64,000 bases of DNA from a virus, in IMG/VR virus record IMGVR_UViG_3300021963_000115, positions 1 through 64,000 of that record, one strand, 5' to 3'. The position numbers and the translations under genes were made by a program. The notes beneath the pieces are model-generated. The model was not told where the DNA came from. It made no database searches and worked only from the letters and a program-made list of their open reading frames with translations. Position 1 is the stretch's first letter; the number at the start of each line of letters is the position of its first letter. This document shows, piece by piece, positions 1 to 64,000 of this stretch.

Positions 1-3
1 GTT

Positions 4-423
4 ATGGTCACATTGATTCTCTGTTTCATTGTTGTTGCTTTGCTCTACTCTGTCACCTTTGTGACACAACCTATCAAGAGCATGGCTCCCATTGATATGG
101 CCTACACCAAGATGCTGAACGACATTGTTCTGCTTATCGTGGGTGGTATCGGTGGTGTTATCGGTAAAAAGGGCGTAGGAACGGCTGTAAACGCCATCCA
201 GAACGCTGTTTCGCCTCCACCCACGCCTACCCCGCCTCCTGTGGCTCAAGCGCCTGTAGCCTCTTGGTCGCCAACAACTCCAGCACCTAACTGGTTGAAC
301 TTCAAGAACCCTGATTTAGATGAATCTTGGACACCACCACCACCCCCGACTACGCCTCCAGATCTGTTAGAGCCAGATCACGAGCGTGAGCAATTGGCGA
401 TGGCTAGAAAAGAGGTTGGATAA
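4..423 (+). CDS. Putative holin / proline-rich membrane protein
   Basis: Two hydrophobic stretches (about residues 2-22 and 40-55) separated by a short polar segment are followed by a long proline-rich, then acidic tail. It sits immediately before an Rz/Rz1 spanin pair and an endolysin, so a holin or other inner-membrane lysis role is inferred from position and topology; no holin family was recognised. The frame is open to the left edge of the window, so the ATG at 4 may not be the true start. Its stop (TAA) shares one base with the next ATG. Confidence 0.55.
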   Translation: MVTLILCFIVVALLYSVTFVTQPIKSMAPIDMAYTKMLNDIVLLIVGGIGGVIGKKGVGTAVNAIQNAVSPPPTPTPPPVAQAPVASWSPTTPAPNWLNFKNPDLDESWTPPPPPTTPPDLLEPDHEREQLAMARKEVG

Positions 424-920
424 TGTTTGGCATACCACTTCCTTGGGTACTGGTTGGTCTTTGTATTACTCTGTTTGGCACTTACCGAGGTGGTTACCAC
501 TTTGGTTGGTCAGACAGAGACAAAGAGATGCAGATTGAGATTGCCAGGAAGAACGAGGAATCCCGTCAGACAGAACAGAAACTTAACGAGCAATTAAACA
601 CTACTGCCAGTAAACTTTTGGAGGTTAACAATGTTGTCAATCAGAAACAGTCTGCTCTTGATCGTGCTATTAGGGATGGTAGGGTGCGCCTCTCCTCCTC
701 CAGTTGTGTACAAGCCCCCACAAGTGCCCCCATTGCCCCCACAGATACAAAAGCAACCCGTGAACCTGACAGAACGCCTGACGAACCTTCTGATGCCGAA
801 AGAGCAACCCTCCAAGCCATTGCCGAAATAGTGGCCCAAGGGGATCGGAATACTGCTGCACTCAATGCTTGTGTGGATTCTTACAATCAAATGAGAGATT
901 TGTTAAATGGTAACAAGTGA
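423..920 (+). CDS. Rz: i-spanin (Rz-like)
   Basis: This 165-residue protein has an N-terminal membrane anchor (about residues 5-22) followed by a charged, probably coiled-coil periplasmic region (about 35-90), the classical Rz inner-membrane spanin layout. A lipoprotein gene is nested entirely inside it in another frame, which is the diagnostic arrangement of Rz/Rz1. Spanins fuse inner and outer membranes in the last step of Gram-negative lysis. It overlaps the endolysin start by 14 bases. Confidence 0.85.
   Translation: MFGIPLPWVLVGLCITLFGTYRGGYHFGWSDRDKEMQIEIARKNEESRQTEQKLNEQLNTTASKLLEVNNVVNQKQSALDRAIRDGRVRLSSSSCVQAPTSAPIAPTDTKATREPDRTPDEPSDAERATLQAIAEIVAQGDRNTAALNACVDSYNQMRDLLNGNK
631..831 (+). 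CDS. Rz1: o-spanin lipoprotein (Rz1-like), embedded in Rz
   Basis: This 66-residue protein has a basic N-terminus, a hydrophobic signal segment and a lipobox ending in Cys19 (GMVGC), then a short proline-rich mature part. This is the typical outer-membrane spanin. The ATG at 631 is preceded by a strong ribosome binding site (GGAGG, about 8 bases upstream) inside the Rz coding sequence, which supports real translation of the nested frame. Confidence 0.88.
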   Translation: MLSIRNSLLLIVLLGMVGCASPPPVVYKPPQVPPLPPQIQKQPVNLTERLTNLLMPKEQPSKPLPK

Positions 921-1506
921 ACAACTCAAACAACTGCACATTGGTGAACAATGGGTGGATGCACTTAACGAGACTTTCGTTCGTTTTGACATTATGAATC
1001 CGCTTAGAAAAGCCGCTTTTATTGGTCAGGCTAGTCACGAAAGTGGTAACTTTAAGATGCTAGTTGAGAATTTGAATTATCGTGCTGAGACTTTGATGAA
1101 GGTGTGGCCTAAAAGATTCCCAACATTAGAGTTTGCCAAACAATATGAGCGTGACCCAAAGAAGATTGCTAACTCTGTTTATGCCAACAGAATGGGTAAC
1201 AGAGATGAGGCTTCTGGGGATGGGTATCGTTTCCGAGGCAGAGGTCTTTTCCAAACTACAGGCCATGCAGGGTACTTCCACGCAGGAAAAGCACTAGGAG
1301 AGGACTTTGTGATGAATCCAGACCTAGTGGCTACTCCAATGTATGCGGCGCTGACGGCGGGCTTTTTCTGGGACACCCACAAGCTAAACCAATATGCTGA
1401 TTCTCGTGACTACAAGACCATGACTAAAAAAATCAACGGCGGCTTTATAGGTTTGGCAGACAGAGAAAAGCACATTGCCCATGCTCTCTCCGTCCTTACT
1501 GCTTAA
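907..1506 (+). CDS. Endolysin, glycoside hydrolase family 19 (chitinase-like)
   Basis: This 199-residue protein has the GH19 signatures: the HESGNF segment with the likely catalytic Glu45, then YANRMGN and the YRFRGRGLFQTTG stretch near residues 108-120. Phage GH19 enzymes cleave peptidoglycan. There is no signal peptide, so it would need the holin for export. It is the muralytic enzyme of cassette A; a second, unrelated lysozyme lies at 41323. Its TAA overlaps the stop codon of the convergent gene (shared TTAA at 1503-1506). Confidence 0.9.
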   Translation: MVTSEQLKQLHIGEQWVDALNETFVRFDIMNPLRKAAFIGQASHESGNFKMLVENLNYRAETLMKVWPKRFPTLEFAKQYERDPKKIANSVYANRMGNRDEASGDGYRFRGRGLFQTTGHAGYFHAGKALGEDFVMNPDLVATPMYAALTAGFFWDTHKLNQYADSRDYKTMTKKINGGFIGLADREKHIAHALSVLTA

Positions 1507-1790
1507 CCTTTCATTCTTCTTACAAAGGTGGCAAAACTCCAAGACGTATCGCCAAAGGCTGTCATCTTCTCAAACTCTTTCGCCACCTCCTCTAAAACAG
1601 TATTACGTTGAGAGGGGGATACATACACATCGTAGTGGTATGGCTGACCCTTCTTCATCTCAGCTTCATGCGCAATGCGCTCGATCTCGGCAACAACTTG
1701 CTGCTGTGATGGGTTGGTGAACGCAGTTTGCAGCTCTTCAACTGCTGCGGCGATGTCGTACAACTCGTCGTCTTCATCGGTGTGAATCAT
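1503..1790 (-). CDS. Hypothetical protein, last gene of the leftward early block
   Basis: A 95-residue, acidic, mainly helical-looking soluble protein with no recognised domain. The start ATG overlaps the stop of the upstream gene by four bases (ATGA), so it is translationally coupled. It ends head-on against the endolysin with no terminator between them. Confidence 0.7.
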   Translation of the reverse strand: MIHTDEDDELYDIAAAVEELQTAFTNPSQQQVVAEIERIAHEAEMKKGQPYHYDVYVSPSQRNTVLEEVAKEFEKMTAFGDTSWSFATFVRRMKG

Positions 1791-1978
1791 TTCTTCTCCT
1801 TTGGTGGGAATGTTTCAATGCAGGGGCAACCACGCTCCATACACGCGGGGTCAAGGTCGGGGATGTGCCTGTCAACAGCGTCCGCTATTCTCTCGCGCAA
1901 CATACTGGGGCTTCCGTGAAACAGTATTGCAACACTCATCAACTCTTCAACAAGCGGTTTGGACTGTGAGTATTTCAT
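1787..1978 (-). CDS. Hypothetical small protein with C-terminal CxC
   Basis: 63 residues. The C-terminal half carries cysteines (ACMERGCPC) that could bind metal, and the end is lysine-rich. It is coupled to both neighbours by 4-base ATGA overlaps. No family recognised. Confidence 0.65.
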   Translation of the reverse strand: MKYSQSKPLVEELMSVAILFHGSPSMLRERIADAVDRHIPDLDPACMERGCPCIETFPPKEKK

Positions 1979-2190
1979 GTGTTCTTCTCCTTGAGTTTGG
2001 CTGCTTTTGGCTCATGCGTACAAGCGTCTTCGTACTCCAGCACGTCTTGCATCTTGTAGCGGATCAATCCACCAATCTTCAGGTATCGACACCCTTGTTT
2101 CAGTGATCTGTCGCGCTCCAATGTGGCTTCGCTGATCTTCCAGCGGAATGCAAGTTCCTCTTGCGTCATTAGTTGCTCTGGTGTTGTCAT
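1975..2190 (-). CDS. Excisionase/AlpA-like winged HTH DNA-binding protein
   Basis: The 71-residue sequence starts MTTPEQLMTQEELAFRWKIS and continues with SEATLERDR and YLKIGGLIRYKMQDVLEYE. This is the pattern of the small MerR/excisionase-type HTH, where a helix-turn-helix is followed by a wing ending in a conserved Arg/Tyr segment. Without an integrase in view it is more likely a transcriptional regulator than a recombination directionality factor. It overlaps both neighbours by four bases. Its target is unknown; the 17-bp palindromes are one possibility. Confidence 0.7.
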   Translation of the reverse strand: MTTPEQLMTQEELAFRWKISEATLERDRSLKQGCRYLKIGGLIRYKMQDVLEYEDACTHEPKAAKLKEKNT

Positions 2191-2714
2191 TGGGGCTCCC
2201 GATGGACAATTACAGACGCGCCTGTTTCAGGGTCTGTATAGTTGGTTTCCGGTTTGCACCAACAAGGTGATCCATCCGTTATGTGCTGTCGCTGTGGTGG
2301 GGTGGTGTAGAGGGGTTGACGACCAATTCCTGTCAATCTATACGCAGTGCCACAATTAAGGTTTTCAAGGTGTTGCCAGAACTCTGGGTAAACCCACGCC
2401 ACAGGCTCATCCTTCGCTTCTAGTGCTACTGACTGCTTGCCTGCAAGAAACGCAACTTCCATGTTGTATTTTGTAAACTTTGGCAAATCACCAATATCAC
2501 CATCTCGATATGCTTTGGGCAACCAATCCCAAAACTCAGGACATGGTGAACCGTCTTTCTCATCCTTCGCTTCTAGTGCGGCTTTAATGGCGGTGATGGC
2601 TTGTTCAACGCTTTTGAAGTTGCAAGTCAAGTAATCTCCATCGTTGTACGAGTTCACCCATGTAATTGATTTAAACGCCTCCAATGCAAGGCGTAATACT
2701 TCGTCTTTAGTCAT
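2187..2714 (-). CDS. Hypothetical phage protein with duplicated ALEAKDE motif
   Basis: 175 residues. An N-terminal helical part is followed by two copies of the sequence ALEAKDE (about residues 47 and 98), then PVAW and RQPLYTTPPQRQ. This mosaic layout is common in phage accessory proteins that grow by recombination. No enzymatic motif seen. ATGA overlaps on both sides place it in the leftward operon. Confidence 0.75.
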   Translation of the reverse strand: MTKDEVLRLALEAFKSITWVNSYNDGDYLTCNFKSVEQAITAIKAALEAKDEKDGSPCPEFWDWLPKAYRDGDIGDLPKFTKYNMEVAFLAGKQSVALEAKDEPVAWVYPEFWQHLENLNCGTAYRLTGIGRQPLYTTPPQRQHITDGSPCWCKPETNYTDPETGASVIVHREPQ

Positions 2715-2899
2715 TTGTTATCTCCTCTTGCTCGGATGGTTTCGCCAATCATTCTTGGTGTCCAACCGAAATGGTCATCACACACCTTTGCACACGCCTC
2801 ACGCTCATGCTGTGCTACTAGTTCAGCAAAGTGTTCAATGTCCCCGTGCAATGTCAGTCCGTTGTTTTCAATTAATTTAATTACTTCATCACTTGTCAT
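2711..2899 (-). CDS. Hypothetical small protein
   Basis: 62 residues from the ATG at 2899, chosen because AGGAGAAG lies just upstream; a longer frame from 2938 has no comparable ribosome site. The segment AELVAQHEREACAKVCDDHFG is a helical motif often seen in short phage proteins of unknown role. It overlaps the upstream gene's end by 11 bases. Confidence 0.7.
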   Translation of the reverse strand: MTSDEVIKLIENNGLTLHGDIEHFAELVAQHEREACAKVCDDHFGWTPRMIGETIRARGDNK

Positions 2900-3116
2900 G
2901 CTTCTTCTCCTGCGCCATTGCATGCAGTGTCTCTTCAATCAAACCCATGTGATTGCCAGACCATGCGTCCCATGTAGCTGTGCGTGGTTGGTTGATGGTC
3001 AGGTCTCCGTTGGGGCTGTGCCGCAGTAGCTCACCCATGTCTTTACAGCTTGCAGTGAACTGCTTGGGCGTCTCTTGATCGGGGCAGATTGTGTATGTGT
3101 AAGGTAGTTTTGCCAT
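2889..3116 (-). CDS. Hypothetical small protein
   Basis: 75 residues with a mixed beta/alpha composition and no recognised domain. There is no clear Shine-Dalgarno; the ATG lies five bases after the stop of the 33-residue frame at 3122-3223, so translation is probably coupled to it. Confidence 0.65.
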   Translation of the reverse strand: MAKLPYTYTICPDQETPKQFTASCKDMGELLRHSPNGDLTINQPRTATWDAWSGNHMGLIEETLHAMAQEKKHDK

Positions 3117-3121
3117 ATCTT

Positions 3122-3223
3122 TTATCGCGGTGCGTCCTCAAAGTTATCAGGGTTGAACTTGGGTTCTCTCTTGTCCTTGCTCTTATGCTTCGGATTCGGG
3201 AATGGTGGGAACGGTGGTGTCAT
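3122..3223 (-). CDS. Very short proline/lysine-rich protein
   Basis: A 33-residue frame starting MTPPFPPFPNPKHKSKDK. It has one of the better ribosome sites in the block (GAGGAG about 8 bases before the ATG at 3223), and it bridges the gap between the genes on either side. It overlaps the C-terminal codons of the upstream gene in another frame. Function unknown. Confidence 0.5.
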   Translation of the reverse strand: MTPPFPPFPNPKHKSKDKREPKFNPDNFEDAPR

Positions 3224-3446
3224 TCTTTTTCTCCTCAAGTTGTTTCTGTTTGGCATCCATACAGTCTTTGCAAATAAATTTGTGTAGCCCTGTGGTTATT
3301 CGTAAATACCCACCATAAGGGTTTTTGTCCTTCTGACATTTCCAACACAACTTGAACTTTTTGTTCATGCGTTGTTCATTTCTTTGTTGCGCTTTGAGAG
3401 CCTCGATATTGCCCGCAACAATATTTCCAAATCCATAGCCTCTCAT
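3183..3446 (-). CDS. Small zinc-ribbon-like protein
   Basis: 87 residues with paired cysteines CWKC (about residues 34-37) and CKDC (about 59-62), the spacing of a four-Cys zinc ribbon, and lysine-rich flanks. Such proteins usually bind nucleic acid or a polymerase; that role is inference. The start is fixed by an ATGA overlap with the upstream stop. Confidence 0.7.
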   Translation of the reverse strand: MRGYGFGNIVAGNIEALKAQQRNEQRMNKKFKLCWKCQKDKNPYGGYLRITTGLHKFICKDCMDAKQKQLEEKKNDTTVPTIPESEA

Positions 3447-3625
3447 ACATCCTCCAATGTTGCGTCAATAATTTTTTTAATTCGGCTGTAAGCCTCGGCT
3501 TTGGTGTACGGTTCGGTGAGTGTGTTTGCTATACACAATAACGCCTCGTAGTATTCAACACCTTTTAGGGCATGTTGTAGTTTAAATTCGTCCTCGGGGT
3601 ATGCGAATTCAAGTAGTGCTTTCAT
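3443..3625 (-). CDS. Hypothetical small protein (LLEFxYPEDE type)
   Basis: 60 residues from the ATG at 3625. The N-terminal segment MKALLEFAYPEDEFKLQHAL is a type seen repeatedly in short phage proteins of unknown function. A longer frame reaching 3781 is rejected because its extension is cysteine/proline-rich nonsense that overlaps the next gene. Confidence 0.68.
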   Translation of the reverse strand: MKALLEFAYPEDEFKLQHALKGVEYYEALLCIANTLTEPYTKAEAYSRIKKIIDATLEDV

Positions 3626-3800
3626 TGGCTTTCTCGCTTGGTGACACCCAACCAAATCTTCTCCATGTGGCTTGCACATCCGCACCTGTTGTCCACACAT
3701 AGCGTGGATCGTTAGCGGGTATGGTGGGCTCGGTGCGCTTAGAGTAAGGCACGGTTGTGGGTGGTGTAGTAGGGTACACAAATTTACGCTGTGTGTTCAT
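3609..3800 (-). CDS. Hypothetical small protein
   Basis: 63 residues from the ATG at 3800, which has a good AAGGAGAT ribosome site. Proline/threonine-rich N-terminal half, then DPRYVWTTGADVQATWRRFGW, which reads like a short folded segment. No family recognised. It overlaps both neighbours by 17 bases. Confidence 0.65.
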   Translation of the reverse strand: MNTQRKFVYPTTPPTTVPYSKRTEPTIPANDPRYVWTTGADVQATWRRFGWVSPSEKANESTT

Positions 3801-4095
3801 GCCGATCTCCTTCTTCAATGTAATACAAACGGTCGTGGACTTTGAATCCAACGCCTGTGATTAAGTTACCCTCGGGTGCTATCCGTAGGATAGACACCGC
3901 CTCCATGATCCATCGTTCTACATCCTCTTGCGGGATATTTTTTCTTAGCCGATTATTGTTGATACTTGGCATTGTAAAGTCTACAACATCAAATGTACCA
4001 TCGTCATTGATAGAAACCCTATAACTATCACCTTTTGTTTCTATCATCTTGATCATTATCTCCATCCATTCATCTCGTACATCTTTGTAGTTCAT
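3784..4095 (-). CDS. Hypothetical protein
   Basis: 103 residues, alpha/beta, acidic. The ATG at 4095 overlaps the upstream stop (ATGA), so it is preferred over a TTG at 4107. No recognised domain. Confidence 0.7.
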   Translation of the reverse strand: MNYKDVRDEWMEIMIKMIETKGDSYRVSINDDGTFDVVDFTMPSINNNRLRKNIPQEDVERWIMEAVSILRIAPEGNLITGVGFKVHDRLYYIEEGDRHEHTA

Positions 4096-4973
4096 ACGAA
4101 TACCCAATACATATCGTTACTCACTTTGTAGCCTACATCCATGAGGGCAGTCTTACTACCATCATTGATCTGCAACACGGCAATCTTATCCCTAATGTTC
4201 TCTGGAACATCTTGTAGGTTGAACACCACATGTGGCTCAGTCTCACCATCGTAGCGGTACTCGATCCTGTCAGTCTTAGACCACACAAAACATTTGCTTG
4301 GCTTGTACTTGTCCATGGTACGCAGTTCTTCACCGCGCTCACGCAGAATCTTGAGGCTCTCACGAAACGCTTGTGTGACTGGCTCGTAACCTGACTGCGC
4401 CATGAATTGCAGTTCTTCAAGTATGTAATCTCTACCGATGCGTGAGGCTTCATACAACTTGTTCTGCGCAGGCTCTTTCATACTAGCTACTGCGCGTTCC
4501 AAATGTACTTGGGTTTCGTTTATTACCTCGTTGAATATCTTAGGCTTGAGATACTGAAGCGCGTTCTTTACACCATTGGCAAACTTCTTGGTTGTCTTGA
4601 TGCGATACCCATCGCTGTACGATGCGTACTTCTCATTCATGATGCGACTGGACTCCACAACATACTCTATCTCTCCCTTGTCATTCAACTCAAGACCAAT
4701 GCGACCGACACGCAGGGTTGGTGACTGTGCGTATGCAACTCCCAAATCCGCAAACACAAGATACTCCAAGCCGTTGTACCGTGCGGGGCGGTGATCAGTA
4801 TGCACAACCATGTCAGGGCGTTTGTACTTGATCTCGTTATAAAACTTCAAGAGTGTGCCAGTCACGGGGACATCACCAATCCAAAACCCATGGTTATTCT
4901 GCTTGGCAGTATCAATAAGCGCAACCAAACGGTCGTAGTCATACTCACCCTTGTACTCGTCTCTGTTAATCAT
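4092..4973 (-). CDS. Hypothetical protein, about 293 aa, next to the AAA+/VWA module
   Basis: Mixed alpha/beta protein without a recognised fold signature. The start at 4973 has GGAGG eight bases upstream; the TTG at 4988 is rejected. It ends with a compact domain (about residues 225-293) rich in hydrophobic strands. It is one of the few long genes of the leftward block and follows the AAA+, VWA and 327-residue genes in the same direction, so it may belong to the same functional unit. Confidence 0.72.
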   Translation of the reverse strand: MINRDEYKGEYDYDRLVALIDTAKQNNHGFWIGDVPVTGTLLKFYNEIKYKRPDMVVHTDHRPARYNGLEYLVFADLGVAYAQSPTLRVGRIGLELNDKGEIEYVVESSRIMNEKYASYSDGYRIKTTKKFANGVKNALQYLKPKIFNEVINETQVHLERAVASMKEPAQNKLYEASRIGRDYILEELQFMAQSGYEPVTQAFRESLKILRERGEELRTMDKYKPSKCFVWSKTDRIEYRYDGETEPHVVFNLQDVPENIRDKIAVLQINDGSKTALMDVGYKVSNDMYWVFV

Positions 4974-4975
4974 GA

Positions 4976-5077
4976 TTAAGCCCTCCAATAAAATAAATCT
5001 AACAACACAACAATCAGACCGAGTAAGAACACTACTCGCTCCACCTTATCAATCAATGTCCAATCATTCCAACTCAT
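4976..5077 (-). CDS. 33-residue single-span membrane peptide
   Basis: It begins MSWNDWTLIDKVERVV and then has one hydrophobic span (FLLGLIVVLLDLFYW) to the end. The ATG has a strong AAGGAG ribosome site and overlaps the upstream gene's TGA by four bases. Such micro-proteins are often toxins, holin-like proteins or regulators of a membrane partner; the role here is unknown. Confidence 0.62.
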   Translation of the reverse strand: MSWNDWTLIDKVERVVFLLGLIVVLLDLFYWRA

Positions 5078-6057
5078 TTGATTCTCCTTCCATTTGAATA
5101 AAACGGTACGCCTACATCTACTGCCACTTGTTTGAATGGCTTTGTCAGTTGATACAGATACGCACCGCGCAACTTATGCTCAAGTTTTTCACGGTCAGGG
5201 TATGTGATCTGAACCGTGTGGTTGCCCCCGTCCCAAGTGTGCTGAAAGTCAGTATGAGTATGGAACAGCGCTTCAACCATGTTCATCCACTTCTCACCAT
5301 ACTCCTCACCATCTTGGCGTACTAACCAATTGGCTTGGTCTAACCTTTCACGCATGTCATGCCTAAAAGACCAAGTTGAGACAAGATTCTCATCCGTAGT
5401 TACAAACGGACTCATGATCTCGTAGTAATCTAAGAACGGCTTAAGTTCTTGTCGTACCTTCTTCGCCTTCTCAGTATCAATCAACAACTTGTGTTCAGCC
5501 AAGCCACCAATAACTTCAAAGAATCTCTTGCCATTACTTTCGTACGGTACGAATCTCATGTGCTGTCCGTCTTGGAAGTAATACTTCTTCGTCCCATCAG
5601 GTTGGTCTGCAACGATGTACTGTTTAGCACCGAACCTTGCAAAGCCAAGACCCGTAGGCAACAACGCTCCAAGTGTGTGCCATGTGACATAGTTGCTCAT
5701 CCATTGAGGCGTAAACTCAAACCGCCCATCAGGGTACGCCATGAGCAATGGCTTGTACTCTTTGTAGTAACTTGTGACTGTGGTCTTGCCTGTCTTTGGA
5801 TCGCGTTGATGTTGTGTAGGGTACACCATGGCAAACGCCATACCGTATCTGTCACCATCTTTATGCCACACCTCAAATGTGCGATGACGGTCAGTCAATG
5901 GACGATGATCTGTAATGCCATGCTTTACACGCTGACCCATCAACGGCTTAACACTCTCATACTTCTTCTTGGTTGTTTCATAATCATCCATGCGTATGTG
6001 ATACCCACGGTAGAACGCGAGTGAATATGTTTGGGTTGGTTTTGGAATTGCTTTCAT
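5074..6057 (-). CDS. Hypothetical 327-aa protein under a palindrome operator
   Basis: Rich in aromatic and charged residues, no membrane segment and no recognised catalytic motif. GAAAGGAAAACC precedes the ATG at 6057, and a 17-bp palindrome lies 33 bp upstream of the start. A further copy of the palindrome lies inside the gene (5538-5554), where it encodes FVPYE. It follows the VWA gene in the same direction and is probably the fourth member of that regulon. Confidence 0.75.
   Translation of the reverse strand: MKAIPKPTQTYSLAFYRGYHIRMDDYETTKKKYESVKPLMGQRVKHGITDHRPLTDRHRTFEVWHKDGDRYGMAFAMVYPTQHQRDPKTGKTTVTSYYKEYKPLLMAYPDGRFEFTPQWMSNYVTWHTLGALLPTGLGFARFGAKQYIVADQPDGTKKYYFQDGQHMRFVPYESNGKRFFEVIGGLAEHKLLIDTEKAKKVRQELKPFLDYYEIMSPFVTTDENLVSTWSFRHDMRERLDQANWLVRQDGEEYGEKWMNMVEALFHTHTDFQHTWDGGNHTVQITYPDREKLEHKLRGAYLYQLTKPFKQVAVDVGVPFYSNGRRIK
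5538..5554. promoter_or_regulatory. 17-bp palindrome, copy 1 (intragenic)
   Basis: TTTCGTACGGTACGAAT; the last base breaks the outer pair. It is the only copy deep inside a long coding region. Confidence 0.6.
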
Positions 6058-6089
6058 GGTTTTCCTTTCTAAAAAATTAAATGGGAAGG

Positions 6090-6106
6090 TTTCGTACTGT
6101 ACGAAA
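6090..6106. promoter_or_regulatory. 17-bp palindrome, copy 2
   Basis: TTTCGTACTGTACGAAA, flanked by GG and CC, 33 bp upstream of the start at 6057. On the minus strand TTTAAT follows it after 8 bases. Confidence 0.8.
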
Positions 6107-6129
6107 CCACCCTCAGAGATACCTGTAAC

Positions 6130-7311
6130 TCAGTCTACATAGATGACTGCGCCAGTAGTAGGCTTGGGCTTGTACCCACCGACAACACACCACAACACGG
6201 GGTGCTCCCACTTGCCCCAACTACCAACATAACCATCGGTCAACACTACAACACACTCGGGCTTGATGCCACGATCCTTGATGTACACGGGGATACACGC
6301 AGGATCAGTACCACCGCCACCCGCAGGTTTGGTAGAGCTTGTCAACTTATCTTGCCGATCACGGGCATACACCTCATGACCTGCGACCTCTGTGTCCCAA
6401 TACAACAGATCAACAAGTTCAGGTGAGACATTGGCACAGATAGATTGCACCTCGGTCAGAAACTTATTTAAGTCCTCACCACCGATAGAGCCTGATGTGT
6501 CAATGGCAATACAGATACGACCCATACTCTCGGACACAGTAGAGGGCATGTACATATCGTGCTGTAACCATCTACGGTTAACGCGTTGCCATGTGGATAT
6601 ATCCTTACCATCTGCAAGCGATGAGATGAAGTCACGCAACTGTTCACGCCAGTCAACCTTGGGTTCGAGCAATGCACCGATCTCACGGGACAAGTTACCA
6701 CCCATCTTGCCTGCATGTATTTGACCCTGACGGATTGCTTGGTTCACTTCCTTGATGTGATCCTCAATCTCTTGCTGTGTCATGTCGCCTGTGTCCCAAT
6801 CATGAGAGTCAAAGCCACCCGCACCTTCGTCACCCTCATCACCACCACTACCCCCACCACCTTGCTTGAGGATATTGAACACTTCCTGTGAGTCCATGCC
6901 ACGGAACTTCTCATTGAGTAAGCCCATCTTGGGTAATACAACAAACCCATTCGTTGCCTTCTCAATATCTTTGATGATGAGGTTGATCACATAGTCACAC
7001 GCCATGTTTGCACACTTGGCATGTTCCTCATACAGATGCTTCCACAAGAATGTATGCTGAAACAACTTGTGCAGATTCTCATGCAGGATCACGCCACGCA
7101 ACTCACCATCGGGCAGAGATTCAACAAACGCTTTGCCGTAGATACAGTCGATGCCATTGGTACAAGCTGTTGGTACATCTTCGTCAACCTTGTACTTGCC
7201 TACCATGATGATGGATGCGTACTCCATCGTATGCTTGTGTGCCATTAACTCTACATGGGCACGCTCAATGCGCTTAAGCGCAGATAAAGATTGTGTTGCT
7301 GTTACGAACAT
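6130..7311 (-). CDS. VWA-domain protein with HExxH metallopeptidase-like N-terminus
   Basis: This 393-residue protein has two parts. The N-terminal half has HENLH (His77, Glu78, His81) followed by NMACDYVIN (about 102-110), the pattern of the putative metallopeptidase domain found in DUF2201-type proteins. After a Gly/Asp linker (151-170), the C-terminal half is a von Willebrand A domain with MIDAS residues DTSGS (271-275) and TDG (358-360). Proteins of this kind partner with MoxR-like AAA+ ATPases, and such an ATPase gene is immediately upstream. CobT-like labels should be avoided, because nothing else here points to cobalamin. Substrate unknown. A 17-bp palindrome lies 35 bp upstream. Confidence 0.85.
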   Translation of the reverse strand: MFVTATQSLSALKRIERAHVELMAHKHTMEYASIIMVGKYKVDEDVPTACTNGIDCIYGKAFVESLPDGELRGVILHENLHKLFQHTFLWKHLYEEHAKCANMACDYVINLIIKDIEKATNGFVVLPKMGLLNEKFRGMDSQEVFNILKQGGGGSGGDEGDEGAGGFDSHDWDTGDMTQQEIEDHIKEVNQAIRQGQIHAGKMGGNLSREIGALLEPKVDWREQLRDFISSLADGKDISTWQRVNRRWLQHDMYMPSTVSESMGRICIAIDTSGSIGGEDLNKFLTEVQSICANVSPELVDLLYWDTEVAGHEVYARDRQDKLTSSTKPAGGGGTDPACIPVYIKDRGIKPECVVVLTDGYVGSWGKWEHPVLWCVVGGYKPKPTTGAVIYVD

Positions 7312-7345
7312 AATGATTTCCTTTCATGGTTAAAGATGTTGAGGG

Positions 7346-7362
7346 TTTCGTACTGTACGAAA
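7346..7362. promoter_or_regulatory. 17-bp palindrome, copy 3
   Basis: TTTCGTACTGTACGAAA flanked by GGG and CCC (11-base arms), 35 bp upstream of the VWA gene start. TTTAAC follows on the minus strand after 11 bases. Confidence 0.82.
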
Positions 7363-7380
7363 CCCCCCGGGTTACTGCTA

Positions 7381-8460
7381 TTACTTACGAGCAAACAAGT
7401 AGTTGTTGTCTGCCGCCCACTTAGCGAACTTGGGATTAGTTGCCGCAACTGTACGCTTGGGACACATATCGGACATGACGCTACGAGCGAACAAGCCTTG
7501 TGCTTCCTTAGACATACGGGGTAAGAACTGCATCCAAGCATCCATAGTGTTCTTCTCAATACGCTGTACTGCCTTGGCAATCAACATACAACCCGCAGGG
7601 GCAGATGATGGGACAGTCGCTGTATCGGGTGACTTGATGAGATCATCCCAGTTAGTGAGCTGTGTGTCCAACTTCACCATCGTCAAGATGTTGTGCATTG
7701 CCTTCTCACCCACAGTACCCTTCAGGGCATGGCACATCACATCATCACCCAAGATCATGGTGCGCTTGATCACATCAGATGCTGTCTCTAAAGATCGTGG
7801 TGTAACAAACGCCATACGAATATCACGGGGGTCATTGATGTATGTATTCTGACGCGGATCTTCGTAGTCCTCAAACGATGCCAACATCTCAGGGAACTCT
7901 TGCACAGTAGCAATGATGACTGGATGAAAGCCGTTGTTGATGCCGTACTGCATAACTTCTTCAGCACTAGGCTTGGCAACACGAACTTGGATCACACGGT
8001 TACGGGCATGTGGTGGCACATTGTCACCGATACCCTCGACCGTCAAGTTGGTAGTCGCAAACAAGACACCCTCCAAGTCCCATATACCCAATGAACGCTC
8101 TTGCATTAGTTTCAAGCAAGCATTGAGTACACCGCCCTTGGCTTTGCCGATCTCGTCAAGCATCATCACAACCTTCTTACCCTTGAAGTGCAAGCCGAAC
8201 TCCTCGTTAGGCACAAAGCGACACACCTCATTGCCGTCAATGTCCTTGATCTTCGGAACCATGAAGTCACCAACATCTTTGGTAGTGATGTCAACATAGC
8301 AGAAATAGTGATCCTTAAACTCAGGCTTGTTGCGTAGCATCTTCAGGATAGATGACTTGCCAATACCCATCTCACCCTGTGCCAACACAGTACGCAGGTC
8401 ACCAACAGCGGCAATTAAGTCAGCGGTTTGGGACAAAGACAAAGATTTATACATAGACAT
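7381..8460 (-). CDS. MoxR/CobS-like AAA+ ATPase
   Basis: This 359-residue protein has Walker A GEMGIGKS (29-36), Walker B VVMMLDE (97-103), sensor-1 FATTN (134-138) and arginines in PPHARNR (149-155) fit for an Arg finger. This is the compact MoxR-clade layout. MoxR ATPases typically act as chaperones that remodel or load metals onto targets with the help of a VWA protein; the VWA gene is directly downstream. Viral annotation pipelines often call such genes cobS and treat them as metabolic; the sequence supports only the AAA+ assignment. A palindrome lies 72 bp upstream of the start. Confidence 0.88.
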   Translation of the reverse strand: MSMYKSLSLSQTADLIAAVGDLRTVLAQGEMGIGKSSILKMLRNKPEFKDHYFCYVDITTKDVGDFMVPKIKDIDGNEVCRFVPNEEFGLHFKGKKVVMMLDEIGKAKGGVLNACLKLMQERSLGIWDLEGVLFATTNLTVEGIGDNVPPHARNRVIQVRVAKPSAEEVMQYGINNGFHPVIIATVQEFPEMLASFEDYEDPRQNTYINDPRDIRMAFVTPRSLETASDVIKRTMILGDDVMCHALKGTVGEKAMHNILTMVKLDTQLTNWDDLIKSPDTATVPSSAPAGCMLIAKAVQRIEKNTMDAWMQFLPRMSKEAQGLFARSVMSDMCPKRTVAATNPKFAKWAADNNYLFARK

Positions 8461-8531
8461 GATTGATTCCTTTCAAAGAATAAAAACAACTAACACAAAT
8501 AACTAACACACAACAACTTACACAATGAGGG

Positions 8532-8548
8532 TTTCGTACTGTACGAAA
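8532..8548. promoter_or_regulatory. 17-bp palindrome, copy 4
   Basis: TTTCGTACTGTACGAAA flanked by GGG and CCC, between the helical gene and the AAA+ gene. TGTAAG follows on the minus strand after 9 bases. Confidence 0.82.
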
Positions 8549-8561
8549 CCCCCGACCTAAC

Positions 8562-9431
8562 TCAGAACGCAAACTTATCGAGCATGGCATCGACCTTGTT
8601 CTTGGTCTGCTCACGCAACATATCCGATTCACGCAATGACTGTGCATCTACATGACGCATGGTGTCCTCCAACTCCATACGCATGGCTTCCAACTTCAGA
8701 TCACCGCTGATGTTGAAGTGCTTGAGTAACTGACACAACTCAACAGCGTTATCGACAAGCGAGTCACGGAAAATCTTGCGCTTGCCCTCATCTGTATCTG
8801 CAAGACGCTCAGACATGGCAGTCAACACACCATGCAGTCTGTCCCACGCATCACGCATTGCATCATTGAGCCGTGATGACAACACACCCTCGTAATGTGT
8901 CTGCATCTCACGCAAGCCTTCCTCACCAATATCTACACGGAAGTCACCCGCCATTGGCAATGGTGTAAACGCATAGCGAAAGCCGAACTTACTGATGATC
9001 TGATCACGGTGCGGATAGTCCTCACGATTGAATAGATCACCCAGTTGGAAAGCCGCGGCGGCAACAAGCGTGTCGTACTCATTGAGAAAGTTGTTGACAG
9101 ATGTTGCGAACTGAGTCTCGAACTCGGACAGTCTTGACTTGTAGTCAATGAACGATGCCATGTTCAGCACACGATCACCGTTGTCACCCCATGGCTGTGT
9201 GACTGTGTAGTGCCATGTACGAATCGCGCTTGCAACCTTGTTGATCTCCTCCAACTTGCCCGAGCCTGCCAACAGATTCTTGTTGTAGTTGCCCGCCCGA
9301 GTCTTGGTTGACTTGGCTTGGTCAACTTCTTCAGACACACGCTTGTCCAACTTGCGCCCTGTCCATACAGACATAGACAGATTGACGATCAGGGCAGAGC
9401 CTGACAACTTAGATACATTTACTTGTTCCAT
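8562..9431 (-). CDS. Helical protein, putative third component of the AAA+/VWA module
   Basis: 289 residues, almost entirely predicted helix by eye, charged, with no membrane segment. Its position as first gene of the series, its size and composition recall the DUF3150-type proteins that accompany MoxR/VWA pairs on other mobile elements; this is a resemblance from memory, not a search result. It could be an adaptor or the remodelling substrate. A 17-bp palindrome lies 39 bp upstream. Confidence 0.75.
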   Translation of the reverse strand: MEQVNVSKLSGSALIVNLSMSVWTGRKLDKRVSEEVDQAKSTKTRAGNYNKNLLAGSGKLEEINKVASAIRTWHYTVTQPWGDNGDRVLNMASFIDYKSRLSEFETQFATSVNNFLNEYDTLVAAAAFQLGDLFNREDYPHRDQIISKFGFRYAFTPLPMAGDFRVDIGEEGLREMQTHYEGVLSSRLNDAMRDAWDRLHGVLTAMSERLADTDEGKRKIFRDSLVDNAVELCQLLKHFNISGDLKLEAMRMELEDTMRHVDAQSLRESDMLREQTKNKVDAMLDKFAF

Positions 9432-9469
9432 GATATTTCCCTTTCATATTTCATTACATTTCAATATGC

Positions 9470-9486
9470 TTTCGTACTGTACGAAA
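9470..9486. promoter_or_regulatory. 17-bp palindrome, copy 5
   Basis: TTTCGTACTGTACGAAA, 39 bp upstream of the helical gene. TGTAAT follows on the minus strand after 11 bases and is a plausible -10. Confidence 0.8.
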
Positions 9487-9558
9487 CTATATCTACTTAC
9501 ACACAATACTACCTAACCAACCCATATTATAACAGATTGATACAACCATGTCAACCTA

Positions 9559-9741
9559 TTACTTGTTAGCAATATGTTGCTTATAGTCTTTGATCAAACG
9601 CTCACGATCCTCATCATCTTCAAGAAAATGCTGAACGAATCGTTTTGCCATGTGCAACTCCCGCTTGGCGTCGATCAAGAAACCTGTAACCACAATCGCC
9701 CATGCCAATAGCACGAACTCTGTTGCTGTAAATTCAATCAT
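9559..9741 (-). CDS. Small membrane-anchored protein
   Basis: 60 residues from the ATG at 9741 (GGAGG upstream). One hydrophobic span (about residues 7-23, FVLLAWAIVVTGFLI) is followed by a highly charged helical tail. The role is unknown; it may tether a partner to the membrane. Confidence 0.65.
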   Translation of the reverse strand: MIEFTATEFVLLAWAIVVTGFLIDAKRELHMAKRFVQHFLEDDEDRERLIKDYKQHIANK

Positions 9742-9862
9742 GCTTACCTCCATTAAAGATGTTGCGTAATACCCACCGAGCATCAATGCGACTGGCAAAC
9801 CATTTGCTCAATCGTTGGCACTCGTACCCTTCACACTCATCCTGCAATAACCCGTACGTCAT
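9734..9862 (-). CDS. 42-residue protein
   Basis: It begins MTYGLLQDECEGYECQRLSK and has two cysteines. A very good ribosome site (AGGAGG about 7 bases before the ATG) and small overlaps with both neighbours support it. No function recognised. Confidence 0.55.
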   Translation of the reverse strand: MTYGLLQDECEGYECQRLSKWFASRIDARWVLRNIFNGGKHD

Positions 9863-10079
9863 TCTTTTCCTCCTGTTCTGTCCATTCCATAAAAGCTAAC
9901 AACTCTTCAAAGTTGTAGCAGAACCTACCCTTCATGTCGTAGAACCGCCATGTGTCACAGTTCGCACACCCTGCTTCGTACGAACGGCATCGCTTGGATT
10001 GACTGGCACGCAGAAACTTAAAGCCATGCTCAACCACATACTTAGACTTGGCACGCTTGCGTATGTCTCTCACTTTCAT
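9837..10079 (-). CDS. Basic Cys-containing small protein
   Basis: 80 residues from the ATG at 10079 (AAGGAG upstream); a frame extending to 10121 lacks a ribosome site. Arg/Lys-rich N-terminus, then RCRSYEAGCANCDTWRFYD, a possible metal-binding cluster, then a short helical end. Nucleic-acid binding is plausible but unproven. Confidence 0.68.
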   Translation of the reverse strand: MKVRDIRKRAKSKYVVEHGFKFLRASQSKRCRSYEAGCANCDTWRFYDMKGRFCYNFEELLAFMEWTEQEEKNDVRVIAG

Positions 10080-10258
10080 TTGATTTCTCCTTCTTCCAAA
10101 TACAGCGCTGTGTCGTGCCAAAGTTGTGTGTCCTCGGGTGTCCCATTTATCTCAGCGATAAATGCCTTAGCCTTCGCTTCATCCGTAAACACAGCACCGT
10201 GTGGGTGTCCTTCGTAGTACGGGTCGTCACACGGACGGCAAATAATCCAACATTTCAT
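10076..10258 (-). CDS. Hypothetical small protein
   Basis: 60 residues with two Cys near the start (CWIICRPC) and an acidic C-terminus. AAGGAG precedes the ATG. ATGA overlap with the next gene. No family recognised. Confidence 0.68.
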   Translation of the reverse strand: MKCWIICRPCDDPYYEGHPHGAVFTDEAKAKAFIAEINGTPEDTQLWHDTALYLEEGEIK

Positions 10259-10491
10259 ATATCACTCCTTAAATTCTTTTGGTTTGTTTGTGTCAGGGTA
10301 CGCTTTGCCGCATCAGATGTGACGAACATATACCCGCCCTTGCCATACTCTTGCACCACCGTCCACGACTTGCGCTCTATTCGTGCGGCTTCCTCACCGC
10401 AGAACAAGCACAACTTGTAGCCTCGTTGCCACCGTTCAATGTGTATGTCATCACCACACTCACGGCACTCTCTCCAATCAGAATGGAACAT
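10255..10491 (-). CDS. Zinc-ribbon-like small protein
   Basis: 78 residues from the ATG at 10491 (AGGAGAT upstream). CRECGDD near residue 8 and CLFCGEE near residue 29 give a C-x2-C...C-x2-C ribbon like DksA/TraR-type fingers. A regulatory or RNA-polymerase-binding role is possible by analogy only. Confidence 0.7.
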   Translation of the reverse strand: MFHSDWRECRECGDDIHIERWQRGYKLCLFCGEEAARIERKSWTVVQEYGKGGYMFVTSDAAKRTLTQTNQKNLRSDI

Positions 10492-10849
10492 CTTGCATCT
10501 CCTCATTAACTTTCGTACTGTACGAAATCAAACCAACCGATCCATACATCTGCACAGTCTGCATATCCTCCAAGCACAATGGTATGGTTGGTACGCATGG
10601 ATGTAACTGCGTCTTGTGCTTAGATGTTGTACGGCTGTACTTGGTGCTGTTCTCGTACCATGTGTCCGACAATGGCTCGTACACAAACAATGGGAAGTTG
10701 TAGCGATACGAATACACCACATACCGTTTCACAATATCTGCGCCCACGCCCTGTTCGTACCACTCACTCCAAATGTTCGAACCCTTGAACACTTCTAACT
10801 TGCGCACATACTCCCGTGCTTTGCCATTGGCAATGTACTTTGCACTCAT
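10478..10849 (-). CDS. Hypothetical protein
   Basis: 123 residues from the ATG at 10849 (AAAAGGAG upstream). Aromatic-rich beta-like middle part. Its last codons run through palindrome copy 6, so the operator sequence is also coding (ISYSTK). Confidence 0.7.
   Translation of the reverse strand: MSAKYIANGKAREYVRKLEVFKGSNIWSEWYEQGVGADIVKRYVVYSYRYNFPLFVYEPLSDTWYENSTKYSRTTSKHKTQLHPCVPTIPLCLEDMQTVQMYGSVGLISYSTKVNEEMQDVPF
10511..10527. promoter_or_regulatory. 17-bp palindrome, copy 6
   Basis: TTTCGTACTGTACGAAA, 20 bp upstream of the zinc-ribbon gene start at 10491 and overlapping the end of the preceding gene. Confidence 0.78.
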
Positions 10850-10908
10850 GTAATCTCCTTTTCTAAAACTTGTTACTACAAATAATCTCTGCCCTGATTC
10901 GCTCATAC

Positions 10909-11139
10909 TTATTTACTTTCGTACGGTACGAAACGATTTGCTTCCCACGATGCCACATTACGTTCCCGCAAGTGGTGCTTGTACAACTCACTACTAACCT
11001 TAGTGAATTCATCATGCCCATACTTGCGCATCATTGCCGTTACACAATCCACGGCAAACCGTGAATTAAAAAACGCCACCCTGTCATACACCATCAGGGC
11101 GGCAATGAAGTCCGTCAACTCGTAATCTGATTTAGTCAT
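10909..11139 (-). CDS. Hypothetical small protein ending in operator-encoded peptide
   Basis: 76 residues, mostly helical. The last residues, NRFVPYESK, are encoded by palindrome copy 7 and its flanks, so the end of the protein is dictated by the DNA site. AAAGGA precedes the ATG. Confidence 0.68.
   Translation of the reverse strand: MTKSDYELTDFIAALMVYDRVAFFNSRFAVDCVTAMMRKYGHDEFTKVSSELYKHHLRERNVASWEANRFVPYESK
10917..10933. promoter_or_regulatory. 17-bp palindrome, copy 7
   Basis: TTTCGTACGGTACGAAA, overlapping the 3' end of one gene and lying 68 bp before the start of the next (10849). Confidence 0.78.
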
Positions 11140-11393
11140 TTGATTAGTCCTTTCTCATACATTTGTTTAAGCATTGATGAATGGATAACTGAGTACCCTA
11201 ACTTCGCACCTTGCTCGTTCATCCAATGGGCTTCACCCTCCACCGACAGATCAAACTCCCCTTCTCTGTAACAGCAATGGGTTACTGCGGTTGTGTATGT
11301 CATGCCTGAGTCAAACCAAAATCCATCAGGTGCAACGCACCCATAGAAGTTGTCGGTCGAGTGCATCCGATTAAATTCTTTCCATGTTTTCAT
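11136..11393 (-). CDS. Hypothetical small protein
   Basis: 85 residues from the ATG at 11393, fixed by an ATGA overlap with the downstream-facing gene's stop and by AAAGGTGA nine bases upstream. Contains TAVTHCCYREGEFDLSVEGE; no domain recognised. Confidence 0.68.
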   Translation of the reverse strand: MKTWKEFNRMHSTDNFYGCVAPDGFWFDSGMTYTTAVTHCCYREGEFDLSVEGEAHWMNEQGAKLGYSVIHSSMLKQMYEKGLIK

Positions 11394-11572
11394 TTCCATT
11401 CACCTTTCATTAACTTCTGTTCGTCACGTCTAGCAACTTTCAACGCTTTCGTACGGTACGAATCTGTCTTGACATTATTCTGTCGGTCAGAAGTTGTATC
11501 CGTAACAAAGCCACACCACAACATCTTGTCACGATGTTTGTTATTGATTAGCTTGCGCTCCAGTTTGTTCAT
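11390..11572 (-). CDS. Hypothetical basic small protein
   Basis: 60 residues, strongly basic. The leader AAAGGACTTCATC before the ATG is identical to that of the next upstream gene, pointing to leader duplication. It contains palindrome copy 8. Confidence 0.62.
   Translation of the reverse strand: MNKLERKLINNKHRDKMLWCGFVTDTTSDRQNNVKTDSYRTKALKVARRDEQKLMKGEWK
11447..11463. promoter_or_regulatory. 17-bp palindrome, copy 8 (intragenic)
   Basis: TTTCGTACGGTACGAAT; the outermost pair is broken. It lies 54 bp before the start at 11393. Confidence 0.65.
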
Positions 11573-11584
11573 GATGAAGTCCTT

Positions 11585-11839
11585 TCAGGTTGTAAATTCG
11601 TACACGATGCCCACATCAGCGGTATTTACAGAAAACCGCTTTGCTTGCTTAACTTCGTTGGCGATGCGCTCAAGATAGTCTGGGTACTTTTTGCGTTCGT
11701 ATTCACCCAAACTCACATCATTGGCAATGATGCGCTCACATTCAGCATCGGTGTATGCAATAACAAGTTGCACACCACCATACTCAGACGATGGAAAGGG
11801 TTTCCAATAGTCCACGATGTAAAGGGTCGGAGTTTTCAT
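11585..11839 (-). CDS. First gene of the leftward early block, hypothetical
   Basis: 84 residues from the ATG at 11839, which has the AAAGGACTTCATC leader. Alpha/beta sequence with LYIVDYWKPFPSSEYGG near the start and no catalytic motif. A long frame reaching 12016 is rejected because its extension is compositionally odd and lacks a ribosome site. It lies about 750 bases downstream of the consensus promoter at 12598-12626. Confidence 0.68.
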   Translation of the reverse strand: MKTPTLYIVDYWKPFPSSEYGGVQLVIAYTDAECERIIANDVSLGEYERKKYPDYLERIANEVKQAKRFSVNTADVGIVYEFTT

Positions 11840-11890
11840 GATGAAGTCCTTTCGGTTGGTTGATTGAATAGTGGTCATGACGCCACCGCA

Positions 11891-11912
11891 TAGCACACGG
11901 TCAAGTGTGCTA
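11891..11912 (-). other. Hairpin in the early leader
   Basis: TAGCACAC and GTGTGCTA form an 8-bp perfect stem around a 6-base loop in the untranslated leader before the first early gene. No U-tract, so it is not an obvious terminator. Confidence 0.4.
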
Positions 11913-12014
11913 CACGCTATCGTCTCTGCGGTTACCCGCTGTCGTATTTGGTAGTTCTCTTTGTTTGGTTTGGCGTTACTAACTGCGATAGTGTTTGTCG
12001 TTGCCACATCTCCC

Positions 12015-12031
12015 ATTCGTACGGTACGAAC
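12015..12031. promoter_or_regulatory. 17-bp palindrome, copy 9
   Basis: ATTCGTACGGTACGAAC; the 15-bp core is intact, the outermost pair is not. It lies in the leader of the early operon. Confidence 0.65.
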
Positions 12032-12471
12032 GGCTTGGCTTCCTAGTGGTTGTTGGTATGTGTTCGGTCGGTGTTCTAAGGTGTGCTATCGGTTTCCCGT
12101 AGACTTATCACCCATGATCAAAGTGTATTGAACATGACTCTCACATACATACTCCACATTAGGGCTGTTGCGTCATTAGCGCAGAGCAACCCACACATTT
12201 AGGCAGTATCTACATTAGCTTGCACTTCGCTATCGTTAAGTTGTATTAGGGGTTGACGCACGCCTATCCTAAATTTAAACAACCAACTACACCACAAAAT
12301 GCCCCGACTGACTACGGGACGCCTATTCACGCATGGAAGGTATCGGGGGTTGATCTGACTTGCGTCTATGTGTCGTGGGCTTCGCAATCCATCCTACACA
12401 TAACAACCTGTCCACCTGTGAGCTTCTATCATCAAGACAGCGGCGGTTTAATTTACTGCGGTTACCTCAAC

Positions 12472-12488
12472 TTTCGTACAGTACGAAA
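12472..12488. promoter_or_regulatory. 17-bp palindrome, copy 10
   Basis: TTTCGTACAGTACGAAA with C and G flanks; downstream of the consensus leftward promoter. Confidence 0.78.
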
Positions 12489-12548
12489 GCCAAAGATGCG
12501 TGCAGAGTGTTTATGCAAATTTTTAAAGAGCGTGTGGTTTACCACCAC

Positions 12549-12565
12549 TTTCGTACAGTACGAAA
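12549..12565. promoter_or_regulatory. 17-bp palindrome, copy 11
   Basis: TTTCGTACAGTACGAAA, about 25-40 bp downstream of the predicted start of the consensus promoter, a position suited to repression by a roadblock. Confidence 0.8.
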
Positions 12566-12597
12566 GCGTCATACGGAAATGTTCCGAATGAGCCTTA

Positions 12598-12626
12598 ATT
12601 ATACTAGGTTTACGCTACCTTGTCAA
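12598..12626 (-). promoter_or_regulatory. Perfect-consensus sigma70 promoter, leftward
   Basis: Read on the minus strand: TTGACA (12626-12621), a 17-base spacer, TATAAT (12603-12598). Transcription would start near 12591 and run into the early block. Just downstream is a small dyad, CGGAA-ATG-TTCCG (12574-12586), and then two copies of the 17-bp palindrome. This is the strongest promoter by sequence in the window and probably the main early promoter. Confidence 0.85.
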
Positions 12627-12751
12627 GCTGTTACTAGTTAGGAAAAGGGGGTTATGTGGGGTGTTAAATCTATTTAATTCTGCAATATTCTAGAGGGGAG
12701 AATAAAGCTAAGTTGTTGATTCGTAAGGCTTTTTTGATGGTTTTTTTTGTT

Positions 12752-12918
12752 TTATTCTATTATTCTCGGTTTTTGGGGTTATGCGAGCAAATAAGCAAAG
12801 AGAGATCGAGAGTGCAAGAATCTATGCAAAAACATCTGTGTGCATACACATGAAGATATGCAAATGTGCAAAATAAAATTGGGGTGTATATATATATTTT
12901 TAAAGAATAATAGAATAA
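12752..12918. repeat. AT-rich inverted repeat with 15-bp arms
   Basis: TTATTCTATTATTCT at 12752-12766 is repeated inverted at 12904-12918 (AGAATAATAGAATAA). The 137 bases between are AT-rich with TATGCAAA-type words. It could form a large cruciform or mark a melting region of an origin. Confidence 0.5.
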
Positions 12919-13029
12919 TAGGGGGGAAAACTCTCGCAAGTGCTTGATTTCATTGGGTTTTATATTATTCCCGTGCAGAGAATATTGCAGAATAATTAGC
13001 GAGTAATACGGCATCGTATCAGCTTTACA

Positions 13030-13046
13030 TTTCGTACAGTACGAAA
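13030..13046. promoter_or_regulatory. 17-bp palindrome, copy 12
   Basis: TTTCGTACAGTACGAAA, first of three copies within 175 bp beside the direct repeats. Confidence 0.78.
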
Positions 13047-13084
13047 GTTCTAAGTTTCAGCACGACCCACAATAAGGTTACAGG

Positions 13085-13101
13085 TTTCGTACGGTACGAA
13101 A
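13085..13101. promoter_or_regulatory. 17-bp palindrome, copy 13
   Basis: TTTCGTACGGTACGAAA; its first four bases are the end of direct-repeat copy 1. Confidence 0.78.
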
Positions 13102-13187
13102 GTCAAGATGGCACAAGTAGTAGTATCTGTAACACAACATAGTGATATGTAGTACGACCCACAGTAAGGTTACAGGTTTCTGTTATG

Positions 13188-13204
13188 TTTCGTACGGTAC
13201 GAAA
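13188..13204. promoter_or_regulatory. 17-bp palindrome, copy 14
   Basis: TTTCGTACGGTACGAAA, seven bases after direct-repeat copy 2. Confidence 0.78.
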
Positions 13205-13317
13205 GGTTGAGGGGTGTTGTGCGCCCCACGATGCGTGTACTGCCCACATCTTGTACGGCACGCAATGAGGTTACAGGTTTCAAAGGCACGGCTGAACCAT
13301 GCCTAAAGATTTTGGAC

Positions 13318-13357
13318 AAAAAAAAGCCCCAACCTTTCGGTCAGGGCTTTTGGGGCT
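13318..13357 (-). terminator. Rho-independent terminator of the 13363 gene
   Basis: On the minus strand AGCCCCAA (13357-13350) pairs with TTGGGGCT (13332-13325) and is followed by a run of eight T. It starts only a few bases after the gene's stop codon. Confidence 0.85.
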
Positions 13358-13362
13358 GAGGT

Positions 13363-13869
13363 TTATTTCAGCTTGATGCCTTCGGCTTCAAGATAAGACT
13401 TGATGCCTTCGAGCAAGGTTTCGAAGTCAGCATTTTCATAACCCGACTGTAAGTCATTGATGAAGCCTTCGAAGTCAGCATCGCGGTAAACTGTTGCCAG
13501 CTTGTCCGCAAACTCTTTTTTACCTTTGGCGGCTTTGGCGGCGCCGCCTTTGGCTTTGGCACGTTGCAGATTCCAGTCGGTGACTGGCTTGCCAGTTGCA
13601 ACCGCTTGCTTGAAAGTAGGCAAGTAGGTTTTCTGCGCTGTGCTCTGGGTTAAACCAGACGCCATGCAACCATCAACAAAGGCGGTGGCTAAACCGCATC
13701 CAGTACCATCTTTTTTGTAGATACCAACCTTTGCCTTAGCTTCGAAAAGCTTTGCAATGTTCACATTAGCCGATTCGCGCAAAGCATTTGCCTTGCCTTC
13801 GAGTTCGTTAATTGCACCAACAGCGACGCCAACTTGTTGCGCCAAGGATGTAAGGGAAAGTGTGCTCAT
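13363..13869 (-). CDS. Hypothetical protein, independent transcription unit
   Basis: 168 residues from the ATG at 13869 (GAAAGGAAACATC upstream); the frame to 13953 is rejected. The N-terminal half is helical; a Lys/Ala-rich linker (AKAKGGAAKAAKGKKEFA) and an acidic C-terminal half with the DADFEGFINDL and NADFETLLEGI pair follow, a short internal repeat. No family recognised. It has a dedicated strong terminator downstream and a palindrome and a TATACT -10-like hexamer upstream (13945-13940), so it is expressed separately from the early block and probably strongly. A DNA-binding or histone-like role would fit the linker but is a guess. Confidence 0.75.
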   Translation of the reverse strand: MSTLSLTSLAQQVGVAVGAINELEGKANALRESANVNIAKLFEAKAKVGIYKKDGTGCGLATAFVDGCMASGLTQSTAQKTYLPTFKQAVATGKPVTDWNLQRAKAKGGAAKAAKGKKEFADKLATVYRDADFEGFINDLQSGYENADFETLLEGIKSYLEAEGIKLK

Positions 13870-13977
13870 GATGTTTCCTTTCGTAGAGCAATCGGGGAAA
13901 CGACTGTTTCGCAACCGACAACTGAACTGTAACCGAATCAGTATAGTTTGCACGGGATAGCCCTACCCTGACATGAT

Positions 13978-13994
13978 TTTCGTACAGTACGAAA
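13978..13994. promoter_or_regulatory. 17-bp palindrome, copy 15
   Basis: TTTCGTACAGTACGAAA, the rightmost copy, about 110 bp upstream of the 13363 gene's start at 13869. Confidence 0.78.
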
Positions 13995-14182
13995 GCTCGA
14001 CCCCCCACCACCAAGATATAGGGAATGGTTCCATGGCGCGTATGTGTACTGAGTTTTGCACGTTACATCACCACTTTTTAAATCACCCAGTTGTTTTGGC
14101 CACCATATATTTGTCACGCTACGAATTTCGTTTGTAGATAACACACCACAACATCTTAAGGGGGGTACCCCCATACGAAAAC

Positions 14183-14208
14183 GTCGGTACTTATTGACAA
14201 GTACCGAC
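14183..14208. other. Perfect hairpin upstream of terminase
   Basis: GTCGGTACTT and AAGTACCGAC, a 10-bp stem with loop ATTGAC. It is not followed by a T-run. Its place just before terminase genes makes a packaging or regulatory site possible. Confidence 0.45.
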
Positions 14209-14259
14209 ACAAAAACACCCCCCGGTAAGGGGACCCAAAAAGGTAGTCGTAAAAATTTT

Positions 14260-14288
14260 TTGCATTCTGTAAATTTTGGTGGTACAGT
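14260..14288 (+). promoter_or_regulatory. Possible rightward sigma70 promoter for the packaging/head genes
   Basis: TTGCAT (14260-14265), a 17-base spacer, TACAGT (14283-14288). Each box has only partial matches, but the spacing is ideal and no other candidate precedes the terminase genes. Confidence 0.35.
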
Positions 14289-14321
14289 CCGCTTCATTCC
14301 CGTTAACTTCGGTGCAAAAAT

Positions 14322-14957
14322 TTGGACGCGATTCTTGTTACACCAGAATTAAATGTACCCCCGCCATCTAAGATGACAAGCGAGGAGATTCACGACCTTC
14401 GTGAACGGGCGCAGCGTCTCTTTAATACAGTAGAGTTCTTGGAAGCCAACGGCTTGGATGTAGCTAACATTCAAGTTTCAAGTGAAGACCGAAAAGACGT
14501 GCATGCTGTATTTAATGACAGCCCCGCTGCCGATCCCAAAACCATTAATAGCCCTGCAAAAGCACTGCTGCTGCAGTCACTGCTTAATGAATACGACATA
14601 GACGTTGTAAGAAACGCACAGCAGTTGCGCTCATATATAAAGCTCAGACTTCTGGAGCTCAGTGCATCGAATCAAGAGAAGACCCAGCTCAAGGCGTTGG
14701 ACATGCTGGGCAAGCTGTCGGACGTTGGGGCGTTTGTTGAACGGATTGAGGTCAATGTGACACACCGCACCACAGAAGATCTTGAGAATGATCTGGCCAA
14801 AAAGCTGTCTGCTTATATGAGTGACATCATTGATGTGGACAGTAAAGACATTCCAGATAAATATGACCCGCTTCCAACAGCGCCAGCGGTTGAGGTGATA
14901 GATCTGGACGCCGAGTTGGGCGATATTATTCTGGACGACGGGCACATTGATGAGTGA
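14322..14957 (+). CDS. terS: Terminase small subunit (putative)
   Basis: 211 residues, acidic C-terminus, helical centre (about 80-160) suited to oligomerisation, located immediately upstream of the large terminase with an 8-base overlap. The small subunit recognises the packaging site and loads the large subunit. The assignment rests mainly on position. The start is uncertain: TTG at 14322 or ATG at 14373, neither with a clear ribosome site. Confidence 0.65.
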   Translation: MDAILVTPELNVPPPSKMTSEEIHDLRERAQRLFNTVEFLEANGLDVANIQVSSEDRKDVHAVFNDSPAADPKTINSPAKALLLQSLLNEYDIDVVRNAQQLRSYIKLRLLELSASNQEKTQLKALDMLGKLSDVGAFVERIEVNVTHRTTEDLENDLAKKLSAYMSDIIDVDSKDIPDKYDPLPTAPAVEVIDLDAELGDIILDDGHIDE

Positions 14958-16515
14958 AGCCAAAAAGATCTTTGAAAACCCGCAGGTACTAGAGCGGATC
15001 AGGCAGATGTCGCCTGAACAACTGCAGGTGTTGGTCAAAAGGTTCCCGGTTGATGAGCAGGAAGAGGTCAGCAAGATCTTAGAAGAACTCAAAACCAGAA
15101 AAATCCGCGCTTTGGCGCAGGATGACTTCATGGAGTTTGTGGGAACGGTGTGGCCGACGTTCATTCATGGCAGGCACCACGAGAGAATGGCCCGGGCGTT
15201 CGAAGAAGTGGCCAACGGCACGGTAAAACGGTTGATTATTAACATGCCGCCGCGGCATACGAAGTCAGAATTTGCGTCGTACCTGCTGCCAGCTTGGTTT
15301 TTGGGCAAGTTTCCGCAGAAAAAAGTCATTCAAACGTCCCATACAGCTGAATTGGCGACTGGATTTGGTCGAAAAGTCCGAAATTTGGTGGATTCTGAGC
15401 CTTATAAGAAGGTTTTTCCCCTCATTGAGCTGCAAACTGACTCAAAAGCGGCTGGTAGATGGAACACAAACTTCGGTGGCGACTATTTTGCGATTGGTGT
15501 GGGCGGCGCGGTGACTGGTAAGGGCGCTGACGTACTAATAATAGATGACCCACACTCAGAACAGGAAGCTGCCATCGGTGCATACAACCCAGAGGTGTAT
15601 GACAAGGTGTATGAGTGGTATACATCTGGTCCCCGTCAGCGTCTGCAGCCGGGCGGGGCGATTGTGATCGTGATGACACGCTGGTCACTGCGTGATTTGA
15701 CTGCGCAAGTGTTGAAATCTGCCGCCCAAAGGGGTGGGGAAGAGTGGAAAGTCATCGAGTTTCCAGCGATTTTGCCCAATGACAAGCCACTTTGGCCTGA
15801 GTTTTGGTCTGAAAAAGAACTAAAAGCACTGCGTGAAGAGTTGCCCACAGGCAAGTGGATGGCTCAATATCAGCAGCAGCCGACGTCCGAGCAGGGCGCG
15901 TTGGTCAAAAGAGAGTGGTGGAAGTGGTGGGAAGGCGACAATCCGCCCCCATGCGACTTTATTATTCAGTCTTGGGACACGGCGCACGAGCTGAAAAAGA
16001 TCAATGACTACTCTGCGGTGACCACGTGGGGGGTGTTCTACGACCAAGAGGATCGTAATCTGCCTAATTTGATCCTCTTAAATGCGGCCAAACGCCGGGT
16101 TGAGTTTCCGGAGTTGAAACAGTGGGCATATGAAGAATGGGACGAATGGGACCCAGATTCGTTCTTGGTTGAGAAGAAGGCCGCAGGTGCGCCGCTGATC
16201 CAAGAGTTTCGTGCGATGGGTATTCCAGTTCAGGAATACAGCCCGGGCAAGGGGCAGGATAAGATCAGCCGATTAAATTCTGTTGCAGATATATTTAGGT
16301 CAGGTAAAGTGTGGGCACCGCGCACACGATGGGCTGAAGAACTCGTGGACGAAGTTGCGTCTTTTCCGTCCGGAGAGCATGATGACTTGGTGGACTCGAT
16401 GACACTGGCATTGATGCGGTTCAGACAAGGTGGGTATCTCAAACTTCCAAGCGATGAGGAAGACGAGATCAAATGGTTCAAAGGTTACCGCCGCGAGCGG
16501 TTTTACACAGTTTAA
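14950..16515 (+). CDS. terL: Terminase large subunit
   Basis: 521 residues from the ATG at 14950. ATPase part: Walker A-like PPRHTKSE (about 100-107) and Walker B VLIIDDPH (about 195-202). Nuclease part: QSWDTAHE near residue 340 and HDDLVDSM near 477, carrying the acidic residues of the RNase-H-like fold. It pumps DNA into the procapsid through the portal and cuts it. Directly followed by the portal gene. Confidence 0.95.
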   Translation: MSEAKKIFENPQVLERIRQMSPEQLQVLVKRFPVDEQEEVSKILEELKTRKIRALAQDDFMEFVGTVWPTFIHGRHHERMARAFEEVANGTVKRLIINMPPRHTKSEFASYLLPAWFLGKFPQKKVIQTSHTAELATGFGRKVRNLVDSEPYKKVFPLIELQTDSKAAGRWNTNFGGDYFAIGVGGAVTGKGADVLIIDDPHSEQEAAIGAYNPEVYDKVYEWYTSGPRQRLQPGGAIVIVMTRWSLRDLTAQVLKSAAQRGGEEWKVIEFPAILPNDKPLWPEFWSEKELKALREELPTGKWMAQYQQQPTSEQGALVKREWWKWWEGDNPPPCDFIIQSWDTAHELKKINDYSAVTTWGVFYDQEDRNLPNLILLNAAKRRVEFPELKQWAYEEWDEWDPDSFLVEKKAAGAPLIQEFRAMGIPVQEYSPGKGQDKISRLNSVADIFRSGKVWAPRTRWAEELVDEVASFPSGEHDDLVDSMTLALMRFRQGGYLKLPSDEEDEIKWFKGYRRERFYTV

Positions 16516-16524
16516 GGAAACGTC

Positions 16525-19017
16525 ATGTTGGATAAAGCACTGTATCAGGCACCTGAAGGATATGGCTCAATGGGTGAAAGTCCTATTGAGATTGAAATTG
16601 AAAATCCTGATGAGGTGAATATTGGCATTGGTGGGATGGAGATTAATCTCAAACCAGAGCCTGAAACAGCAGAAGACTTTGATGCCAACTTGGCTGAGTA
16701 TTTAGATCCATCATTCTTGCAATCCTTGGGTGAAGAACTGGTTGAAGATTTTGGCAAAGACATCAATGACCGCAAAGACTGGATGCAGACGTACGTTGAT
16801 GGTCTGAAATTGTTGGGTCTGAAATACGAGGACAGGACAGAGCCATGGCAAGGCGCGTGTGGTGTATTCCATCCGATGCTCACTGAGTCTGTTGTGCGCT
16901 TTCAAAGTGAAGGCATTACTGAAACATTCCCAGCCGCAGGTCCCGTTAAGACTGTCATTATTGGCAAAGACACTCCTGAGAAGGAAGATGCAGCCACTCG
17001 CGTGCGCGACGATATGAACTATCAGCTCACAGAAGTGATGTATGAGTACCGCCCAGAACACGAGAAGATGTTGTGGAATCTGCCGATTGCAGGTTCGGCA
17101 TTCAAGAAGGTGTACTTTGATCCTTCCAAGGGTCGTCAAATGGCGGTGTTTATTCCTGCTGAAGACATCGTTGTTCCTTACGGCGCATCTAATTTAGAGA
17201 CTTCGCCTCGCGTAACGCACGTGATGCGTAAGACAGAAAACGAGATATTGCAGCTGCAAGATGCTGGCTTTTATATGGATGTGGAGTTGGGTGAACCCAC
17301 ATATGAGCTGGATGATATTGAGAAACAAAAAGCGGAAGAGACAGGCATGTCTGCGATTGAAGATGATCGCTTCCGTATCTTGGAGATGCACGTTGATCTT
17401 GATCTGCCCGGTTACGAGCACAAGAACAAAAAGAAGAAACCCACTGGCATTGCACTGCCATATGTTGTGACTGTTGAAAAGGGCACGCGTAAGGTTCTGG
17501 CTATTCGCCGCAACTGGTACGAGGGTGATGAGCTGCACATGAAGCGCCAGCACTTTGTACATTACCAATATATACCGGGGTTTGGCTTTTATGGTTACGG
17601 ACTCATTCACCTCATCGGTGGTTACGCCAAATCAGCGACTATGCTTATTCGTCAGCTCGTTGACGCTGGCACTTTGTCTAATTTACCCGGTGGTCTTAAG
17701 GCTCGCGGTCTCCGAATCAAGGGAGACGACACACCGATTGCACCGGGTGAATGGCGAGACGTGGATGTGCCCTCCGGCAGTATTCGAGACAACATCTTGC
17801 CTTTGCCCTACAAAGAGCCATCGCAAGTTCTCTACACATTGTTTGATCGCATAGTTCAAGAAGGTCGCCAGTTTGCGTCTGCTGGTGATATGAAAGTAAG
17901 TGACATGAGTGCGCAAGCGCCAGTGGGCACTACCTTGGCGATTCTTGAGAGAACATTGAAAGTGATGGGTGCTGTGCAGGCTCGCATGCACTACACCATG
18001 AAGCAGGAGTTCAAACTGCTCAAAGTAATCATTGCTGATTTCACTCCAGAAGAATACGACTATGAGCCAGAAGAAGGCTCACGCAAAGCGAAGAAATCTG
18101 ACTACGACAGCGTGGACGTGATTCCCGTGTCTGATCCGAATGCAGCCACTATGGCTCAAAAAATCGTGCAGTATCAAGCTGCACTGCAGTTGGCGCAGAC
18201 CGCTCCCCAACTTTACAACCTCCCCTTGCTCCATCGTCAGATGATCGAGGTGCTCGGCATTAAAAACGCCAACAAACTAATCCCAGTCGAAGACGACATG
18301 GTGCCATGTGATCCGATCACAGAAAACCAAAACCTGCTGATTATGAAGCCCGTCAAAGCGTTCATGGAACAAAACCATGAAGCGCACATCCAAACTCATA
18401 TGGCGGCGATACAAAATCCGAAGATCATGCAGTTGATGCAGATGAACCCACAGGCGCAGGCTATTCAAGCTGCGGCGATGGCTCACATCAACGAGCACAT
18501 TGCGTTTGAGTATCGTCGTCAAATTGAAGAGGCGATGGGCCATATGCTCCCAACAGAAGAGCAGAACAAAGCAGTGCCACCAGAGTTGGCAGATCAAATT
18601 GCTGCAATGGCAGCGCAAGCGTCACAACAACTGTTGCAGCGCGACACGCAAGAAGCCAAACAACAGCAAGCCCAGCAGCAGATGCAGGACCCAGTCGTGC
18701 AGATGCAGATGCAGGAGCTCCAGCTCAAGGGCCAAGAGTTACAACTCAAGGCTCAAAAGCAACAGATTGAAGCGGCAGAGAAAGCCGACCGTATCCGTGT
18801 AGAAGAGGCGCGAATCGAAGCTCAGAAAGAAATTGCAGCAATGCAAGTTGCAGCTACAGCCGCTTCAAATAAAGACAAAGCCAGACGCCAACAGGAAACT
18901 GATGGCTTGCGTATTGGCGCGGACATCGCCAAACACAAAGCACAAATGGCTTCGCATGCGCAGCGGGCAGCGCAGTTTAAGCAGCCTAGCAAACCCCCTA
19001 AAAAGGAAACTGAGTGA
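16525..19017 (+). CDS. Portal protein
   Basis: 830 residues, larger than many portals and in the size range of P22- and N4-type podovirus portals. After an acidic N-terminus, the region about 80-560 has the typical portal mix (NLPIAGSAFKKVYFDPS, PAEDIVVPYGA). The C-terminal third is a Gln-rich helical domain (about 640-800) like the long barrel of P22-type portals. Position between TerL and the scaffold agrees. AAGGAAAC precedes the ATG. Confidence 0.9.
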   Translation: MLDKALYQAPEGYGSMGESPIEIEIENPDEVNIGIGGMEINLKPEPETAEDFDANLAEYLDPSFLQSLGEELVEDFGKDINDRKDWMQTYVDGLKLLGLKYEDRTEPWQGACGVFHPMLTESVVRFQSEGITETFPAAGPVKTVIIGKDTPEKEDAATRVRDDMNYQLTEVMYEYRPEHEKMLWNLPIAGSAFKKVYFDPSKGRQMAVFIPAEDIVVPYGASNLETSPRVTHVMRKTENEILQLQDAGFYMDVELGEPTYELDDIEKQKAEETGMSAIEDDRFRILEMHVDLDLPGYEHKNKKKKPTGIALPYVVTVEKGTRKVLAIRRNWYEGDELHMKRQHFVHYQYIPGFGFYGYGLIHLIGGYAKSATMLIRQLVDAGTLSNLPGGLKARGLRIKGDDTPIAPGEWRDVDVPSGSIRDNILPLPYKEPSQVLYTLFDRIVQEGRQFASAGDMKVSDMSAQAPVGTTLAILERTLKVMGAVQARMHYTMKQEFKLLKVIIADFTPEEYDYEPEEGSRKAKKSDYDSVDVIPVSDPNAATMAQKIVQYQAALQLAQTAPQLYNLPLLHRQMIEVLGIKNANKLIPVEDDMVPCDPITENQNLLIMKPVKAFMEQNHEAHIQTHMAAIQNPKIMQLMQMNPQAQAIQAAAMAHINEHIAFEYRRQIEEAMGHMLPTEEQNKAVPPELADQIAAMAAQASQQLLQRDTQEAKQQQAQQQMQDPVVQMQMQELQLKGQELQLKAQKQQIEAAEKADRIRVEEARIEAQKEIAAMQVAATAASNKDKARRQQETDGLRIGADIAKHKAQMASHAQRAAQFKQPSKPPKKETE

Positions 19018-19211
19018 ACGACTACAAAACGTTGGCGTATATCGTCAAAGAAATTGTAAAGCAGCGTGAGACATACGAGATCGCGGTACAACGCGGTAGC
19101 GCTAAAGATTACGCTGAATACAAGAACCTCTGCGGACTAATCCAAGGTCTAACGACCGCAGAGCAAATCATTAACGACCTTGTGCAAAAAATGGAGAAAT
19201 CTGATGACTGA
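19014..19211 (+). CDS. Small head-region protein
   Basis: 65 residues, all-helical, starting with GTG that overlaps the portal stop (GTGA); AAAAGGAAAC upstream. Short helical proteins at this spot are common in podovirus head operons; their function is unknown. Confidence 0.7.
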   Translation: MNDYKTLAYIVKEIVKQRETYEIAVQRGSAKDYAEYKNLCGLIQGLTTAEQIINDLVQKMEKSDD

Positions 19212-19614
19212 ATTTGACGTTGCAGCGGTAGATCTTTCGGGCATTCTGAATAAGAATTCCGAAGATAAAGCCAAGCAATTGCCTGATCCCAAAACCTTTC
19301 ATCTTCTGTGCGTTGTCCCAGAAGCAATGGAAGAATACGCGGACAGCGAAATCGGTCTGGTGAAGTCCAGTCAAGCAATGCACTTCGAGGAAGTTTTGAC
19401 TCCCGTGTTGTTCGTTGTGAAGCTCGGTCCTGACGCCTACGCTGATAAAACGCGTTTTCCTAGCGGGCCATCGTGCAAGCAAGGAGATTTTGTTGTTGTC
19501 CGTCCCAATTCAGGTACACGCCTGAAGATTCATGGCCGTGAATTCCGCATCATTAACGATGATTCGGTTGAAGCAGTTGTGGAAGACCCCCGTGGAATTA
19601 CACGTGCATCATAA
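19204..19614 (+). CDS. GroES-like co-chaperonin (putative)
   Basis: 136 residues from the ATG at 19204. The C-terminal half, with KQGDFVVVRPNSGTRLKIHG followed by REFRIINDDSVEAVVE, follows the GroES fold pattern: a GD-turn, a GT-K strand, then a closing acidic beta hairpin. The part before it (about residues 35-60) could hold the mobile loop. T4 gp31 is the classical phage GroES substitute needed to fold its capsid protein. Its location just before scaffold and capsid genes suits a role in capsid folding. Sequence similarity by eye only. Confidence 0.65.
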   Translation: MTEFDVAAVDLSGILNKNSEDKAKQLPDPKTFHLLCVVPEAMEEYADSEIGLVKSSQAMHFEEVLTPVLFVVKLGPDAYADKTRFPSGPSCKQGDFVVVRPNSGTRLKIHGREFRIINDDSVEAVVEDPRGITRAS

Positions 19615-19623
19615 GGAATAAAT

Positions 19624-20631
19624 ATGCCATTACCAGAATTTAAAGGTGAGGACTTTGAGTTTCCAGATGAAAAGGAATCCAAAGCTAAATCCACCGAAAA
19701 AGATGACGATTTCAAAGTTGAAATTGAAGACGACACCCCTCCCGCAGACCGCGGTCGTAAAGCTGCACCACCACCTGATGATGTAAGCGACGACGAGTTG
19801 GCTTCATACGACGAGAAGGTTCAATCACGCCTGAAGAAATTTACACGTGGTTACCATGATGAGCGTCGAGCTAAAGAAGCAGCTGAACGCGAACGCCAAG
19901 CGGCAGAAGATTTTGCACGTCAAGTGTTTGAAGAAAACAAACGCTTGAAACAACAACTATCAACTGGAAGCAAAGCCTTCATTGAGACCTCCAAATCAGC
20001 CGCGCAGATTGAGTTGGAGTCCGCAGAGAAGAAATTCAAAGCAGCTTATGAAGCAGGTGACGCTGATGCGTTGACCTCTGCTCAAAAGGAAATTGCCCGC
20101 GCAACCATGAAATTGGACAAAGCTCAAGGCATGCGACCTGTTGAAGTGGACAAAGAAGACAAGTTCCAGCCTCCAGTTCGTGAAGAAGCCCAGCAGCCCA
20201 AAGTCAGTCCTCGGACTAAAAAATGGATTGATGCCAATAGTGATTGGTTTGGATCTGATGATGAAATGACAATGGCCGCTATGGGTATTGACAAGAAGTT
20301 ACAACGCGAGTATGGTGCTGATTATGTTGGCACGGAAGAGTACTTCCGTACGGTTGATAAAACCATGCGCAAACGTTTTCCTGAGTTTTTTGAGACTCAG
20401 AGCCTTGAGGAAGAAGATGCCCCGCCTCCTAGAAAGAGGGCAGAACCGGCAGAAGAGGATGAACCTCCACGCCGTGCAACACGATCCGCTGCAGTGGTGG
20501 CCCCGGCTTCCCGCAGTACCCCGCCTAATCGCGTTAAGTTGAAGGCATCCCAAGTTGCGTTGGCTCGCAAGCTCGGGGTTTCTCCAGAAGAATACGCAAA
20601 ACAGGTTGCTTTACTTAATAGAGGTGAATAA
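19624..20631 (+). CDS. Capsid scaffolding protein (putative)
   Basis: 335 residues, very rich in Glu, Lys, Asp, Ala and Gln, with a long coiled-coil centre (about 70-190) and charged low-complexity ends. This composition, with its position between portal and capsid genes, is typical of internal scaffolds that assemble the procapsid and leave it later. Confidence 0.8.
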   Translation: MPLPEFKGEDFEFPDEKESKAKSTEKDDDFKVEIEDDTPPADRGRKAAPPPDDVSDDELASYDEKVQSRLKKFTRGYHDERRAKEAAERERQAAEDFARQVFEENKRLKQQLSTGSKAFIETSKSAAQIELESAEKKFKAAYEAGDADALTSAQKEIARATMKLDKAQGMRPVEVDKEDKFQPPVREEAQQPKVSPRTKKWIDANSDWFGSDDEMTMAAMGIDKKLQREYGADYVGTEEYFRTVDKTMRKRFPEFFETQSLEEEDAPPPRKRAEPAEEDEPPRRATRSAAVVAPASRSTPPNRVKLKASQVALARKLGVSPEEYAKQVALLNRGE

Positions 20632-20632
20632 T

Positions 20633-21097
20633 ATGGTTCAAGCGCAAACGCAAAATCGACTCAGTCGTGAATTGGAAGATCGCAAATCGACGCAAATGCG
20701 TCAGGAAGCGTGGCGTCCGCCTGAAACGTTGCCCATGCCGAATGAGCGTCCCGGTTGGAAACATCGTTACATCCGTATTAGCATGATGGGTCAATCTGAC
20801 CCTAGTAACATTTCTAGTAAGTTTCGTGAAGGATATGAACCCTGCAAAGCGGAAGAATATCCCGAACTCATGATGCACGCTACCACTGAAGGTCGCTTTA
20901 AAGGCGGCATTGAAGTGGGTGGTTTGTTGCTCTGTCGTATTCCAGAAGAGTTTTTGAGACAGCGTGAGGCATATTACGCCAATCAAAATAAAGCCCAGAT
21001 GGATTCGGTAGACAACTCCTTCCTTCGAGAAAATGACCCACGGATGCAGAAGTTCGCTGAACGGAGCACCAAAGTCACTTTCGGTTCTGGTTCTTAA
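20633..21097 (+). CDS. Conserved-looking head protein of unknown function
   Basis: 154 residues from the ATG at 20633, which immediately follows the scaffold stop. It includes RPGWKHRYIRISMMGQSDPSN, a stretch rich in aromatic/Arg residues, and a helical C-terminus. It sits between scaffold and decoration/capsid genes, so a virion or assembly role is likely. Confidence 0.7.
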   Translation: MVQAQTQNRLSRELEDRKSTQMRQEAWRPPETLPMPNERPGWKHRYIRISMMGQSDPSNISSKFREGYEPCKAEEYPELMMHATTEGRFKGGIEVGGLLLCRIPEEFLRQREAYYANQNKAQMDSVDNSFLRENDPRMQKFAERSTKVTFGSGS

Positions 21098-21116
21098 ATT
21101 TTTCAAGGAGTCTTAG

Positions 21117-21968
21117 ATGGCTTACCCTCTAATCGCAGCGCCTTACGGCCTGAAACCGATTAATTTGATCGGCGGGCAAGTTTTTGCGGGTTCTACTCGC
21201 AGCTTGCCAATTCAATACGGTTACAGCACAAACATCTTTTATGGTGATTTCGTTGTGTTGTCGCGTGGTTTCATCACCCGTGCAGCCGTTTCCACTGGCA
21301 CCGCCTCTAACCAAGTTACAGGCATTTTCTTGGGCGTGAGTTTCACCAACCCAATCACCAAGCAAAAGCAGTTTTCGCAATTTTGGCCCTCCGGCACACT
21401 GGCTGGCGACGCTGAAGCTGTGGTTTGTGACGATCCCGACACTGTCTTCAAAGCTGTGGTGTGCTCTTCTACAACCGTAGTGGCTTCTGGCAGTTTGGCA
21501 ATGATCGGCACGAACCTGTCGATGATCGACAACTCCGCTGTGGCTTCTAGCCTGAGCACCGGCAACTCCGCAAACGCTGTGTTGGCTCCTACATCCACTC
21601 CCGCCACTTCGATCCTGCCGGTTCGTTGCGTTGGTGTTGTGCCTGATACCGCCATCACTACGTCTGCACTGGGTAGCTCGTCTGGAACATCCATTACCTT
21701 GACCGGTACTGGTTTGCCCATTGCGATCCCTGTCGGTACTAGCGTTGGTTATGTTGCCACTAACGGTCAGTTGATCAATACTGGTTCGTTTGTTACTTCA
21801 GCCGCGGTTGCTGGTGCCACTACGGTGAACATCAACTTGCAACCAAACGTGTTGGGTGTTGGTACAAACATTCCGGCAGCTTCCACAATCACGTTCACTC
21901 AGTTCCCAGAAATTCTGGTAAAGATGAACCTGTTGGTGCACGGCTACTACAGCTCTACCACCGCTTAA
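21117..21968 (+). CDS. Head decoration/cement protein (putative)
   Basis: 283 residues, Ser/Thr/Gly/Ala-rich and almost all beta. It starts MAYPLIAAPYGLKPINLIGG and has a bacterial-Ig-like composition in the middle. It is encoded directly upstream of the major capsid protein with its own ribosome site (AAGGAG), so capsid decoration is the best guess. Confidence 0.6.
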   Translation: MAYPLIAAPYGLKPINLIGGQVFAGSTRSLPIQYGYSTNIFYGDFVVLSRGFITRAAVSTGTASNQVTGIFLGVSFTNPITKQKQFSQFWPSGTLAGDAEAVVCDDPDTVFKAVVCSSTTVVASGSLAMIGTNLSMIDNSAVASSLSTGNSANAVLAPTSTPATSILPVRCVGVVPDTAITTSALGSSSGTSITLTGTGLPIAIPVGTSVGYVATNGQLINTGSFVTSAAVAGATTVNINLQPNVLGVGTNIPAASTITFTQFPEILVKMNLLVHGYYSSTTA

Positions 21969-21984
21969 TAAGGAGTAACTTAAA

Positions 21985-22896
21985 ATGGCTATTTCACGCG
22001 CACAACTACTTAAAGAACTCCTGCCCGGCTTGAATGCTTTGTTCGGTTTGGAATACTCTCGTTACGGAGAAGAGCACAAAGAGATCTACGAAACAGAGAC
22101 CTCTGAGCGTTCATTCGAAGAAGAGACCAAACTGTCTGGCTTCTCTGCTGCTCCTGTTAAGGCTGAAGGCTCTGCCATCGCTTATGACAATGCACAAGAG
22201 GCATGGACAACGCGATACAACCACGAAACCATTGCTTTGGGTTTCTCAATCACTGAAGAAGCGATTGAAGATAACTTGTACGACAGCTTGTCTGCTCGTT
22301 ACACCAAAGGTTTGGCTCGTGCAATGTCTTACACCAAGCAGGTTAAAGCCGCTTCTGTGTTGAACAACGGTTTCTCCGCTGCTTATCCCGGCGGTGACGG
22401 CGTGGCATTGTTCTCTACGCAGCACCCCTTGGTCAACGGCGACCGTAACGCCAATACTCCCTCTACTCAAGCTGATTTGAACGAGACTTCTTTGGAAGCC
22501 GCCGTTATTCAAATCGCTGCTTGGACGGATGAGCGTGGCCTGTTGATTGCCGCTAAACCCAAGAAGTTAATCATTCCACCAGCATTGCAATTTGTTGCAA
22601 CCCGCTTGTTGGAAACTGAACTTCGCGTCGGTACAAACAACAACGACATTAATGCCATCAAGAACAACGGTTCAATCTCTGAAGGTTATACCGTTAACCA
22701 CTTCTTGACCGACACTAATGCTTGGTTCTTGACAACTGACGTACCTAACGGTCTAAAGCACTTCATTCGTACCCCCTTGCAAAACAGCATGGATGGTGAC
22801 TTTGATACCGGCAACGTCCGTTACAAAGCCCGCGAGCGTTACAGCTTTGGCTGGTCTGATCCTCTGGGCATTTTTGGCTCATCAGGTTCGTTCTAA
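21985..22896 (+). CDS. Major capsid protein
   Basis: 303 residues resembling the Mu gpT-type HK97-fold capsid proteins. Features are the helical N-terminal arm, the YETETSERSFEEE segment, LGFSITEEAIEDNLYDSL (about 85-105), FSTQHPLVNG (about 138-147) and LIIPPALQFVATRLL (about 190-205). It is followed at once by a strong terminator, as expected for the most abundant virion protein. Confidence 0.88.
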   Translation: MAISRAQLLKELLPGLNALFGLEYSRYGEEHKEIYETETSERSFEEETKLSGFSAAPVKAEGSAIAYDNAQEAWTTRYNHETIALGFSITEEAIEDNLYDSLSARYTKGLARAMSYTKQVKAASVLNNGFSAAYPGGDGVALFSTQHPLVNGDRNANTPSTQADLNETSLEAAVIQIAAWTDERGLLIAAKPKKLIIPPALQFVATRLLETELRVGTNNNDINAIKNNGSISEGYTVNHFLTDTNAWFLTTDVPNGLKHFIRTPLQNSMDGDFDTGNVRYKARERYSFGWSDPLGIFGSSGSF

Positions 22897-22913
22897 ACGA
22901 CGAAAAGAAAAAA

Positions 22914-22934
22914 GGGGCTTCGGCCCCTTTTTTT
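22914..22934 (+). terminator. Rho-independent terminator after the capsid gene
   Basis: GGGGC-TTCG-GCCCC stem with the very stable UUCG tetraloop followed by seven T. Confidence 0.92.
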
Positions 22935-22935
22935 G

Positions 22936-22963
22936 TTGACACGTGTTTTATTTCGTGTATATT
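22936..22963 (+). promoter_or_regulatory. Sigma70 promoter downstream of the capsid terminator
   Basis: TTGACA (22936-22941), a 16-base spacer, TATATT (22958-22963). It begins two bases after the terminator's T-run and would drive the gene at 23053 with a leader of about 80 bases. Terminator followed directly by promoter lets the next unit be set independently. Confidence 0.78.
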
Positions 22964-23052
22964 GCAAACATCTGGGTGATTCGCCTTACCGCCACTGCCC
23001 CAGCAGACGATGCAACGATTGGTAGGGTACTTTTGCATAAGGAAACTTTATC

Positions 23053-23733
23053 ATGGCACGTTCCACGTTTGACGGTCCCGTTCTAGTCGGTGACAATCGT
23101 TTTGGCCCCTTGCGTAACGTAGGTTATGCTGAACTTGTTCAGGGCGTATCAATGGTGTTGACAAACACCACCCCTAATACGGCTGGTTATGGTGGTGCTT
23201 CCACTCAGTTTGTTTCTAACGTAAACATTCCCAATACCAACGCAACAATCTACACTCCCGGTACTACCACATATGCTGTGGCAACAGTACCCACTGCAGA
23301 CACCACTTCATTGATTAACCGTGGTTGCGTGTTTTATGTGCCTGTTGGCGCTGACTTGCATGATGTTTTGGTTGATATGCAAGTGTTGCCTACAACAGCC
23401 GCAGGCACTGTGTCTGGCGTGACTGTGTTTGTTTCTAACAAATACGAAACATCCGCAGGTAATTACTTCCAAACTGGTTCATTGACTTCAATTGGTCGTG
23501 GCGCTTTGGCAACATTTACTGCTGCTCAAATGTTGGCACAGCAATCTACATCTGCTGATATTATTCAACCAAATGGCCAAGCTAACATTTCGCAAGTTGT
23601 TGTTACTATTGCTATTGCAGGTTCTTCTATGACCACCTTGACTGCTGGCACTTTTAACATCACATTGCGTTACGGCACACCTGACGGCAACATCGGAACG
23701 ACTACTGTCTACCCATACGGTAACCTCGATTAA
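23053..23733 (+). CDS. Virion structural/decoration protein (putative)
   Basis: 226 residues, Thr/Val/Gly/Ala-rich, beta-dominated, beginning MARSTFDGPVLVGDNRFGP. It stands alone between a promoter/terminator pair (22936-22963 and 23744-23764), a design for high expression, so an abundant capsid surface protein is likely. AAGGAAAC ribosome site. Confidence 0.65.
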   Translation: MARSTFDGPVLVGDNRFGPLRNVGYAELVQGVSMVLTNTTPNTAGYGGASTQFVSNVNIPNTNATIYTPGTTTYAVATVPTADTTSLINRGCVFYVPVGADLHDVLVDMQVLPTTAAGTVSGVTVFVSNKYETSAGNYFQTGSLTSIGRGALATFTAAQMLAQQSTSADIIQPNGQANISQVVVTIAIAGSSMTTLTAGTFNITLRYGTPDGNIGTTTVYPYGNLD

Positions 23734-23743
23734 TTGAGCAACA

Positions 23744-23764
23744 GGGGCTTCGGCCCCTTTCTTT
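23744..23764 (+). terminator. Rho-independent terminator
   Basis: Same GGGGC-TTCG-GCCCC hairpin as after the capsid gene, followed by TTTCTTT. Confidence 0.88.
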
Positions 23765-23781
23765 GGATTTAAGGAGCTAAT

Positions 23782-26631
23782 ATGTCTGGTGGATGGACTG
23801 TCGTTGATTCAATATCAAATAAATCGCTGCCCGTAGGCGGCACAAACAACTCTGGCGCTGCATCGCCTTACATCACTCCCGCGCCCGGTGTAAGCGATCC
23901 TGTTGGCAAGATGCGCATGTCGCAAGGCCAAGCGCTGATTGACACCGACTTTGAATACGGCCCACAGCCAACCAAGTGGGAAACGCTGGCCTTGCAAAAC
24001 AACCGCAGCACGGCCTACTACATCCCGCAAGCAGCGTTGAATGTAAACTCCATTACCGGATTTGGCACATCTGGCTCACCGCTGTCAATTACTGGCACTT
24101 TTGTTGTCCCGGCCAACTCGTTAATTTACATCCAGAACTGTAACGATCAAGGTTCTAACGGCTGGGGTTTTACGGCCTCTGGCGGCACCAACTCAATGTC
24201 CGTCATCATGGGCCAGTCTGGCTCAACCAGTGGCCAAAAATTTAACACCGCTGGCACGTACGTGTACGTGGGGTATTTTTACACCGGCTCTGGCTTTGCT
24301 TTAAACAGCTCAACAGCTTTTACTACAAACGGGAGCGCTTCAGTTACGGTAAACACAGCATCTCCCCACGGGTTGTCAGTTGGCTCGTTACTTTATGTGG
24401 TTGGCACAACATCTACCGGCACATCTATTAACGGCCCACAAACAGTTTCAATTGTTGATAACACAAGTACATTTCGGTTTACCAACGTAAACGGCATTGT
24501 TGCTGCATCCGCAATTACCAACTCAATTGGCCAAACAAACCTGTACGCACGCTCAGCGGGCTATGTTGAAAGCCGCCCATACGATGGTGGCGTGGCGTTT
24601 TCTGCGGGTTCTATCGGTTCAAACCAGCAATTGATGCGACAGTCTCGTCGTTATTTCCGTTATCAGTCAGGTAAGGGTATTCAGTTCTCTACCGGATCGT
24701 CTTTGGCTCCAGCATTGTTTGTGACCTCAATTTCCAACAGTGGCGCAACAGTAACGGTTACAACCCGTTTTGCGCATAACCTTTCTACAAACGCAAGCGT
24801 AAAAGTCGAGAACTGTACCGTCGGATACTTTAACGGGGTTTTTCAAATTGCCTCCACGCCGTCAGCAACTACGTTTACATACACCATTCAAAACCCCGGT
24901 ATCAGCCAAACTGCTGTTGGTTTCCCAGTGCGTGTAAGCCCATTCCGGTGGTTCGGCGCGTCAAACCGTATTGGCATGTTTGACCAGCAAAACGGCATGT
25001 ACTTTGAGTTTGATGGAACTGTTTTGTCTGCCGTATTGCGAAGCAGCACAACTCAAATTAACGGTTCTGTGACAGTTACTAACGGGTCTAGCCTTGTTGT
25101 AGGGTCTGGCACTCAATTTTCCTCTCAACTGCAAGGGGGAGATTGGATTGTTATTCGCGGTCAGTCGTATCGCATATTGGGGATCAGTAGCGATACGCAG
25201 TTGTTTATTAGCCCAGAGTACCGTGGAACCACAATCTCTTCCCCATCATACGCACTCGTTTCGCGCACTGTAGATTTACGCATTCCGCAGTCTGTGTGGA
25301 ATTTGGACAGGCTTGATGGCACAGGTCCATCCGGGTACACCATTGACGTCACCCGTATGCAAATGTGGTTTATTGACTACTCGTGGTACGGCGCTGGTGT
25401 GATCCGCTGGGGTGTTCGTGCCACTGGCGGACAGATTGTTTACTGCCACCAGTTGGTAAACAACAACCGTCAATTTGAAGCGTTTATGCGTTCTGGTAAC
25501 TTGCCATCGCACTATGAGTCAAACGGCGTACTTGGCTATGCAAGTACCACCGACGTCAACGGGTTTTATATCGGCAACTTTGGAACCGCACTAACATCCG
25601 CCATTACCCGTGAGGCCACTGTAATTCCTGTCTCAAGCGCAAACACTTTCTTTTCTGCTCAAGGCGGAATTGGTCAGCTTGGCACGGGCGCTGGCATTGA
25701 GTATTTTAGCTATAGCGGGGTCACCGCTAGTACTGTAACGGGCGTGGTTCGTGGTATTTTGGGCACCACCGCTGATGCGTATGCAGCAGGGGCCGCATGT
25801 TTTAACAGCAGCATAGCGATTGGAAGTACGTATGGGTTTAACCCAACCGGAGGATCCATCAACATAATTGGGCCGGGGACTGGTAACTCCGTGATTTCAA
25901 ACGTCGCATATGTTGGCGTATCTGGAAACTTTTTGTACGGCATTACGTCTGGGAATTTTGTTGGACCTGGCGCAACGTCCCCATTTTTGGTTGAATACTC
26001 TACCCCCGATTCAACAGCTCCTTTGGCGCACTGGGGTTCGTCGGTCATCATGGATGGAGAATTCAACGACGACAAATCGCTGGTGTTCAACTACGGCACA
26101 ACAACTCCGGTGTCGATTGCCGCTGGCGTTACCGCTCCACTTTTGGCAATCCGGGTTGCTCCATCTGCGGACAACAACACCATAGGTTTGCTTGGCGTAA
26201 AAGAAACCATTAACCGTATGCAGTTGCAGTTAACTGACATGGCGGTGGTGGCTTCTGGCGCTGTGTTAGTGAACTTGATCTTGAATGGTGTGACAACCGG
26301 TTTTACGGGCACATTTGGTCCGGTTGCCATTGGTAACAACGTTACATCATCTTTAGCGCAGGTGGCGGTTAACACAAGCGGCACTGCTACCATTAGTGGC
26401 GGCGAATCTGTAACGGCTTTGTACGCTACTGGTGTGAACACAATTGATTTGGCTCAAGTTCGAGATTTGGGTAACTCAATTGGCGGCGGCGGTGTTAATA
26501 ACACAGTTCCAACTACTCAAGCTGGTGTCTATCCGGACGGTCCAGACATCTTGTACATTACAGCTACCAATACAACTGGTGGCGCTGTAACGGTGTTAGC
26601 TCGTATTAACTGGAAAGAAGCGCAGGCTTAA
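23782..26631 (+). CDS. Large beta-rich virion protein (putative)
   Basis: 949 residues with no cleavable signal or membrane segment. It contains repeated elements of the type SPHGLSVGSLLYVVG and RFAHNLSTNASVKVE (about 195 and 335), which occur in beta-sandwich modules of phage structural proteins, then a large central part (about 390-620) and a Gly/Thr-rich beta C-terminus. Head fibre or capsid-associated spike are both possible; position among head genes favours a head-attached protein. Confidence 0.6.
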   Translation: MSGGWTVVDSISNKSLPVGGTNNSGAASPYITPAPGVSDPVGKMRMSQGQALIDTDFEYGPQPTKWETLALQNNRSTAYYIPQAALNVNSITGFGTSGSPLSITGTFVVPANSLIYIQNCNDQGSNGWGFTASGGTNSMSVIMGQSGSTSGQKFNTAGTYVYVGYFYTGSGFALNSSTAFTTNGSASVTVNTASPHGLSVGSLLYVVGTTSTGTSINGPQTVSIVDNTSTFRFTNVNGIVAASAITNSIGQTNLYARSAGYVESRPYDGGVAFSAGSIGSNQQLMRQSRRYFRYQSGKGIQFSTGSSLAPALFVTSISNSGATVTVTTRFAHNLSTNASVKVENCTVGYFNGVFQIASTPSATTFTYTIQNPGISQTAVGFPVRVSPFRWFGASNRIGMFDQQNGMYFEFDGTVLSAVLRSSTTQINGSVTVTNGSSLVVGSGTQFSSQLQGGDWIVIRGQSYRILGISSDTQLFISPEYRGTTISSPSYALVSRTVDLRIPQSVWNLDRLDGTGPSGYTIDVTRMQMWFIDYSWYGAGVIRWGVRATGGQIVYCHQLVNNNRQFEAFMRSGNLPSHYESNGVLGYASTTDVNGFYIGNFGTALTSAITREATVIPVSSANTFFSAQGGIGQLGTGAGIEYFSYSGVTASTVTGVVRGILGTTADAYAAGAACFNSSIAIGSTYGFNPTGGSINIIGPGTGNSVISNVAYVGVSGNFLYGITSGNFVGPGATSPFLVEYSTPDSTAPLAHWGSSVIMDGEFNDDKSLVFNYGTTTPVSIAAGVTAPLLAIRVAPSADNNTIGLLGVKETINRMQLQLTDMAVVASGAVLVNLILNGVTTGFTGTFGPVAIGNNVTSSLAQVAVNTSGTATISGGESVTALYATGVNTIDLAQVRDLGNSIGGGGVNNTVPTTQAGVYPDGPDILYITATNTTGGAVTVLARINWKEAQA

Positions 26632-26632
26632 G

Positions 26633-26878
26633 ATGGCTAAGAGTCCAGCATGGCAGAGGAAAGAAGGGAAGAACCCCAAAGGCGGCTTGAACGCCAAGGG
26701 GCGAGCCTCCGCGAAAAAGCAAGGCATGAACTTGAAACCGCCCCAGCCAGAAGGCGGCTCCCGGCGCGACTCTTTTTGTGCGAGGATGGAAGGGATGAAG
26801 AAGAAACTCACGTCCCCAAAGACCGCCAAAGACCCAGACTCACGCATAAACAAATCACTTAGAGCATGGAAGTGCTAA
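26633..26878 (+). CDS. Small basic protein (DUF6321-like)
   Basis: 81 residues: PAWQRKEGKNPKGGLNAKGR at the start, then RRDSFCARMEGMKKKLTS and DPDSRINKSLRAWKC. This tripartite pattern is the widely distributed phage family that I believe is catalogued as DUF6321. Function unknown; the strong positive charge suggests contact with packaged DNA or capsid interior. Confidence 0.75.
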   Translation: MAKSPAWQRKEGKNPKGGLNAKGRASAKKQGMNLKPPQPEGGSRRDSFCARMEGMKKKLTSPKTAKDPDSRINKSLRAWKC

Positions 26879-26879
26879 C

Positions 26880-27068
26880 ATGAGCGAAATTGAATTAAAC
26901 GAAAGAGAAAAAGCCATCGCTAAAGAAGCGGCCAGAATCGCTATTGAAGAGATGTCAAATGAGTTCTACAAAAAAGTTGGTAAGACTGTTGTAGAGAAAC
27001 TACTGATTTGGACTGGCATTTTAGTCGTGGGTTTTGTGTTTGGTAAGGGCTGGATCATTAAGGTTTAA
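26880..27068 (+). CDS. Small membrane protein
   Basis: 62 residues: charged helical N-terminal 40, then one hydrophobic span (LLIWTGILVVGFVFGKGW). Located among head genes; role unknown. Confidence 0.68.
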   Translation: MSEIELNEREKAIAKEAARIAIEEMSNEFYKKVGKTVVEKLLIWTGILVVGFVFGKGWIIKV

Positions 27069-27069
27069 T

Positions 27070-27477
27070 ATGCCAAGTACAAGCAAAAAACAACACAATT
27101 TCATGGAAGCGGTGGCCCACAACCCAGCGTTTGCCAAGAAAGCAGGCGTCCCACAGTCCGTGGGCAAAGACTTTTCAGCGGCTGATAAAGGTCGTAAATT
27201 TGCAAAAGGTGGTGATACTATGGCTTCTAAGATGAACCCCGGTTTTATGGCAATGATGGCCAAGAAAAAAGGCGCAACCAAAATGGCCGATGGCGGTATG
27301 AAACACGAAGACGTTAAAAAAGACAAAGGCATGATGCAAAAAGCCGTGAACAAACACGAAGGCCGTTTGCACAAAGGTCAGCCTATGACCAAGCTAGCTA
27401 AAGGTGGCGGCATCGAGACCAAAGGTAAAACCAAAGGCACCATGGTCAAAATGAACATGGGCGGTAAAGCCTGCTAA
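27070..27477 (+). CDS. Basic Gly-rich virion-associated protein (putative)
   Basis: 135 residues from the ATG at 27070. Starts MPSTSKKQHNFMEAVAHNPA and VPQSVGKDFSAADKGRKF, a motif recurrent in aquatic phage proteins, then Lys/Met/Gly-rich sequence with several GG motifs (FAKGGD, MADGG, LAKGGG) and a KGKTKGTMV end. Related end motifs occur in the following genes. Confidence 0.7.
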   Translation: MPSTSKKQHNFMEAVAHNPAFAKKAGVPQSVGKDFSAADKGRKFAKGGDTMASKMNPGFMAMMAKKKGATKMADGGMKHEDVKKDKGMMQKAVNKHEGRLHKGQPMTKLAKGGGIETKGKTKGTMVKMNMGGKAC

Positions 27478-27487
27478 AGGAACAATC

Positions 27488-28585
27488 ATGGCACGTAAAG
27501 GCAGGGGTAGTGATTTAGCAGGACTCGCAGCGCTTGGCGCTCTTGGTTACATGCTGTCTAAAGGTAGCAAAGCGGCTCCTACTGGCGGTAGTGGTGGAGA
27601 AAAAATGCCTACACCCGCAGTAGAAGCACCTTTAATTACTGATGATATGCGTAGACGCGCCAAAGAAGAAGGCGAAAAAATTTCTGAAGGTGAACGTATA
27701 TCTAGTATGAGCGCTAGTAAACCCGCAGATAAACCCGCTACAGCAAAGCCAGCAGAAACAGCTAAGCCAGCATCTACAGCTAAACCTTCAGCTGAAACAG
27801 GCTACTTAAAGAATCCCGGTGCAGTAAGTCCTTCTGTAGGCAATCAACGTGGTCCTACCGCTGAAGAACTTGCAGCATATAACGCTAGCCGTAGAAAAAA
27901 CCCCGGCACTGGTAACCAGCGCGGCCCTACTGCTGAAGAACTTGAAGCTTATGCCGCTAGTCGTAGGCGCCCAACAGCTGTAAATACTGGCTCAGTAAGA
28001 GACATTCCAACTGGCGGTCCCGCTGGTTGGCAAGGTGGCCAAGGCGAGAAGATTGATAGCACAGAACTAGGCCGTCAATTTGGCAACACATTAGCAGCTG
28101 CTGGTCCCGGTAAGTTATCTGGTGTTAGCAAAATTGGCTACGAAATGCGTAATGCCGATGCAATTCGTAAAGCGGCTTTGGCTGGTGAAGTCCCCTCACG
28201 TGGACGCGAGGCCGTTACCAATCCAATGATGTGGATGGGCGGTCCTAAAAATGTAGGAAAATTTGCCGAAGACGTACCTTCTGCTGGACGCGAGGCCGTA
28301 ACTAATCCTATGGCTTGGATGGCTGGCCCCAAAGGAATGGCTCAAATGAATGAAGCCGCCCCTAGCATGACTACTAGGGCCAAAGAAGCTGCTGAAGCCG
28401 CCGCCGCTCGATTTAGAAAGAAACCTCTGTCTGAGGCCGATACAACTGGTGGCGCAGGTAGATACGGCTACAAAAAAGGTGGCGCTGTTAAAAAGAAAAT
28501 GGCGTCGGGTGGTATGACTGGTAGCGCTTCCAAACGCGCTGATGGCATTGCCTCCAAAGGAAAAACTCGCGGTAAGATTTGTTAA
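27488..28585 (+). CDS. Repeat-containing protein with RADG...KGKTRGK C-terminal motif
   Basis: 365 residues, low complexity. Internal duplications: NQRGPTAEELAAYNASRR and NQRGPTAEELEAYAASRR (about 118-160), and GREAVTNPMMWMGGPK and GREAVTNPMAWMAGPK (about 238-280). Ala/Lys/Pro-rich linkers. The C-terminus is KKMASGG then KRADGIASKGKTRGKIC, shared with the next gene. Probably a virion-internal or assembly protein; function not known. Confidence 0.7.
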   Translation: MARKGRGSDLAGLAALGALGYMLSKGSKAAPTGGSGGEKMPTPAVEAPLITDDMRRRAKEEGEKISEGERISSMSASKPADKPATAKPAETAKPASTAKPSAETGYLKNPGAVSPSVGNQRGPTAEELAAYNASRRKNPGTGNQRGPTAEELEAYAASRRRPTAVNTGSVRDIPTGGPAGWQGGQGEKIDSTELGRQFGNTLAAAGPGKLSGVSKIGYEMRNADAIRKAALAGEVPSRGREAVTNPMMWMGGPKNVGKFAEDVPSAGREAVTNPMAWMAGPKGMAQMNEAAPSMTTRAKEAAEAAAARFRKKPLSEADTTGGAGRYGYKKGGAVKKKMASGGMTGSASKRADGIASKGKTRGKIC

Positions 28586-28594
28586 GGAAATAAT

Positions 28595-28852
28595 ATGCCA
28601 ATGACACCCGAAGCAGCTAAAAAATACAAGCCCCGTCGTACGCCTGAGTCTTTAGACGAGGTCATCTATCCTGAAACTCGTGCAAAAATGCAAGAGGCCA
28701 AGGCAGATGTTGCCGACGTTAAAGCTTCAGCCGAAGCCGGTGCGCAGTACGACAAAATTGTAGGTAAAGCCGGGGGCGGTTCTGTAGGTTCTGCCTCCAC
28801 CCGTGCTGACGGCTGCTGCACCAAGGGCAAGACCCGCGGTAAGATGGTGTAA
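28595..28852 (+). CDS. Small protein with RADG...KGKTRGK C-terminal motif
   Basis: 85 residues; helical middle, then AGGGSVGSASTRADGCCTKG and KTRGKMV. The same C-terminal tag as the preceding protein on an otherwise unrelated body. AAGGAAATAAT ribosome site. Confidence 0.7.
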   Translation: MPMTPEAAKKYKPRRTPESLDEVIYPETRAKMQEAKADVADVKASAEAGAQYDKIVGKAGGGSVGSASTRADGCCTKGKTRGKMV

Positions 28853-28854
28853 CC

Positions 28855-29130
28855 ATGATGGCCAGCCGTGGAATGGGGGCAGTTGCCCCCTCTAAAATGC
28901 CAAAGGGTAAGAAGACTGCCCGTCGGGATGACACGGACTTCACACAATACGCCGCTGGTGGTAAAGTAAATGCGGCTGGCAATTACACAAAACCCAGTCT
29001 TCGTAAGAGGATTGTGTCCCAAGTAAAAGCAGCGGCTACGCAAGGTACAGGTGCAGGGCAATGGTCAGCACGTAAGGCTCAACTTGTTGCTAAGAAGTAC
29101 AAGGAAGCTGGGGGTTCTTATCGTGACTAA
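28855..29130 (+). CDS. Small basic conserved-type phage protein
   Basis: 91 residues: MAS..KMPKGKKTARRDD, then YAAGGKVNAAGNYTKPSLRK and GAGQWSARKAQLVAKKYKEA. The last segment recurs in phage proteins of unknown function. Highly basic; DNA or capsid contact is inferred only from charge. Confidence 0.72.
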   Translation: MMASRGMGAVAPSKMPKGKKTARRDDTDFTQYAAGGKVNAAGNYTKPSLRKRIVSQVKAAATQGTGAGQWSARKAQLVAKKYKEAGGSYRD

Positions 29131-29560
29131 GATTTGCTTGAAATGTAATTCTGAGAAACCGTTAGAAGACTTTTACAAGTTTTTTGACAAGTGGTCAGAC
29201 AAGCACTATTCAAGCGCCCGTTGCAAACCTTGCCATCAAGAATACAAACGTGAAAGCCCAACTACCCCACGCAATCGCAAGGCGGAAAAATTACAGTTGC
29301 GGTACGGGTTAACTTACGAGCAGTGGGAACAAATGCGATTAAATGAAGGGCATGCTTGTATGATATGCGGCATAACCGAAGATGAGATTGACAAAAAACT
29401 TGATGTGGATCATTGCCATACAAGTGGGAAAGTTCGTGGTATTTTGTGTAATCCATGCAACAATATGATTGGGCATGCTAAAGACAACATTGAAGCATTG
29501 CGTGCGGCTGCGGATTATCTTGAACAAAATGCAAATGGGTACAAAGGTTTTGAAGCATGA
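29123..29560 (+). CDS. Recombination endonuclease VII-like HNH nuclease
   Basis: 145 residues from a GTG that overlaps the upstream stop. It contains zinc-binding pairs CLKC and CKPC near the N-terminus and the core HACMICG...LDVDHCHTSGKVRGILCNPC-N, the hallmark of T4 gp49-type endonuclease VII (ββα-metal fold; DVDHCH is the active-site segment). Such enzymes resolve branched DNA before packaging or act as free-standing homing HNHs. The location within head genes allows either. Confidence 0.85.
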   Translation: MTKICLKCNSEKPLEDFYKFFDKWSDKHYSSARCKPCHQEYKRESPTTPRNRKAEKLQLRYGLTYEQWEQMRLNEGHACMICGITEDEIDKKLDVDHCHTSGKVRGILCNPCNNMIGHAKDNIEALRAAADYLEQNANGYKGFEA

Positions 29561-29790
29561 AAGCGCCGCAACAATCCCTTAAAGATTGGGGCGACCAGAA
29601 ATGGAGAACCAAAAGTGGCAAACGCTCTTCTGACACGGGTGAAAGATACCTTCCTAGTGCTGCGATTAAAAGTCTCAGCCCTGCTGAGTACGCTGCGACA
29701 ACGCGTGCAAAACGTGCTGGCAAAAAAGCCGGACAACAATTCGTAAACCAACCAAAAACCATCGCTAAAAAAACAGCGCAGTTTAGGTAA
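29557..29790 (+). CDS. Small basic conserved-type protein
   Basis: 77 residues: QQSLKDWGDQKWRTKSGKRS, GERYLPSAAIKSLSPAEYAA and a Lys/Arg/Gln-rich tail. The pattern is common in phage genomes and has no assigned function that I can state. ATGA overlap with the nuclease. Confidence 0.72.
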   Translation: MKAPQQSLKDWGDQKWRTKSGKRSSDTGERYLPSAAIKSLSPAEYAATTRAKRAGKKAGQQFVNQPKTIAKKTAQFR

Positions 29791-29809
29791 CACTGTGTAA
29801 GGAACTAAG

Positions 29810-30028
29810 ATGAACCTCAATATTATTTTAATGTGCGCTCAAATGGCGGCACGCCAACAAGCTGCTGCGTTGGGCTGTGTAGACGCTGACGTCCAAGCCC
29901 TGATTGATGAAGTGGAGTCTTTGTTGGCCCCAGATCCAGTGGTTGAAGAAGCCCCAGTGGTTGAAGAAGCCCCAGTGGTTGAAGAAGCCCCAGTGGTTGA
30001 AGAAGCCCCCACCCCTACAGACGAGTAA
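29810..30028 (+). CDS. Small protein with PVVEEA tandem repeats
   Basis: 72 residues: a helical N-terminal 40 residues, then four copies of PVVEEA and a short acidic tail. The copies are identical at the DNA level, so the number may vary between relatives. Confidence 0.65.
   Translation: MNLNIILMCAQMAARQQAAALGCVDADVQALIDEVESLLAPDPVVEEAPVVEEAPVVEEAPVVEEAPTPTDE
29936..30007 (+). repeat. 18-bp tandem repeat, 4 copies
   Basis: CCAGTGGTTGAAGAAGCC repeated four times without mismatch inside the gene at 29810. Confidence 0.9.
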
Positions 30029-30031
30029 TTT

Positions 30032-30730
30032 ATGGCCACCTCCGGAATCGCATCGTTCAACATGGACCTCACGGAAATTGTGGAGGAAGCATTTGAGCGT
30101 GCTGGTTCGGAGTTGCGTACTGGTTATGACTTAAAGACAGCAAGGCGGTCTTTAAACCTGATGTTTGCTGAATGGGCAAACAAAGGGTTGAACATGTTTA
30201 CGTATGAACAGGGCAGCATTACGCTAGTGCCCGGTACGGCTACATACAATTTACCAGCAGATACAGTAGATTTGCTAGAGCATGTTATTCGCACAGGCGC
30301 TGGTAATACCGCTACGCAAGCAGATTTGACTATTACACGTATTAGTGTTTCTACTTACGCCACAATCCCAAACAAGCTGCAACAGGCTCGACCTATTCAA
30401 GTTTGGATACAACGTCTAGTGGATAACCCTAGTATTACTGTTTGGCCTGTTCCTGATGACTCACAAACGTATACGTTTGTGTACTGGCGTTTACGCCGTA
30501 TCCAAGATGCTGGAACAGGTGTCAACACAATGGATTTACCATTCCGTTTCCTTCCTTGTATGGTTGCGGGCCTTGCATATCATTTGGCATTAAAAGTACC
30601 AACAGGCGCAGAACGTTTGCCTATTTTGAAACAGCAGTACGATGAAGCATGGGATTTAGCTTCTAGCGAAGATCGTGAAAAAGCGGCAGTTCGCTTCGTA
30701 CCTCGTCAGCAGTATATTGGGGGCACCTGA
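30032..30730 (+). CDS. Head-tail adaptor, P22 gp4-like (putative)
   Basis: 232 residues. Helical N-terminus with VEEAFERAGSE and RRSLNLMFAEWANKGLNMFT (about 40-60), a beta middle (YNLPADTVDLLEH), and a C-terminal helix. This is the layout of the P22 tail accessory factor gp4 that docks below the portal ring. Size and position (after head genes, before tail genes) agree. Confidence 0.7.
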   Translation: MATSGIASFNMDLTEIVEEAFERAGSELRTGYDLKTARRSLNLMFAEWANKGLNMFTYEQGSITLVPGTATYNLPADTVDLLEHVIRTGAGNTATQADLTITRISVSTYATIPNKLQQARPIQVWIQRLVDNPSITVWPVPDDSQTYTFVYWRLRRIQDAGTGVNTMDLPFRFLPCMVAGLAYHLALKVPTGAERLPILKQQYDEAWDLASSEDREKAAVRFVPRQQYIGGT

Positions 30731-31113
30731 TGGGTAATCGGTTTGCTTCTGGCAAAATTGCAATTGCAGAGTGCGACCGCTGCGGGGAACGCTTTAAACT
30801 AAAACTGCTAAAACGTGAGATTATCAAAACCAAGAACTACGACCTCTTGGTATGCCCTGAGTGTTGGGACCCAGATCAACCTCAGTTGCAATTAGGTATG
30901 TACCCAGTGGATGATCCGCAGGGTCTAAGGAACCCACGTCCTGACAGAAGTTATGTGACGTCTGGTTTGAATGCAAACGGAAACCCTTCTGGAGGTTCAC
31001 GGGACATTCAATGGGGTTGGGGGCCGGTTGGCGGCGCTAGCAGTTTTGATACAGTTTTAACACCAAACTACTTGGTTTCTCGCGCAAGTGTTGGTACAGT
31101 CACAATATCTTAA
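30730..31113 (+). CDS. Zinc-ribbon structural protein (putative)
   Basis: 127 residues. AECDRCGERF (CxxC near residue 14) and VCPECWDP (CxxC near 45) make a zinc ribbon, followed by a Gly/Ser/Asn-rich extended tail. Lies between the two adaptor-like genes; such ribbons may brace head-tail joining proteins. It overlaps the upstream stop by one base. Confidence 0.65.
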   Translation: MGNRFASGKIAIAECDRCGERFKLKLLKREIIKTKNYDLLVCPECWDPDQPQLQLGMYPVDDPQGLRNPRPDRSYVTSGLNANGNPSGGSRDIQWGWGPVGGASSFDTVLTPNYLVSRASVGTVTIS

Positions 31114-31124
31114 GGAGTTATTTC

Positions 31125-31307
31125 ATGGCATACACAAAAGCAGCAGACGGCGTCGCCAGAAAAGGTAAAACTAACGCCCAAATTATGGCCAATGATGGGC
31201 CCACCGCGGCTAATCCTCGCGGTGGTAAAAGCAAAAAGGGCGGCCCAACTGGCCAACAAATGCGTGCCGTAGGCCGTAACATGGCTCGTGCTAATAACCA
31301 AAAGTGA
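31125..31307 (+). CDS. Very basic small protein with ADG...KGKT motif
   Basis: 60 residues: TKAADGVARKGKTNAQIMAN at the front, then KSKKGGPTGQQMRAVGRNMA. The front half is a variant of the tag found at the C-termini of the 27488 and 28595 products. Function unknown. Confidence 0.68.
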   Translation: MAYTKAADGVARKGKTNAQIMANDGPTAANPRGGKSKKGGPTGQQMRAVGRNMARANNQK

Positions 31308-31315
31308 GGTTATTC

Positions 31316-31582
31316 ATGGCCAAATACAGCCGAAAATTAATGGGTAAAGAAGTTGGCAGTGCCGACGTTTATGCGGAGCCTCATACTATGACTGGTAAAA
31401 AAGTAGCAATTCAATCTAATCCCGGCAAGCCTTCTGATATTTCAGAAACTAGCTCAATGCGCATGAGTGTTGGTAATTACAACAACCCTAAAAACGCTCC
31501 AACCACTAAGACCAGCGGTATCAAGATTCGTGGCACAGGCGCGGCTACCAAAGGCACGATGGCTCGTGGCCCAATGGCTTGA
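31316..31582 (+). CDS. Small basic protein
   Basis: 88 residues from the ATG at 31316 (a GTG at 31304 overlaps the upstream gene and is less likely). Lys/Ser/Gly-rich, ends KIRGTGAATKGTMARGPMA, again related to the KGKT tag. Function unknown. Confidence 0.65.
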   Translation: MAKYSRKLMGKEVGSADVYAEPHTMTGKKVAIQSNPGKPSDISETSSMRMSVGNYNNPKNAPTTKTSGIKIRGTGAATKGTMARGPMA

Positions 31583-31592
31583 GGATTAACTC

Positions 31593-32270
31593 ATGGCGAT
31601 GACTTATGCACAGCTTGTAACGCAAGTATCTGATTATTGTGAGAACACGTTTCCCACAGTTAATATAGACACGTTCATTCGACAGGCTGAACAGCGCATC
31701 TATAACACGGTGCAGCTGGCTAATCTTCGCAAAAATGTTACTGGCACTATCACCGCGACAAACAAATATTTATCAGCTCCAGATGATTTTTTATCGGTTT
31801 ACTCAATTGCGGCTTATCCAGTTGCGGGCGGTGATTACATATATTTGTTGAATAAAGATGTAAACTTTATTCGTGAAGCGTATCCAAACCCATCATCTAC
31901 AGGAACACCAAAATACTACGCAATCTTTGGTCCAACCACTACCGCGCTTGGCGCTGTTACCAATGAGTTGTCTTTTATTGTTGGTCCAACACCTTCAATT
32001 GCATATTCTGTAGAGCTGCACTATTACTATTATCCTGAGTCTATTGTGACTGCTGGCCAAACATGGTTAGGTGATAATTTTGACTCTGCATTGTTATACG
32101 GTTCTTTGTGTGAAGCAGCAGTGTTTATGAAAAGCGGGCCTGACGACGCAATGTACACAACATACCAAGCGCGTTATAACGAGGCTATGGGCATGCTTAA
32201 AAACTTGGGTGATGGCAAACAGCGCGGTGATGCGTACCGAAATGGCCAAACTAGGGTTCCCGCACAATGA
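31593..32270 (+). CDS. Adaptor-type structural protein (SU10-adaptor-like, putative)
   Basis: 225 residues: helical start with MTYAQLVTQVSDYCENTFPT and FIRQAEQRIYN, a beta domain (about 50-140), then helical C-terminus. This pattern resembles adaptor proteins that follow the portal in SU10-like podoviruses. With the gp4-like gene it suggests a two-ring connector. Assignment by resemblance only. Confidence 0.62.
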   Translation: MAMTYAQLVTQVSDYCENTFPTVNIDTFIRQAEQRIYNTVQLANLRKNVTGTITATNKYLSAPDDFLSVYSIAAYPVAGGDYIYLLNKDVNFIREAYPNPSSTGTPKYYAIFGPTTTALGAVTNELSFIVGPTPSIAYSVELHYYYYPESIVTAGQTWLGDNFDSALLYGSLCEAAVFMKSGPDDAMYTTYQARYNEAMGMLKNLGDGKQRGDAYRNGQTRVPAQ

Positions 32271-32689
32271 GCATCGTTCAGACACAAACGACCAGCTTCA
32301 AAGCGGAGCTGTATCAGGGCGTTCACGATCTGACAACAGATGTAATAAAGATCGCTCTGTACACGGCAAATGCAGATTTAAACGCGAGTACCACCGTGTA
32401 TTCAACTTCAAACGAGATAGCCGCTACGGGCACGTATGTAGCTGGCGGAGCACAACTTACGCCGATTACGGTATCGTCATCAACATCTGATGCAACAGCG
32501 TATGTGGGCTTCCCAAACATATCTTGGACTGGTAATATCACAGCACGATGTGCTTTAATTTACAATGCGAGTAAGGGCAATAAAGCCGTTGCCGTGTTGG
32601 ACTTTGGATCAGACAAAACGTCTTCTAATTTCACAATCACAATGCCAGCGAATACGTCAACAACCGCGTTGCTTCGCTCTTCATACTAA
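32267..32689 (+). CDS. Beta-rich virion protein
   Basis: 140 residues. Begins MSIVQTQTTSFKAELYQGVH, then DVIKIALYTANADLNASTTV, a sequence style typical of small tail or fibre-associated phage proteins. No enzymatic motif. ATGA overlap with the previous gene. Confidence 0.62.
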   Translation: MSIVQTQTTSFKAELYQGVHDLTTDVIKIALYTANADLNASTTVYSTSNEIAATGTYVAGGAQLTPITVSSSTSDATAYVGFPNISWTGNITARCALIYNASKGNKAVAVLDFGSDKTSSNFTITMPANTSTTALLRSSY

Positions 32690-32698
32690 GGGGTAATT

Positions 32699-33301
32699 AT
32701 GACTAAAGAACTCTCAAGCTTCGGCGACCATGCAGAAGTGACCATGCAATCAAACGTTGCTGGCACTGAGACTGTTGGCATTGAAGGCGTCTACCACGTA
32801 GTTTGCCGCGATGCCGACGGTAACATTAAATGGGAAGATCAGTTCCCAAATCTGGTTAATGCTGTTGGTAAACAGTTGATGCTGGACACATTGCTTTCAG
32901 GCACAACATACACCACGGTTGGGCCGTTCCTTGGTTTGATTTCTGGCACCGGCCTGACGTTTGCCGCAGCCGATACGCTATCTTCAAAATCATGGACTGA
33001 GTTCATCAATTACACCGTTGGTGGTTCGGCTGTGCGTGGCACTGCAGTCTTTAGCGCCGCGTCTTCTTCAGGTACTACACCGTCCAACGTGACAACCAAA
33101 ACAGCTTCCGCGATTACGTACACCATTACAGGCGCAGGCGGTACAGTGGGTGGTTGTTTCTTAGTGACTGGTGCTGGCGCGGTCAACACACAGAGCAGCA
33201 CTGCTGGTACTCTGTATAGCGCAGGTGCATTTGCCACAGCCAAAGTGACCACTGCTGGTGACACTGTTTCTGTTACCTACGCCACTACTGCGACAAGCTA
33301 A
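32699..33301 (+). CDS. Beta-rich virion/tail protein
   Basis: 200 residues, Thr/Ala/Gly-rich, with YHVVCRDADGNIKWEDQFPN near the N-terminus. That segment often opens phage tail-associated proteins. The remainder is beta-strand-like. It lies directly before the fibre genes and may be their attachment or chaperone partner. Confidence 0.6.
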   Translation: MTKELSSFGDHAEVTMQSNVAGTETVGIEGVYHVVCRDADGNIKWEDQFPNLVNAVGKQLMLDTLLSGTTYTTVGPFLGLISGTGLTFAAADTLSSKSWTEFINYTVGGSAVRGTAVFSAASSSGTTPSNVTTKTASAITYTITGAGGTVGGCFLVTGAGAVNTQSSTAGTLYSAGAFATAKVTTAGDTVSVTYATTATS

Positions 33302-33313
33302 TAGGGGGTTCAA

Positions 33314-35536
33314 ATGCCTCTGGTCCTTGCAAACCGCGTCCAAGAAACGGGCACGGCAAATACCACTGTAAGTTTTACGCTTACGGGTGCGGTGCCGGGC
33401 TTCCAGTCGTTTGCCACGATTGGGAACACCAACACCACGTACTACTCAGCTACGGACGGTTCAAGCAACTGGGAAGTCGGCCTTGGTACGTATTCGACCA
33501 CAGGACCAACATTAACCCGCACCACCATTTACGCTTCGAGCAACGCTGGTAGCGCGGTGACGTTTTCTGGGGTAGTCAGCGTATTTGTGACGTATCCTTC
33601 TGGACGCTCGGTTAATCTTGATGCAAGCGGAAACGTCTCTGCACTAGGCACTGTAGCGTCAGGTACATGGCAAGGATCGACCGTTGGTGTAGCGTATGGT
33701 GGCACAGGCGTAACTACTTCGACCGGCGCAAACTCCGTTGTGCTTCGGGATGCCAACGGAAACATCACGGTTAACCGTATAAGCCAAGAATTGCAGACCA
33801 TCACTGCATCTGGTGGCACGACTGTGTTGACCGCAGCTTCGGACTTCAACCAGCAGCTGGTGGGCACTGGAGGTCACACGTTTAGGTTGCCAGACGCAAC
33901 AACATTAACTGACACCACTGCGTTTCAGTTTAACAACAACGCCACTGGAACTCTGACTATTGAGAACAACGCTAGTGCGGTTATTAGTACGGTTGCTCCG
34001 GGCGGCGCTGCTGGCGTTGCCTTGATGAACAACACCACCGTGGCTGGTACATGGGACGTCCATGGCTACATCCCTGAAAATGTTACTTGGGGAACCAACG
34101 CGCTGGCGCTGGGAACTACAGTCATCTCTGGCGGTACTTGGCAGGGGGGCACTATTCAATCGGGGTACGGCGGGACCGGCCTGACTACATTTGCGGGCGC
34201 AAACAACGCCCTATATTCGACCAGTGCATCAGCGTTGGCCGCTGGTACCTTACCCGTAGCCGCAGGGGGGACCGGGACCGCAACACCATCGTTGGTGGCT
34301 GGTACAAACATTACGATTTCGGGGTCGTTCCCAAACCAGACCATTAACGCTTCTAGCGGGGGACTGACCGGCTTTACTGGTGCTTTGGGGACCGCAGCTC
34401 CCAACGCGACGGTTAACGTCAGTTCGCTTACATCTTCTGCGGTATCAACTAATGCTGACGTAGCGTTTGTAGCCAAAGGTACAGGGGCTACATTGGCTCA
34501 AGTGCCTGATAACGCTACAAATGGCGGAAGTAAACGTGGGTCTTATGCAACTGATTGGCAAAAATTTAGAAGCACCAATACACAAATTGCGTCTGCTTAT
34601 GGGTCAACAATATCAGGTGGTCTTCAAAGCACCGCTTCTGGTAGCCGTTCAGCAATTGGAGGAGGGGAACTTCACACCGCATCTGGCGACTATTCTTCAG
34701 TGCTTGGTGGATTAATTAATACAGCATCCAGCCCATACTCATTTGTAGGTGGTGGGGGCTCAAACGCCGCTCAAACAGCAGCAACGGGGTACAACGTTGT
34801 AGTCGGTGGCGCAAACAATATTGCCTCTGGTAATTACTCATTTGTTGGGGGTGGCGGTGATGCCGCAACTGCTACGAACCGGAACACGGCTTCTGGAAAT
34901 TGGTCTTGTGTTACTAGTGGCCAAACTAACACAGCAAGCGGGTCTAGTGCTTCCGTTGTTGGTGGCTCAAGCAGCACAGCAAGCGGGTCTAGTGCTTCCG
35001 TTGTTGGTGGGTCAATAAACATTGCAAATTCCGATTTTGGTGTAGTTATTGGCGGTTCCCGAGGCGATACAAGAGGAATCTCTGGAAACTTTGTTACACC
35101 GGCAAGTAACAATCCAGTTTCCAACGCAAGTGGCGTACAGCAATTAGCAACACTATTACTTGGCCGTCAAACCACAGACGCAACTGCAACAAGGCTTACA
35201 AGCAACACATCTGCCGGAGCAACCACCAACCAAGTCATCCTTCCAAACAACAGCGCCTATTACTTTCGCGGATCGGTCACGTCTGGTGTAACTGGTGGGG
35301 GCAACTCGGCTATGTGGACCTTTGAAGGCGGCATCAAGCGCGGTGCTAACGCCGCATCCACAACCCTTATCCAGTCGGTCATTAATCCAGTGGCTGCGGA
35401 TTCTGGCGCATCTACGTGGATCGTTGCGCTGTCTGCTGATACAACAAACGGCGGTCTGGCTGTTACAGTAACCGGCCAAGCCTCAACCACAATCAGGTGG
35501 GTGTGCAAAATCGAAACAACTGAAATGACCTTCTAA
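33314..35536 (+). CDS. Tail fibre / adhesin with YadA-head-like repeats
   Basis: 740 residues. The N-terminal part (1-100) is a fibre attachment-type domain (LVLANRVQETGTANTTVSFT). The middle has PVAYGGTG- and TWQGSTVGVAYGGTG-type fibre elements. Residues about 430-600 are a run of SxASGxxSxVxGG repeats as in trimeric autotransporter (YadA) head domains, forming a left-handed beta roll. The C-terminal 130 residues look like a receptor-binding tip. It probably contacts the host surface. Confidence 0.8.
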   Translation: MPLVLANRVQETGTANTTVSFTLTGAVPGFQSFATIGNTNTTYYSATDGSSNWEVGLGTYSTTGPTLTRTTIYASSNAGSAVTFSGVVSVFVTYPSGRSVNLDASGNVSALGTVASGTWQGSTVGVAYGGTGVTTSTGANSVVLRDANGNITVNRISQELQTITASGGTTVLTAASDFNQQLVGTGGHTFRLPDATTLTDTTAFQFNNNATGTLTIENNASAVISTVAPGGAAGVALMNNTTVAGTWDVHGYIPENVTWGTNALALGTTVISGGTWQGGTIQSGYGGTGLTTFAGANNALYSTSASALAAGTLPVAAGGTGTATPSLVAGTNITISGSFPNQTINASSGGLTGFTGALGTAAPNATVNVSSLTSSAVSTNADVAFVAKGTGATLAQVPDNATNGGSKRGSYATDWQKFRSTNTQIASAYGSTISGGLQSTASGSRSAIGGGELHTASGDYSSVLGGLINTASSPYSFVGGGGSNAAQTAATGYNVVVGGANNIASGNYSFVGGGGDAATATNRNTASGNWSCVTSGQTNTASGSSASVVGGSSSTASGSSASVVGGSINIANSDFGVVIGGSRGDTRGISGNFVTPASNNPVSNASGVQQLATLLLGRQTTDATATRLTSNTSAGATTNQVILPNNSAYYFRGSVTSGVTGGGNSAMWTFEGGIKRGANAASTTLIQSVINPVAADSGASTWIVALSADTTNGGLAVTVTGQASTTIRWVCKIETTEMTF
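34931..35010 (+). repeat. 45-bp tandem repeat in the fibre gene
   Basis: Two near-identical units starting at 34931 and 34976 share 35 identical leading bases and encode TASGSSASVVGGS. Recent duplication inside the YadA-like repeat region. Confidence 0.8.
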
Positions 35537-35546
35537 GGGAAACATC

Positions 35547-35810
35547 ATGGCCCTAAAAATTTCCATCCCCACAAGCAATGTCGGCGTTCCATTTGCGGAA
35601 GCCTACGCCCGTATCACCAATATCTTTGGCAACAAAGATCAGGTGCAGTACCAAGTGTCTGTGTCTGCCAATGCTGATGCTCGTGAAGCAAACGCCCAAG
35701 AGGTCGCACAGCACGCCTTCTATTGCGCCACCCCACAAGGCAACCTGATGGAAGGCTTGTACGCCGACCTGAAACTGCAAGCTGGCTTTGAGGCCGCAGA
35801 GGACTGCTGA
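35547..35810 (+). CDS. Small fibre-region protein
   Basis: 87 residues, mixed alpha/beta, no domain recognised. Encoded between fibre genes; could be a fibre chaperone or linker. Confidence 0.6.
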   Translation: MALKISIPTSNVGVPFAEAYARITNIFGNKDQVQYQVSVSANADAREANAQEVAQHAFYCATPQGNLMEGLYADLKLQAGFEAAEDC

Positions 35811-36127
35811 TGGCCCAGATACCATTACTCAATGCGCAAACCGGCACCACCTACACGCTGGTGCTGGCCGATGCTGGAAAGTTTGTGACGTTGAACAATG
35901 CTGCCGCTATTGCATTGACGGTCCCGCTTGAGTCGTCGGTGAACTACGCCATTGGCACATCCATTGATCTTGTGCAACTTGGGGCCGGTCAGGTAACAGT
36001 CGCGGGCGCAGGTGGTGTTACAGTTAACGCAACGCCGGGACTTAAGCTTAGAGCGCAATACAGTGCAGCGACGTTGGTTAAAACCGCTTCAAACACTTGG
36101 GTGTTAGTGGGAGATATAGCCGCATGA
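35810..36127 (+). CDS. Beta-rich small fibre-region protein
   Basis: 105 residues; LNAQTGTTYTLVLADAGKFV and a repetitive beta pattern (QVTVAGAGGVTVN) like the short jelly-roll domains found on phage fibres. It overlaps both neighbours by 1-4 bases. Confidence 0.62.
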   Translation: MAQIPLLNAQTGTTYTLVLADAGKFVTLNNAAAIALTVPLESSVNYAIGTSIDLVQLGAGQVTVAGAGGVTVNATPGLKLRAQYSAATLVKTASNTWVLVGDIAA

Positions 36128-36822
36128 GTTTTCTTGGCATTACAGCATCGAATCAACAACGCAAGCCACTGGTGATTACGCAGGGCTTGACTGTTTATTT
36201 GGATGCGGCCAATAGGGCTTCGTATCCCGGCACTGGGTCAACGTGGTTTGATTTGAGTGGTAATGGCAACAATGGCACTTTGGTGAATTCGCCAAGCTGG
36301 ACAACAATTACCAGCGTTCAAACTTTTGCGTTTAACGGTACAAACAACCGTGTTTCGTTTAGTTACCAAACCCCCGTCCAATCAAACTCAACTGGGTTTA
36401 CTTGGGGCGCGTGGATTCGGGCCAACCGAAACTTTGACGGCGACGTTGTAATGGGCTTTCGCGGGACGACTCCATTGGAGTTCTACAAAATGACCACCCA
36501 AAAGTTTGAAATGTACCCAGCAGAAGTTTTTGCTACGGTTACGCTAACAACGTGGATATACATCTGTGCAGTGTGGAACGGCAGCGGAACAAGCGGCGGA
36601 ACAAATATGACTTGGTATCACAATGGCTCTAGTGTTGGATTGCGCGACGCAGACAACCCGGCATTTAGTGCTTCTGCAATGCCGTTTAACATTGGTGGAG
36701 ATGCCGCTGCAAACGAATTTTTTCAAGGTTACATAGCGGCAGCACACGTTTACAATCGCGCTCTTTCTGCGGCGGAGGTTAGCGCAAACTTTGATTCGAT
36801 GAAAAAATACTACGGGTATTAA
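36124..36822 (+). CDS. LamG/concanavalin-like adhesin domain protein
   Basis: 232 residues from the ATG at 36124 (ATGA overlap). The central domain has GLTVYLDAANRASYPGTGST, WFDLSGNGNNGTLVNSPSW, WGAWIRA and a closing VYNRALSAAEVSANFDSMK, the recognisable pattern of LamG-type jelly rolls that bind carbohydrate. Probably a host-binding or fibre-tip protein. Confidence 0.8.
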   Translation: MSFLGITASNQQRKPLVITQGLTVYLDAANRASYPGTGSTWFDLSGNGNNGTLVNSPSWTTITSVQTFAFNGTNNRVSFSYQTPVQSNSTGFTWGAWIRANRNFDGDVVMGFRGTTPLEFYKMTTQKFEMYPAEVFATVTLTTWIYICAVWNGSGTSGGTNMTWYHNGSSVGLRDADNPAFSASAMPFNIGGDAAANEFFQGYIAAAHVYNRALSAAEVSANFDSMKKYYGY

Positions 36823-36837
36823 CCCAAAAAGACCATC

Positions 36838-37737
36838 ATGTTCGGCACCTCAAGTTTTGCCCAAACACCGTTTGCATCTCTTGCTGGAACTGCAAATGCG
36901 CTGTTTATTGTCGAGGGCATTCAGCTTGGTGATGCCAGCACTCAGCTGTCGGCGTTTTTGCAAACCCAAACAGAACCCGTTGTTATGGGGGATATTAATT
37001 CCACAGCGGGACTTTTCTTTGGTAGTGTGACTGAATCACTAACGTCTGGGGATTCTAGTACGCAATTGTCCGCCTTTTTGCAGTCCATCAGCGAGAATTC
37101 TCGCCCAGCGGACGCCGTTATAATTGCGGCCCAATTTGCCCAGTCGGTCGCAGAAAACTCGGTGTTGGCTGACACCCCCGTACCTTTTGCTGCGTTCCTT
37201 CAATCACTCACTGAAGGCGCGACACTGGCGGACAACAATACGCAGCAGTCAGTGTTTACCCAATCAATTACAGAAAATTTCCAACTAGCAGACTCTGTGG
37301 CAATCACGGCCCAGTTTGCTCAAGCCTTATCAGAAAACATCACGATGGCCGATTTACCGGTGATCGCCGCCCAGTTTGCTCAAATCGTTACAGAAAACGC
37401 GTCGCTTGCGGACATTCGAATAATTGGTTTGGCGTTTGTTGATGCAATTACAGAAAGCTTGTCCGCCGCTGATGCTGCAACGGTTGTAAGTTTGTTTTTT
37501 GAATCTGTCTTTGAAAACTTTAGCAGCGCTGATGCGGCTTCAATTGTTAGTGGGTTCCAACTGGCCATTACTGAAAACACAACTTTGGCAGACAGCACTG
37601 CGGTGGCTGGGTGGATCAAAATTATCGACTCTCAGACTGCAAACTGGGTCAATATCAACGACACGCAAAGCACCGTTTGGCAAAATGTCAATGACAGCCA
37701 GACACCAAACTGGCAAAATATCAACAATTCGCAGTAA
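36838..37737 (+). CDS. Protein of twelve 20-residue repeats (putative fibre)
   Basis: 299 residues. After a short start, about twelve consecutive repeats of 20 residues follow the pattern (S/T)EN-x3-AD-x7-F-x3-(I/V), for example ENFQLADSVAITAQFAQALS. The end has three 11-residue repeats of the type NWQNINNSQ. The regular period indicates a solenoid or extended fibre shaft. No known family recognised. Confidence 0.7.
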   Translation: MFGTSSFAQTPFASLAGTANALFIVEGIQLGDASTQLSAFLQTQTEPVVMGDINSTAGLFFGSVTESLTSGDSSTQLSAFLQSISENSRPADAVIIAAQFAQSVAENSVLADTPVPFAAFLQSLTEGATLADNNTQQSVFTQSITENFQLADSVAITAQFAQALSENITMADLPVIAAQFAQIVTENASLADIRIIGLAFVDAITESLSAADAATVVSLFFESVFENFSSADAASIVSGFQLAITENTTLADSTAVAGWIKIIDSQTANWVNINDTQSTVWQNVNDSQTPNWQNINNSQ

Positions 37738-37746
37738 GGACACAAC

Positions 37747-38607
37747 ATGTCAAGCAGCTTTTCCAATCTTAAATTTGAGCTAATCGGCACGGGCGAGCAG
37801 TCCGGCACATGGGGCGCTACAACCAACACCAACATTGGAACAGCCATTGAGCAGGCGATTGTTGGCATGGGCACCCTGACGTCTTCTGACTTTACAGCCA
37901 ACGTCGCTACCCTGACGTTGTCCAACACTAACGCAGCCCAAAACGCCCGTGCGTTGTGTTTAAACATTGCCGCAGGTGCAGTCTCTGCTGCCGGAACAAT
38001 TAACGTCCCAGCGATCCAAAAACCGTATCTGATTATTAACGGTAGTAGTTATACGGTTACCGTCAAAGTCTCTGGCTTGACTGGTGTTGCAGTCCCTGCG
38101 GGTGAGCGCACTGTGGTGTATAACAACGGTACAGATGTAGGGGAACAAGTTACGTACCTGACAAATTTAGATCTGGGCACGGCGCTTCCAGTTGCCTCTG
38201 GTGGTACAGGCGCAACAACATTAGCAGCGGCAAGCATTGTTACGTATACCGGCGTAGAAACACTCTCAAATAAAAATATTCAAAGTCGTGTGGTAGTTGT
38301 GGCGGATGCTACATCTATTACGGTAAACGCAGACACTACCGATATTGCAACACAAGCAAACACTCAAAGTGCTGGCACTTTAACAATAAATGCGCCTACT
38401 GGTACACCGTTTAATGGCCAAAAATGGATGTTGCGTTTAACTAGCACCAATGTTCAAACTTTTTCATGGAATGCAATTTTTGCCGGTTCCAATGATCTTG
38501 CATTGCCTGCAGTCTCCACTGGGTCTAGTAAAGCTGATTATTTAGGTTTTATATATAACAGCACTGCAAGTAAATGGCAATTGCTGGCTAAAAACTTTGG
38601 GTTCTAA
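37747..38607 (+). CDS. Tail-fibre-like protein
   Basis: 286 residues; opens with FELIGTGEQSGTWGATTNTN, a segment typical of fibre proteins of aquatic phages, contains TALPVASGGTGATTLAAASI, a common fibre shaft element, and ends in a beta-rich domain. Probably a fibre module. Confidence 0.7.
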   Translation: MSSSFSNLKFELIGTGEQSGTWGATTNTNIGTAIEQAIVGMGTLTSSDFTANVATLTLSNTNAAQNARALCLNIAAGAVSAAGTINVPAIQKPYLIINGSSYTVTVKVSGLTGVAVPAGERTVVYNNGTDVGEQVTYLTNLDLGTALPVASGGTGATTLAAASIVTYTGVETLSNKNIQSRVVVVADATSITVNADTTDIATQANTQSAGTLTINAPTGTPFNGQKWMLRLTSTNVQTFSWNAIFAGSNDLALPAVSTGSSKADYLGFIYNSTASKWQLLAKNFGF

Positions 38608-38610
38608 ATA

Positions 38611-39528
38611 ATGGCAATAAAAACTGTATTTATTACCACCCCCGGCGCTGGCACATTTACAGTGCCGCTTGATTTTGGATCTCTTGTTTCTGTTGAAGCC
38701 ATTGGGGGTGGAAGTCACTATGACGCATATAAAGGCGGTAGCGGCGGCGCGTATGCTAAAAGTGTATCTGCGTTTGGTTTGACCGCTGGGCTAACTGTAT
38801 ATAAAAATGTTGGCGCGGCTGGTACAGGGGGTTCGCTTAATGGTGGCGATTCATGGATCAACACTACCACAAATGCGCCTCCCAGTTCTTCTTCACAAGG
38901 TGTTTTGGCAAAGGGTGGAGTGCCCGGACCCGGTGGTGGTGGCCCCACTGCAACTTCTGTTGGCGATACCAAATATGCTGGCGGAAGCGGTGGTGGTGCT
39001 ATAGAACTTTTAAATGGTGCCGGTGGTGGCGGCGCAGCTGGGCCTTTAGGTTCAGGAAAAAACGGTGGAAATGGATATACGTTTAGCACTACCAAATTTT
39101 CTGGCGGCGGTGGTGGTGGTGGTGGCGGATCATCAACAGCAGGGCAATCCGCGGCATTTGCTTATTCTGGAGCTGGAGGTGCGGGGCCTAGTGGGACGGG
39201 TGGCGGAGCTGCGTCAGATGGTACTAGTACACAAGCAGGGAACGGCACAGATGGGGGTGGTGGCGGTGGTGGTATTTACGGTGGATCTATTCCAACCATT
39301 TGCAATGCTGGTGGGGCTGGGGGCAACGGCACTGGGTGGGTGCAAACGTCAGATGGTGCTGTGGCAGGTGCTGGGGGCGGGGCAGGCGCTGGTTTGACTG
39401 CTTCTATTAGCGGACTATATGGAGCGGGGGCGGCTTTAGCTACTGGTGGCACTGCCGCCCAAGGGATTATTGTTTTAATTTACGACACCACTCCAAAAAA
39501 TACTGGCGCATTTTTTGAATTTTTTTAA
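38611..39528 (+). CDS. Glycine-rich adhesin (polyglycine type)
   Basis: 305 residues, with many runs of 4-9 glycines from about residue 45 to 285. T-even fibre-tip adhesins (gp38 of S16-like phages) use polyglycine type II sandwiches of this kind as the receptor-binding part; the similarity here is compositional. Last gene of the fibre cluster. Confidence 0.65.
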   Translation: MAIKTVFITTPGAGTFTVPLDFGSLVSVEAIGGGSHYDAYKGGSGGAYAKSVSAFGLTAGLTVYKNVGAAGTGGSLNGGDSWINTTTNAPPSSSSQGVLAKGGVPGPGGGGPTATSVGDTKYAGGSGGGAIELLNGAGGGGAAGPLGSGKNGGNGYTFSTTKFSGGGGGGGGGSSTAGQSAAFAYSGAGGAGPSGTGGGAASDGTSTQAGNGTDGGGGGGGIYGGSIPTICNAGGAGGNGTGWVQTSDGAVAGAGGGAGAGLTASISGLYGAGAALATGGTAAQGIIVLIYDTTPKNTGAFFEFF

Positions 39529-39555
39529 ACGAAAAGTCATGCAGTAGGTTTAAAC

Positions 39556-40047
39556 ATGATTGATCCGATCACGGCCCTAGCCGGTATTCAGTCCGCAGTA
39601 AAACTGATTAAGCAGGCTTCCAAGACCGTGGACGATGTGGCCTCGCTTGGGCCGATGCTGGGTAAGTATTTTGATGCCAAATCAACTGCGGCTAAGGCTG
39701 TTGTAGAGTCTAAGAAAAAGGGTGGTTCCTCGATGGGGACTGCGCTTCAGATTGAGATGGCGCTTGACCAAGCCAAGACGTTTGAGGCTGACCTGCAAAT
39801 GCTGTTCATGCAGGCGGGCAAGATTGATGTGTGGAACAAGATTAAAGCCAGAGCGCAGGCCATGGATGTGGAGGACGCCCACAATGCCAGACGCGAGAAG
39901 GAAGAAGCAAAGAAGCGTAAACAGCAAGAGCAGGAGCAACTTGAAATTAGCTTGATGCTGGGTGGTCTTGCGATCCTGTTGTTTATGTTGTACGTTGGAA
40001 TCTATGAGGTCATGGATCACTGCGCTAAAGTTAGGTGCGGGCGGTGA
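39556..40047 (+). CDS. Membrane-anchored coiled-coil protein of lysis cassette B
   Basis: 163 residues: helical N-terminus, highly charged region (about 100-130), then one hydrophobic span (LMLGGLAILLFMLYVGIYEV). Single-span C-terminal anchor. It starts the set of overlapping membrane genes that leads to the second lysozyme, so a lysis-related role is likely but not shown. Confidence 0.6.
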   Translation: MIDPITALAGIQSAVKLIKQASKTVDDVASLGPMLGKYFDAKSTAAKAVVESKKKGGSSMGTALQIEMALDQAKTFEADLQMLFMQAGKIDVWNKIKARAQAMDVEDAHNARREKEEAKKRKQQEQEQLEISLMLGGLAILLFMLYVGIYEVMDHCAKVRCGR

Positions 40048-40193
40048 ATGAGTACCAGAAAGCCGCTGACATGACCTTCAAGATTGTTGGTGCTTGGTGG
40101 GGGGCAAATCTGTTTCTGGATTTAATCAAGATACTGCCCAACTTTATTTCGGACAAGATTGTGAATAAAGTGCTTGGAATGGTTGGACTATGA
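40044..40193 (+). CDS. 49-residue membrane-type protein
   Basis: Starts GTG overlapping the previous stop (GTGA) and ends in an ATGA overlap with the next gene, so it fills the gap exactly. MNEYQKAADMTFKIVGAWWG then a hydrophobic stretch. It may be a small holin or antiholin; that is inference from place and hydrophobicity. Confidence 0.6.
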   Translation: MNEYQKAADMTFKIVGAWWGANLFLDLIKILPNFISDKIVNKVLGMVGL

Positions 40194-40801
40194 GTGAAGA
40201 AAAGCCAGCAGACGTATTGAGTAAGGTGCTGTCCTACGTAGACAGCCCGTTTAAACTGTTTGCGCTGATACTCATGGCGGTGTTTGCTTTCTCTGGGTAC
40301 TTTGTCTGGCAGAACCAAGCCTTTTTGTTTGAGGCGTACAAAGAGAATAAGAAGCTCCCAACGATTGCAGAGGACAGGGCGGAAGACGTTGCAGCGCATT
40401 TGTTCAAGAACACCAATGCGGCGGTGGTTGCAATATTCAAAGTCAACCCTCTGTTTGGGACAAGGGTGCTATATCGGGCGTATACCCGCGAGGGCAGGGA
40501 CAGAACCCATGAGGGTTTAGACGTAGGCTTGTTTACACAGAGTTCAGCCAACAACCGCGATGTGGTTGCGTTGATGGCCAATGAGATACCTTGCAGTGAA
40601 TACAATGTGCCTCAAAGTGAGATTGGTCTTTGGTATATTGACAAGGGCGTAAGATTTGGATGCCGTGTAAGTGTCCCGCCAGAGCAGGGCAGGTTTGTTG
40701 GACAGATTACTGTCGGGTGGGAAAAAGAACCCAAAGATGTACACAAAGAAATGAGTATGTTATTGATTGCAAGTACTATGCTCAGTAAAAGTAAACAGTA
40801 A
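40190..40801 (+). CDS. N-terminally anchored membrane protein, lysis cassette B
   Basis: 203 residues with one membrane span at about 22-40 (LFALILMAVFAFSGYFVW) and a soluble C-terminal domain that would lie in the periplasm or cytoplasm. No family recognised. It could be an Rz-like partner or a lysis regulator. Confidence 0.62.
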   Translation: MSEEKPADVLSKVLSYVDSPFKLFALILMAVFAFSGYFVWQNQAFLFEAYKENKKLPTIAEDRAEDVAAHLFKNTNAAVVAIFKVNPLFGTRVLYRAYTREGRDRTHEGLDVGLFTQSSANNRDVVALMANEIPCSEYNVPQSEIGLWYIDKGVRFGCRVSVPPEQGRFVGQITVGWEKEPKDVHKEMSMLLIASTMLSKSKQ

Positions 40802-40810
40802 AGGATCATT

Positions 40811-41326
40811 ATGCTGACACTACTCTCCACGCTAATTTCGTTTTTAATGGGCGGTTTGCCCAAGATTCTGGAATTCTTCCAAGACCGAGCGGATAAAAAG
40901 CACGAGTTAAATCTTGCCCAAATGCAGATCACCCGTGAGCTGGAACTGCGTAAAGCGGGCTTTGAGGCGCAGGAACGCATTGAACACATCAAGTCAGAAC
41001 AGCTTGCCACAGAAAGCGCGGCCAATACCCAGCAGGTTCTGATTGGTGCGCAGCAGGCAGAAATGCAGGCTGTCTACGCCCACGACATGAGTTTAAACGA
41101 GGGCACTAGCGAGTGGATGAAGAACCTCCGCGCTTCTGTTCGCCCAGTTATCACCTACGGCTTCTTCTTCCTGCTGTTGTTTATTGACATCGGCCTGTTT
41201 GCTTACGGCTGGAGCCGTGGTGTGCCGTTCACCGAGTTGGCTGAGATGCTGTGGGACTCTGACACCCAAGCGTTGTTTGCCTCAATCATTGCGTTCCACT
41301 TTGGTGGCCGGGCGTTTGGTAAATGA
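40811..41326 (+). CDS. Holin, 3TM type (putative)
   Basis: 171 residues: short hydrophobic N-terminal segment, a long helical cytoplasmic part (about 25-100), then two spans (VITYGFFFLLLFIDIGLFAY and ALFASIIAFHFGGRAFGK). This resembles the 3TM holins described for gene transfer agents and phages. Its stop overlaps the lysozyme start (ATGA), the usual holin-endolysin pairing. Confidence 0.72.
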   Translation: MLTLLSTLISFLMGGLPKILEFFQDRADKKHELNLAQMQITRELELRKAGFEAQERIEHIKSEQLATESAANTQQVLIGAQQAEMQAVYAHDMSLNEGTSEWMKNLRASVRPVITYGFFFLLLFIDIGLFAYGWSRGVPFTELAEMLWDSDTQALFASIIAFHFGGRAFGK

Positions 41327-41799
41327 AAATCTCAGACAAGTGTTTACACATGATCCGCCACCACGAGGGCGTGAGGGTAAACCCGTATAAATGTCCAGCA
41401 AAGCTTTGGACAATCGGGGTCGGCCATGTCATGTTCCCAGAGCAAGGCAAGCTGAAGATAGACCAGCGGGATGCGTTTACACCACCCGCAGAAGCCATGC
41501 GTAAATATTCAATGGAGGAAGTCGATGCAATACTTAGGGCAGACCTTGCTCGCTTTGAGAAAGGCGTGGCTACTTATTGTCCTGTGCCTCTTACTCAAGG
41601 ACAGTTTGATGCGTTGGTATCATTTTCCTTCAATGTGGGGCTAGGCACATTGCAGCGTTCAACTCTGCGTCAGAAGGTGATGCGTGGTGATATGGAAGGT
41701 GCGGCAGAAGAACTCTTGAAGTATTGCATGGCGGGGGGTAAAATTCTCAAAGGGCTGCAAAAACGTCGCATCGACGAACGCGCCGTGTTTCTATCTTAG
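41323..41799 (+). CDS. Endolysin, T4-type lysozyme (GH24)
   Basis: 158 residues. The triad E15-C24-T30 within HHEGVRVNPYKC and WTIGVGH matches the E-8-(D/C)-5-T signature of GH24 muramidases. Helical C-terminal body with LTQGQFDALVSFSFNVG. No signal sequence, so holin-dependent. Second muralytic enzyme of the phage; the first, at 907-1506, is of the GH19 type. Confidence 0.9.
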   Translation: MKISDKCLHMIRHHEGVRVNPYKCPAKLWTIGVGHVMFPEQGKLKIDQRDAFTPPAEAMRKYSMEEVDAILRADLARFEKGVATYCPVPLTQGQFDALVSFSFNVGLGTLQRSTLRQKVMRGDMEGAAEELLKYCMAGGKILKGLQKRRIDERAVFLS

Positions 41800-41807
41800 G
41801 ACTGCCG

Positions 41808-43904
41808 ATGCCGCTTAAAAAACTTCAGCTCAAGGCCGGTGTTAACCAAGAAAACACCAGATATACCAACGAAAATGGTTGGTGGGCTACCGACAAGGTG
41901 CGCTTTCGTCAAGGCACGCCTGAAAAAATTGGTGGGTGGACACGCATTTCAGCCAACCTTTTCCTTGGCGTTTGCCGTTCTTTGTGGAACTGGGTAACTC
42001 TTGGTGGGGCAAATTTACTAAGTTTAGGTACAAACTTAAAGTTTTATATTGAACTTAGAGAAAGTGGTACGTACTACGACATTACCCCTATTCGTGCCAG
42101 CTCAGTTATTAATACCAACCCATTTACTGCTAATGGTACAACCACAGTTACAGTAACTGATACTGCCCATGGCGGCATTACAAACGACTTTGTGACGTTC
42201 AGTGGTGCTACTGGCGCATACGCGACTACTTGGAATCAAGAGTATCAGATTTCAGTTTTGACTGTAGATACCTACACAATCACTGTAGCATCTGCAATTC
42301 CGGCTGGTTCATACGGCGGTGCGGCTGTTGTAGCGGCATATCAGATTAACGTTGGCCCCGTTACTGCTACTCCCACTAGCGGGTGGGGTTCTGGTGGATG
42401 GGGGTCTGGAGTATGGGGGTTTGGTGGCGCAACCGTAGTCCCAATTCGAATTTGGAGCCAATCTAATTTTGGTGAAAATTTAATCTTTGGCCCTCGTGGT
42501 GGTGGAATTTATTATTGGGATAACGTACTAGGATTATCATCTCGTGGGGTACTGGTATCAAGTTTGGGTGGAGCGGTATCGTTTACAAATGCAAGCCCAA
42601 CTGTAGTCACTGCAACAACTACGTTTTCAGAAGGTACAACTCTTCAATTTGCAGCGACAGGGTCACTGCCTACCGGTATATCTGCAAGTACAACTTATTA
42701 CGTGTTTAATGTAGATGGGCTTACATTTAATCTGACGGACAGTATTGGTAACCTAATTAATACAACATCTACAGGTTCTGGTGTTTATATTTCCAATATT
42801 GTTGATGTGCCTATAGTTCAAAACTATTTGGCAGTATCTGACGCATCCCGCTTTGTGTTTGCATTTGGTTGCAATGACTATGGTAGTGCCACACAAAATC
42901 AAATGCTTCTTCGTTGGTCAGATCAAGAAAATATATATCAGTGGACACCCGCGGCTACAAACCAAGCTGGTAGTTTATTGTTATCACACGGTTCAAAGAT
43001 TGTGACTGTAATGCAGGCACGCCAAGAACTTTTAGTGTTTACAGATTCAACATTGTATTCGTTACAGTATCTTGGCCCACCCGTCATCTGGGGTTCTCAG
43101 TTGCTTGGTGACAATATATCTATTGTGGGTCCAAACTCAGTTGCTATTGCATCGGGGGTGATATATTGGATGGGTGTAGACAAGTTTTACAGATACGACG
43201 GTCGCATCCAGACAGTGCGTTGCGATCTTCTGCGATACGTCTATAGCGATATTAATCTTGACCAAGCTGACCAATTCTTTGCCAGTACCAATGAAGGCTT
43301 CAATGAAGTTTGGTTCTTCTATTGCTCGGCATCGTCCTCTACGATTGACCGCTATGTAGTCTATAACTACCTTGAAAACGGTGGTGAGGGTGTGTGGTAT
43401 TACGGTAACATGGCGCGTACAGCATGGCTTGACTCTGGCCTACGTAACTATCCAATGGCCGCAACATACTCAAATAATGTGGTATATCATGAGTTGGGGT
43501 TGGATGACAACACAAATGCATCTCCCGTTGCAATTTATTCGTACGTTAGCTCATCAGAATTTGATATTGATGACGGCGACCGCTTTGGGTTTGTATGGCG
43601 TATTCTGCCCGACATTACTTTCAATGGGTCTACTACAGTAAATCCAACCGGTACGTTGACATTGATCCCCATGCAAAACTCAGGTTCTGGTTTTAACAAC
43701 CCAACATCTGTTGCTGGTAGTAATAACGCATCTATTACACGTACCTCTACGGTGCCAATTGAGCAGTTTACTGGTCAGGTCTATATTAGGGTTCGTGGTC
43801 GTCAGATGATTATTCAGTTTGAAAACGAGCAACTAGGTTCTACATGGCAGTTGGGTAGCCCTCGCATTGACATTAAACAAGATGGCCGTCGAGGTAACTC
43901 ATGA
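41808..43904 (+). CDS. Tail hub / DNA stabilisation protein, P22 gp10-like (putative)
   Basis: 698 residues, beta-propeller-like. N-terminus MPLKKLQLKAGVNQENTRYT and NGWWATDKVRFRQGTPEKIG is the typical opening of gp10-like packaged DNA stabilisation proteins. Later segments such as SRFVFAFGCNDYG, QLLGDNISIVGPNSV and YWMGVDKFYRYDG suggest repeated blades. In P22 gp10 forms the tail hub that binds the fibre/needle. Confidence 0.78.
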   Translation: MPLKKLQLKAGVNQENTRYTNENGWWATDKVRFRQGTPEKIGGWTRISANLFLGVCRSLWNWVTLGGANLLSLGTNLKFYIELRESGTYYDITPIRASSVINTNPFTANGTTTVTVTDTAHGGITNDFVTFSGATGAYATTWNQEYQISVLTVDTYTITVASAIPAGSYGGAAVVAAYQINVGPVTATPTSGWGSGGWGSGVWGFGGATVVPIRIWSQSNFGENLIFGPRGGGIYYWDNVLGLSSRGVLVSSLGGAVSFTNASPTVVTATTTFSEGTTLQFAATGSLPTGISASTTYYVFNVDGLTFNLTDSIGNLINTTSTGSGVYISNIVDVPIVQNYLAVSDASRFVFAFGCNDYGSATQNQMLLRWSDQENIYQWTPAATNQAGSLLLSHGSKIVTVMQARQELLVFTDSTLYSLQYLGPPVIWGSQLLGDNISIVGPNSVAIASGVIYWMGVDKFYRYDGRIQTVRCDLLRYVYSDINLDQADQFFASTNEGFNEVWFFYCSASSSTIDRYVVYNYLENGGEGVWYYGNMARTAWLDSGLRNYPMAATYSNNVVYHELGLDDNTNASPVAIYSYVSSSEFDIDDGDRFGFVWRILPDITFNGSTTVNPTGTLTLIPMQNSGSGFNNPTSVAGSNNASITRTSTVPIEQFTGQVYIRVRGRQMIIQFENEQLGSTWQLGSPRIDIKQDGRRGNS

Positions 43905-44560
43905 CAATGATTGTTACTACCGAAAATGAACTTAACAGAATTGCGGCTCCAAGTTTACCACTTGCGCCACAGCAGTACGAGTCCCGTTATCAAGACCAAT
44001 TTTCTAACATCTTGCGTTTGTACTTTAACCGCCTTGATGAATTTTTCACTCGGTTTAATACTGCATCAAATACGGCTGGCCTGCGCGTGCCTTACGGTGC
44101 TTTTTCAGACTTTACCACCCAAACAACAACAGCTAATACAGCTACGTTAATGGCGCTGTCTGTGACGGATTTTTCCAGTGATGTGTTTCTCGATACTGGG
44201 TCAAAAATAACGGTAGCTAACGCTGGTATCTATAACTTACAGTTCAGCGTGCAGGTGCAGAACTTAGATAACGCTCCTGAAGACATGTTTATTTGGCTGA
44301 GGCAAAACGGGACTGATATTGTTGGGTCAACTGGAAAAGTTGGCATGCCAGCTAGAAAGAGCGCGGGGGTTCCGTATCACGACATTAAGGGTTGGAATTA
44401 CTTCTTGTCCATGAACGCTAATGACTACGTGCAGATTTACTGGTCTGTGCCCAATCCTTTGGTTACTATTGAGCAGTATCCAGCTTCTGGAACGCCAACT
44501 AAACCGTCTACAGCTTCTGTTGTGGCTACGCTGTCATTTGTGTCTGCGCTTCCACCATGA
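43901..44560 (+). CDS. C1q-like jelly-roll virion protein
   Basis: 219 residues. Helical start (QYESRYQDQFSNILRLYFNR), then a jelly-roll of the C1q/TNF type: TDFSSDVFLDTGSKITVANA, GIYNLQFSVQVQ, NGTDIVGSTGKV and MNANDYVQIYWSV. The domain is often trimeric and receptor-binding. Overlaps the hub gene by four bases. Confidence 0.72.
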   Translation: MTMIVTTENELNRIAAPSLPLAPQQYESRYQDQFSNILRLYFNRLDEFFTRFNTASNTAGLRVPYGAFSDFTTQTTTANTATLMALSVTDFSSDVFLDTGSKITVANAGIYNLQFSVQVQNLDNAPEDMFIWLRQNGTDIVGSTGKVGMPARKSAGVPYHDIKGWNYFLSMNANDYVQIYWSVPNPLVTIEQYPASGTPTKPSTASVVATLSFVSALPP

Positions 44561-44594
44561 TAAACTTGATTAACCCCCCTTTTAAGAGGCAACT

Positions 44595-47249
44595 ATGAGC
44601 CTACAACACGCTGCAAATTACTTGGCTTCACGAGGTCGTGGCCCTGATGACACGCTTGTTCACATGACCCGTGGAGAAGTAAAAAGTCTTCAGGAAATTG
44701 CACGGGCGCATGGCGGCTCACTAAGTATTAACCCTGATACGGGTCTTGTAGAGGCTGGCTTTCTAAAGAACCTCCTGCCTATGATTGCGGGCGCTGGTAT
44801 TACTGCCCTTACTGGCGGTGCGGCGGCTCCTTGGATGATTGGTTTAGGAGTTGGCGGTGTTCAAGCAGCTCGTACTGGCAGTTTGGAGAAGGGTCTCATG
44901 GCGGGTCTGGGTGCTTATGGTGGCTCAGGTCTGATGACTGGTTTGTCCGCTTCCGCTGGAGCGGCAGAGGCCGCTAATCCTGCTTCAAGTTTTGCTGGTA
45001 AAGCCGTCCCCCCAATTGAACAAATTAACCCTTCTAATGCGTTATCAATAGGGGATAAACTTAAATATGGTATTCAAGGTCTAGGTACTGAAGCCGGACG
45101 TGGCGCGGCATTAAGTTCTTTGGGTGGTGGGTTTGGCGCGGCAAAAACTGCCGGTATGGCACTAGCACCTGCTTTGATGGATTCTGGTGATCAAGGTCCT
45201 CCACCTTCTGACAATGAACGCTACAACTACAGTTTTGATCCCGGTCGTGTGACTGATCCTAATGCAGGCTACACAGGTGCGGCTACTGGCGAACGTACGT
45301 ATTTCCGTCCGTCTTATACAAGGTTGCCAAACACCAAGGGTTTTAATGAAGGGGGCATAGCGCACTTTGATGAGGGTGGTGACACCTCGGATGTGCCCCC
45401 TTACAAACCAAACACAGCATTGTTGCAAGGTGCCGCAGCAATGAACAACGTAAGACCTTTTACTGGTAACGTGCCTTTTGCACAACCTGCATCTTCTCCT
45501 GCTCAAGTTGGTAGCATTCAACCCACTACAAGCAACCCGTTCTACACAATGACTGGGGAGTCTGGTGATGCTTACAGATATTTGATGGGTTTAGGTCCAA
45601 CTTCAGCGGCAACAAACCCAGTAATCGCTACAAAACCAAACATTACAACCCAACCTACTGGCGGTGGTGACGGCGGTGGTGGAGGCGGTGCTAGTCCTAT
45701 TATGGGTGGCGCAAGTGTGGGTAATGCCCCTCCAGCTGAAGTCGACCCATACGACCAAGAAAATCAAGACGCTATTAACAAAATTGAAGAAGAAGTTGCA
45801 AACGAGCAGTACGATCAAGATCGTCAGGATGCAATTGATAGGTACGAGCAATCACTCTATGACCAAGAAAGCCAAGATGCTATAAATAAGATTGAGCAAG
45901 AAGTAGCAGGCGAAAATGCTTACAACGAAAGTTTAAATGATGATGAGCTGGGTTATTTACGTGATAATAACCCTTACACTTCTCCTCAAAATGAGACAAC
46001 TCCTGTTAATCCAACGCCAGAAGAGTTGTTGAACAGAGATGAGTTTGGTGATTTGCAAGCTGCGATTGATACAAACACTAATATTGACGCAAGCGCGGCA
46101 GCACTTGAACGGGAAGCTTTGGCAAGAGAAAACCCATGGGGCAATTTAGATGCGGCTATCGCTGCAAATAATTACGAAGATAGTCGCCGTGCCTCGGACA
46201 TTGATGCGGCAACAATTGCGGTTGACAACTACGACACATACTCAGGGTTCAAGCCAGAGCCAGCTAATCCCAACATCCCTGTTGAAGATCGTGCACCTGA
46301 GCCAGTACAACCTACACCTGTGCAGCAAGAACCTGCGCCATATCAAGGCGATCCGTACACTGAGCCGTACGTACCATATCAAGGCGATCCATACACTGAG
46401 CCGTACGTACCATATCAGGGCGATCCGTACACTGAGCCATATGTGCCAGAGCCTATACAACCTGAACCCGTGCCAGTACAACCTACACCTGTGCAGCAAG
46501 AACCTGTGCGGGAAGAACCTGTGCGGGAAGAACCTGTGCGGGAAGAACCTGTGCGGGAAGAACCTGTGCGGGAAGAACCTGTGCGGGAAGAACCTGTGCG
46601 GGAAGAACCTACACCCTACGATCAAAATTACGTAGAGCCTGTACAACAACAGGAAACACCCGTACAACCTGAGCCAGTACAACAGGAAGCACCTGTACAA
46701 GAAGTTGCGCAAAACTATACTCCTGCTGAACAAGAAGCTGTAACTTCCGATGTTCAAGAGGTAATTGACGCTCTCCAAGGGGACTCTGACGCTGGTGGTG
46801 ATTTTGGTGACCTCGGCTTTGAGCAGTCCGACGACTTTGGCAAGTACGGTTTAGGCGTTAGTGACTTTGGTGGTAGTAATTTTGATGAAGATTCTTACGA
46901 CTTCCAAGGTATGGCTAACGGTGGCTTAATGGCTGCTCATCGCTATGCCATGGGTGGTAGCACTCTAGGCGGCTATTCTGATGGCGGTCGTTTACTGCGT
47001 GGACCCGGTGATGGCGTATCTGATTCCATTCCAGCAACCATTGGCGCTAAACGTCAACCTGCACGTCTTGCCGATGGCGAGTTCGTAGTGCCTGCACGTA
47101 TTGTGTCTGAATTGGGTAACGGATCTACCGAAGCCGGTGCACGTAAGTTGTACGCCATGATGGAGCGTATCCAAGCTACCCGTGGGCGGACAGTTGGTAA
47201 AAATCGTGTAGCCACAAACTCACGTGCCGATAGGTATCTACCAGCATGA
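44595..47249 (+). CDS. Large repeat-rich virion (ejection-type) protein
   Basis: 884 residues. Hydrophobic Gly-rich part at about 55-110, then a long acidic Asn/Asp/Tyr region (about 390-560), the YQGDPYTEPYVP x3 and VREEP x7 tandem repeats (about 580-672) and a C-terminal 120 residues with MANGGLMAAHRYAMGGS and RGPGDGVSDSIPATIGAKRQ. The last segment recurs in internal virion proteins of aquatic podoviruses. An ejected internal protein is the best guess. Confidence 0.65.
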   Translation: MSLQHAANYLASRGRGPDDTLVHMTRGEVKSLQEIARAHGGSLSINPDTGLVEAGFLKNLLPMIAGAGITALTGGAAAPWMIGLGVGGVQAARTGSLEKGLMAGLGAYGGSGLMTGLSASAGAAEAANPASSFAGKAVPPIEQINPSNALSIGDKLKYGIQGLGTEAGRGAALSSLGGGFGAAKTAGMALAPALMDSGDQGPPPSDNERYNYSFDPGRVTDPNAGYTGAATGERTYFRPSYTRLPNTKGFNEGGIAHFDEGGDTSDVPPYKPNTALLQGAAAMNNVRPFTGNVPFAQPASSPAQVGSIQPTTSNPFYTMTGESGDAYRYLMGLGPTSAATNPVIATKPNITTQPTGGGDGGGGGGASPIMGGASVGNAPPAEVDPYDQENQDAINKIEEEVANEQYDQDRQDAIDRYEQSLYDQESQDAINKIEQEVAGENAYNESLNDDELGYLRDNNPYTSPQNETTPVNPTPEELLNRDEFGDLQAAIDTNTNIDASAAALEREALARENPWGNLDAAIAANNYEDSRRASDIDAATIAVDNYDTYSGFKPEPANPNIPVEDRAPEPVQPTPVQQEPAPYQGDPYTEPYVPYQGDPYTEPYVPYQGDPYTEPYVPEPIQPEPVPVQPTPVQQEPVREEPVREEPVREEPVREEPVREEPVREEPVREEPTPYDQNYVEPVQQQETPVQPEPVQQEAPVQEVAQNYTPAEQEAVTSDVQEVIDALQGDSDAGGDFGDLGFEQSDDFGKYGLGVSDFGGSNFDEDSYDFQGMANGGLMAAHRYAMGGSTLGGYSDGGRLLRGPGDGVSDSIPATIGAKRQPARLADGEFVVPARIVSELGNGSTEAGARKLYAMMERIQATRGRTVGKNRVATNSRADRYLPA
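46338..46445 (+). repeat. 36-bp tandem repeat, 3 copies
   Basis: Units at 46338, 46374 and 46410 encode PYQGDPYTEPYV with few silent differences. Confidence 0.88.
46506..46610 (+). repeat. 15-bp tandem repeat, 7 copies
   Basis: GTGCGGGAAGAACCT seven times without mismatch, encoding VREEP. Probably grows and shrinks by slippage. Confidence 0.92.
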
Positions 47250-47650
47250 TCCTTCAGCGTGTAGACATCTCGCATGTCCACCATGTGTGGCCTATGGTTG
47301 AGGGTTTTTTGTCTTCCGCCTTAGAGTATTCGCAGGGTGACTACACATTAGAGCAAGTTAAATCGTTAGTAGCGATGGGAAACTGGACACTAGTTGTTGC
47401 AGTAGATGATAATGGCGTACAGGGCGCGGCTACGGTTGATTTTTTTAACCGTCCAAACAACCGTGTAGCTTTCATCACAGCCATCGGTGGGCGTTTGGTT
47501 TCTAGTGAAGATTCAGTTGAGCAACTCAAGGAGTTGTTGGGTTCTTTTGGGGCTACGTGCATTGAAGGTGCCGCACGTGAGTCAATTGCACGGTTATGGT
47601 CACGGTACGGCTTTGAAGAGAAGTACCGAATTGTAGGAGTAAAAATATGA
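47246..47650 (+). CDS. GNAT-family acetyltransferase-like protein
   Basis: 134 residues. LVVAVDDNGVQGAATVDFFN then a helix and IARLWSRYGFEEKYRIVGV resemble the beta-alpha core of GNAT acetyltransferases, with the final W..YGFE motif. The acetyl-CoA loop (Q/RxxGxG/A) is not clear, so it may be a degenerate, non-catalytic copy. It is inserted between two internal-protein genes and overlaps both (ATGA). Confidence 0.6.
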   Translation: MILQRVDISHVHHVWPMVEGFLSSALEYSQGDYTLEQVKSLVAMGNWTLVVAVDDNGVQGAATVDFFNRPNNRVAFITAIGGRLVSSEDSVEQLKELLGSFGATCIEGAARESIARLWSRYGFEEKYRIVGVKI

Positions 47651-49731
47651 GCGGTGGCGGCGGCAGTGGGACATCCACACAAATTCAAGACGTACCAGAG
47701 TGGGCACGGGGCTACGCTAAGAAAGCGTTAGGAACCGCTGAACAATTAACAGACATTGACAAAAACCCGTATCAATCATACACGGGTGAACGTGTTGCGC
47801 AGTTTACACCTCTACAACAACAGTCTTATCAAGGCGCTGCAAACATGCAGGCTGGGCCGGGGGCGTTCCAATCCCAAGTTGGGCAGTACATGTCGCCCTA
47901 CATGCAAAATGTAGTGGATGTACAAAAGCGAGAGGCCGCACGATCATCCCAAATGGGAGGTTTGAGCGATCAAGCCATGATGACAAAAGCCGGTGCTTTT
48001 GGTGGTGGCCGCGATGCCATCATGCGTGCGGAACGCGCACGTAACCTCGGCACACAGATGGGTGACATTCAGGCCCAAGGACTACAGTCTGCTTACACCA
48101 ATGCTACTAACCAGTACAACACTGGTCAACAGCAGAACATGGCGATCAACCAGTTGCAAAACCAGTTTGGTGGTCAACAGCAACAACAAGTGCAAAACAT
48201 TCTTGGTCAGCGATACCAAGATTTTCTTTCGCAAAAGCAGTATCCATATCAGCAGTTGGAGTTTATGTCCGGCCTGATGCGCGGCACTCCTATGGGTACT
48301 GTGTCTTCAATGTATCAAGCCCCCGGTAGCATGTTGGGTCAGGTTGCGGGTCTCGGCATGGGTGCATACGGCCTGTCTCAAATGGGTATGAAGTTTGCGG
48401 GTGGTGGTAGTGTTGACGCCCCCGAAAATGTTGCGTCTATCGTAGATGGACTATCTGATGCGCAGTTGGAGCAAGCAGAACAAGCCGCGAAAGCCCGTGG
48501 TGATATTGAACAATTAAAAGCCATTCAATCTGAAAAAGCCATGCGTGCGTCTGAGCGCGGTGGTATGGCGGGTGCGTTCAATAGTCTCCCATATACACGC
48601 CAAGAGCAGATGATGGCGGGTGGTGGCATGGCTGTCGCTTTTAAAAAAGGTGGTGATGAAGGCGAGGAAACGTACTTCCAAGACCCTATGGGCACCCCCT
48701 CCGCGGCGCAAGGGCGTAAATTAAGTGTGTCAGACTTTTTGCCTGACTTGCGTCAAAATGTTAATGAGGGTGAGTCATACTCGCCCGGCCTACGTGGGAT
48801 GTTGTTTGGGTACAATGTAAAAAAGCCCGAACCCAAAAAAGAAGAATCTAAGGCAGACCCCTACAAGGATATACCGCCTACACGCAGGGCAGACTTCGAA
48901 GACAAAACCAAAACGCAAATTAGCCCCACTGTTAAGCGTGGACTGTCTGAGCTTGCAAATAAAACTGGGTACTCTGCGGATTCTTTAATGGATCAGTTTA
49001 AATCCATGAACAGCTTTCTTAAGGAGCAAAGCAAGGGAGACATAGACGCCCTAAAAGCCATGGTTGACCAAAGCGCAGGCGACTCTAAAGAAGTTAAAGA
49101 ACAGATGCTTGGTAAAGCACTGGCTCAATATGGTTTTCAATGGGCGGCTAATGCGGCTAAACCCGGCGCTCGTTTAGTTGGTAGTGCGGCTGAAGCGTCA
49201 CCTGTCATTGCTCAATCTGTAGCCGAAAGTCAAAAACTAGAGCGCGACATGAAGCAGAATCAGCTCAAGCTCAATATGACTTTGCAACAATTCCGTATTG
49301 CACAGAATAAGGGTGATGAGCGCACTGCGTTGATGTGGGCGCAACAAGCGCGTCAATTAGAACAGTCCCAACAAATGCTTGCCCTCAAACAGCAGGAACT
49401 TGGCATACAAGGGCAGGCGTTGGGGATGAAGCAAAATCAGTTCAATGCAATGTTGGGCGCTAAGATGGCGTCAGCCGCCGCACAGAACAAACAAGCTCAA
49501 GCACGTATGGCTAAAGTTGGTGCGGATGCCGCGTTCAAATACGATGAAACAAACCGCCGTGCTAAAGATAAACTGATCGAAATCCATGGTCCTGTTGCGG
49601 GTGAGGCTCTGTACAGACAGGGCCGTAAGAATTATATTAACGAGGCAATGCAATCCACTGCTGACTCTATGTCGGATACTCAAAGCAGTGGTGGTAGCGC
49701 CCGTAATGTATTTGATCTGTTGGAAGACTAA
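47647..49731 (+). CDS. Internal virion / ejection protein (putative)
   Basis: 694 residues, Gln-rich helical (about 150-215 and 560-640), with KFAGGGSVDAPENVAS and MMAGGGMAVAFKKGGDEGEE in the middle and an Asp/Glu end. The start MSGGGGSGTSTQIQDVPEWA is common in such proteins. Resembles gp7/gp20-type ejected proteins of podoviruses by place and composition. Confidence 0.65.
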   Translation: MSGGGGSGTSTQIQDVPEWARGYAKKALGTAEQLTDIDKNPYQSYTGERVAQFTPLQQQSYQGAANMQAGPGAFQSQVGQYMSPYMQNVVDVQKREAARSSQMGGLSDQAMMTKAGAFGGGRDAIMRAERARNLGTQMGDIQAQGLQSAYTNATNQYNTGQQQNMAINQLQNQFGGQQQQQVQNILGQRYQDFLSQKQYPYQQLEFMSGLMRGTPMGTVSSMYQAPGSMLGQVAGLGMGAYGLSQMGMKFAGGGSVDAPENVASIVDGLSDAQLEQAEQAAKARGDIEQLKAIQSEKAMRASERGGMAGAFNSLPYTRQEQMMAGGGMAVAFKKGGDEGEETYFQDPMGTPSAAQGRKLSVSDFLPDLRQNVNEGESYSPGLRGMLFGYNVKKPEPKKEESKADPYKDIPPTRRADFEDKTKTQISPTVKRGLSELANKTGYSADSLMDQFKSMNSFLKEQSKGDIDALKAMVDQSAGDSKEVKEQMLGKALAQYGFQWAANAAKPGARLVGSAAEASPVIAQSVAESQKLERDMKQNQLKLNMTLQQFRIAQNKGDERTALMWAQQARQLEQSQQMLALKQQELGIQGQALGMKQNQFNAMLGAKMASAAAQNKQAQARMAKVGADAAFKYDETNRRAKDKLIEIHGPVAGEALYRQGRKNYINEAMQSTADSMSDTQSSGGSARNVFDLLED

Positions 49732-49733
49732 AC

Positions 49734-52700
49734 ATGATTATCAACCTGCCTAAACTTGGAGACGTAGAGTTTCCAGATAACGTCACGCCTGAACAGCTGA
49801 ATGGATTATTGGGCAGGTTGGCTGATAAATACGACTTCACCCTGCCAAAACCAGAGGCAAGTTTAGGCACGATTGCAAAGCGCGGGTTCATGCGCTCACT
49901 GGGAGAAACAGGTATCGCTCTGGGCGATCTGGCTCCCGCAATGCTCAACCAGTTTATCGGTGGTGATAAAGCGTACACCGAGCGCCAGATGGGTGAAGCG
50001 CAGAAGACCCGTGAAGAACTCCAACAGAAATATCCCACACGTTTTCGTTCGTATAAAAATATTGACAGCCCATTCCAAGCCATTGAGTACGGCGCAGAGA
50101 CGCTAGGTGAGTTACTGCCCAGTGCCGCTACTACCATAATCCCCGGCGCAGGTGCGGGAATAATCGGTGGCAGAATGGCGGCACGCAGTGCAATGGGAGC
50201 GGCCTTGGAAGCAGGCCCACTATCCCGTGCGGGAATGATGGCGGCAGAGACTGCCGCTAAACAAGCTGGTCAAGTTGCAGGTCGCCGTGCGATGTACGCT
50301 GGCAGTTATCTGGGTTCGTTTGCGCAAAACGCACCCGAAGTCTTTGAGAGTATTTACCAAGAAACTGGCAAGTTTGAGCCGGGAATTGCCGCCCTTGCAG
50401 GGGGTATCAGTTCTGTGTTGGACTCTATTGTTCCAACTAAAGTCATGGATCAGCTTGGCACATACGGCAAGCTAAAGCTCGTTGAAAAGTTGGCTAAAGA
50501 ATCGGGTGCGGCCCCCAATGTGTGGAAACGTATTGGCGTTGATGCCGCTAAGACTGCGGCTACTGAAGGTTTGACTGAATCCGCGCAAGAGTCAATTAGT
50601 GCGTATGCAGAACAAGTTGCGGGCAGTGCCAAGGATGTACTAGACCCTGAGAATATCCAACGATACAAAGAAGCGTTTGTTAAAGGTGCTGTTGGCGGTG
50701 CAGGTTTTGCCGTGCCCCAAGCTGTATCTCAATACCGCACAATCAAACGTGACCAGTTCACAACCAAAGAAGCACAAGATGCGTTGGCTCAACAAGAACA
50801 GCTTGCGCAACAGCAAGCACAACAGCCAACAGCTATGCAACAGCAGGTTATGGGCGCTGTGCAGCCACAGCCCGGTGTTCCTCGCACGCAGGAAGAACTT
50901 GAGCAAGCCTTTAGATACACGCAAGAAGAATTAGGCATCCTACAAAAACGTATGGATGCGGCTCGCCCCGGCTCACAGGCGTATGCCGAACTCGATTCCG
51001 CTATCAAAGCCAAACAAACTGAAGCTGACAAGATCAGCCAAGAGAAGGCTAAAGCAAGTGCGTTTGGTGCCGCCACACCAAACGAGCAGGGTCTATACAC
51101 CGCACAGCAACCAGTTGATGCTGTCACTATTAAATCATTAGGGGTTAACCCTACATCCAAAGCCGCCCAATCTTTGCTGGGGCTTAACTTAAACACGCCT
51201 GAAGGTGTTGCTACATTAGTACAGACACTTGAAGACCCCGGTTTTAGGGGTAATGTTAATGAAGCCGCTTACAACACCCTTATTTCTACACTTGACCCCA
51301 CCGCAGTTGCGGAGGCTAGAAAAAGCTTCACAGGAGCGCCCAATGTTGCAAGACCTAACGCCCCAACAGGTGGAACGAGCACTAGAGTGGTTAGCCAGCC
51401 CAGTGGTGGACAGCCCGCCGCAGGAGCTACTACATCTCAACCAGATGGAGTGGTTTCTACTGGACAGAATGTTGACCAGTCTGCTGGAAGAGAAGGACAG
51501 TCAGCCGCTCCAGTAGAGGGTGAACTCGACCCACTATTTAAATATGCGGTGTCTTTGATCCAGACTGGTACTGAGCCTACACCCAACGCCCTTGCAAAAG
51601 AACTTGGCGTTGACCAAGAACGTGCTTTAGAGATTTTGGCGTACATGGAATCTGAGGGCATGTTTGATGAGATTGCCAAACAACAGGCAATCGAACAAGG
51701 TAACGCAGTTGACGCAGGTAAGCGTAAACCGCCAGCCAAGCAACCGCCCGTAGGTACAGTCAAAACAATTAACATACCGCAAGAAGTTGTAGAGACCGAA
51801 GATCAAAAGGCAGCCACATCTGACAAAGAAAAGGTCTACCGTCTTGCTGATATAAAGAAGCCTACCAAACAGGAAAAAGCCGCCCGTGCATATTTCGGGC
51901 GTATGGAGTTTGGTTTGGCGCTTCGCTCTATTGCCAACGACTTGGCGCTTCAGCCTAGCCCATACCGCAATTCAAAGATGAAGACCTTTGAAGCGCACCC
52001 TGAAGGTCCTGAAGCATATTTTGCATCTGAAGACGAAGCTCAAATGCACCTTGGGCAGGGCGGTGTACATGCGCGTGATGCGTCTGACTGGGTACGTAAC
52101 AACCTGTCGGCAAAGAACGTTGCCTACATGGACAAAGAAGCCAAAAACTGGGCTTCAAGAAACGTTACGGCTTCACGGTTCTTAAAGAAATTAGACAAAC
52201 AACAAAAGCAAAAAGCTAACGTAAAGACGCAAGTTAAAGAAGAAGCACAAGCCGCTAAAGAAGCAGGTGAGTACGCTCCCACTTTGGAAGAATTGGCAGA
52301 ATCCAAATCCACGGATACTTTGGCTAAGAAACGCAAGAGAGAATTGGAAAGCCTTGCGCGGGAGTTGGAGAACGATGTCTATGGTGGGATGGACTTAGAA
52401 GCATCTCAAGATATTGCCGCTTTGTTTGTAGAAGCACACCCCGTCGTGCTTGACCTTCTGCGACGTGGGCATCTTAACCTTGCGCTGCGCTCGTTGTCTG
52501 AAACCGCTTCGTCTGAATTTGTTGGTAAGACAGCTGGAGCTTTGGCTAAGATTACAGGCAACACCAAACTTGTGTATGGTGCGGCTAAGTCTAAGTTTGA
52601 TCCCACGACCAATACCGTCTACTTGCGTGAAGATGCAACCGACTACGAAATCCTGCACGAAATGTCTCATGCGGGTCTGTCGCATACCATCTCCAACCCA

Positions 52701-55700
52701 TCGCATCCAGTTACAAAACAACTGAACCAAATTTTTACGCAAATCAAAAATGATATTGACGGCGCGTATGGTGCGAAGAACTTACAGGAATTTGTTGCAG
52801 AGGCTTGGAGTAACGAAGACTTCCGGGGCCACCTGAAAGAGAAGTACGCCCCCGGAAACAAAATGTCCGTATGGGACAAGATCATGAACGTCCTACGTCG
52901 CATGATTGGCTACCCTCCCAAGGCGCAAGAGTCTGTGCTTGATAACATAGACCGCATGCTAAACCAAATCGCAAGTCCTGCGCCTGATGTACGCAAGGGT
53001 GATTCACTGTATGCACAGGCTATTCATAGCCCCAACATGGCTCAAAAAGTTATGGGGAGAGTAGACGACATAATCCAGCAGCAGCAGGTTATGACACCTG
53101 AGCGTGCCGCTGAGTGGGTGGGTAAAGCCGAGAACATGGGCATCAGTTTCCGCGCCACCCTGCAGAGATTCTTAAACCTCTCAGCGTTGGGACAAGTTGG
53201 TAGTAAGTACCTTGGGCGTGATGCAATTACGTTTTCTGATAAGGTTAACGAGATGGCAGGTTACTACGAGAACTTGATGAATAAACTCAAGCCTCTGGTT
53301 GACCGTGAAGAAGCCTTTGCAAAAACTGACCGCTATCAGTTTTGGTCAACTCTTGTAAACGACTCCACCGTTGAGGATGTGAACCCTGCCGCACCACGTA
53401 AAAACTACGAAGGTTCTCCAGAGAAGCTGGCCGCATGGGATCAGTTGTTCAAGCGCTACAACACGTTGACGGATACAGAGAAGAAGCTGTACAACGACCA
53501 CTTTGGTGCGTTCAAAGAAATGTTCAAAGAACTGAAAGCTTCTATTAGAGGCAGTTTGAACCAGACTTTCCGCAATGAAGATGGCTCGCCCGACAATGAT
53601 CGCATCTCGTCTGCCTATGAGAAGATCATGGACAAGATCACTAAGATGGGTATTGATCATTACTCGCCCCTGTACCGTCATGGTAGCTTTTGGTTAGTCT
53701 ACACAGACAAAAATACCAATCAGTCCGTATCAAAACTGTTTGAAAGCCAAGCAGAGCGAAGACTCGAGCGTGAGAAGTTGGAAGCCGAGGGACATACTGG
53801 CTTTGATGAACCCGTGCGTATGGATCAGATGAAATCCAAATCTGTTCCACGTGGAACAGTTGCCGCAGATATTGTGAAGATTATGAAAGACGGTAACGCG
53901 GATGAAAAGGCTATTGATGCCTTTTACCAACTTATTGTCAGCGCACTGCCAGAGACCAGCGTGCTCAAGTCATTCCAAAAACGTAAGAACACCCCCGGTT
54001 ATATTGATGATGCGGCATTGGCGTTTACCAACGTCACGAGCAACATGGCGCGTCAGTTGTCCCGCATGAAATACAACGAGGAACTCAAAGGCTTGGTTGA
54101 TAAGATGCGTGCAACTGTGGCAGAGAGCCGTGGTAAAAACGCATTGCGCGGCTCAGACATTGTGAAAGAACTTGAAGCGCGTCATGAGTTTGCAATGAAC
54201 CCCACCCTGTCCGACATATCGCGCTATGCGAGTGCAGGGGCGTTCTACTTTAACTTGGCGGGTAACGTCTCATCTGCCGTAGTTAACTTAGTACAAACCC
54301 CAATGGCGACTTACCCCCAACTTGGTGGTGTGTATGGCTACTTAGAGGCAGGTAGAGCATTGATTGCGGCTACTAAACTGTATGGATCATCAGGGTTAAC
54401 CCGTGTAGTCACTGACATTAACGGTCAGCAGTCCACAGAAAAAGCCATGCTGTCTATTGAGAACCTTGTCAATGCAGGCAAAGCCCCGCAGTACAAAGCG
54501 CTTGTACAGCGTTTGAATGAACTGGGCTTCTTGCAAAACACAACAATGCGTGAGGCACTGGAAGCAAGTAACCGCGGAGAGATCAACAAGGGTAAATCCT
54601 CAGACTTGATGAACAAGGTTACTCAAACTTCTACGTTCTTGTTCCACCATGCCGAGCGTGCTAACCGTGAAGTTTCTGCGATTGCCACGTACGACTTGGA
54701 GATGCAGAAGCTGAAGAACAACAAGCAGATGAACGACGAGCAGAAGCAAGCGCAGGCAATTGAAAAAGCAGTGCGCATGTTGGAGTTCTCGCACGGTGCA
54801 AGCCACACAGAATCCGCCCCCAGTATTGGTCACAGCGACATTGGTAAGATTTTGACCGTGTTTAAGCGTTTCGGCTTCACCATGTACTACATGTTGTTTG
54901 ACACCATACGCAGATCACTCCCAATAGCAGGTGCCACTGGTAAAGAACTTGAGGGTATTAAAGCCGCACGTCGCCAGTTGGTCGGTACATATGGCATGGC
55001 AGGAATCTTTGCAGGTGCAAAGGGTTTACCCTTGTACTGGGTTGCTGAGTTGGCGTACAACGCATTGAACGATGATGACGAAGATGACTTCGATGCTGTC
55101 ATGCGTAAGTATCTTGGTGAGCTTGTGTACAAAGGTCCGGTCAACTACTTCACCAACTTGGGCATTGCTGATCGTGTGGGTTGGACTGATCTGATTTACC
55201 GTGAAAACAAAGGCGACAAAGCCGATGCGAGTGCTTTGAGCCAATTTGTAGAAAGCGTATTGGGTGCGCCATACTCTGTGGTTAACAGTTTGTATCGTGC
55301 AAAAGAGTTGGCGTCTGAAGGACATACAGAACGCGCTATCGAGGCGGCACTGCCTATTGGCCTGCGCAACATCCTCAAAGGTAGACGCTACTACTTTGAA
55401 GGTGCAAACACATTACGTGGTGACCCAGTGATGGGTGAAATCAACGGATACAACGCGGCTATGCAAGTGATGGGATTTGCTCCTGCTGACTTGATGGCGC
55501 AGTACGAAGAAAACGCATACGCCAAACAAAAGGGCGACACCATTAGCGGCATGGAGAAGAAGTACCTTAAACAGTATTACATCGCCGAGCGCATGGGGGA
55601 CTATGAACGTGCTGATGAGTTGCGTCAGAAGTTGTATGACTTGGGCGACAAGTACCCTGAGTTAAAAATTACTGAATCCACGATTACTAAGTCTGTTAAG

Positions 55701-55799
55701 AATCGTGACCGCATCTCAGAAGACATGCGCCACGGTGTGCAGTTGAACAAGAAACTGCGTCCATTGCTTGAACGCGATATTGCAGAACTGCGTGATTAA
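49734..55799 (+). CDS. Giant multi-domain virion protein with HExxH motif
   Basis: 2021 residues. N-terminal short domain (1-50), hydrophobic Gly/Ala-rich segments (about 125-190) that could insert in the membrane, a long Gln/Ala-rich linker, then a zincin-like site YEILHEMSHAG (His975, Glu976, His979) and long helical regions to the end (about 1150-2000). Large polyvalent proteins like this are carried in the head and ejected into the host. A protease domain would be an ejected enzyme acting on host or phage proteins; no second family was recognised. Confidence 0.7.
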   Translation: MIINLPKLGDVEFPDNVTPEQLNGLLGRLADKYDFTLPKPEASLGTIAKRGFMRSLGETGIALGDLAPAMLNQFIGGDKAYTERQMGEAQKTREELQQKYPTRFRSYKNIDSPFQAIEYGAETLGELLPSAATTIIPGAGAGIIGGRMAARSAMGAALEAGPLSRAGMMAAETAAKQAGQVAGRRAMYAGSYLGSFAQNAPEVFESIYQETGKFEPGIAALAGGISSVLDSIVPTKVMDQLGTYGKLKLVEKLAKESGAAPNVWKRIGVDAAKTAATEGLTESAQESISAYAEQVAGSAKDVLDPENIQRYKEAFVKGAVGGAGFAVPQAVSQYRTIKRDQFTTKEAQDALAQQEQLAQQQAQQPTAMQQQVMGAVQPQPGVPRTQEELEQAFRYTQEELGILQKRMDAARPGSQAYAELDSAIKAKQTEADKISQEKAKASAFGAATPNEQGLYTAQQPVDAVTIKSLGVNPTSKAAQSLLGLNLNTPEGVATLVQTLEDPGFRGNVNEAAYNTLISTLDPTAVAEARKSFTGAPNVARPNAPTGGTSTRVVSQPSGGQPAAGATTSQPDGVVSTGQNVDQSAGREGQSAAPVEGELDPLFKYAVSLIQTGTEPTPNALAKELGVDQERALEILAYMESEGMFDEIAKQQAIEQGNAVDAGKRKPPAKQPPVGTVKTINIPQEVVETEDQKAATSDKEKVYRLADIKKPTKQEKAARAYFGRMEFGLALRSIANDLALQPSPYRNSKMKTFEAHPEGPEAYFASEDEAQMHLGQGGVHARDASDWVRNNLSAKNVAYMDKEAKNWASRNVTASRFLKKLDKQQKQKANVKTQVKEEAQAAKEAGEYAPTLEELAESKSTDTLAKKRKRELESLARELENDVYGGMDLEASQDIAALFVEAHPVVLDLLRRGHLNLALRSLSETASSEFVGKTAGALAKITGNTKLVYGAAKSKFDPTTNTVYLREDATDYEILHEMSHAGLSHTISNPSHPVTKQLNQIFTQIKNDIDGAYGAKNLQEFVAEAWSNEDFRGHLKEKYAPGNKMSVWDKIMNVLRRMIGYPPKAQESVLDNIDRMLNQIASPAPDVRKGDSLYAQAIHSPNMAQKVMGRVDDIIQQQQVMTPERAAEWVGKAENMGISFRATLQRFLNLSALGQVGSKYLGRDAITFSDKVNEMAGYYENLMNKLKPLVDREEAFAKTDRYQFWSTLVNDSTVEDVNPAAPRKNYEGSPEKLAAWDQLFKRYNTLTDTEKKLYNDHFGAFKEMFKELKASIRGSLNQTFRNEDGSPDNDRISSAYEKIMDKITKMGIDHYSPLYRHGSFWLVYTDKNTNQSVSKLFESQAERRLEREKLEAEGHTGFDEPVRMDQMKSKSVPRGTVAADIVKIMKDGNADEKAIDAFYQLIVSALPETSVLKSFQKRKNTPGYIDDAALAFTNVTSNMARQLSRMKYNEELKGLVDKMRATVAESRGKNALRGSDIVKELEARHEFAMNPTLSDISRYASAGAFYFNLAGNVSSAVVNLVQTPMATYPQLGGVYGYLEAGRALIAATKLYGSSGLTRVVTDINGQQSTEKAMLSIENLVNAGKAPQYKALVQRLNELGFLQNTTMREALEASNRGEINKGKSSDLMNKVTQTSTFLFHHAERANREVSAIATYDLEMQKLKNNKQMNDEQKQAQAIEKAVRMLEFSHGASHTESAPSIGHSDIGKILTVFKRFGFTMYYMLFDTIRRSLPIAGATGKELEGIKAARRQLVGTYGMAGIFAGAKGLPLYWVAELAYNALNDDDEDDFDAVMRKYLGELVYKGPVNYFTNLGIADRVGWTDLIYRENKGDKADASALSQFVESVLGAPYSVVNSLYRAKELASEGHTERAIEAALPIGLRNILKGRRYYFEGANTLRGDPVMGEINGYNAAMQVMGFAPADLMAQYEENAYAKQKGDTISGMEKKYLKQYYIAERMGDYERADELRQKLYDLGDKYPELKITESTITKSVKNRDRISEDMRHGVQLNKKLRPLLERDIAELRD

Positions 55800-55802
55800 A
55801 TG

Positions 55803-55831
55803 AAAAAACCCCCCGGTTTTTAGCCGGGGGG
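55803..55831 (-). terminator. Intrinsic terminator of the replication operon
   Basis: On the minus strand CCCCCCGG (55831-55824) pairs with CCGGGGGG (55816-55809) around a 7-base loop and is followed by TTTTTT. On the plus strand the stem is followed by AAAG, so it fits the leftward replication genes better than the rightward virion genes, which end four bases away. Confidence 0.8.
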
Positions 55832-55897
55832 AAAGATCAGGAGATCAGCAACTGGAAGGAGAGGAGATCAAGTTGCTAGGCGAACTCTATCACATGA

Positions 55898-56098
55898 TCA
55901 TCCAATGCGCCAGACTCTCACACCCTGTGTGCCGTTCTCCAAACAAAAGCGCGACTTGACAGTCATATTGCGCTCTCGTGCTTCCCGTTTTATATCCGCT
56001 ACCAACTTATCAGGGTCAAGTGTTGGAATATAAAACGAACTACCAATTATAAACTTGTGCCATTCAATAATAACTGGCAAGCCACTATTCAATATCAT
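55898..56098 (-). CDS. Small protein coupled to the primase-helicase
   Basis: 66 residues from the ATG at 56098, overlapping the primase stop by 14 bases. MILNSGLPVIIEWHKFIIGS then FYIPTLDPDKLVADIKREAR and GVRVWRIG, a pattern seen in short conserved phage proteins with no known role. A longer frame to 56155 lies inside the primase and is less likely. Confidence 0.68.
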   Translation of the reverse strand: MILNSGLPVIIEWHKFIIGSSFYIPTLDPDKLVADIKREARERNMTVKSRFCLENGTQGVRVWRIG

Positions 56099-58946
56099 CG
56101 CTAGGTGACGGTGGTGTATCTTCCGGATCAAGCACTGTTGCTTTTGCGCAATCAATTACCAATGCACTGACAGATGGTGTGGTCATATCAGAGCCACGGG
56201 ACATGGCTTTCTTAACGACACCCAGTGATGCGCCCATCTTATTCAAGTCATCGACCAGTGACTTGTATGAAACTTGATTGTCGCTACACCAGTCACGCAG
56301 TATCTTGACTGTGATGAACAAATGTTTGGTGTCCGGCTCGTACCGAGTGATCAACTCTCCACGGGGTTCACGCACTGGCGCTTCGAACAGCCCCGACCGT
56401 TTATCAGCCGTGCTTTTTACAATCAACATATTGTTGTTGTGTTTGTTCAAAAATAATCCAAGGTGTGCCATCGGACCTGATGCCCCGGGGCGTACTTCAA
56501 CTCTCATCCTACCAATTGTTTCCACAGCCCACTTATACACGGCTGCCACATCAATGTTGTGAAGTCCTAACTTCTTAGTGATCAAACCGGAAGTGATGGC
56601 ACATGCCGCCTTCGCAGACCAAAAGCGCTCACGCTGAGTAAGCCCTGCCGCCTTATCAAACTTGCGTTGGATTTTCTCCAACATCTTCTTAACTTCAGGC
56701 AGATTGGTAATGACATAACGGATAAACACTTCACCCGCCACACCATAGTTGTCATACATGGCGTTGAAAGCCGCGTCTGACTCAGCCTTCGTCATGTTAT
56801 CGGTCTTAGAGATTGTGAACTCCAAGATACGCATCAGCTCACCTTCAGGAAAGTCCTTCAGGTTAAACAGTTGATCGTACAAGCTCTTGTTGCCTGATGT
56901 AATCGCTATCAAAGCCCAGCGCAGTGTATTGCTACGCTCTGCGTTAACTTGTGACTGCATGCGGTTACGCCCACGACCATGTGTAATGCTGTACGCCATG
57001 TTGCTAACTTCTTCGTCAGCCATGTTGGTTAGTTCGTCAATCGTAGCGGGTAAGTTACCAAGGATAGAGACACGGTGCATACGGGCAAGGTACTTGTCCT
57101 CCTGATTCATCAAGGTCTCAATCGGGCGACCCCAAATACTATTGACCATGTGCTGAACCGTGGTCTTGCCCACACCCGAGCCGTTGTTGGTCAGGTGAAT
57201 GATGCCGCCACTCAAGTTAGTGAACTTGAACAATGCAGAGCCAAACCCTGCGAACAGAATGAACGCACGGTCTTCATTACCCGCACGGGCGTAGTTGTTA
57301 GCCAACTTAGCCCACTCATGGATCGTACCCTTCTTAGAGTACATAGCCGCCAACTCAGCCGTAGCGGATGACGAGGGACTGTAATTGACCCCTGCCGCAG
57401 TAATCTCACGATTGCCTACGACGAACGTGGTGTCGTTGTCACACCAACCAAATTGTTGCCGCGCCTTCTCAGCCTCAGACAACTGTTGCAACTCATTAAC
57501 CCATCGGGTGATATACGCCATAAGTCCATCCAATCTTTTGTTATACGCAGTGACGCCTTGGTACGCCAAGACTTCACGAAACTTGTCCTTCGACAGCACA
57601 CTTGCCAGTGGGCATGAGAACTCGCGTATCCCATCCTTGGGCATGTGCAGTCGCATCCATAGAGATTCACCCGCATCGGGGTCAGTCAGTCGTTTGACGA
57701 CATACAAGTCGTACTCATAGACGAGAGTGTCGCGCTCATCATCGTCTTCTTCGTCTTTCTTCTTGGCTTTCTCAGATGGGATACCACGCTTGTAGACACC
57801 CCCATTCTTGCCTCGGAAGTACGGGAACGGATACTCCGGAATCTCAACTGTAATTTCTTCTTCTAACGTAGCGCTGTGCATGACAACAATGTTGTCCTCT
57901 GCTTTTGCTTCCGCAATCTGTGCGCCAATTTGAATTGGTGAAGTGATCTTGCCCTTGTTCGGGCAATCTACACACCCGTCGGGATTTAGACCCGCAAACG
58001 TGGCGCATTTGTAAGGTTTTGTAAGTAGGGTGTTGGCTTTGTCTCTCGTCTCTTTTGGGTCATATTCAGGATGACCGTGCGAGATCTTGTGGATTGCCAA
58101 CTCACCATCTTCACAATTAACTGCGATTGAAAGTCCTGCTCGCCATAACGGTTCTTCGGTGTTCTCTTGGTCGCGGTAGATTGAGATTAGTTGTGCGCAC
58201 CCCTTGCCTTGTGCGCTTTTGCGCATGATCGTGCCAAATCTTGACACGCTGTTACCCATCAAAGCGCGGGTGGTTGCATCCATTGGCTGTTTACGCACGG
58301 GGGCGGCAAACGGCAGGTCATCAGCCTCATCATCTGTTGTAATGCCTACGATGGCTTGAAATCGCTTGAAGTCAACGGGTTGTGAAGTTACCAACACACC
58401 GACTTGCTTGGGTGGTGAGTCTTTAAAGTTTAATGTCTCCGGTATTCGGAGGATACGGGCCGCGTCTGCTGTAACTGCGGGATCTGCATACAAGTTGTAG
58501 GATGCACAGAACTTCTTAAACGCTTCAGCGGTTGGCTTCCAGTCGTTGTAGAAGATTGTTTCCGTAAGTGTCCAGTATGCGTGTACACCACGTCCTGAAT
58601 TTACAAGTGTTGGTTTTGGAAGACCAGTGGTCTGTACAAACTCTTTGAGTGCATTTATTGCTTGTGCTTGTGTTTCATAAGGCTTGTTATCACCGCAATC
58701 AAGGTCGAGCCAAAATGCTCTGAACCATTTAGCGTTCTGTGCTGTCCGCCCTTCAGAGGCGTTCAAATACTTTGCACATCCGAAATACGCATCGTATCCC
58801 TGTGAAAGTAACCCTTCTACTACACCGTCAATTTCTTCTAATGTCTCTACAAAAGTCTGTCTAGGCGCACCCTTCTTCAATCCCACCACACAGTACATGC
58901 CATCAGAGGCAAGCACCGATGAGAGAAAGGGAATCCTTGAGGTCAT
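56085..58946 (-). CDS. Primase-helicase (AEP-like primase plus DUF927-type helicase)
   Basis: 953 residues. N-terminal part (about 1-250): FRAFWLDLDCG (about 70), LVNSGRGVHAYWTL (about 115) and DPAVTADAARILRIPETLN (about 155) are the acidic and Gly/Arg/His features of archaeo-eukaryotic-type primases of phages and plasmids. C-terminal part: Walker A NNGSGVGKTT (about 588-597) and an adjacent helicase core of the DUF927 type. It probably both primes and unwinds DNA. The hairpin at 58966-58992 lies in its leader. Confidence 0.85.
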   Translation of the reverse strand: MTSRIPFLSSVLASDGMYCVVGLKKGAPRQTFVETLEEIDGVVEGLLSQGYDAYFGCAKYLNASEGRTAQNAKWFRAFWLDLDCGDNKPYETQAQAINALKEFVQTTGLPKPTLVNSGRGVHAYWTLTETIFYNDWKPTAEAFKKFCASYNLYADPAVTADAARILRIPETLNFKDSPPKQVGVLVTSQPVDFKRFQAIVGITTDDEADDLPFAAPVRKQPMDATTRALMGNSVSRFGTIMRKSAQGKGCAQLISIYRDQENTEEPLWRAGLSIAVNCEDGELAIHKISHGHPEYDPKETRDKANTLLTKPYKCATFAGLNPDGCVDCPNKGKITSPIQIGAQIAEAKAEDNIVVMHSATLEEEITVEIPEYPFPYFRGKNGGVYKRGIPSEKAKKKDEEDDDERDTLVYEYDLYVVKRLTDPDAGESLWMRLHMPKDGIREFSCPLASVLSKDKFREVLAYQGVTAYNKRLDGLMAYITRWVNELQQLSEAEKARQQFGWCDNDTTFVVGNREITAAGVNYSPSSSATAELAAMYSKKGTIHEWAKLANNYARAGNEDRAFILFAGFGSALFKFTNLSGGIIHLTNNGSGVGKTTVQHMVNSIWGRPIETLMNQEDKYLARMHRVSILGNLPATIDELTNMADEEVSNMAYSITHGRGRNRMQSQVNAERSNTLRWALIAITSGNKSLYDQLFNLKDFPEGELMRILEFTISKTDNMTKAESDAAFNAMYDNYGVAGEVFIRYVITNLPEVKKMLEKIQRKFDKAAGLTQRERFWSAKAACAITSGLITKKLGLHNIDVAAVYKWAVETIGRMRVEVRPGASGPMAHLGLFLNKHNNNMLIVKSTADKRSGLFEAPVREPRGELITRYEPDTKHLFITVKILRDWCSDNQVSYKSLVDDLNKMGASLGVVKKAMSRGSDMTTPSVSALVIDCAKATVLDPEDTPPSPSDDIE

Positions 58947-58965
58947 TGTTCGCTCTTAAAAATAC

Positions 58966-58992
58966 CGTTAACCTACTGGCGATAGGTTAACG
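58966..58992. promoter_or_regulatory. 10-bp inverted repeat between regulator and primase
   Basis: CGTTAACCTA and TAGGTTAACG with a 7-base centre. In the leftward RNA it forms a hairpin followed by GTATTTTT, so it could be an attenuator; as DNA it could be the operator of the adjoining HTH protein. Confidence 0.6.
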
Positions 58993-58993
58993 A

Positions 58994-59272
58994 TCAGATT
59001 GATGATTGGTTGCTTTTTGCTCTGAGTGTCTTGATGACGTTGGCAATCGTTTCTCGCATTTTGGGGTGGGGCATAGTCTTGCCCAAGAACCACATGTATG
59101 CCGCTTGCCTTGATACACCAATATATTCAGCCACATCCTGCACGGGAATGTCGCGTTCAATACATAAGCGCCCAAGTTGCACTCCAATATGTTTGGAGTC
59201 TGCTTTCCTGTTTGCCTGTACGAACTTACGTGAATAGCCTGTATTGTTCATAGTAGGGGTGGGGGTACTCAC
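58994..59272 (-). CDS. Cro/CI-type HTH regulator (putative)
   Basis: 92 residues. The GRLCIERDIPVQDVAEYIGV then SRQAAYMWFLGK part is a clear XRE-type helix-turn-helix. The GTG at 59272 is used (GCGGACGAACG upstream); an ATG at 59251 is the alternative. It lies between the SSB candidate and the primase and could regulate them through the inverted repeat next to its stop. Confidence 0.78.
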   Translation of the reverse strand: MSTPTPTMNNTGYSRKFVQANRKADSKHIGVQLGRLCIERDIPVQDVAEYIGVSRQAAYMWFLGKTMPHPKMRETIANVIKTLRAKSNQSSI

Positions 59273-59315
59273 CGTTCGTCCGCAAGCAAAGTTGCACGAC
59301 TTTCCCCCCGATTCA

Positions 59316-60191
59316 TTACTCAGCCCAGTCGTCTAAGATCGCGTCAACATCTTTCGGTGCGGCTTTCTTAGGGCGCTTAACTGGCTCAACTTCAGGCGCT
59401 TCTTGAGCTTCAACCTTTGGTGCGGCTTTGGGGGCAGGGGCTTCAATGGCTTTCGCTTTCACACCATCGGCCTGCGCAACGGTAGAGGCGATAGCAGTCT
59501 TGGCATCTGCAGACTGACCCTTCTCTTGGCATGTTGCCATCTCATCTTCTTCCAATGGGCGTACCGCCTTGAAAGTCAGCTTGGGTGTAGCACTTGATGT
59601 ATCAAAGCGCATCTCAGTCACAACTGCGGTGACGGGCAGACCATGACCACCCAAGAACTTAGCATAAGCCTGCAAAGGCATTTTGCCACTCTCGGCATTA
59701 CCAAAGATTGACTGCGCGGGAAGCGTCAACTGATACACATCTCCTTGGAGGTCGTTCTCAAGGGTAACTGCCAGTCTTTGACTGTAACGGCAAGCACGTC
59801 CATTGCCCTGTCCTGAACCTGCGATGTTCTGTGGGCAGTTAGCGCACTTGGATGCTTGTGGCTCATCAACCTTAGTATCAGGGGTGATACCATCGTTTGA
59901 CCAACATGTTGGGGCAACATTCTTGCCTTCTTCATAAGTACCTTCATAAAAGCTACGTGATACGTGCGGGTTAGCCGCAACGATCACAATGTTCATTGCA
60001 CGATCTTCATTCTGTGCAATTTCTTTACCGTCAACGAGCATACGGAACACATTGCCGCGGATCGAGATTCGCTTGCCTGTGGAACTTCCAGTAGAACCCA
60101 TTAGGGCTTTGGTGGTTGCATCCAGTTCAAGGTTGCGTAAGTGTGCGGGAAGATTATTACCGCCTTTTGAAAAGAGTGTCATTGCAGTCAT
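59316..60191 (-). CDS. Single-stranded DNA-binding protein (putative)
   Basis: 291 residues. N-terminal beta-rich part with a four-Cys knuckle-like site (KCANCPQN ... RACRYSQR, about 114-137), then RLAVTLENDLQGDVYQLTLP and an Ala/Pro/Lys-rich linker, ending in DVDAILDDWAE, an acidic hydrophobic tip typical of SSBs that recruit partners. Its placement with primase, helicase and polymerase supports the role. AGGAG precedes the ATG. Confidence 0.68.
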   Translation of the reverse strand: MTAMTLFSKGGNNLPAHLRNLELDATTKALMGSTGSSTGKRISIRGNVFRMLVDGKEIAQNEDRAMNIVIVAANPHVSRSFYEGTYEEGKNVAPTCWSNDGITPDTKVDEPQASKCANCPQNIAGSGQGNGRACRYSQRLAVTLENDLQGDVYQLTLPAQSIFGNAESGKMPLQAYAKFLGGHGLPVTAVVTEMRFDTSSATPKLTFKAVRPLEEDEMATCQEKGQSADAKTAIASTVAQADGVKAKAIEAPAPKAAPKVEAQEAPEVEPVKRPKKAAPKDVDAILDDWAE

Positions 60192-60206
60192 TTAGTTTCT
60201 CCTGAG

Positions 60207-60440
60207 TTAAAGGGCGATCCATTCGCCATTGTGATCCACGTACTGTGTATCGAGATTACCGTCACACCATGTAATGATGTGTCCGATAGATGGGACTTGT
60301 TCTACAAAGAACTTGATAGTCCTTGCCATGTCAGTGCAATTGCCCGCAGGCATGTGAACGTGACCAACATTCTTTAATAGGTCATAGGTTACGTTTGTAA
60401 CCTCACACCCAAAGTAGTGGTGATCAATTGCGCTACTCAT
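60207..60440 (-). CDS. Hypothetical small protein
   Basis: 77 residues, alpha/beta, with HHYFGCEVTN, HVHMPAGNC and TWCDGNLDTQYVDHNGEW. Several His/Cys could bind metal. Start overlaps the upstream HTH gene's stop (ATGA). Confidence 0.65.
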   Translation of the reverse strand: MSSAIDHHYFGCEVTNVTYDLLKNVGHVHMPAGNCTDMARTIKFFVEQVPSIGHIITWCDGNLDTQYVDHNGEWIAL

Positions 60441-60613
60441 TTAGTATCTCCTGATGTGTTTGTGATGGTTTCGAGGTCTGAGCGTTTTACACGCACCTTG
60501 TTGCCTACTTTGAAATGTGGAATCTTATTCGCACGGATTAGCGTATAGACCGTTTGTCGAGAGACGCGCAAATACTTTGCAACTTCTTCAACGGTCAGAG
60601 TTTCAACTTCCAT
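60437..60613 (-). CDS. Excisionase-family HTH protein (58 aa)
   Basis: TLTVEEVAKYLRVSRQTVYT followed by LIRANKIPHFKVGNKVRVKR is a textbook HTH_17/excisionase-type DNA-binding domain, complete in 58 residues. AGGAGG lies upstream of the ATG at 60613. The gene overlaps both neighbours. Without an integrase in the window it is more likely a regulator of the replication genes. Confidence 0.85.
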   Translation of the reverse strand: MEVETLTVEEVAKYLRVSRQTVYTLIRANKIPHFKVGNKVRVKRSDLETITNTSGDTK

Positions 60614-61010
60614 TTGAAGTCCTCCTGATGGTTACGGAATATTTAGAATCGACATTCAGACCCATGGGCATCATGTCGGGGTTTTCGTCAAGCAACTGTC
60701 TCATCGTAGTCTGACTGATGCGCTTCTCTAAGAGTTCAGGCATCTTGTGTTCCATGATGAAGCCGTGCATGGCTTGCCAATCACTTGTCCAGTAGCGGGT
60801 TTTAACACCACGCATGACTGTGCCGTGTTGGGTTTTAAGGCTATCAGCGCCAACGGATTTACAAAGGTCAAGCAGTTTGCCTTCCAATGTTTCCATCTGT
60901 TCTTTGATAACCCCGTCCTGTTCTTCGTACTCACGTAGAAGTTCAGCACGTTTGTCGCGCATCTTGATGTATGCGGCGACAAGTCTATCAGCCGAAATTG
61001 ATTCGGTCAT
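60603..61010 (-). CDS. Conserved-type phage protein of unknown function
   Basis: 135 residues. Helical coiled N-terminus (KMRDKRAELLREYEEQDGVI), then TRYWTSDWQAMHGFIMEHKM and GLNVDSKYSVTIRR, a recognisable phage type that lacks an assigned role in my knowledge. First gene after the promoter at 61037-61064; AAGGAG upstream. Confidence 0.72.
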   Translation of the reverse strand: MTESISADRLVAAYIKMRDKRAELLREYEEQDGVIKEQMETLEGKLLDLCKSVGADSLKTQHGTVMRGVKTRYWTSDWQAMHGFIMEHKMPELLEKRISQTTMRQLLDENPDMMPMGLNVDSKYSVTIRRTSNGS

Positions 61011-61036
61011 ATCTCTCTCCTTCTCTTTATGATTAA

Positions 61037-61064
61037 ATGATACACCTAAAATTTACATTGTCAA
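61037..61064 (-). promoter_or_regulatory. Sigma70 promoter within the replication arm
   Basis: On the minus strand TTGACA (61064-61059), a 16-base spacer, TATCAT (61042-61037). It lies between the SNF2 helicase and the next gene and would drive the SSB, HTH and primase genes independently of the upstream operon. Confidence 0.75.
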
Positions 61065-61070
61065 GAATTT

Positions 61071-62618
61071 TTATCTCAGTAGTTCCCCGTATAACTGGAT
61101 AATTTTGTGGTGTATATCAACCTTGCTGTTGAGCATGGTGTACATACGTCTCTCGACTCCACTACCTTGCAAATGCACCACGGTCGTAGGGTTCTTCTGC
61201 CCTGCTCTATGCACCCGTGCGTTACATTGCAAATACGTTTCCACGGACATGACTGGACTCCAATACACAATTGTGTTTGCGGCATGGAGCGTGACACCGT
61301 GTGATGCGGCTTGCGGTTGGATGACCAACACTTGCAAATCGTTTTTAGTTTGGAAGCGTTCAAAGATTTCTGAACGCTTTGCGGCAGGGACAGCACCGTT
61401 AATGATTGCGGTTGCGTACCCATGCTTCTTTAAATCTTCAGCAACAAGTTCAATAGCGTGTCGATAGGGGACAAACACCAGAACTTTGTGACTTGACTCC
61501 TCTACAACTTCTCGTAGGACAGCTAACCGATTGCTTGCATCAAAGTGAATCACCTCGCCTGTATCGGAATACACCGCGCCACCTGATAGTTGTAGTAGCT
61601 TATTCAGATTAGCCGCGGCATTAACTGTTGTGATCTCCTCACCAGCGGCTTGTACGATCAACTGTTTACGTAGCAACTCGTAGTACTTTGTTTGTTGTGC
61701 AGTAAGCGGGACGTCTCGCGTAACATAAGTCATCTCAGGCAGATCAAGGCATTGCTCTTTCGTAAATCGTATCGCGGGTTGCAAGGCTTTATGCACCACG
61801 TTATCCGCATCGGGTTTTGGCACCCACTTAAACTGCGTGACCTTGTTCATAACTTGATCTCTAAACCCACCAAAGAACCTTGGCACTCCATCGGGGTTTA
61901 CAAGTTTGGCGATGCCGTATGCGTCTGTCGGTGATTGGGACGCAGGTGTGCCTGTGAGCATCCACAACCATGTGTCCGGTGTCATTAGTTTACTCAACAC
62001 CTTCCAACGTCTTGTCTGTGGATTTTTATACGCGTTAGCCTCGTCAATCACGATAAGATCAAAACCACCCCGTGCAATGGCATCCGCTACGATTTCTACA
62101 CCATCGTAATTGATCACTACAAATTCAGCGTCACCACCAATGATCTCCTTGCGCTTCTCAGGCTTGCCGTAAGCAACATCCACCTTACGGTGCATGGCAA
62201 ACTTAAACAAATCATTGCGCCATGCCGAGTCCATGATGGACAAGGGGCAAATTACAAGCACACGCTTGATGCGTTTAAGCGTCATCAGATAGTCTGCCGC
62301 CCAAATGACTGACGCAGTTTTTCCTGTGCCTTGTTCATTGAAACAAAACGCACGTCTGTGTAGCGTTAAGAACGAGGAAGTTTCTCGTTGGTGGTCGAAC
62401 GGTTTAAACAATCCTGGCCACTTGTACGTAGCGTTTATCGGTGAAGGTATTGGTATGCGTAAGTTCTTCAGAACAATCGCTTCCTCAAGTCCCCAATTCA
62501 CCAAAACTTCTGCGTGGCTGTTGTACTCAGTTATTACTTTACTCTTTGGGATCACAGTTGTGATGCGATCCGGATTGCGTACCTTGAGCAATACTGCTCT
62601 GTTATCTATGATCTCCAT
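61071..62618 (-). CDS. SNF2/superfamily 2 helicase
   Basis: 515 residues from the ATG at 62618 (TTGGAG five bases upstream); a TTG at 62699 is less likely. Walker A NEQGTGKT (about 94-101), motif II DEAN (192-195, N in place of the usual H), LTGTPASQSP as motif III and QCNARVHRAGQK as motif VI. This is the phage SNF2-like ATPase type that often works in replication or recombination. Confidence 0.88.
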   Translation of the reverse strand: MEIIDNRAVLLKVRNPDRITTVIPKSKVITEYNSHAEVLVNWGLEEAIVLKNLRIPIPSPINATYKWPGLFKPFDHQRETSSFLTLHRRAFCFNEQGTGKTASVIWAADYLMTLKRIKRVLVICPLSIMDSAWRNDLFKFAMHRKVDVAYGKPEKRKEIIGGDAEFVVINYDGVEIVADAIARGGFDLIVIDEANAYKNPQTRRWKVLSKLMTPDTWLWMLTGTPASQSPTDAYGIAKLVNPDGVPRFFGGFRDQVMNKVTQFKWVPKPDADNVVHKALQPAIRFTKEQCLDLPEMTYVTRDVPLTAQQTKYYELLRKQLIVQAAGEEITTVNAAANLNKLLQLSGGAVYSDTGEVIHFDASNRLAVLREVVEESSHKVLVFVPYRHAIELVAEDLKKHGYATAIINGAVPAAKRSEIFERFQTKNDLQVLVIQPQAASHGVTLHAANTIVYWSPVMSVETYLQCNARVHRAGQKNPTTVVHLQGSGVERRMYTMLNSKVDIHHKIIQLYGELLR

Positions 62619-62639
62619 GCCATCTCCAATAGCGTTGCA

Positions 62640-62660
62640 CTTCAAACACGGTGTTTGAAG
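62640..62660. promoter_or_regulatory. Perfect 10-bp-arm dyad upstream of the helicase
   Basis: CTTCAAACAC and GTGTTTGAAG flank a single central G, 22 bp upstream of the helicase ATG. A smaller dyad, TCAGTT-CCC-AACTGA, lies at 62689-62703. They could be operators or RNA hairpins that control helicase translation. Confidence 0.6.
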
Positions 62661-62822
62661 GAAAATCCCCGTCTTTCCGAGGTGTCCGTCAGTTCCCAAC
62701 TGAAAGGAGCGCTGTGCTGACTGGTGTAGTTATTCCATGAAAAAGGAAAAAATTCCTCGGTCTCGCTATCACTTACACCTTACTTCGCTAGACCCAATTT
62801 TAGTAATTCACCAAGGGGCAAC

Positions 62823-63083
62823 TTACATCATCGACTTGTCAGACTTACGCCTGAACGAGCGATTCTTTGAGGGGGCTTGCAACTTATAACCGTCTGCATT
62901 ACTACCACCCTTTGATAAGGCTTTGACGTGGGCAACATCTTTACCCGTACGGTCAACGCCTTTCTTGTCTAATGCTCTCCTAGCACGTTGTCGCTCCATG
63001 CGAGCTTCATGCGCACCGGGTCGCTTCTTCTCTAATTCCCATTCGTGTTTAGCGTCACGATCCGCTTTATTTTTGTACGGCAT
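62823..63083 (-). CDS. Small HNH-like protein
   Basis: 86 residues, very basic. DVAHVKALSKGGSNADGYKL then APSKNRSFRRK has the H...GG...N...N..R layout of small HNH endonucleases, though the first His of the motif is less clear. GGAAGGAACGG upstream. Possible nicking or packaging nuclease. Confidence 0.65.
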   Translation of the reverse strand: MPYKNKADRDAKHEWELEKKRPGAHEARMERQRARRALDKKGVDRTGKDVAHVKALSKGGSNADGYKLQAPSKNRSFRRKSDKSMM

Positions 63084-63770
63084 TTATCCGTTCCTTCCAT
63101 TGTGTGAACAATCTAGCACAGGACACCATCCCTTGCAAGTGAAATTTTGTTTAGGGTTAAACACTCCAGTTTCGTACGCAGTTTCACGCGAAACCAATGA
63201 ACCGTCCAACTCCGAAAAGACATTGAGGCCCGTAGATGCGTGGTACTCAGACCGTACAAAATCTTTACATACAACAAACAACAGACCAGCCTTTACGCGT
63301 TCTATTTCAGGGAAATGCAGGAACACGCAGGCAGACATGAGTGCCAACTGTTTGGGGTCAGCGTACTTACTGCTCTTGCCCGTCTTGTAGTCAATAACAC
63401 GGGCTTCTTTCTTTTCATGGTCGATGATGAGCAAGTCTGCAACACCCCGATACCAAACTTCTTTGTCAAAGAATCCGCAAGGGGCAAGGCGTCCATCGAC
63501 CTTCTTGATGCCCATCTTGTGTTCGCACAGCTTCTCGCCTTTGATGTTTGCCAACTTGTCCAACATGGACTGCATGTAGCCGTACTTGGCAGGAATCGGT
63601 GTACCGTCTTTGATGTAGTCCTCAGCCGCTTGGTGGACTGCCGTACCGTACAGCATGGCTTCGCTCTCGGGTTCTTTAATGTCCTTGACCACTCGCAAGT
63701 GGTAATACTTCTTAGGACACTGATCGAACAGCGTGATACTTGAGTAACTCCATGCAGGCACTTTGACCAT
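63084..63770 (-). CDS. PD-(D/E)XK nuclease, Cas4/RecB-like
   Basis: 228 residues from the ATG at 63770, overlapping the polymerase stop by one base. Motifs: GTAVHQAAEDYI (His of the nuclease fold), WYRGVADLLIIDH (GxxD) and ARVIDYKTGKSSK (D-x-K). A cysteine in FDQCPKKYY (about residue 18) and three in the C-terminal CKGWCPVLDC make the four-Cys set of the Fe-S RecB/Cas4 nucleases. Probably an exonuclease used in recombination or replication. Confidence 0.82.
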   Translation of the reverse strand: MVKVPAWSYSSITLFDQCPKKYYHLRVVKDIKEPESEAMLYGTAVHQAAEDYIKDGTPIPAKYGYMQSMLDKLANIKGEKLCEHKMGIKKVDGRLAPCGFFDKEVWYRGVADLLIIDHEKKEARVIDYKTGKSSKYADPKQLALMSACVFLHFPEIERVKAGLLFVVCKDFVRSEYHASTGLNVFSELDGSLVSRETAYETGVFNPKQNFTCKGWCPVLDCSHNGRNG

Positions 63771-64000
63771 TAACAATCTCCGTATGAGGCTCCGAACCCT
63801 GATTCACAATTCAGCGGGATACCTTCTGCCCACTCCGGTACGAATCGCATACATTCTTCGACGTATGCAACAGCTTCAGCGGCTTGCTCGATTGGAGCTA
63901 CACACGCCACAGCATCGTGTACAGTGAGTACAACACGGTATCTCTTCGCAATCTTCAGCATCTGCTCACCAATGATGCAACGTGCCAAGCCCTGACAAAT
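63770..64000 (-). CDS. DNA polymerase family A, C-terminal fragment
   Basis: The frame is open through the right edge of the window; 76 C-terminal residues are visible. ICQGLARCIIGEQM and then VVLTVHDAVACVAP are the O-helix-end and motif C (HDE-like, here HDA) of pol I-type polymerases. The rest of the gene lies beyond 64000. The Glu of the usual HDE is Ala here, which may be a real variation. Confidence 0.85.
   Translation of the reverse strand: MCQGLARCIIGEQMLKIAKRYRVVLTVHDAVACVAPIEQAAEAVAYVEECMRFVPEWAEGIPLNCESGFGASYGDC

What the first reader, a model, noticed from the sequence alone, without database searches (positions are those of the whole stretch)
27420..31582. Shared KGKTRGK-type tag on several unrelated small proteins
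RADG-x3-KGKTRGK-x occurs at the C-terminus of the 365-aa (28585) and 85-aa (28852) proteins, with variants in the 27477, 31125 and 31582 products. The bodies are otherwise unrelated, so the tag is a movable module. A signal for capsid entry, scaffold or DNA binding would explain this.
Basis: partly seen in the sequence, partly recalled or inferred. Interest (0 to 1): 0.62.

Follow-up and report, generated by a model that had tools for sequence, protein, structure and literature searches.

The report
Swappable C-terminal tag on phage proteins
A large family of mostly uncultured phages puts the same roughly 20-amino-acid tail on many otherwise unrelated small proteins encoded next to the shell gene, most likely as an address label that loads them into the virus particle.

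Summary
Two window proteins (27488-28585, 28595-28852) end in SAS[KT]RADG[IC][AC]xKGKTRGK[IM][CV]. A capped DNA-pattern scan of IMG/VR gave 195 tagged ORFs; 172 of 194 carry the motif exactly three residues from the stop. Bodies are unrelated: 80 cluster representatives align only over the tag, and 0 of 101 tagged pairs from one locus share detectable body similarity. The module moves: DUF6321 proteins end untagged in 68 cases and with the tag appended in 13, on near-identical bodies. Codons vary synonymously, so selection acts on the peptide. The tag is essentially confined to one Pam1/HTVC023P-like podovirus lineage. On MCP-bearing loci all 185 tag ORFs lie on the MCP strand, 0.6-7.1 kb downstream, nearly always before the neck adaptor. 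Bodies look disordered, basic and hypervariable. Best reading: a C-terminal capsid-targeting tag that works like the N-terminal CTS of T4 internal proteins. Packaging and receptor are inferred, not shown. One isolate, Planktothrix phage Pag-Yong1, encodes a tagged protein, so a direct test is possible.

The parts
27488..28585 (+). 365-aa tagged protein; tag SASKRADGIASKGKTRGKIC at 28523-28582
   Evidence: relatives with the same hydrophobic N-terminus also tagged
28595..28852 (+). 85-aa tagged protein; tag SASTRADGCCTKGKTRGKMV at 28790-28849
   Evidence: three homologous tagged proteins; AF2 model low confidence, tag without secondary structure
27070..27477 (+). 135-aa protein with phrog_16759 N-terminal module and the longer C-terminal variant GGGIETKGKTKGTMVKMNMGGKAC (27403-27474)
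31125..31307 (+). 60-aa protein with the core motif (ADGVARKGKT, 31143-31172) at its N-terminus
   Evidence: family of 17 N-terminal-motif ORFs
26633..26878 (+). DUF6321 protein, untagged here; tagged in 13 relatives
   Evidence: PF19846, 70 bits; tag gain/loss
21985..22896 (+). major capsid protein, lineage marker and candidate (inferred) receptor
   Evidence: PF25209/PF10124; 83-87% identical in five tagged genomes
28855..29130 (+). small basic neighbour, phrog_17747, no tag
29557..29790 (+). small basic neighbour, phrog_14910, no tag
30032..30730 (+). SU10-type adaptor that bounds the tag cluster downstream
   Evidence: PF24175; 272 tag ORFs upstream of it, 5 downstream

Best explanation
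The ~20-residue C-terminal tag (consensus [ST]AS[KS]R[AG]DG[IC]Ax[KR]G[KH]T[KR]G[KR][MIF][VCI]-stop, after a Gly-Gly linker) is a sorting signal that carries a fast-changing set of small, basic, mostly disordered proteins into the assembling head of this podovirus lineage. Steps: (1) the genes lie just downstream of the major capsid protein (shown) and are expressed late with the head genes (inferred); (2) the free tail binds one shared site on the prohead, most likely the inner face of the capsid protein or its scaffold (inferred); (3) the tagged proteins are enclosed with the DNA and perhaps injected into the next host, where the variable bodies act (inferred). It works like the capsid targeting sequence of T4 internal proteins, but sits at the C-terminus and has no shown relation to it.
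For: Strict position: 172/194 exactly 3 aa from the stop. Selection on the peptide: free synonymous variation. Unrelated bodies: 75 groups of 179, only the tail shared among 80 representatives, 0/101 within-locus pairs similar. Gain/loss on DUF6321. Gene place: 185/185 on the MCP strand, 0.57-7.07 kb downstream, 272 before vs 5 after the adaptor. Present in some form in all 29 MCP-anchored loci with >=6 kb downstream, 24 by strict patterns. Basic bodies (+4.8 per 100 aa), like the T4 internal proteins, which are basic, diverse and share only a CTS (PMC3012670; PMC9026906). Tags of one locus slightly more alike than between loci (5.72 vs 6.74 differences per 20 aa, permutation p=2e-4), as a shared partner would give.
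Against: No virion proteomics or binding data. Most bodies look disordered, unlike a set of folded effectors. No conserved protease site beside the tag. Tag similarity within loci could come from gene conversion, since synonymous differences are also a little lower (51% vs 58%). No unique partner gene was found. Confinement to one lineage is also what plain common descent predicts.
Confidence: 0.5

Rival explanations
1. The tag is a nucleic-acid-binding tail: tagged proteins are protamine-like condensers of phage or host nucleic acid and enter the head, if at all, by binding DNA.
For: Tag charge about +6 in 26 aa, basic bodies; other small basic proteins encoded alongside.
Against: The tag keeps specific uncharged and acidic residues (D-14, G-13, G-8, T-6) and a fixed distance to the C-terminus, more than charge alone needs; the acidic residue is invariant.
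Confidence: 0.2
2. The tag anchors proteins to the outside of the capsid or to the neck, as decoration.
For: Genes lie between capsid/cement and adaptor genes.
Against: Bodies are short, disordered-looking and basic, not like known outer domains; no fold evidence either way.
Confidence: 0.1
3. The tail is a degradation or processing signal, for example for a host AAA+ protease that reads C-termini, and sets the lifetime of the tagged proteins.
For: Strict C-terminal position with a basic-plus-hydrophobic end; some known ClpX signals end in basic then hydrophobic residues (my own knowledge, not tested).
Against: Conservation extends about 20 residues, much longer than known C-terminal degrons (own knowledge); N-terminal and longer C-terminal versions exist.
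Confidence: 0.08
4. The tag is not functional as a protein signal; it is a recombination-prone sequence that lets new bodies be swapped in by homologous recombination.
For: Bodies turn over quickly; tags within one locus are slightly more alike, also at synonymous sites.
Against: Synonymous sites vary widely while the peptide is kept, which requires selection on the peptide.
Confidence: 0.05

Closest known systems
T4 internal proteins (IPI, IPII, IPIII, Alt) with the capsid targeting sequence (CTS)
   Same: One short conserved peptide on a diverse, poorly conserved set of small basic proteins; in T4 it loads them into the prohead core (PMC3012670; PMC9026906)
   Different: CTS is N-terminal, about 10 aa and removed by protease gp21; the tag here is C-terminal, about 20 aa, with no conserved Glu-containing cleavage site; different phage lineage; packaging not shown
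Encapsulin cargo-loading (targeting) peptides
   Same: Short C-terminal peptides that direct proteins into shells of capsid-like (HK97-fold) protein (PMC10960027, PMC8346489, abstracts; C-terminal position also own knowledge)
   Different: Encapsulin cargo are folded enzymes and the peptide sequences differ; shell here is a phage capsid; no binding shown
UMO75986.1 of Planktothrix phage Pag-Yong1
   Same: Ends GGMIGRDGCAKRGRTKGRFI; encoded between capsid and portal-adaptor genes of a phage with a 70% identical MCP
   Different: GRT instead of GKT, unrelated body, only one such protein seen in that interval

Membership tests
T4-type CTS / internal proteins | one conserved short peptide on otherwise divergent proteins | tested here: met
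T4-type CTS / internal proteins | peptide at the N-terminus | tested here: not met
   172/194 exactly 3 aa from the C-terminus; only the 60-aa family has it N-terminally
T4-type CTS / internal proteins | removed by the prohead protease at an L/I-x-E type site | tested here: not met
   no conserved Glu within the last 31 columns; a different protease specificity cannot be excluded
T4-type CTS / internal proteins | carriers are small basic proteins | tested here: met
   median body 98 aa, +4.8 per 100 aa
T4-type CTS / internal proteins | carriers are inside the virion and ejected | not testable with these tools
   needs virion mass spectrometry
Encapsulin cargo-loading peptide | short C-terminal position | tested here: met
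Encapsulin cargo-loading peptide | cargo are folded enzymes | tested here: not met
   bodies mostly on the disordered side of a charge-hydropathy index, no enzyme family matched
Encapsulin cargo-loading peptide | binds the inner face of the shell protein | not testable with these tools
   MCP model failed; no complex prediction available
Membrane or cell-wall C-terminal sorting signals (PEP-CTERM, LPXTG) | hydrophobic helix followed by a basic tail at the C-terminus | tested here: not met
   no hydrophobic stretch in the tag columns; only 11 of 404 class I proteins have any TM-like window

The most novel reading that the evidence does not exclude
An abundant phage lineage uses a general C-terminal cargo tag, read by its own highly conserved capsid protein, as a plug-in port: any ORF that acquires the ~20-residue tail is loaded into the particle and delivered to the next host, which explains the fast turnover of the bodies.
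Probability: 0.3. Interest if true: 0.85.

Novelty: new variant of a known kind. Interest (0 to 1): 0.62.

Why it matters
To my knowledge the T4 CTS is the main phage precedent in which one short transferable peptide loads many different proteins into a head. A second, C-terminal version in a very common environmental lineage would suggest that modular protein packaging is a more general phage strategy, would give a sequence handle for finding packaged or injected proteins among unannotated ORFs, and would make the idea directly testable, because a cultivated phage (Pag-Yong1) encodes one. Even without a function, the rule DG...G[KH]T[KR]G near the stop groups hundreds of ORFs that match almost no PHROG or Pfam family.

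Tried and rejected
tblastn of the 31-aa tag against INPHARED found nothing, yet Pag-Yong1 carries a copy, so short-query tblastn is blind here. A genome-wide K/H switch at tag position -7, which would have pointed to co-evolution with one partner, was suggested and rejected (55 of 192 multi-tag loci mix GKT and GHT). Search for partner genes that track the tag: homologues of 27070, 28855, 29557 and 31316 occur in most of five tagged IMG/VR genomes and not in the tagless relatives, but Pag-Yong1 lacks them, so no single partner emerged. A general membrane-segment role was rejected: 11 of 404 class I proteins have a TM-like window. Tag profile against the PDB: no match; MCP and adaptor against the PDB by sequence: no match. 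AF2 model of the 85-aa protein: low confidence (pLDDT 55); MCP model failed (pLDDT 30), so no fold search was run. Literature searches for the motif letters and for tag-like signals found nothing relevant. The 31582 C-terminus as the same tag: rejected.

Full report
Setting. The window is part of a 67,486-base virus record. Its terminase is closest to Phage DSL-LC04, phage 023Pt_psg01 and Pelagibacter phages HTVC027P/HTVC023P. Its major capsid protein (MCP, 21985-22896) is 70% identical to that of Planktothrix phage Pag-Yong1, and the region holds two SU10-type adaptors. It is therefore a podovirus of the Pam1/HTVC023P-like kind.

Observation. The 365-aa and 85-aa products end in SASKRADGIASKGKTRGKIC and SASTRADGCCTKGKTRGKMV. 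Translating these gave 195 tagged ORFs, 172 of 194 with the motif exactly three residues before the stop. In the 172 aligned tails D-14, G-13, G-8, K-7, T-6 and G-4 are fixed in part because the search asked for them. S-18, A-19, I/C-12, A-11 and the hydrophobic pair at -2/-1 were not asked for and are still strongly conserved. Third codon positions vary freely, so selection is on the peptide. The pattern read backwards gave no match in 36 records against 64 real matches.

The bodies. Without the tag, 179 bodies fall into 75 groups even with lenient chaining. Eighty representatives aligned together share nothing but KGGxVxSASxRADGIAxRGKTRGxMx. Among 101 pairs of tagged proteins on one locus none shows detectable body similarity. 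Only DUF6321 and the phrog_16759 module, with their related PHROGs, recur as known families; one weak extra PHROG and two weak Pfam hits aside, the rest match nothing. The clearest evidence for a movable module is DUF6321: 68 copies end at ...RAWNC, 13 carry tails such as ...ADGGYVTAADGCATKGKTKGRMV on bodies up to 98.7% identical, and 2 differ otherwise.

Variants. A longer class (about 10 or more residues after the core, often ending GGKAC) includes the window's 27070-27477 product. A ~60-aa family has the core at its N-terminus, including the 31125 product. A GHT subtype coexists with GKT in the same genomes. The 31316-31582 product has a different C-terminal motif. The cultivated Planktothrix phage Pag-Yong1 encodes UMO75986.1, ending GRDGCAKRGRTKGRFI, between its capsid and adaptor genes.

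Where it occurs. In a sample anchored on the MCP and chosen without regard to tags, 24 of 29 loci with at least 6 kb downstream have class I or II tags by strict patterns, and the other five carry GHT or truncated forms. Of 264 tagged loci, 256 hold at least one of four lineage markers; MCP identity is 67.9-94.6%, median 85.8%. Longer tagged records carried the MCP in 28 of 36 and 22 of 25 cases; in misses I looked at, such as G006 and G044, the tag cluster lies near a contig end. All 185 tag ORFs on MCP-bearing loci are on the MCP strand, 0.57-7.07 kb downstream, median 2.3 kb; 272 lie upstream and 5 downstream of the adaptor. In 84,980 cellular genomes there were three hits, all MAG contigs; one contig also carries an 85% identical MCP. 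Phages HTVC027P, 023Pt and DSL-LC04, with 63-64% identical MCPs, showed no tag among the small proteins I translated from this interval.

Character of the proteins. Bodies have a median of 98 aa and +4.8 charge per 100 aa, with very little Cys or Trp; 85% fall on the disordered side of a charge-hydropathy boundary against 25% of 20 control proteins. That index is crude and the control set small. The AF2 model of the 85-aa protein has low confidence and shows no structure in the tag.

Mechanism. A short, position-strict, peptide-conserved tail on unrelated, fast-changing proteins is what a sorting signal looks like. The placement of the carrier genes between capsid and neck genes points to the head as destination. 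The T4 CTS is the precedent: diverse internal proteins with only a conserved targeting sequence (PMC3012670), which may be a way for T4-like phages to take various proteins into their capsids (PMC9026906). That tags within a locus are slightly more alike fits a shared partner, but also gene conversion. The MCP is the most conserved of the larger head proteins compared across five tagged genomes (83-87%, where TerL is 45-66%), which makes it a plausible partner; this is inference. Virion presence, interior location, receptor and the action of the bodies are all untested.

Verdict. It works like a CTS but is not filed as one: two defining features (N-terminal position and the T4-type cleavage site) were tested and not met.

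Noticed in passing
window 26633-26878, 27070-27200, 28855-29130, 29557-29790: Neighbouring small basic modules are far more widespread than the tag: DUF6321 matches 525 phage records (mostly cyanophages and pelagiphages), and the phrog_16759 N-terminal module matches 124 records including phiKZ PHIKZ165.1. They look like further shared end-modules.
   Followed up: partly
records OL906435.1, OQ594354.1, PP438419.1: Three isolates named for different hosts (Planktothrix phage Pag-Yong1, Synechococcus phage MinM2, Planktothrix phage Pra-JY27) have the same record length (65,014) and a 100% identical tagged protein; possibly one phage under three names.
   Followed up: no
window 29129-29560: Endonuclease VII-like gene inside the tag cluster without a homologue in the eleven compared genomes; perhaps a recent homing insertion.
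   Followed up: no
window 29948-30012: Perfect tandem repeat encoding VVEEAP units in a 72-aa acidic protein (29810-30028).
   Followed up: no
window 30032-30730 and 31593-32270: Two different SU10-type adaptor proteins about 1 kb apart.
   Followed up: no
window 27488-28585: The 365-aa protein has internal repeats (NQRGPTAEEL.AY.ASRR twice; VPS.GREAVTNPM.WM.GPK twice) and a hydrophobic N-terminus shared with several tagged relatives.
   Followed up: partly
L123, L125: Phage sequence inside bacterial MAGs: a Chitinophagales contig carries the phage MCP and tags, and a Patulibacter contig reads a tag in frame with an acyltransferase-like ORF, which looks chimeric.
   Followed up: partly
L120, L270, L292 and others: GHT-type tags, often as GGVTRADGC[VI]xKGHTKG, coexist with GKT-type tags in one genome; the reason for two subtypes is unknown.
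   Followed up: partly
tagged proteins of all loci: Cys is nearly absent from the bodies (0.2%) but common in the tag (3.6%), where position -12 is about equally Cys or Ile.
   Followed up: no
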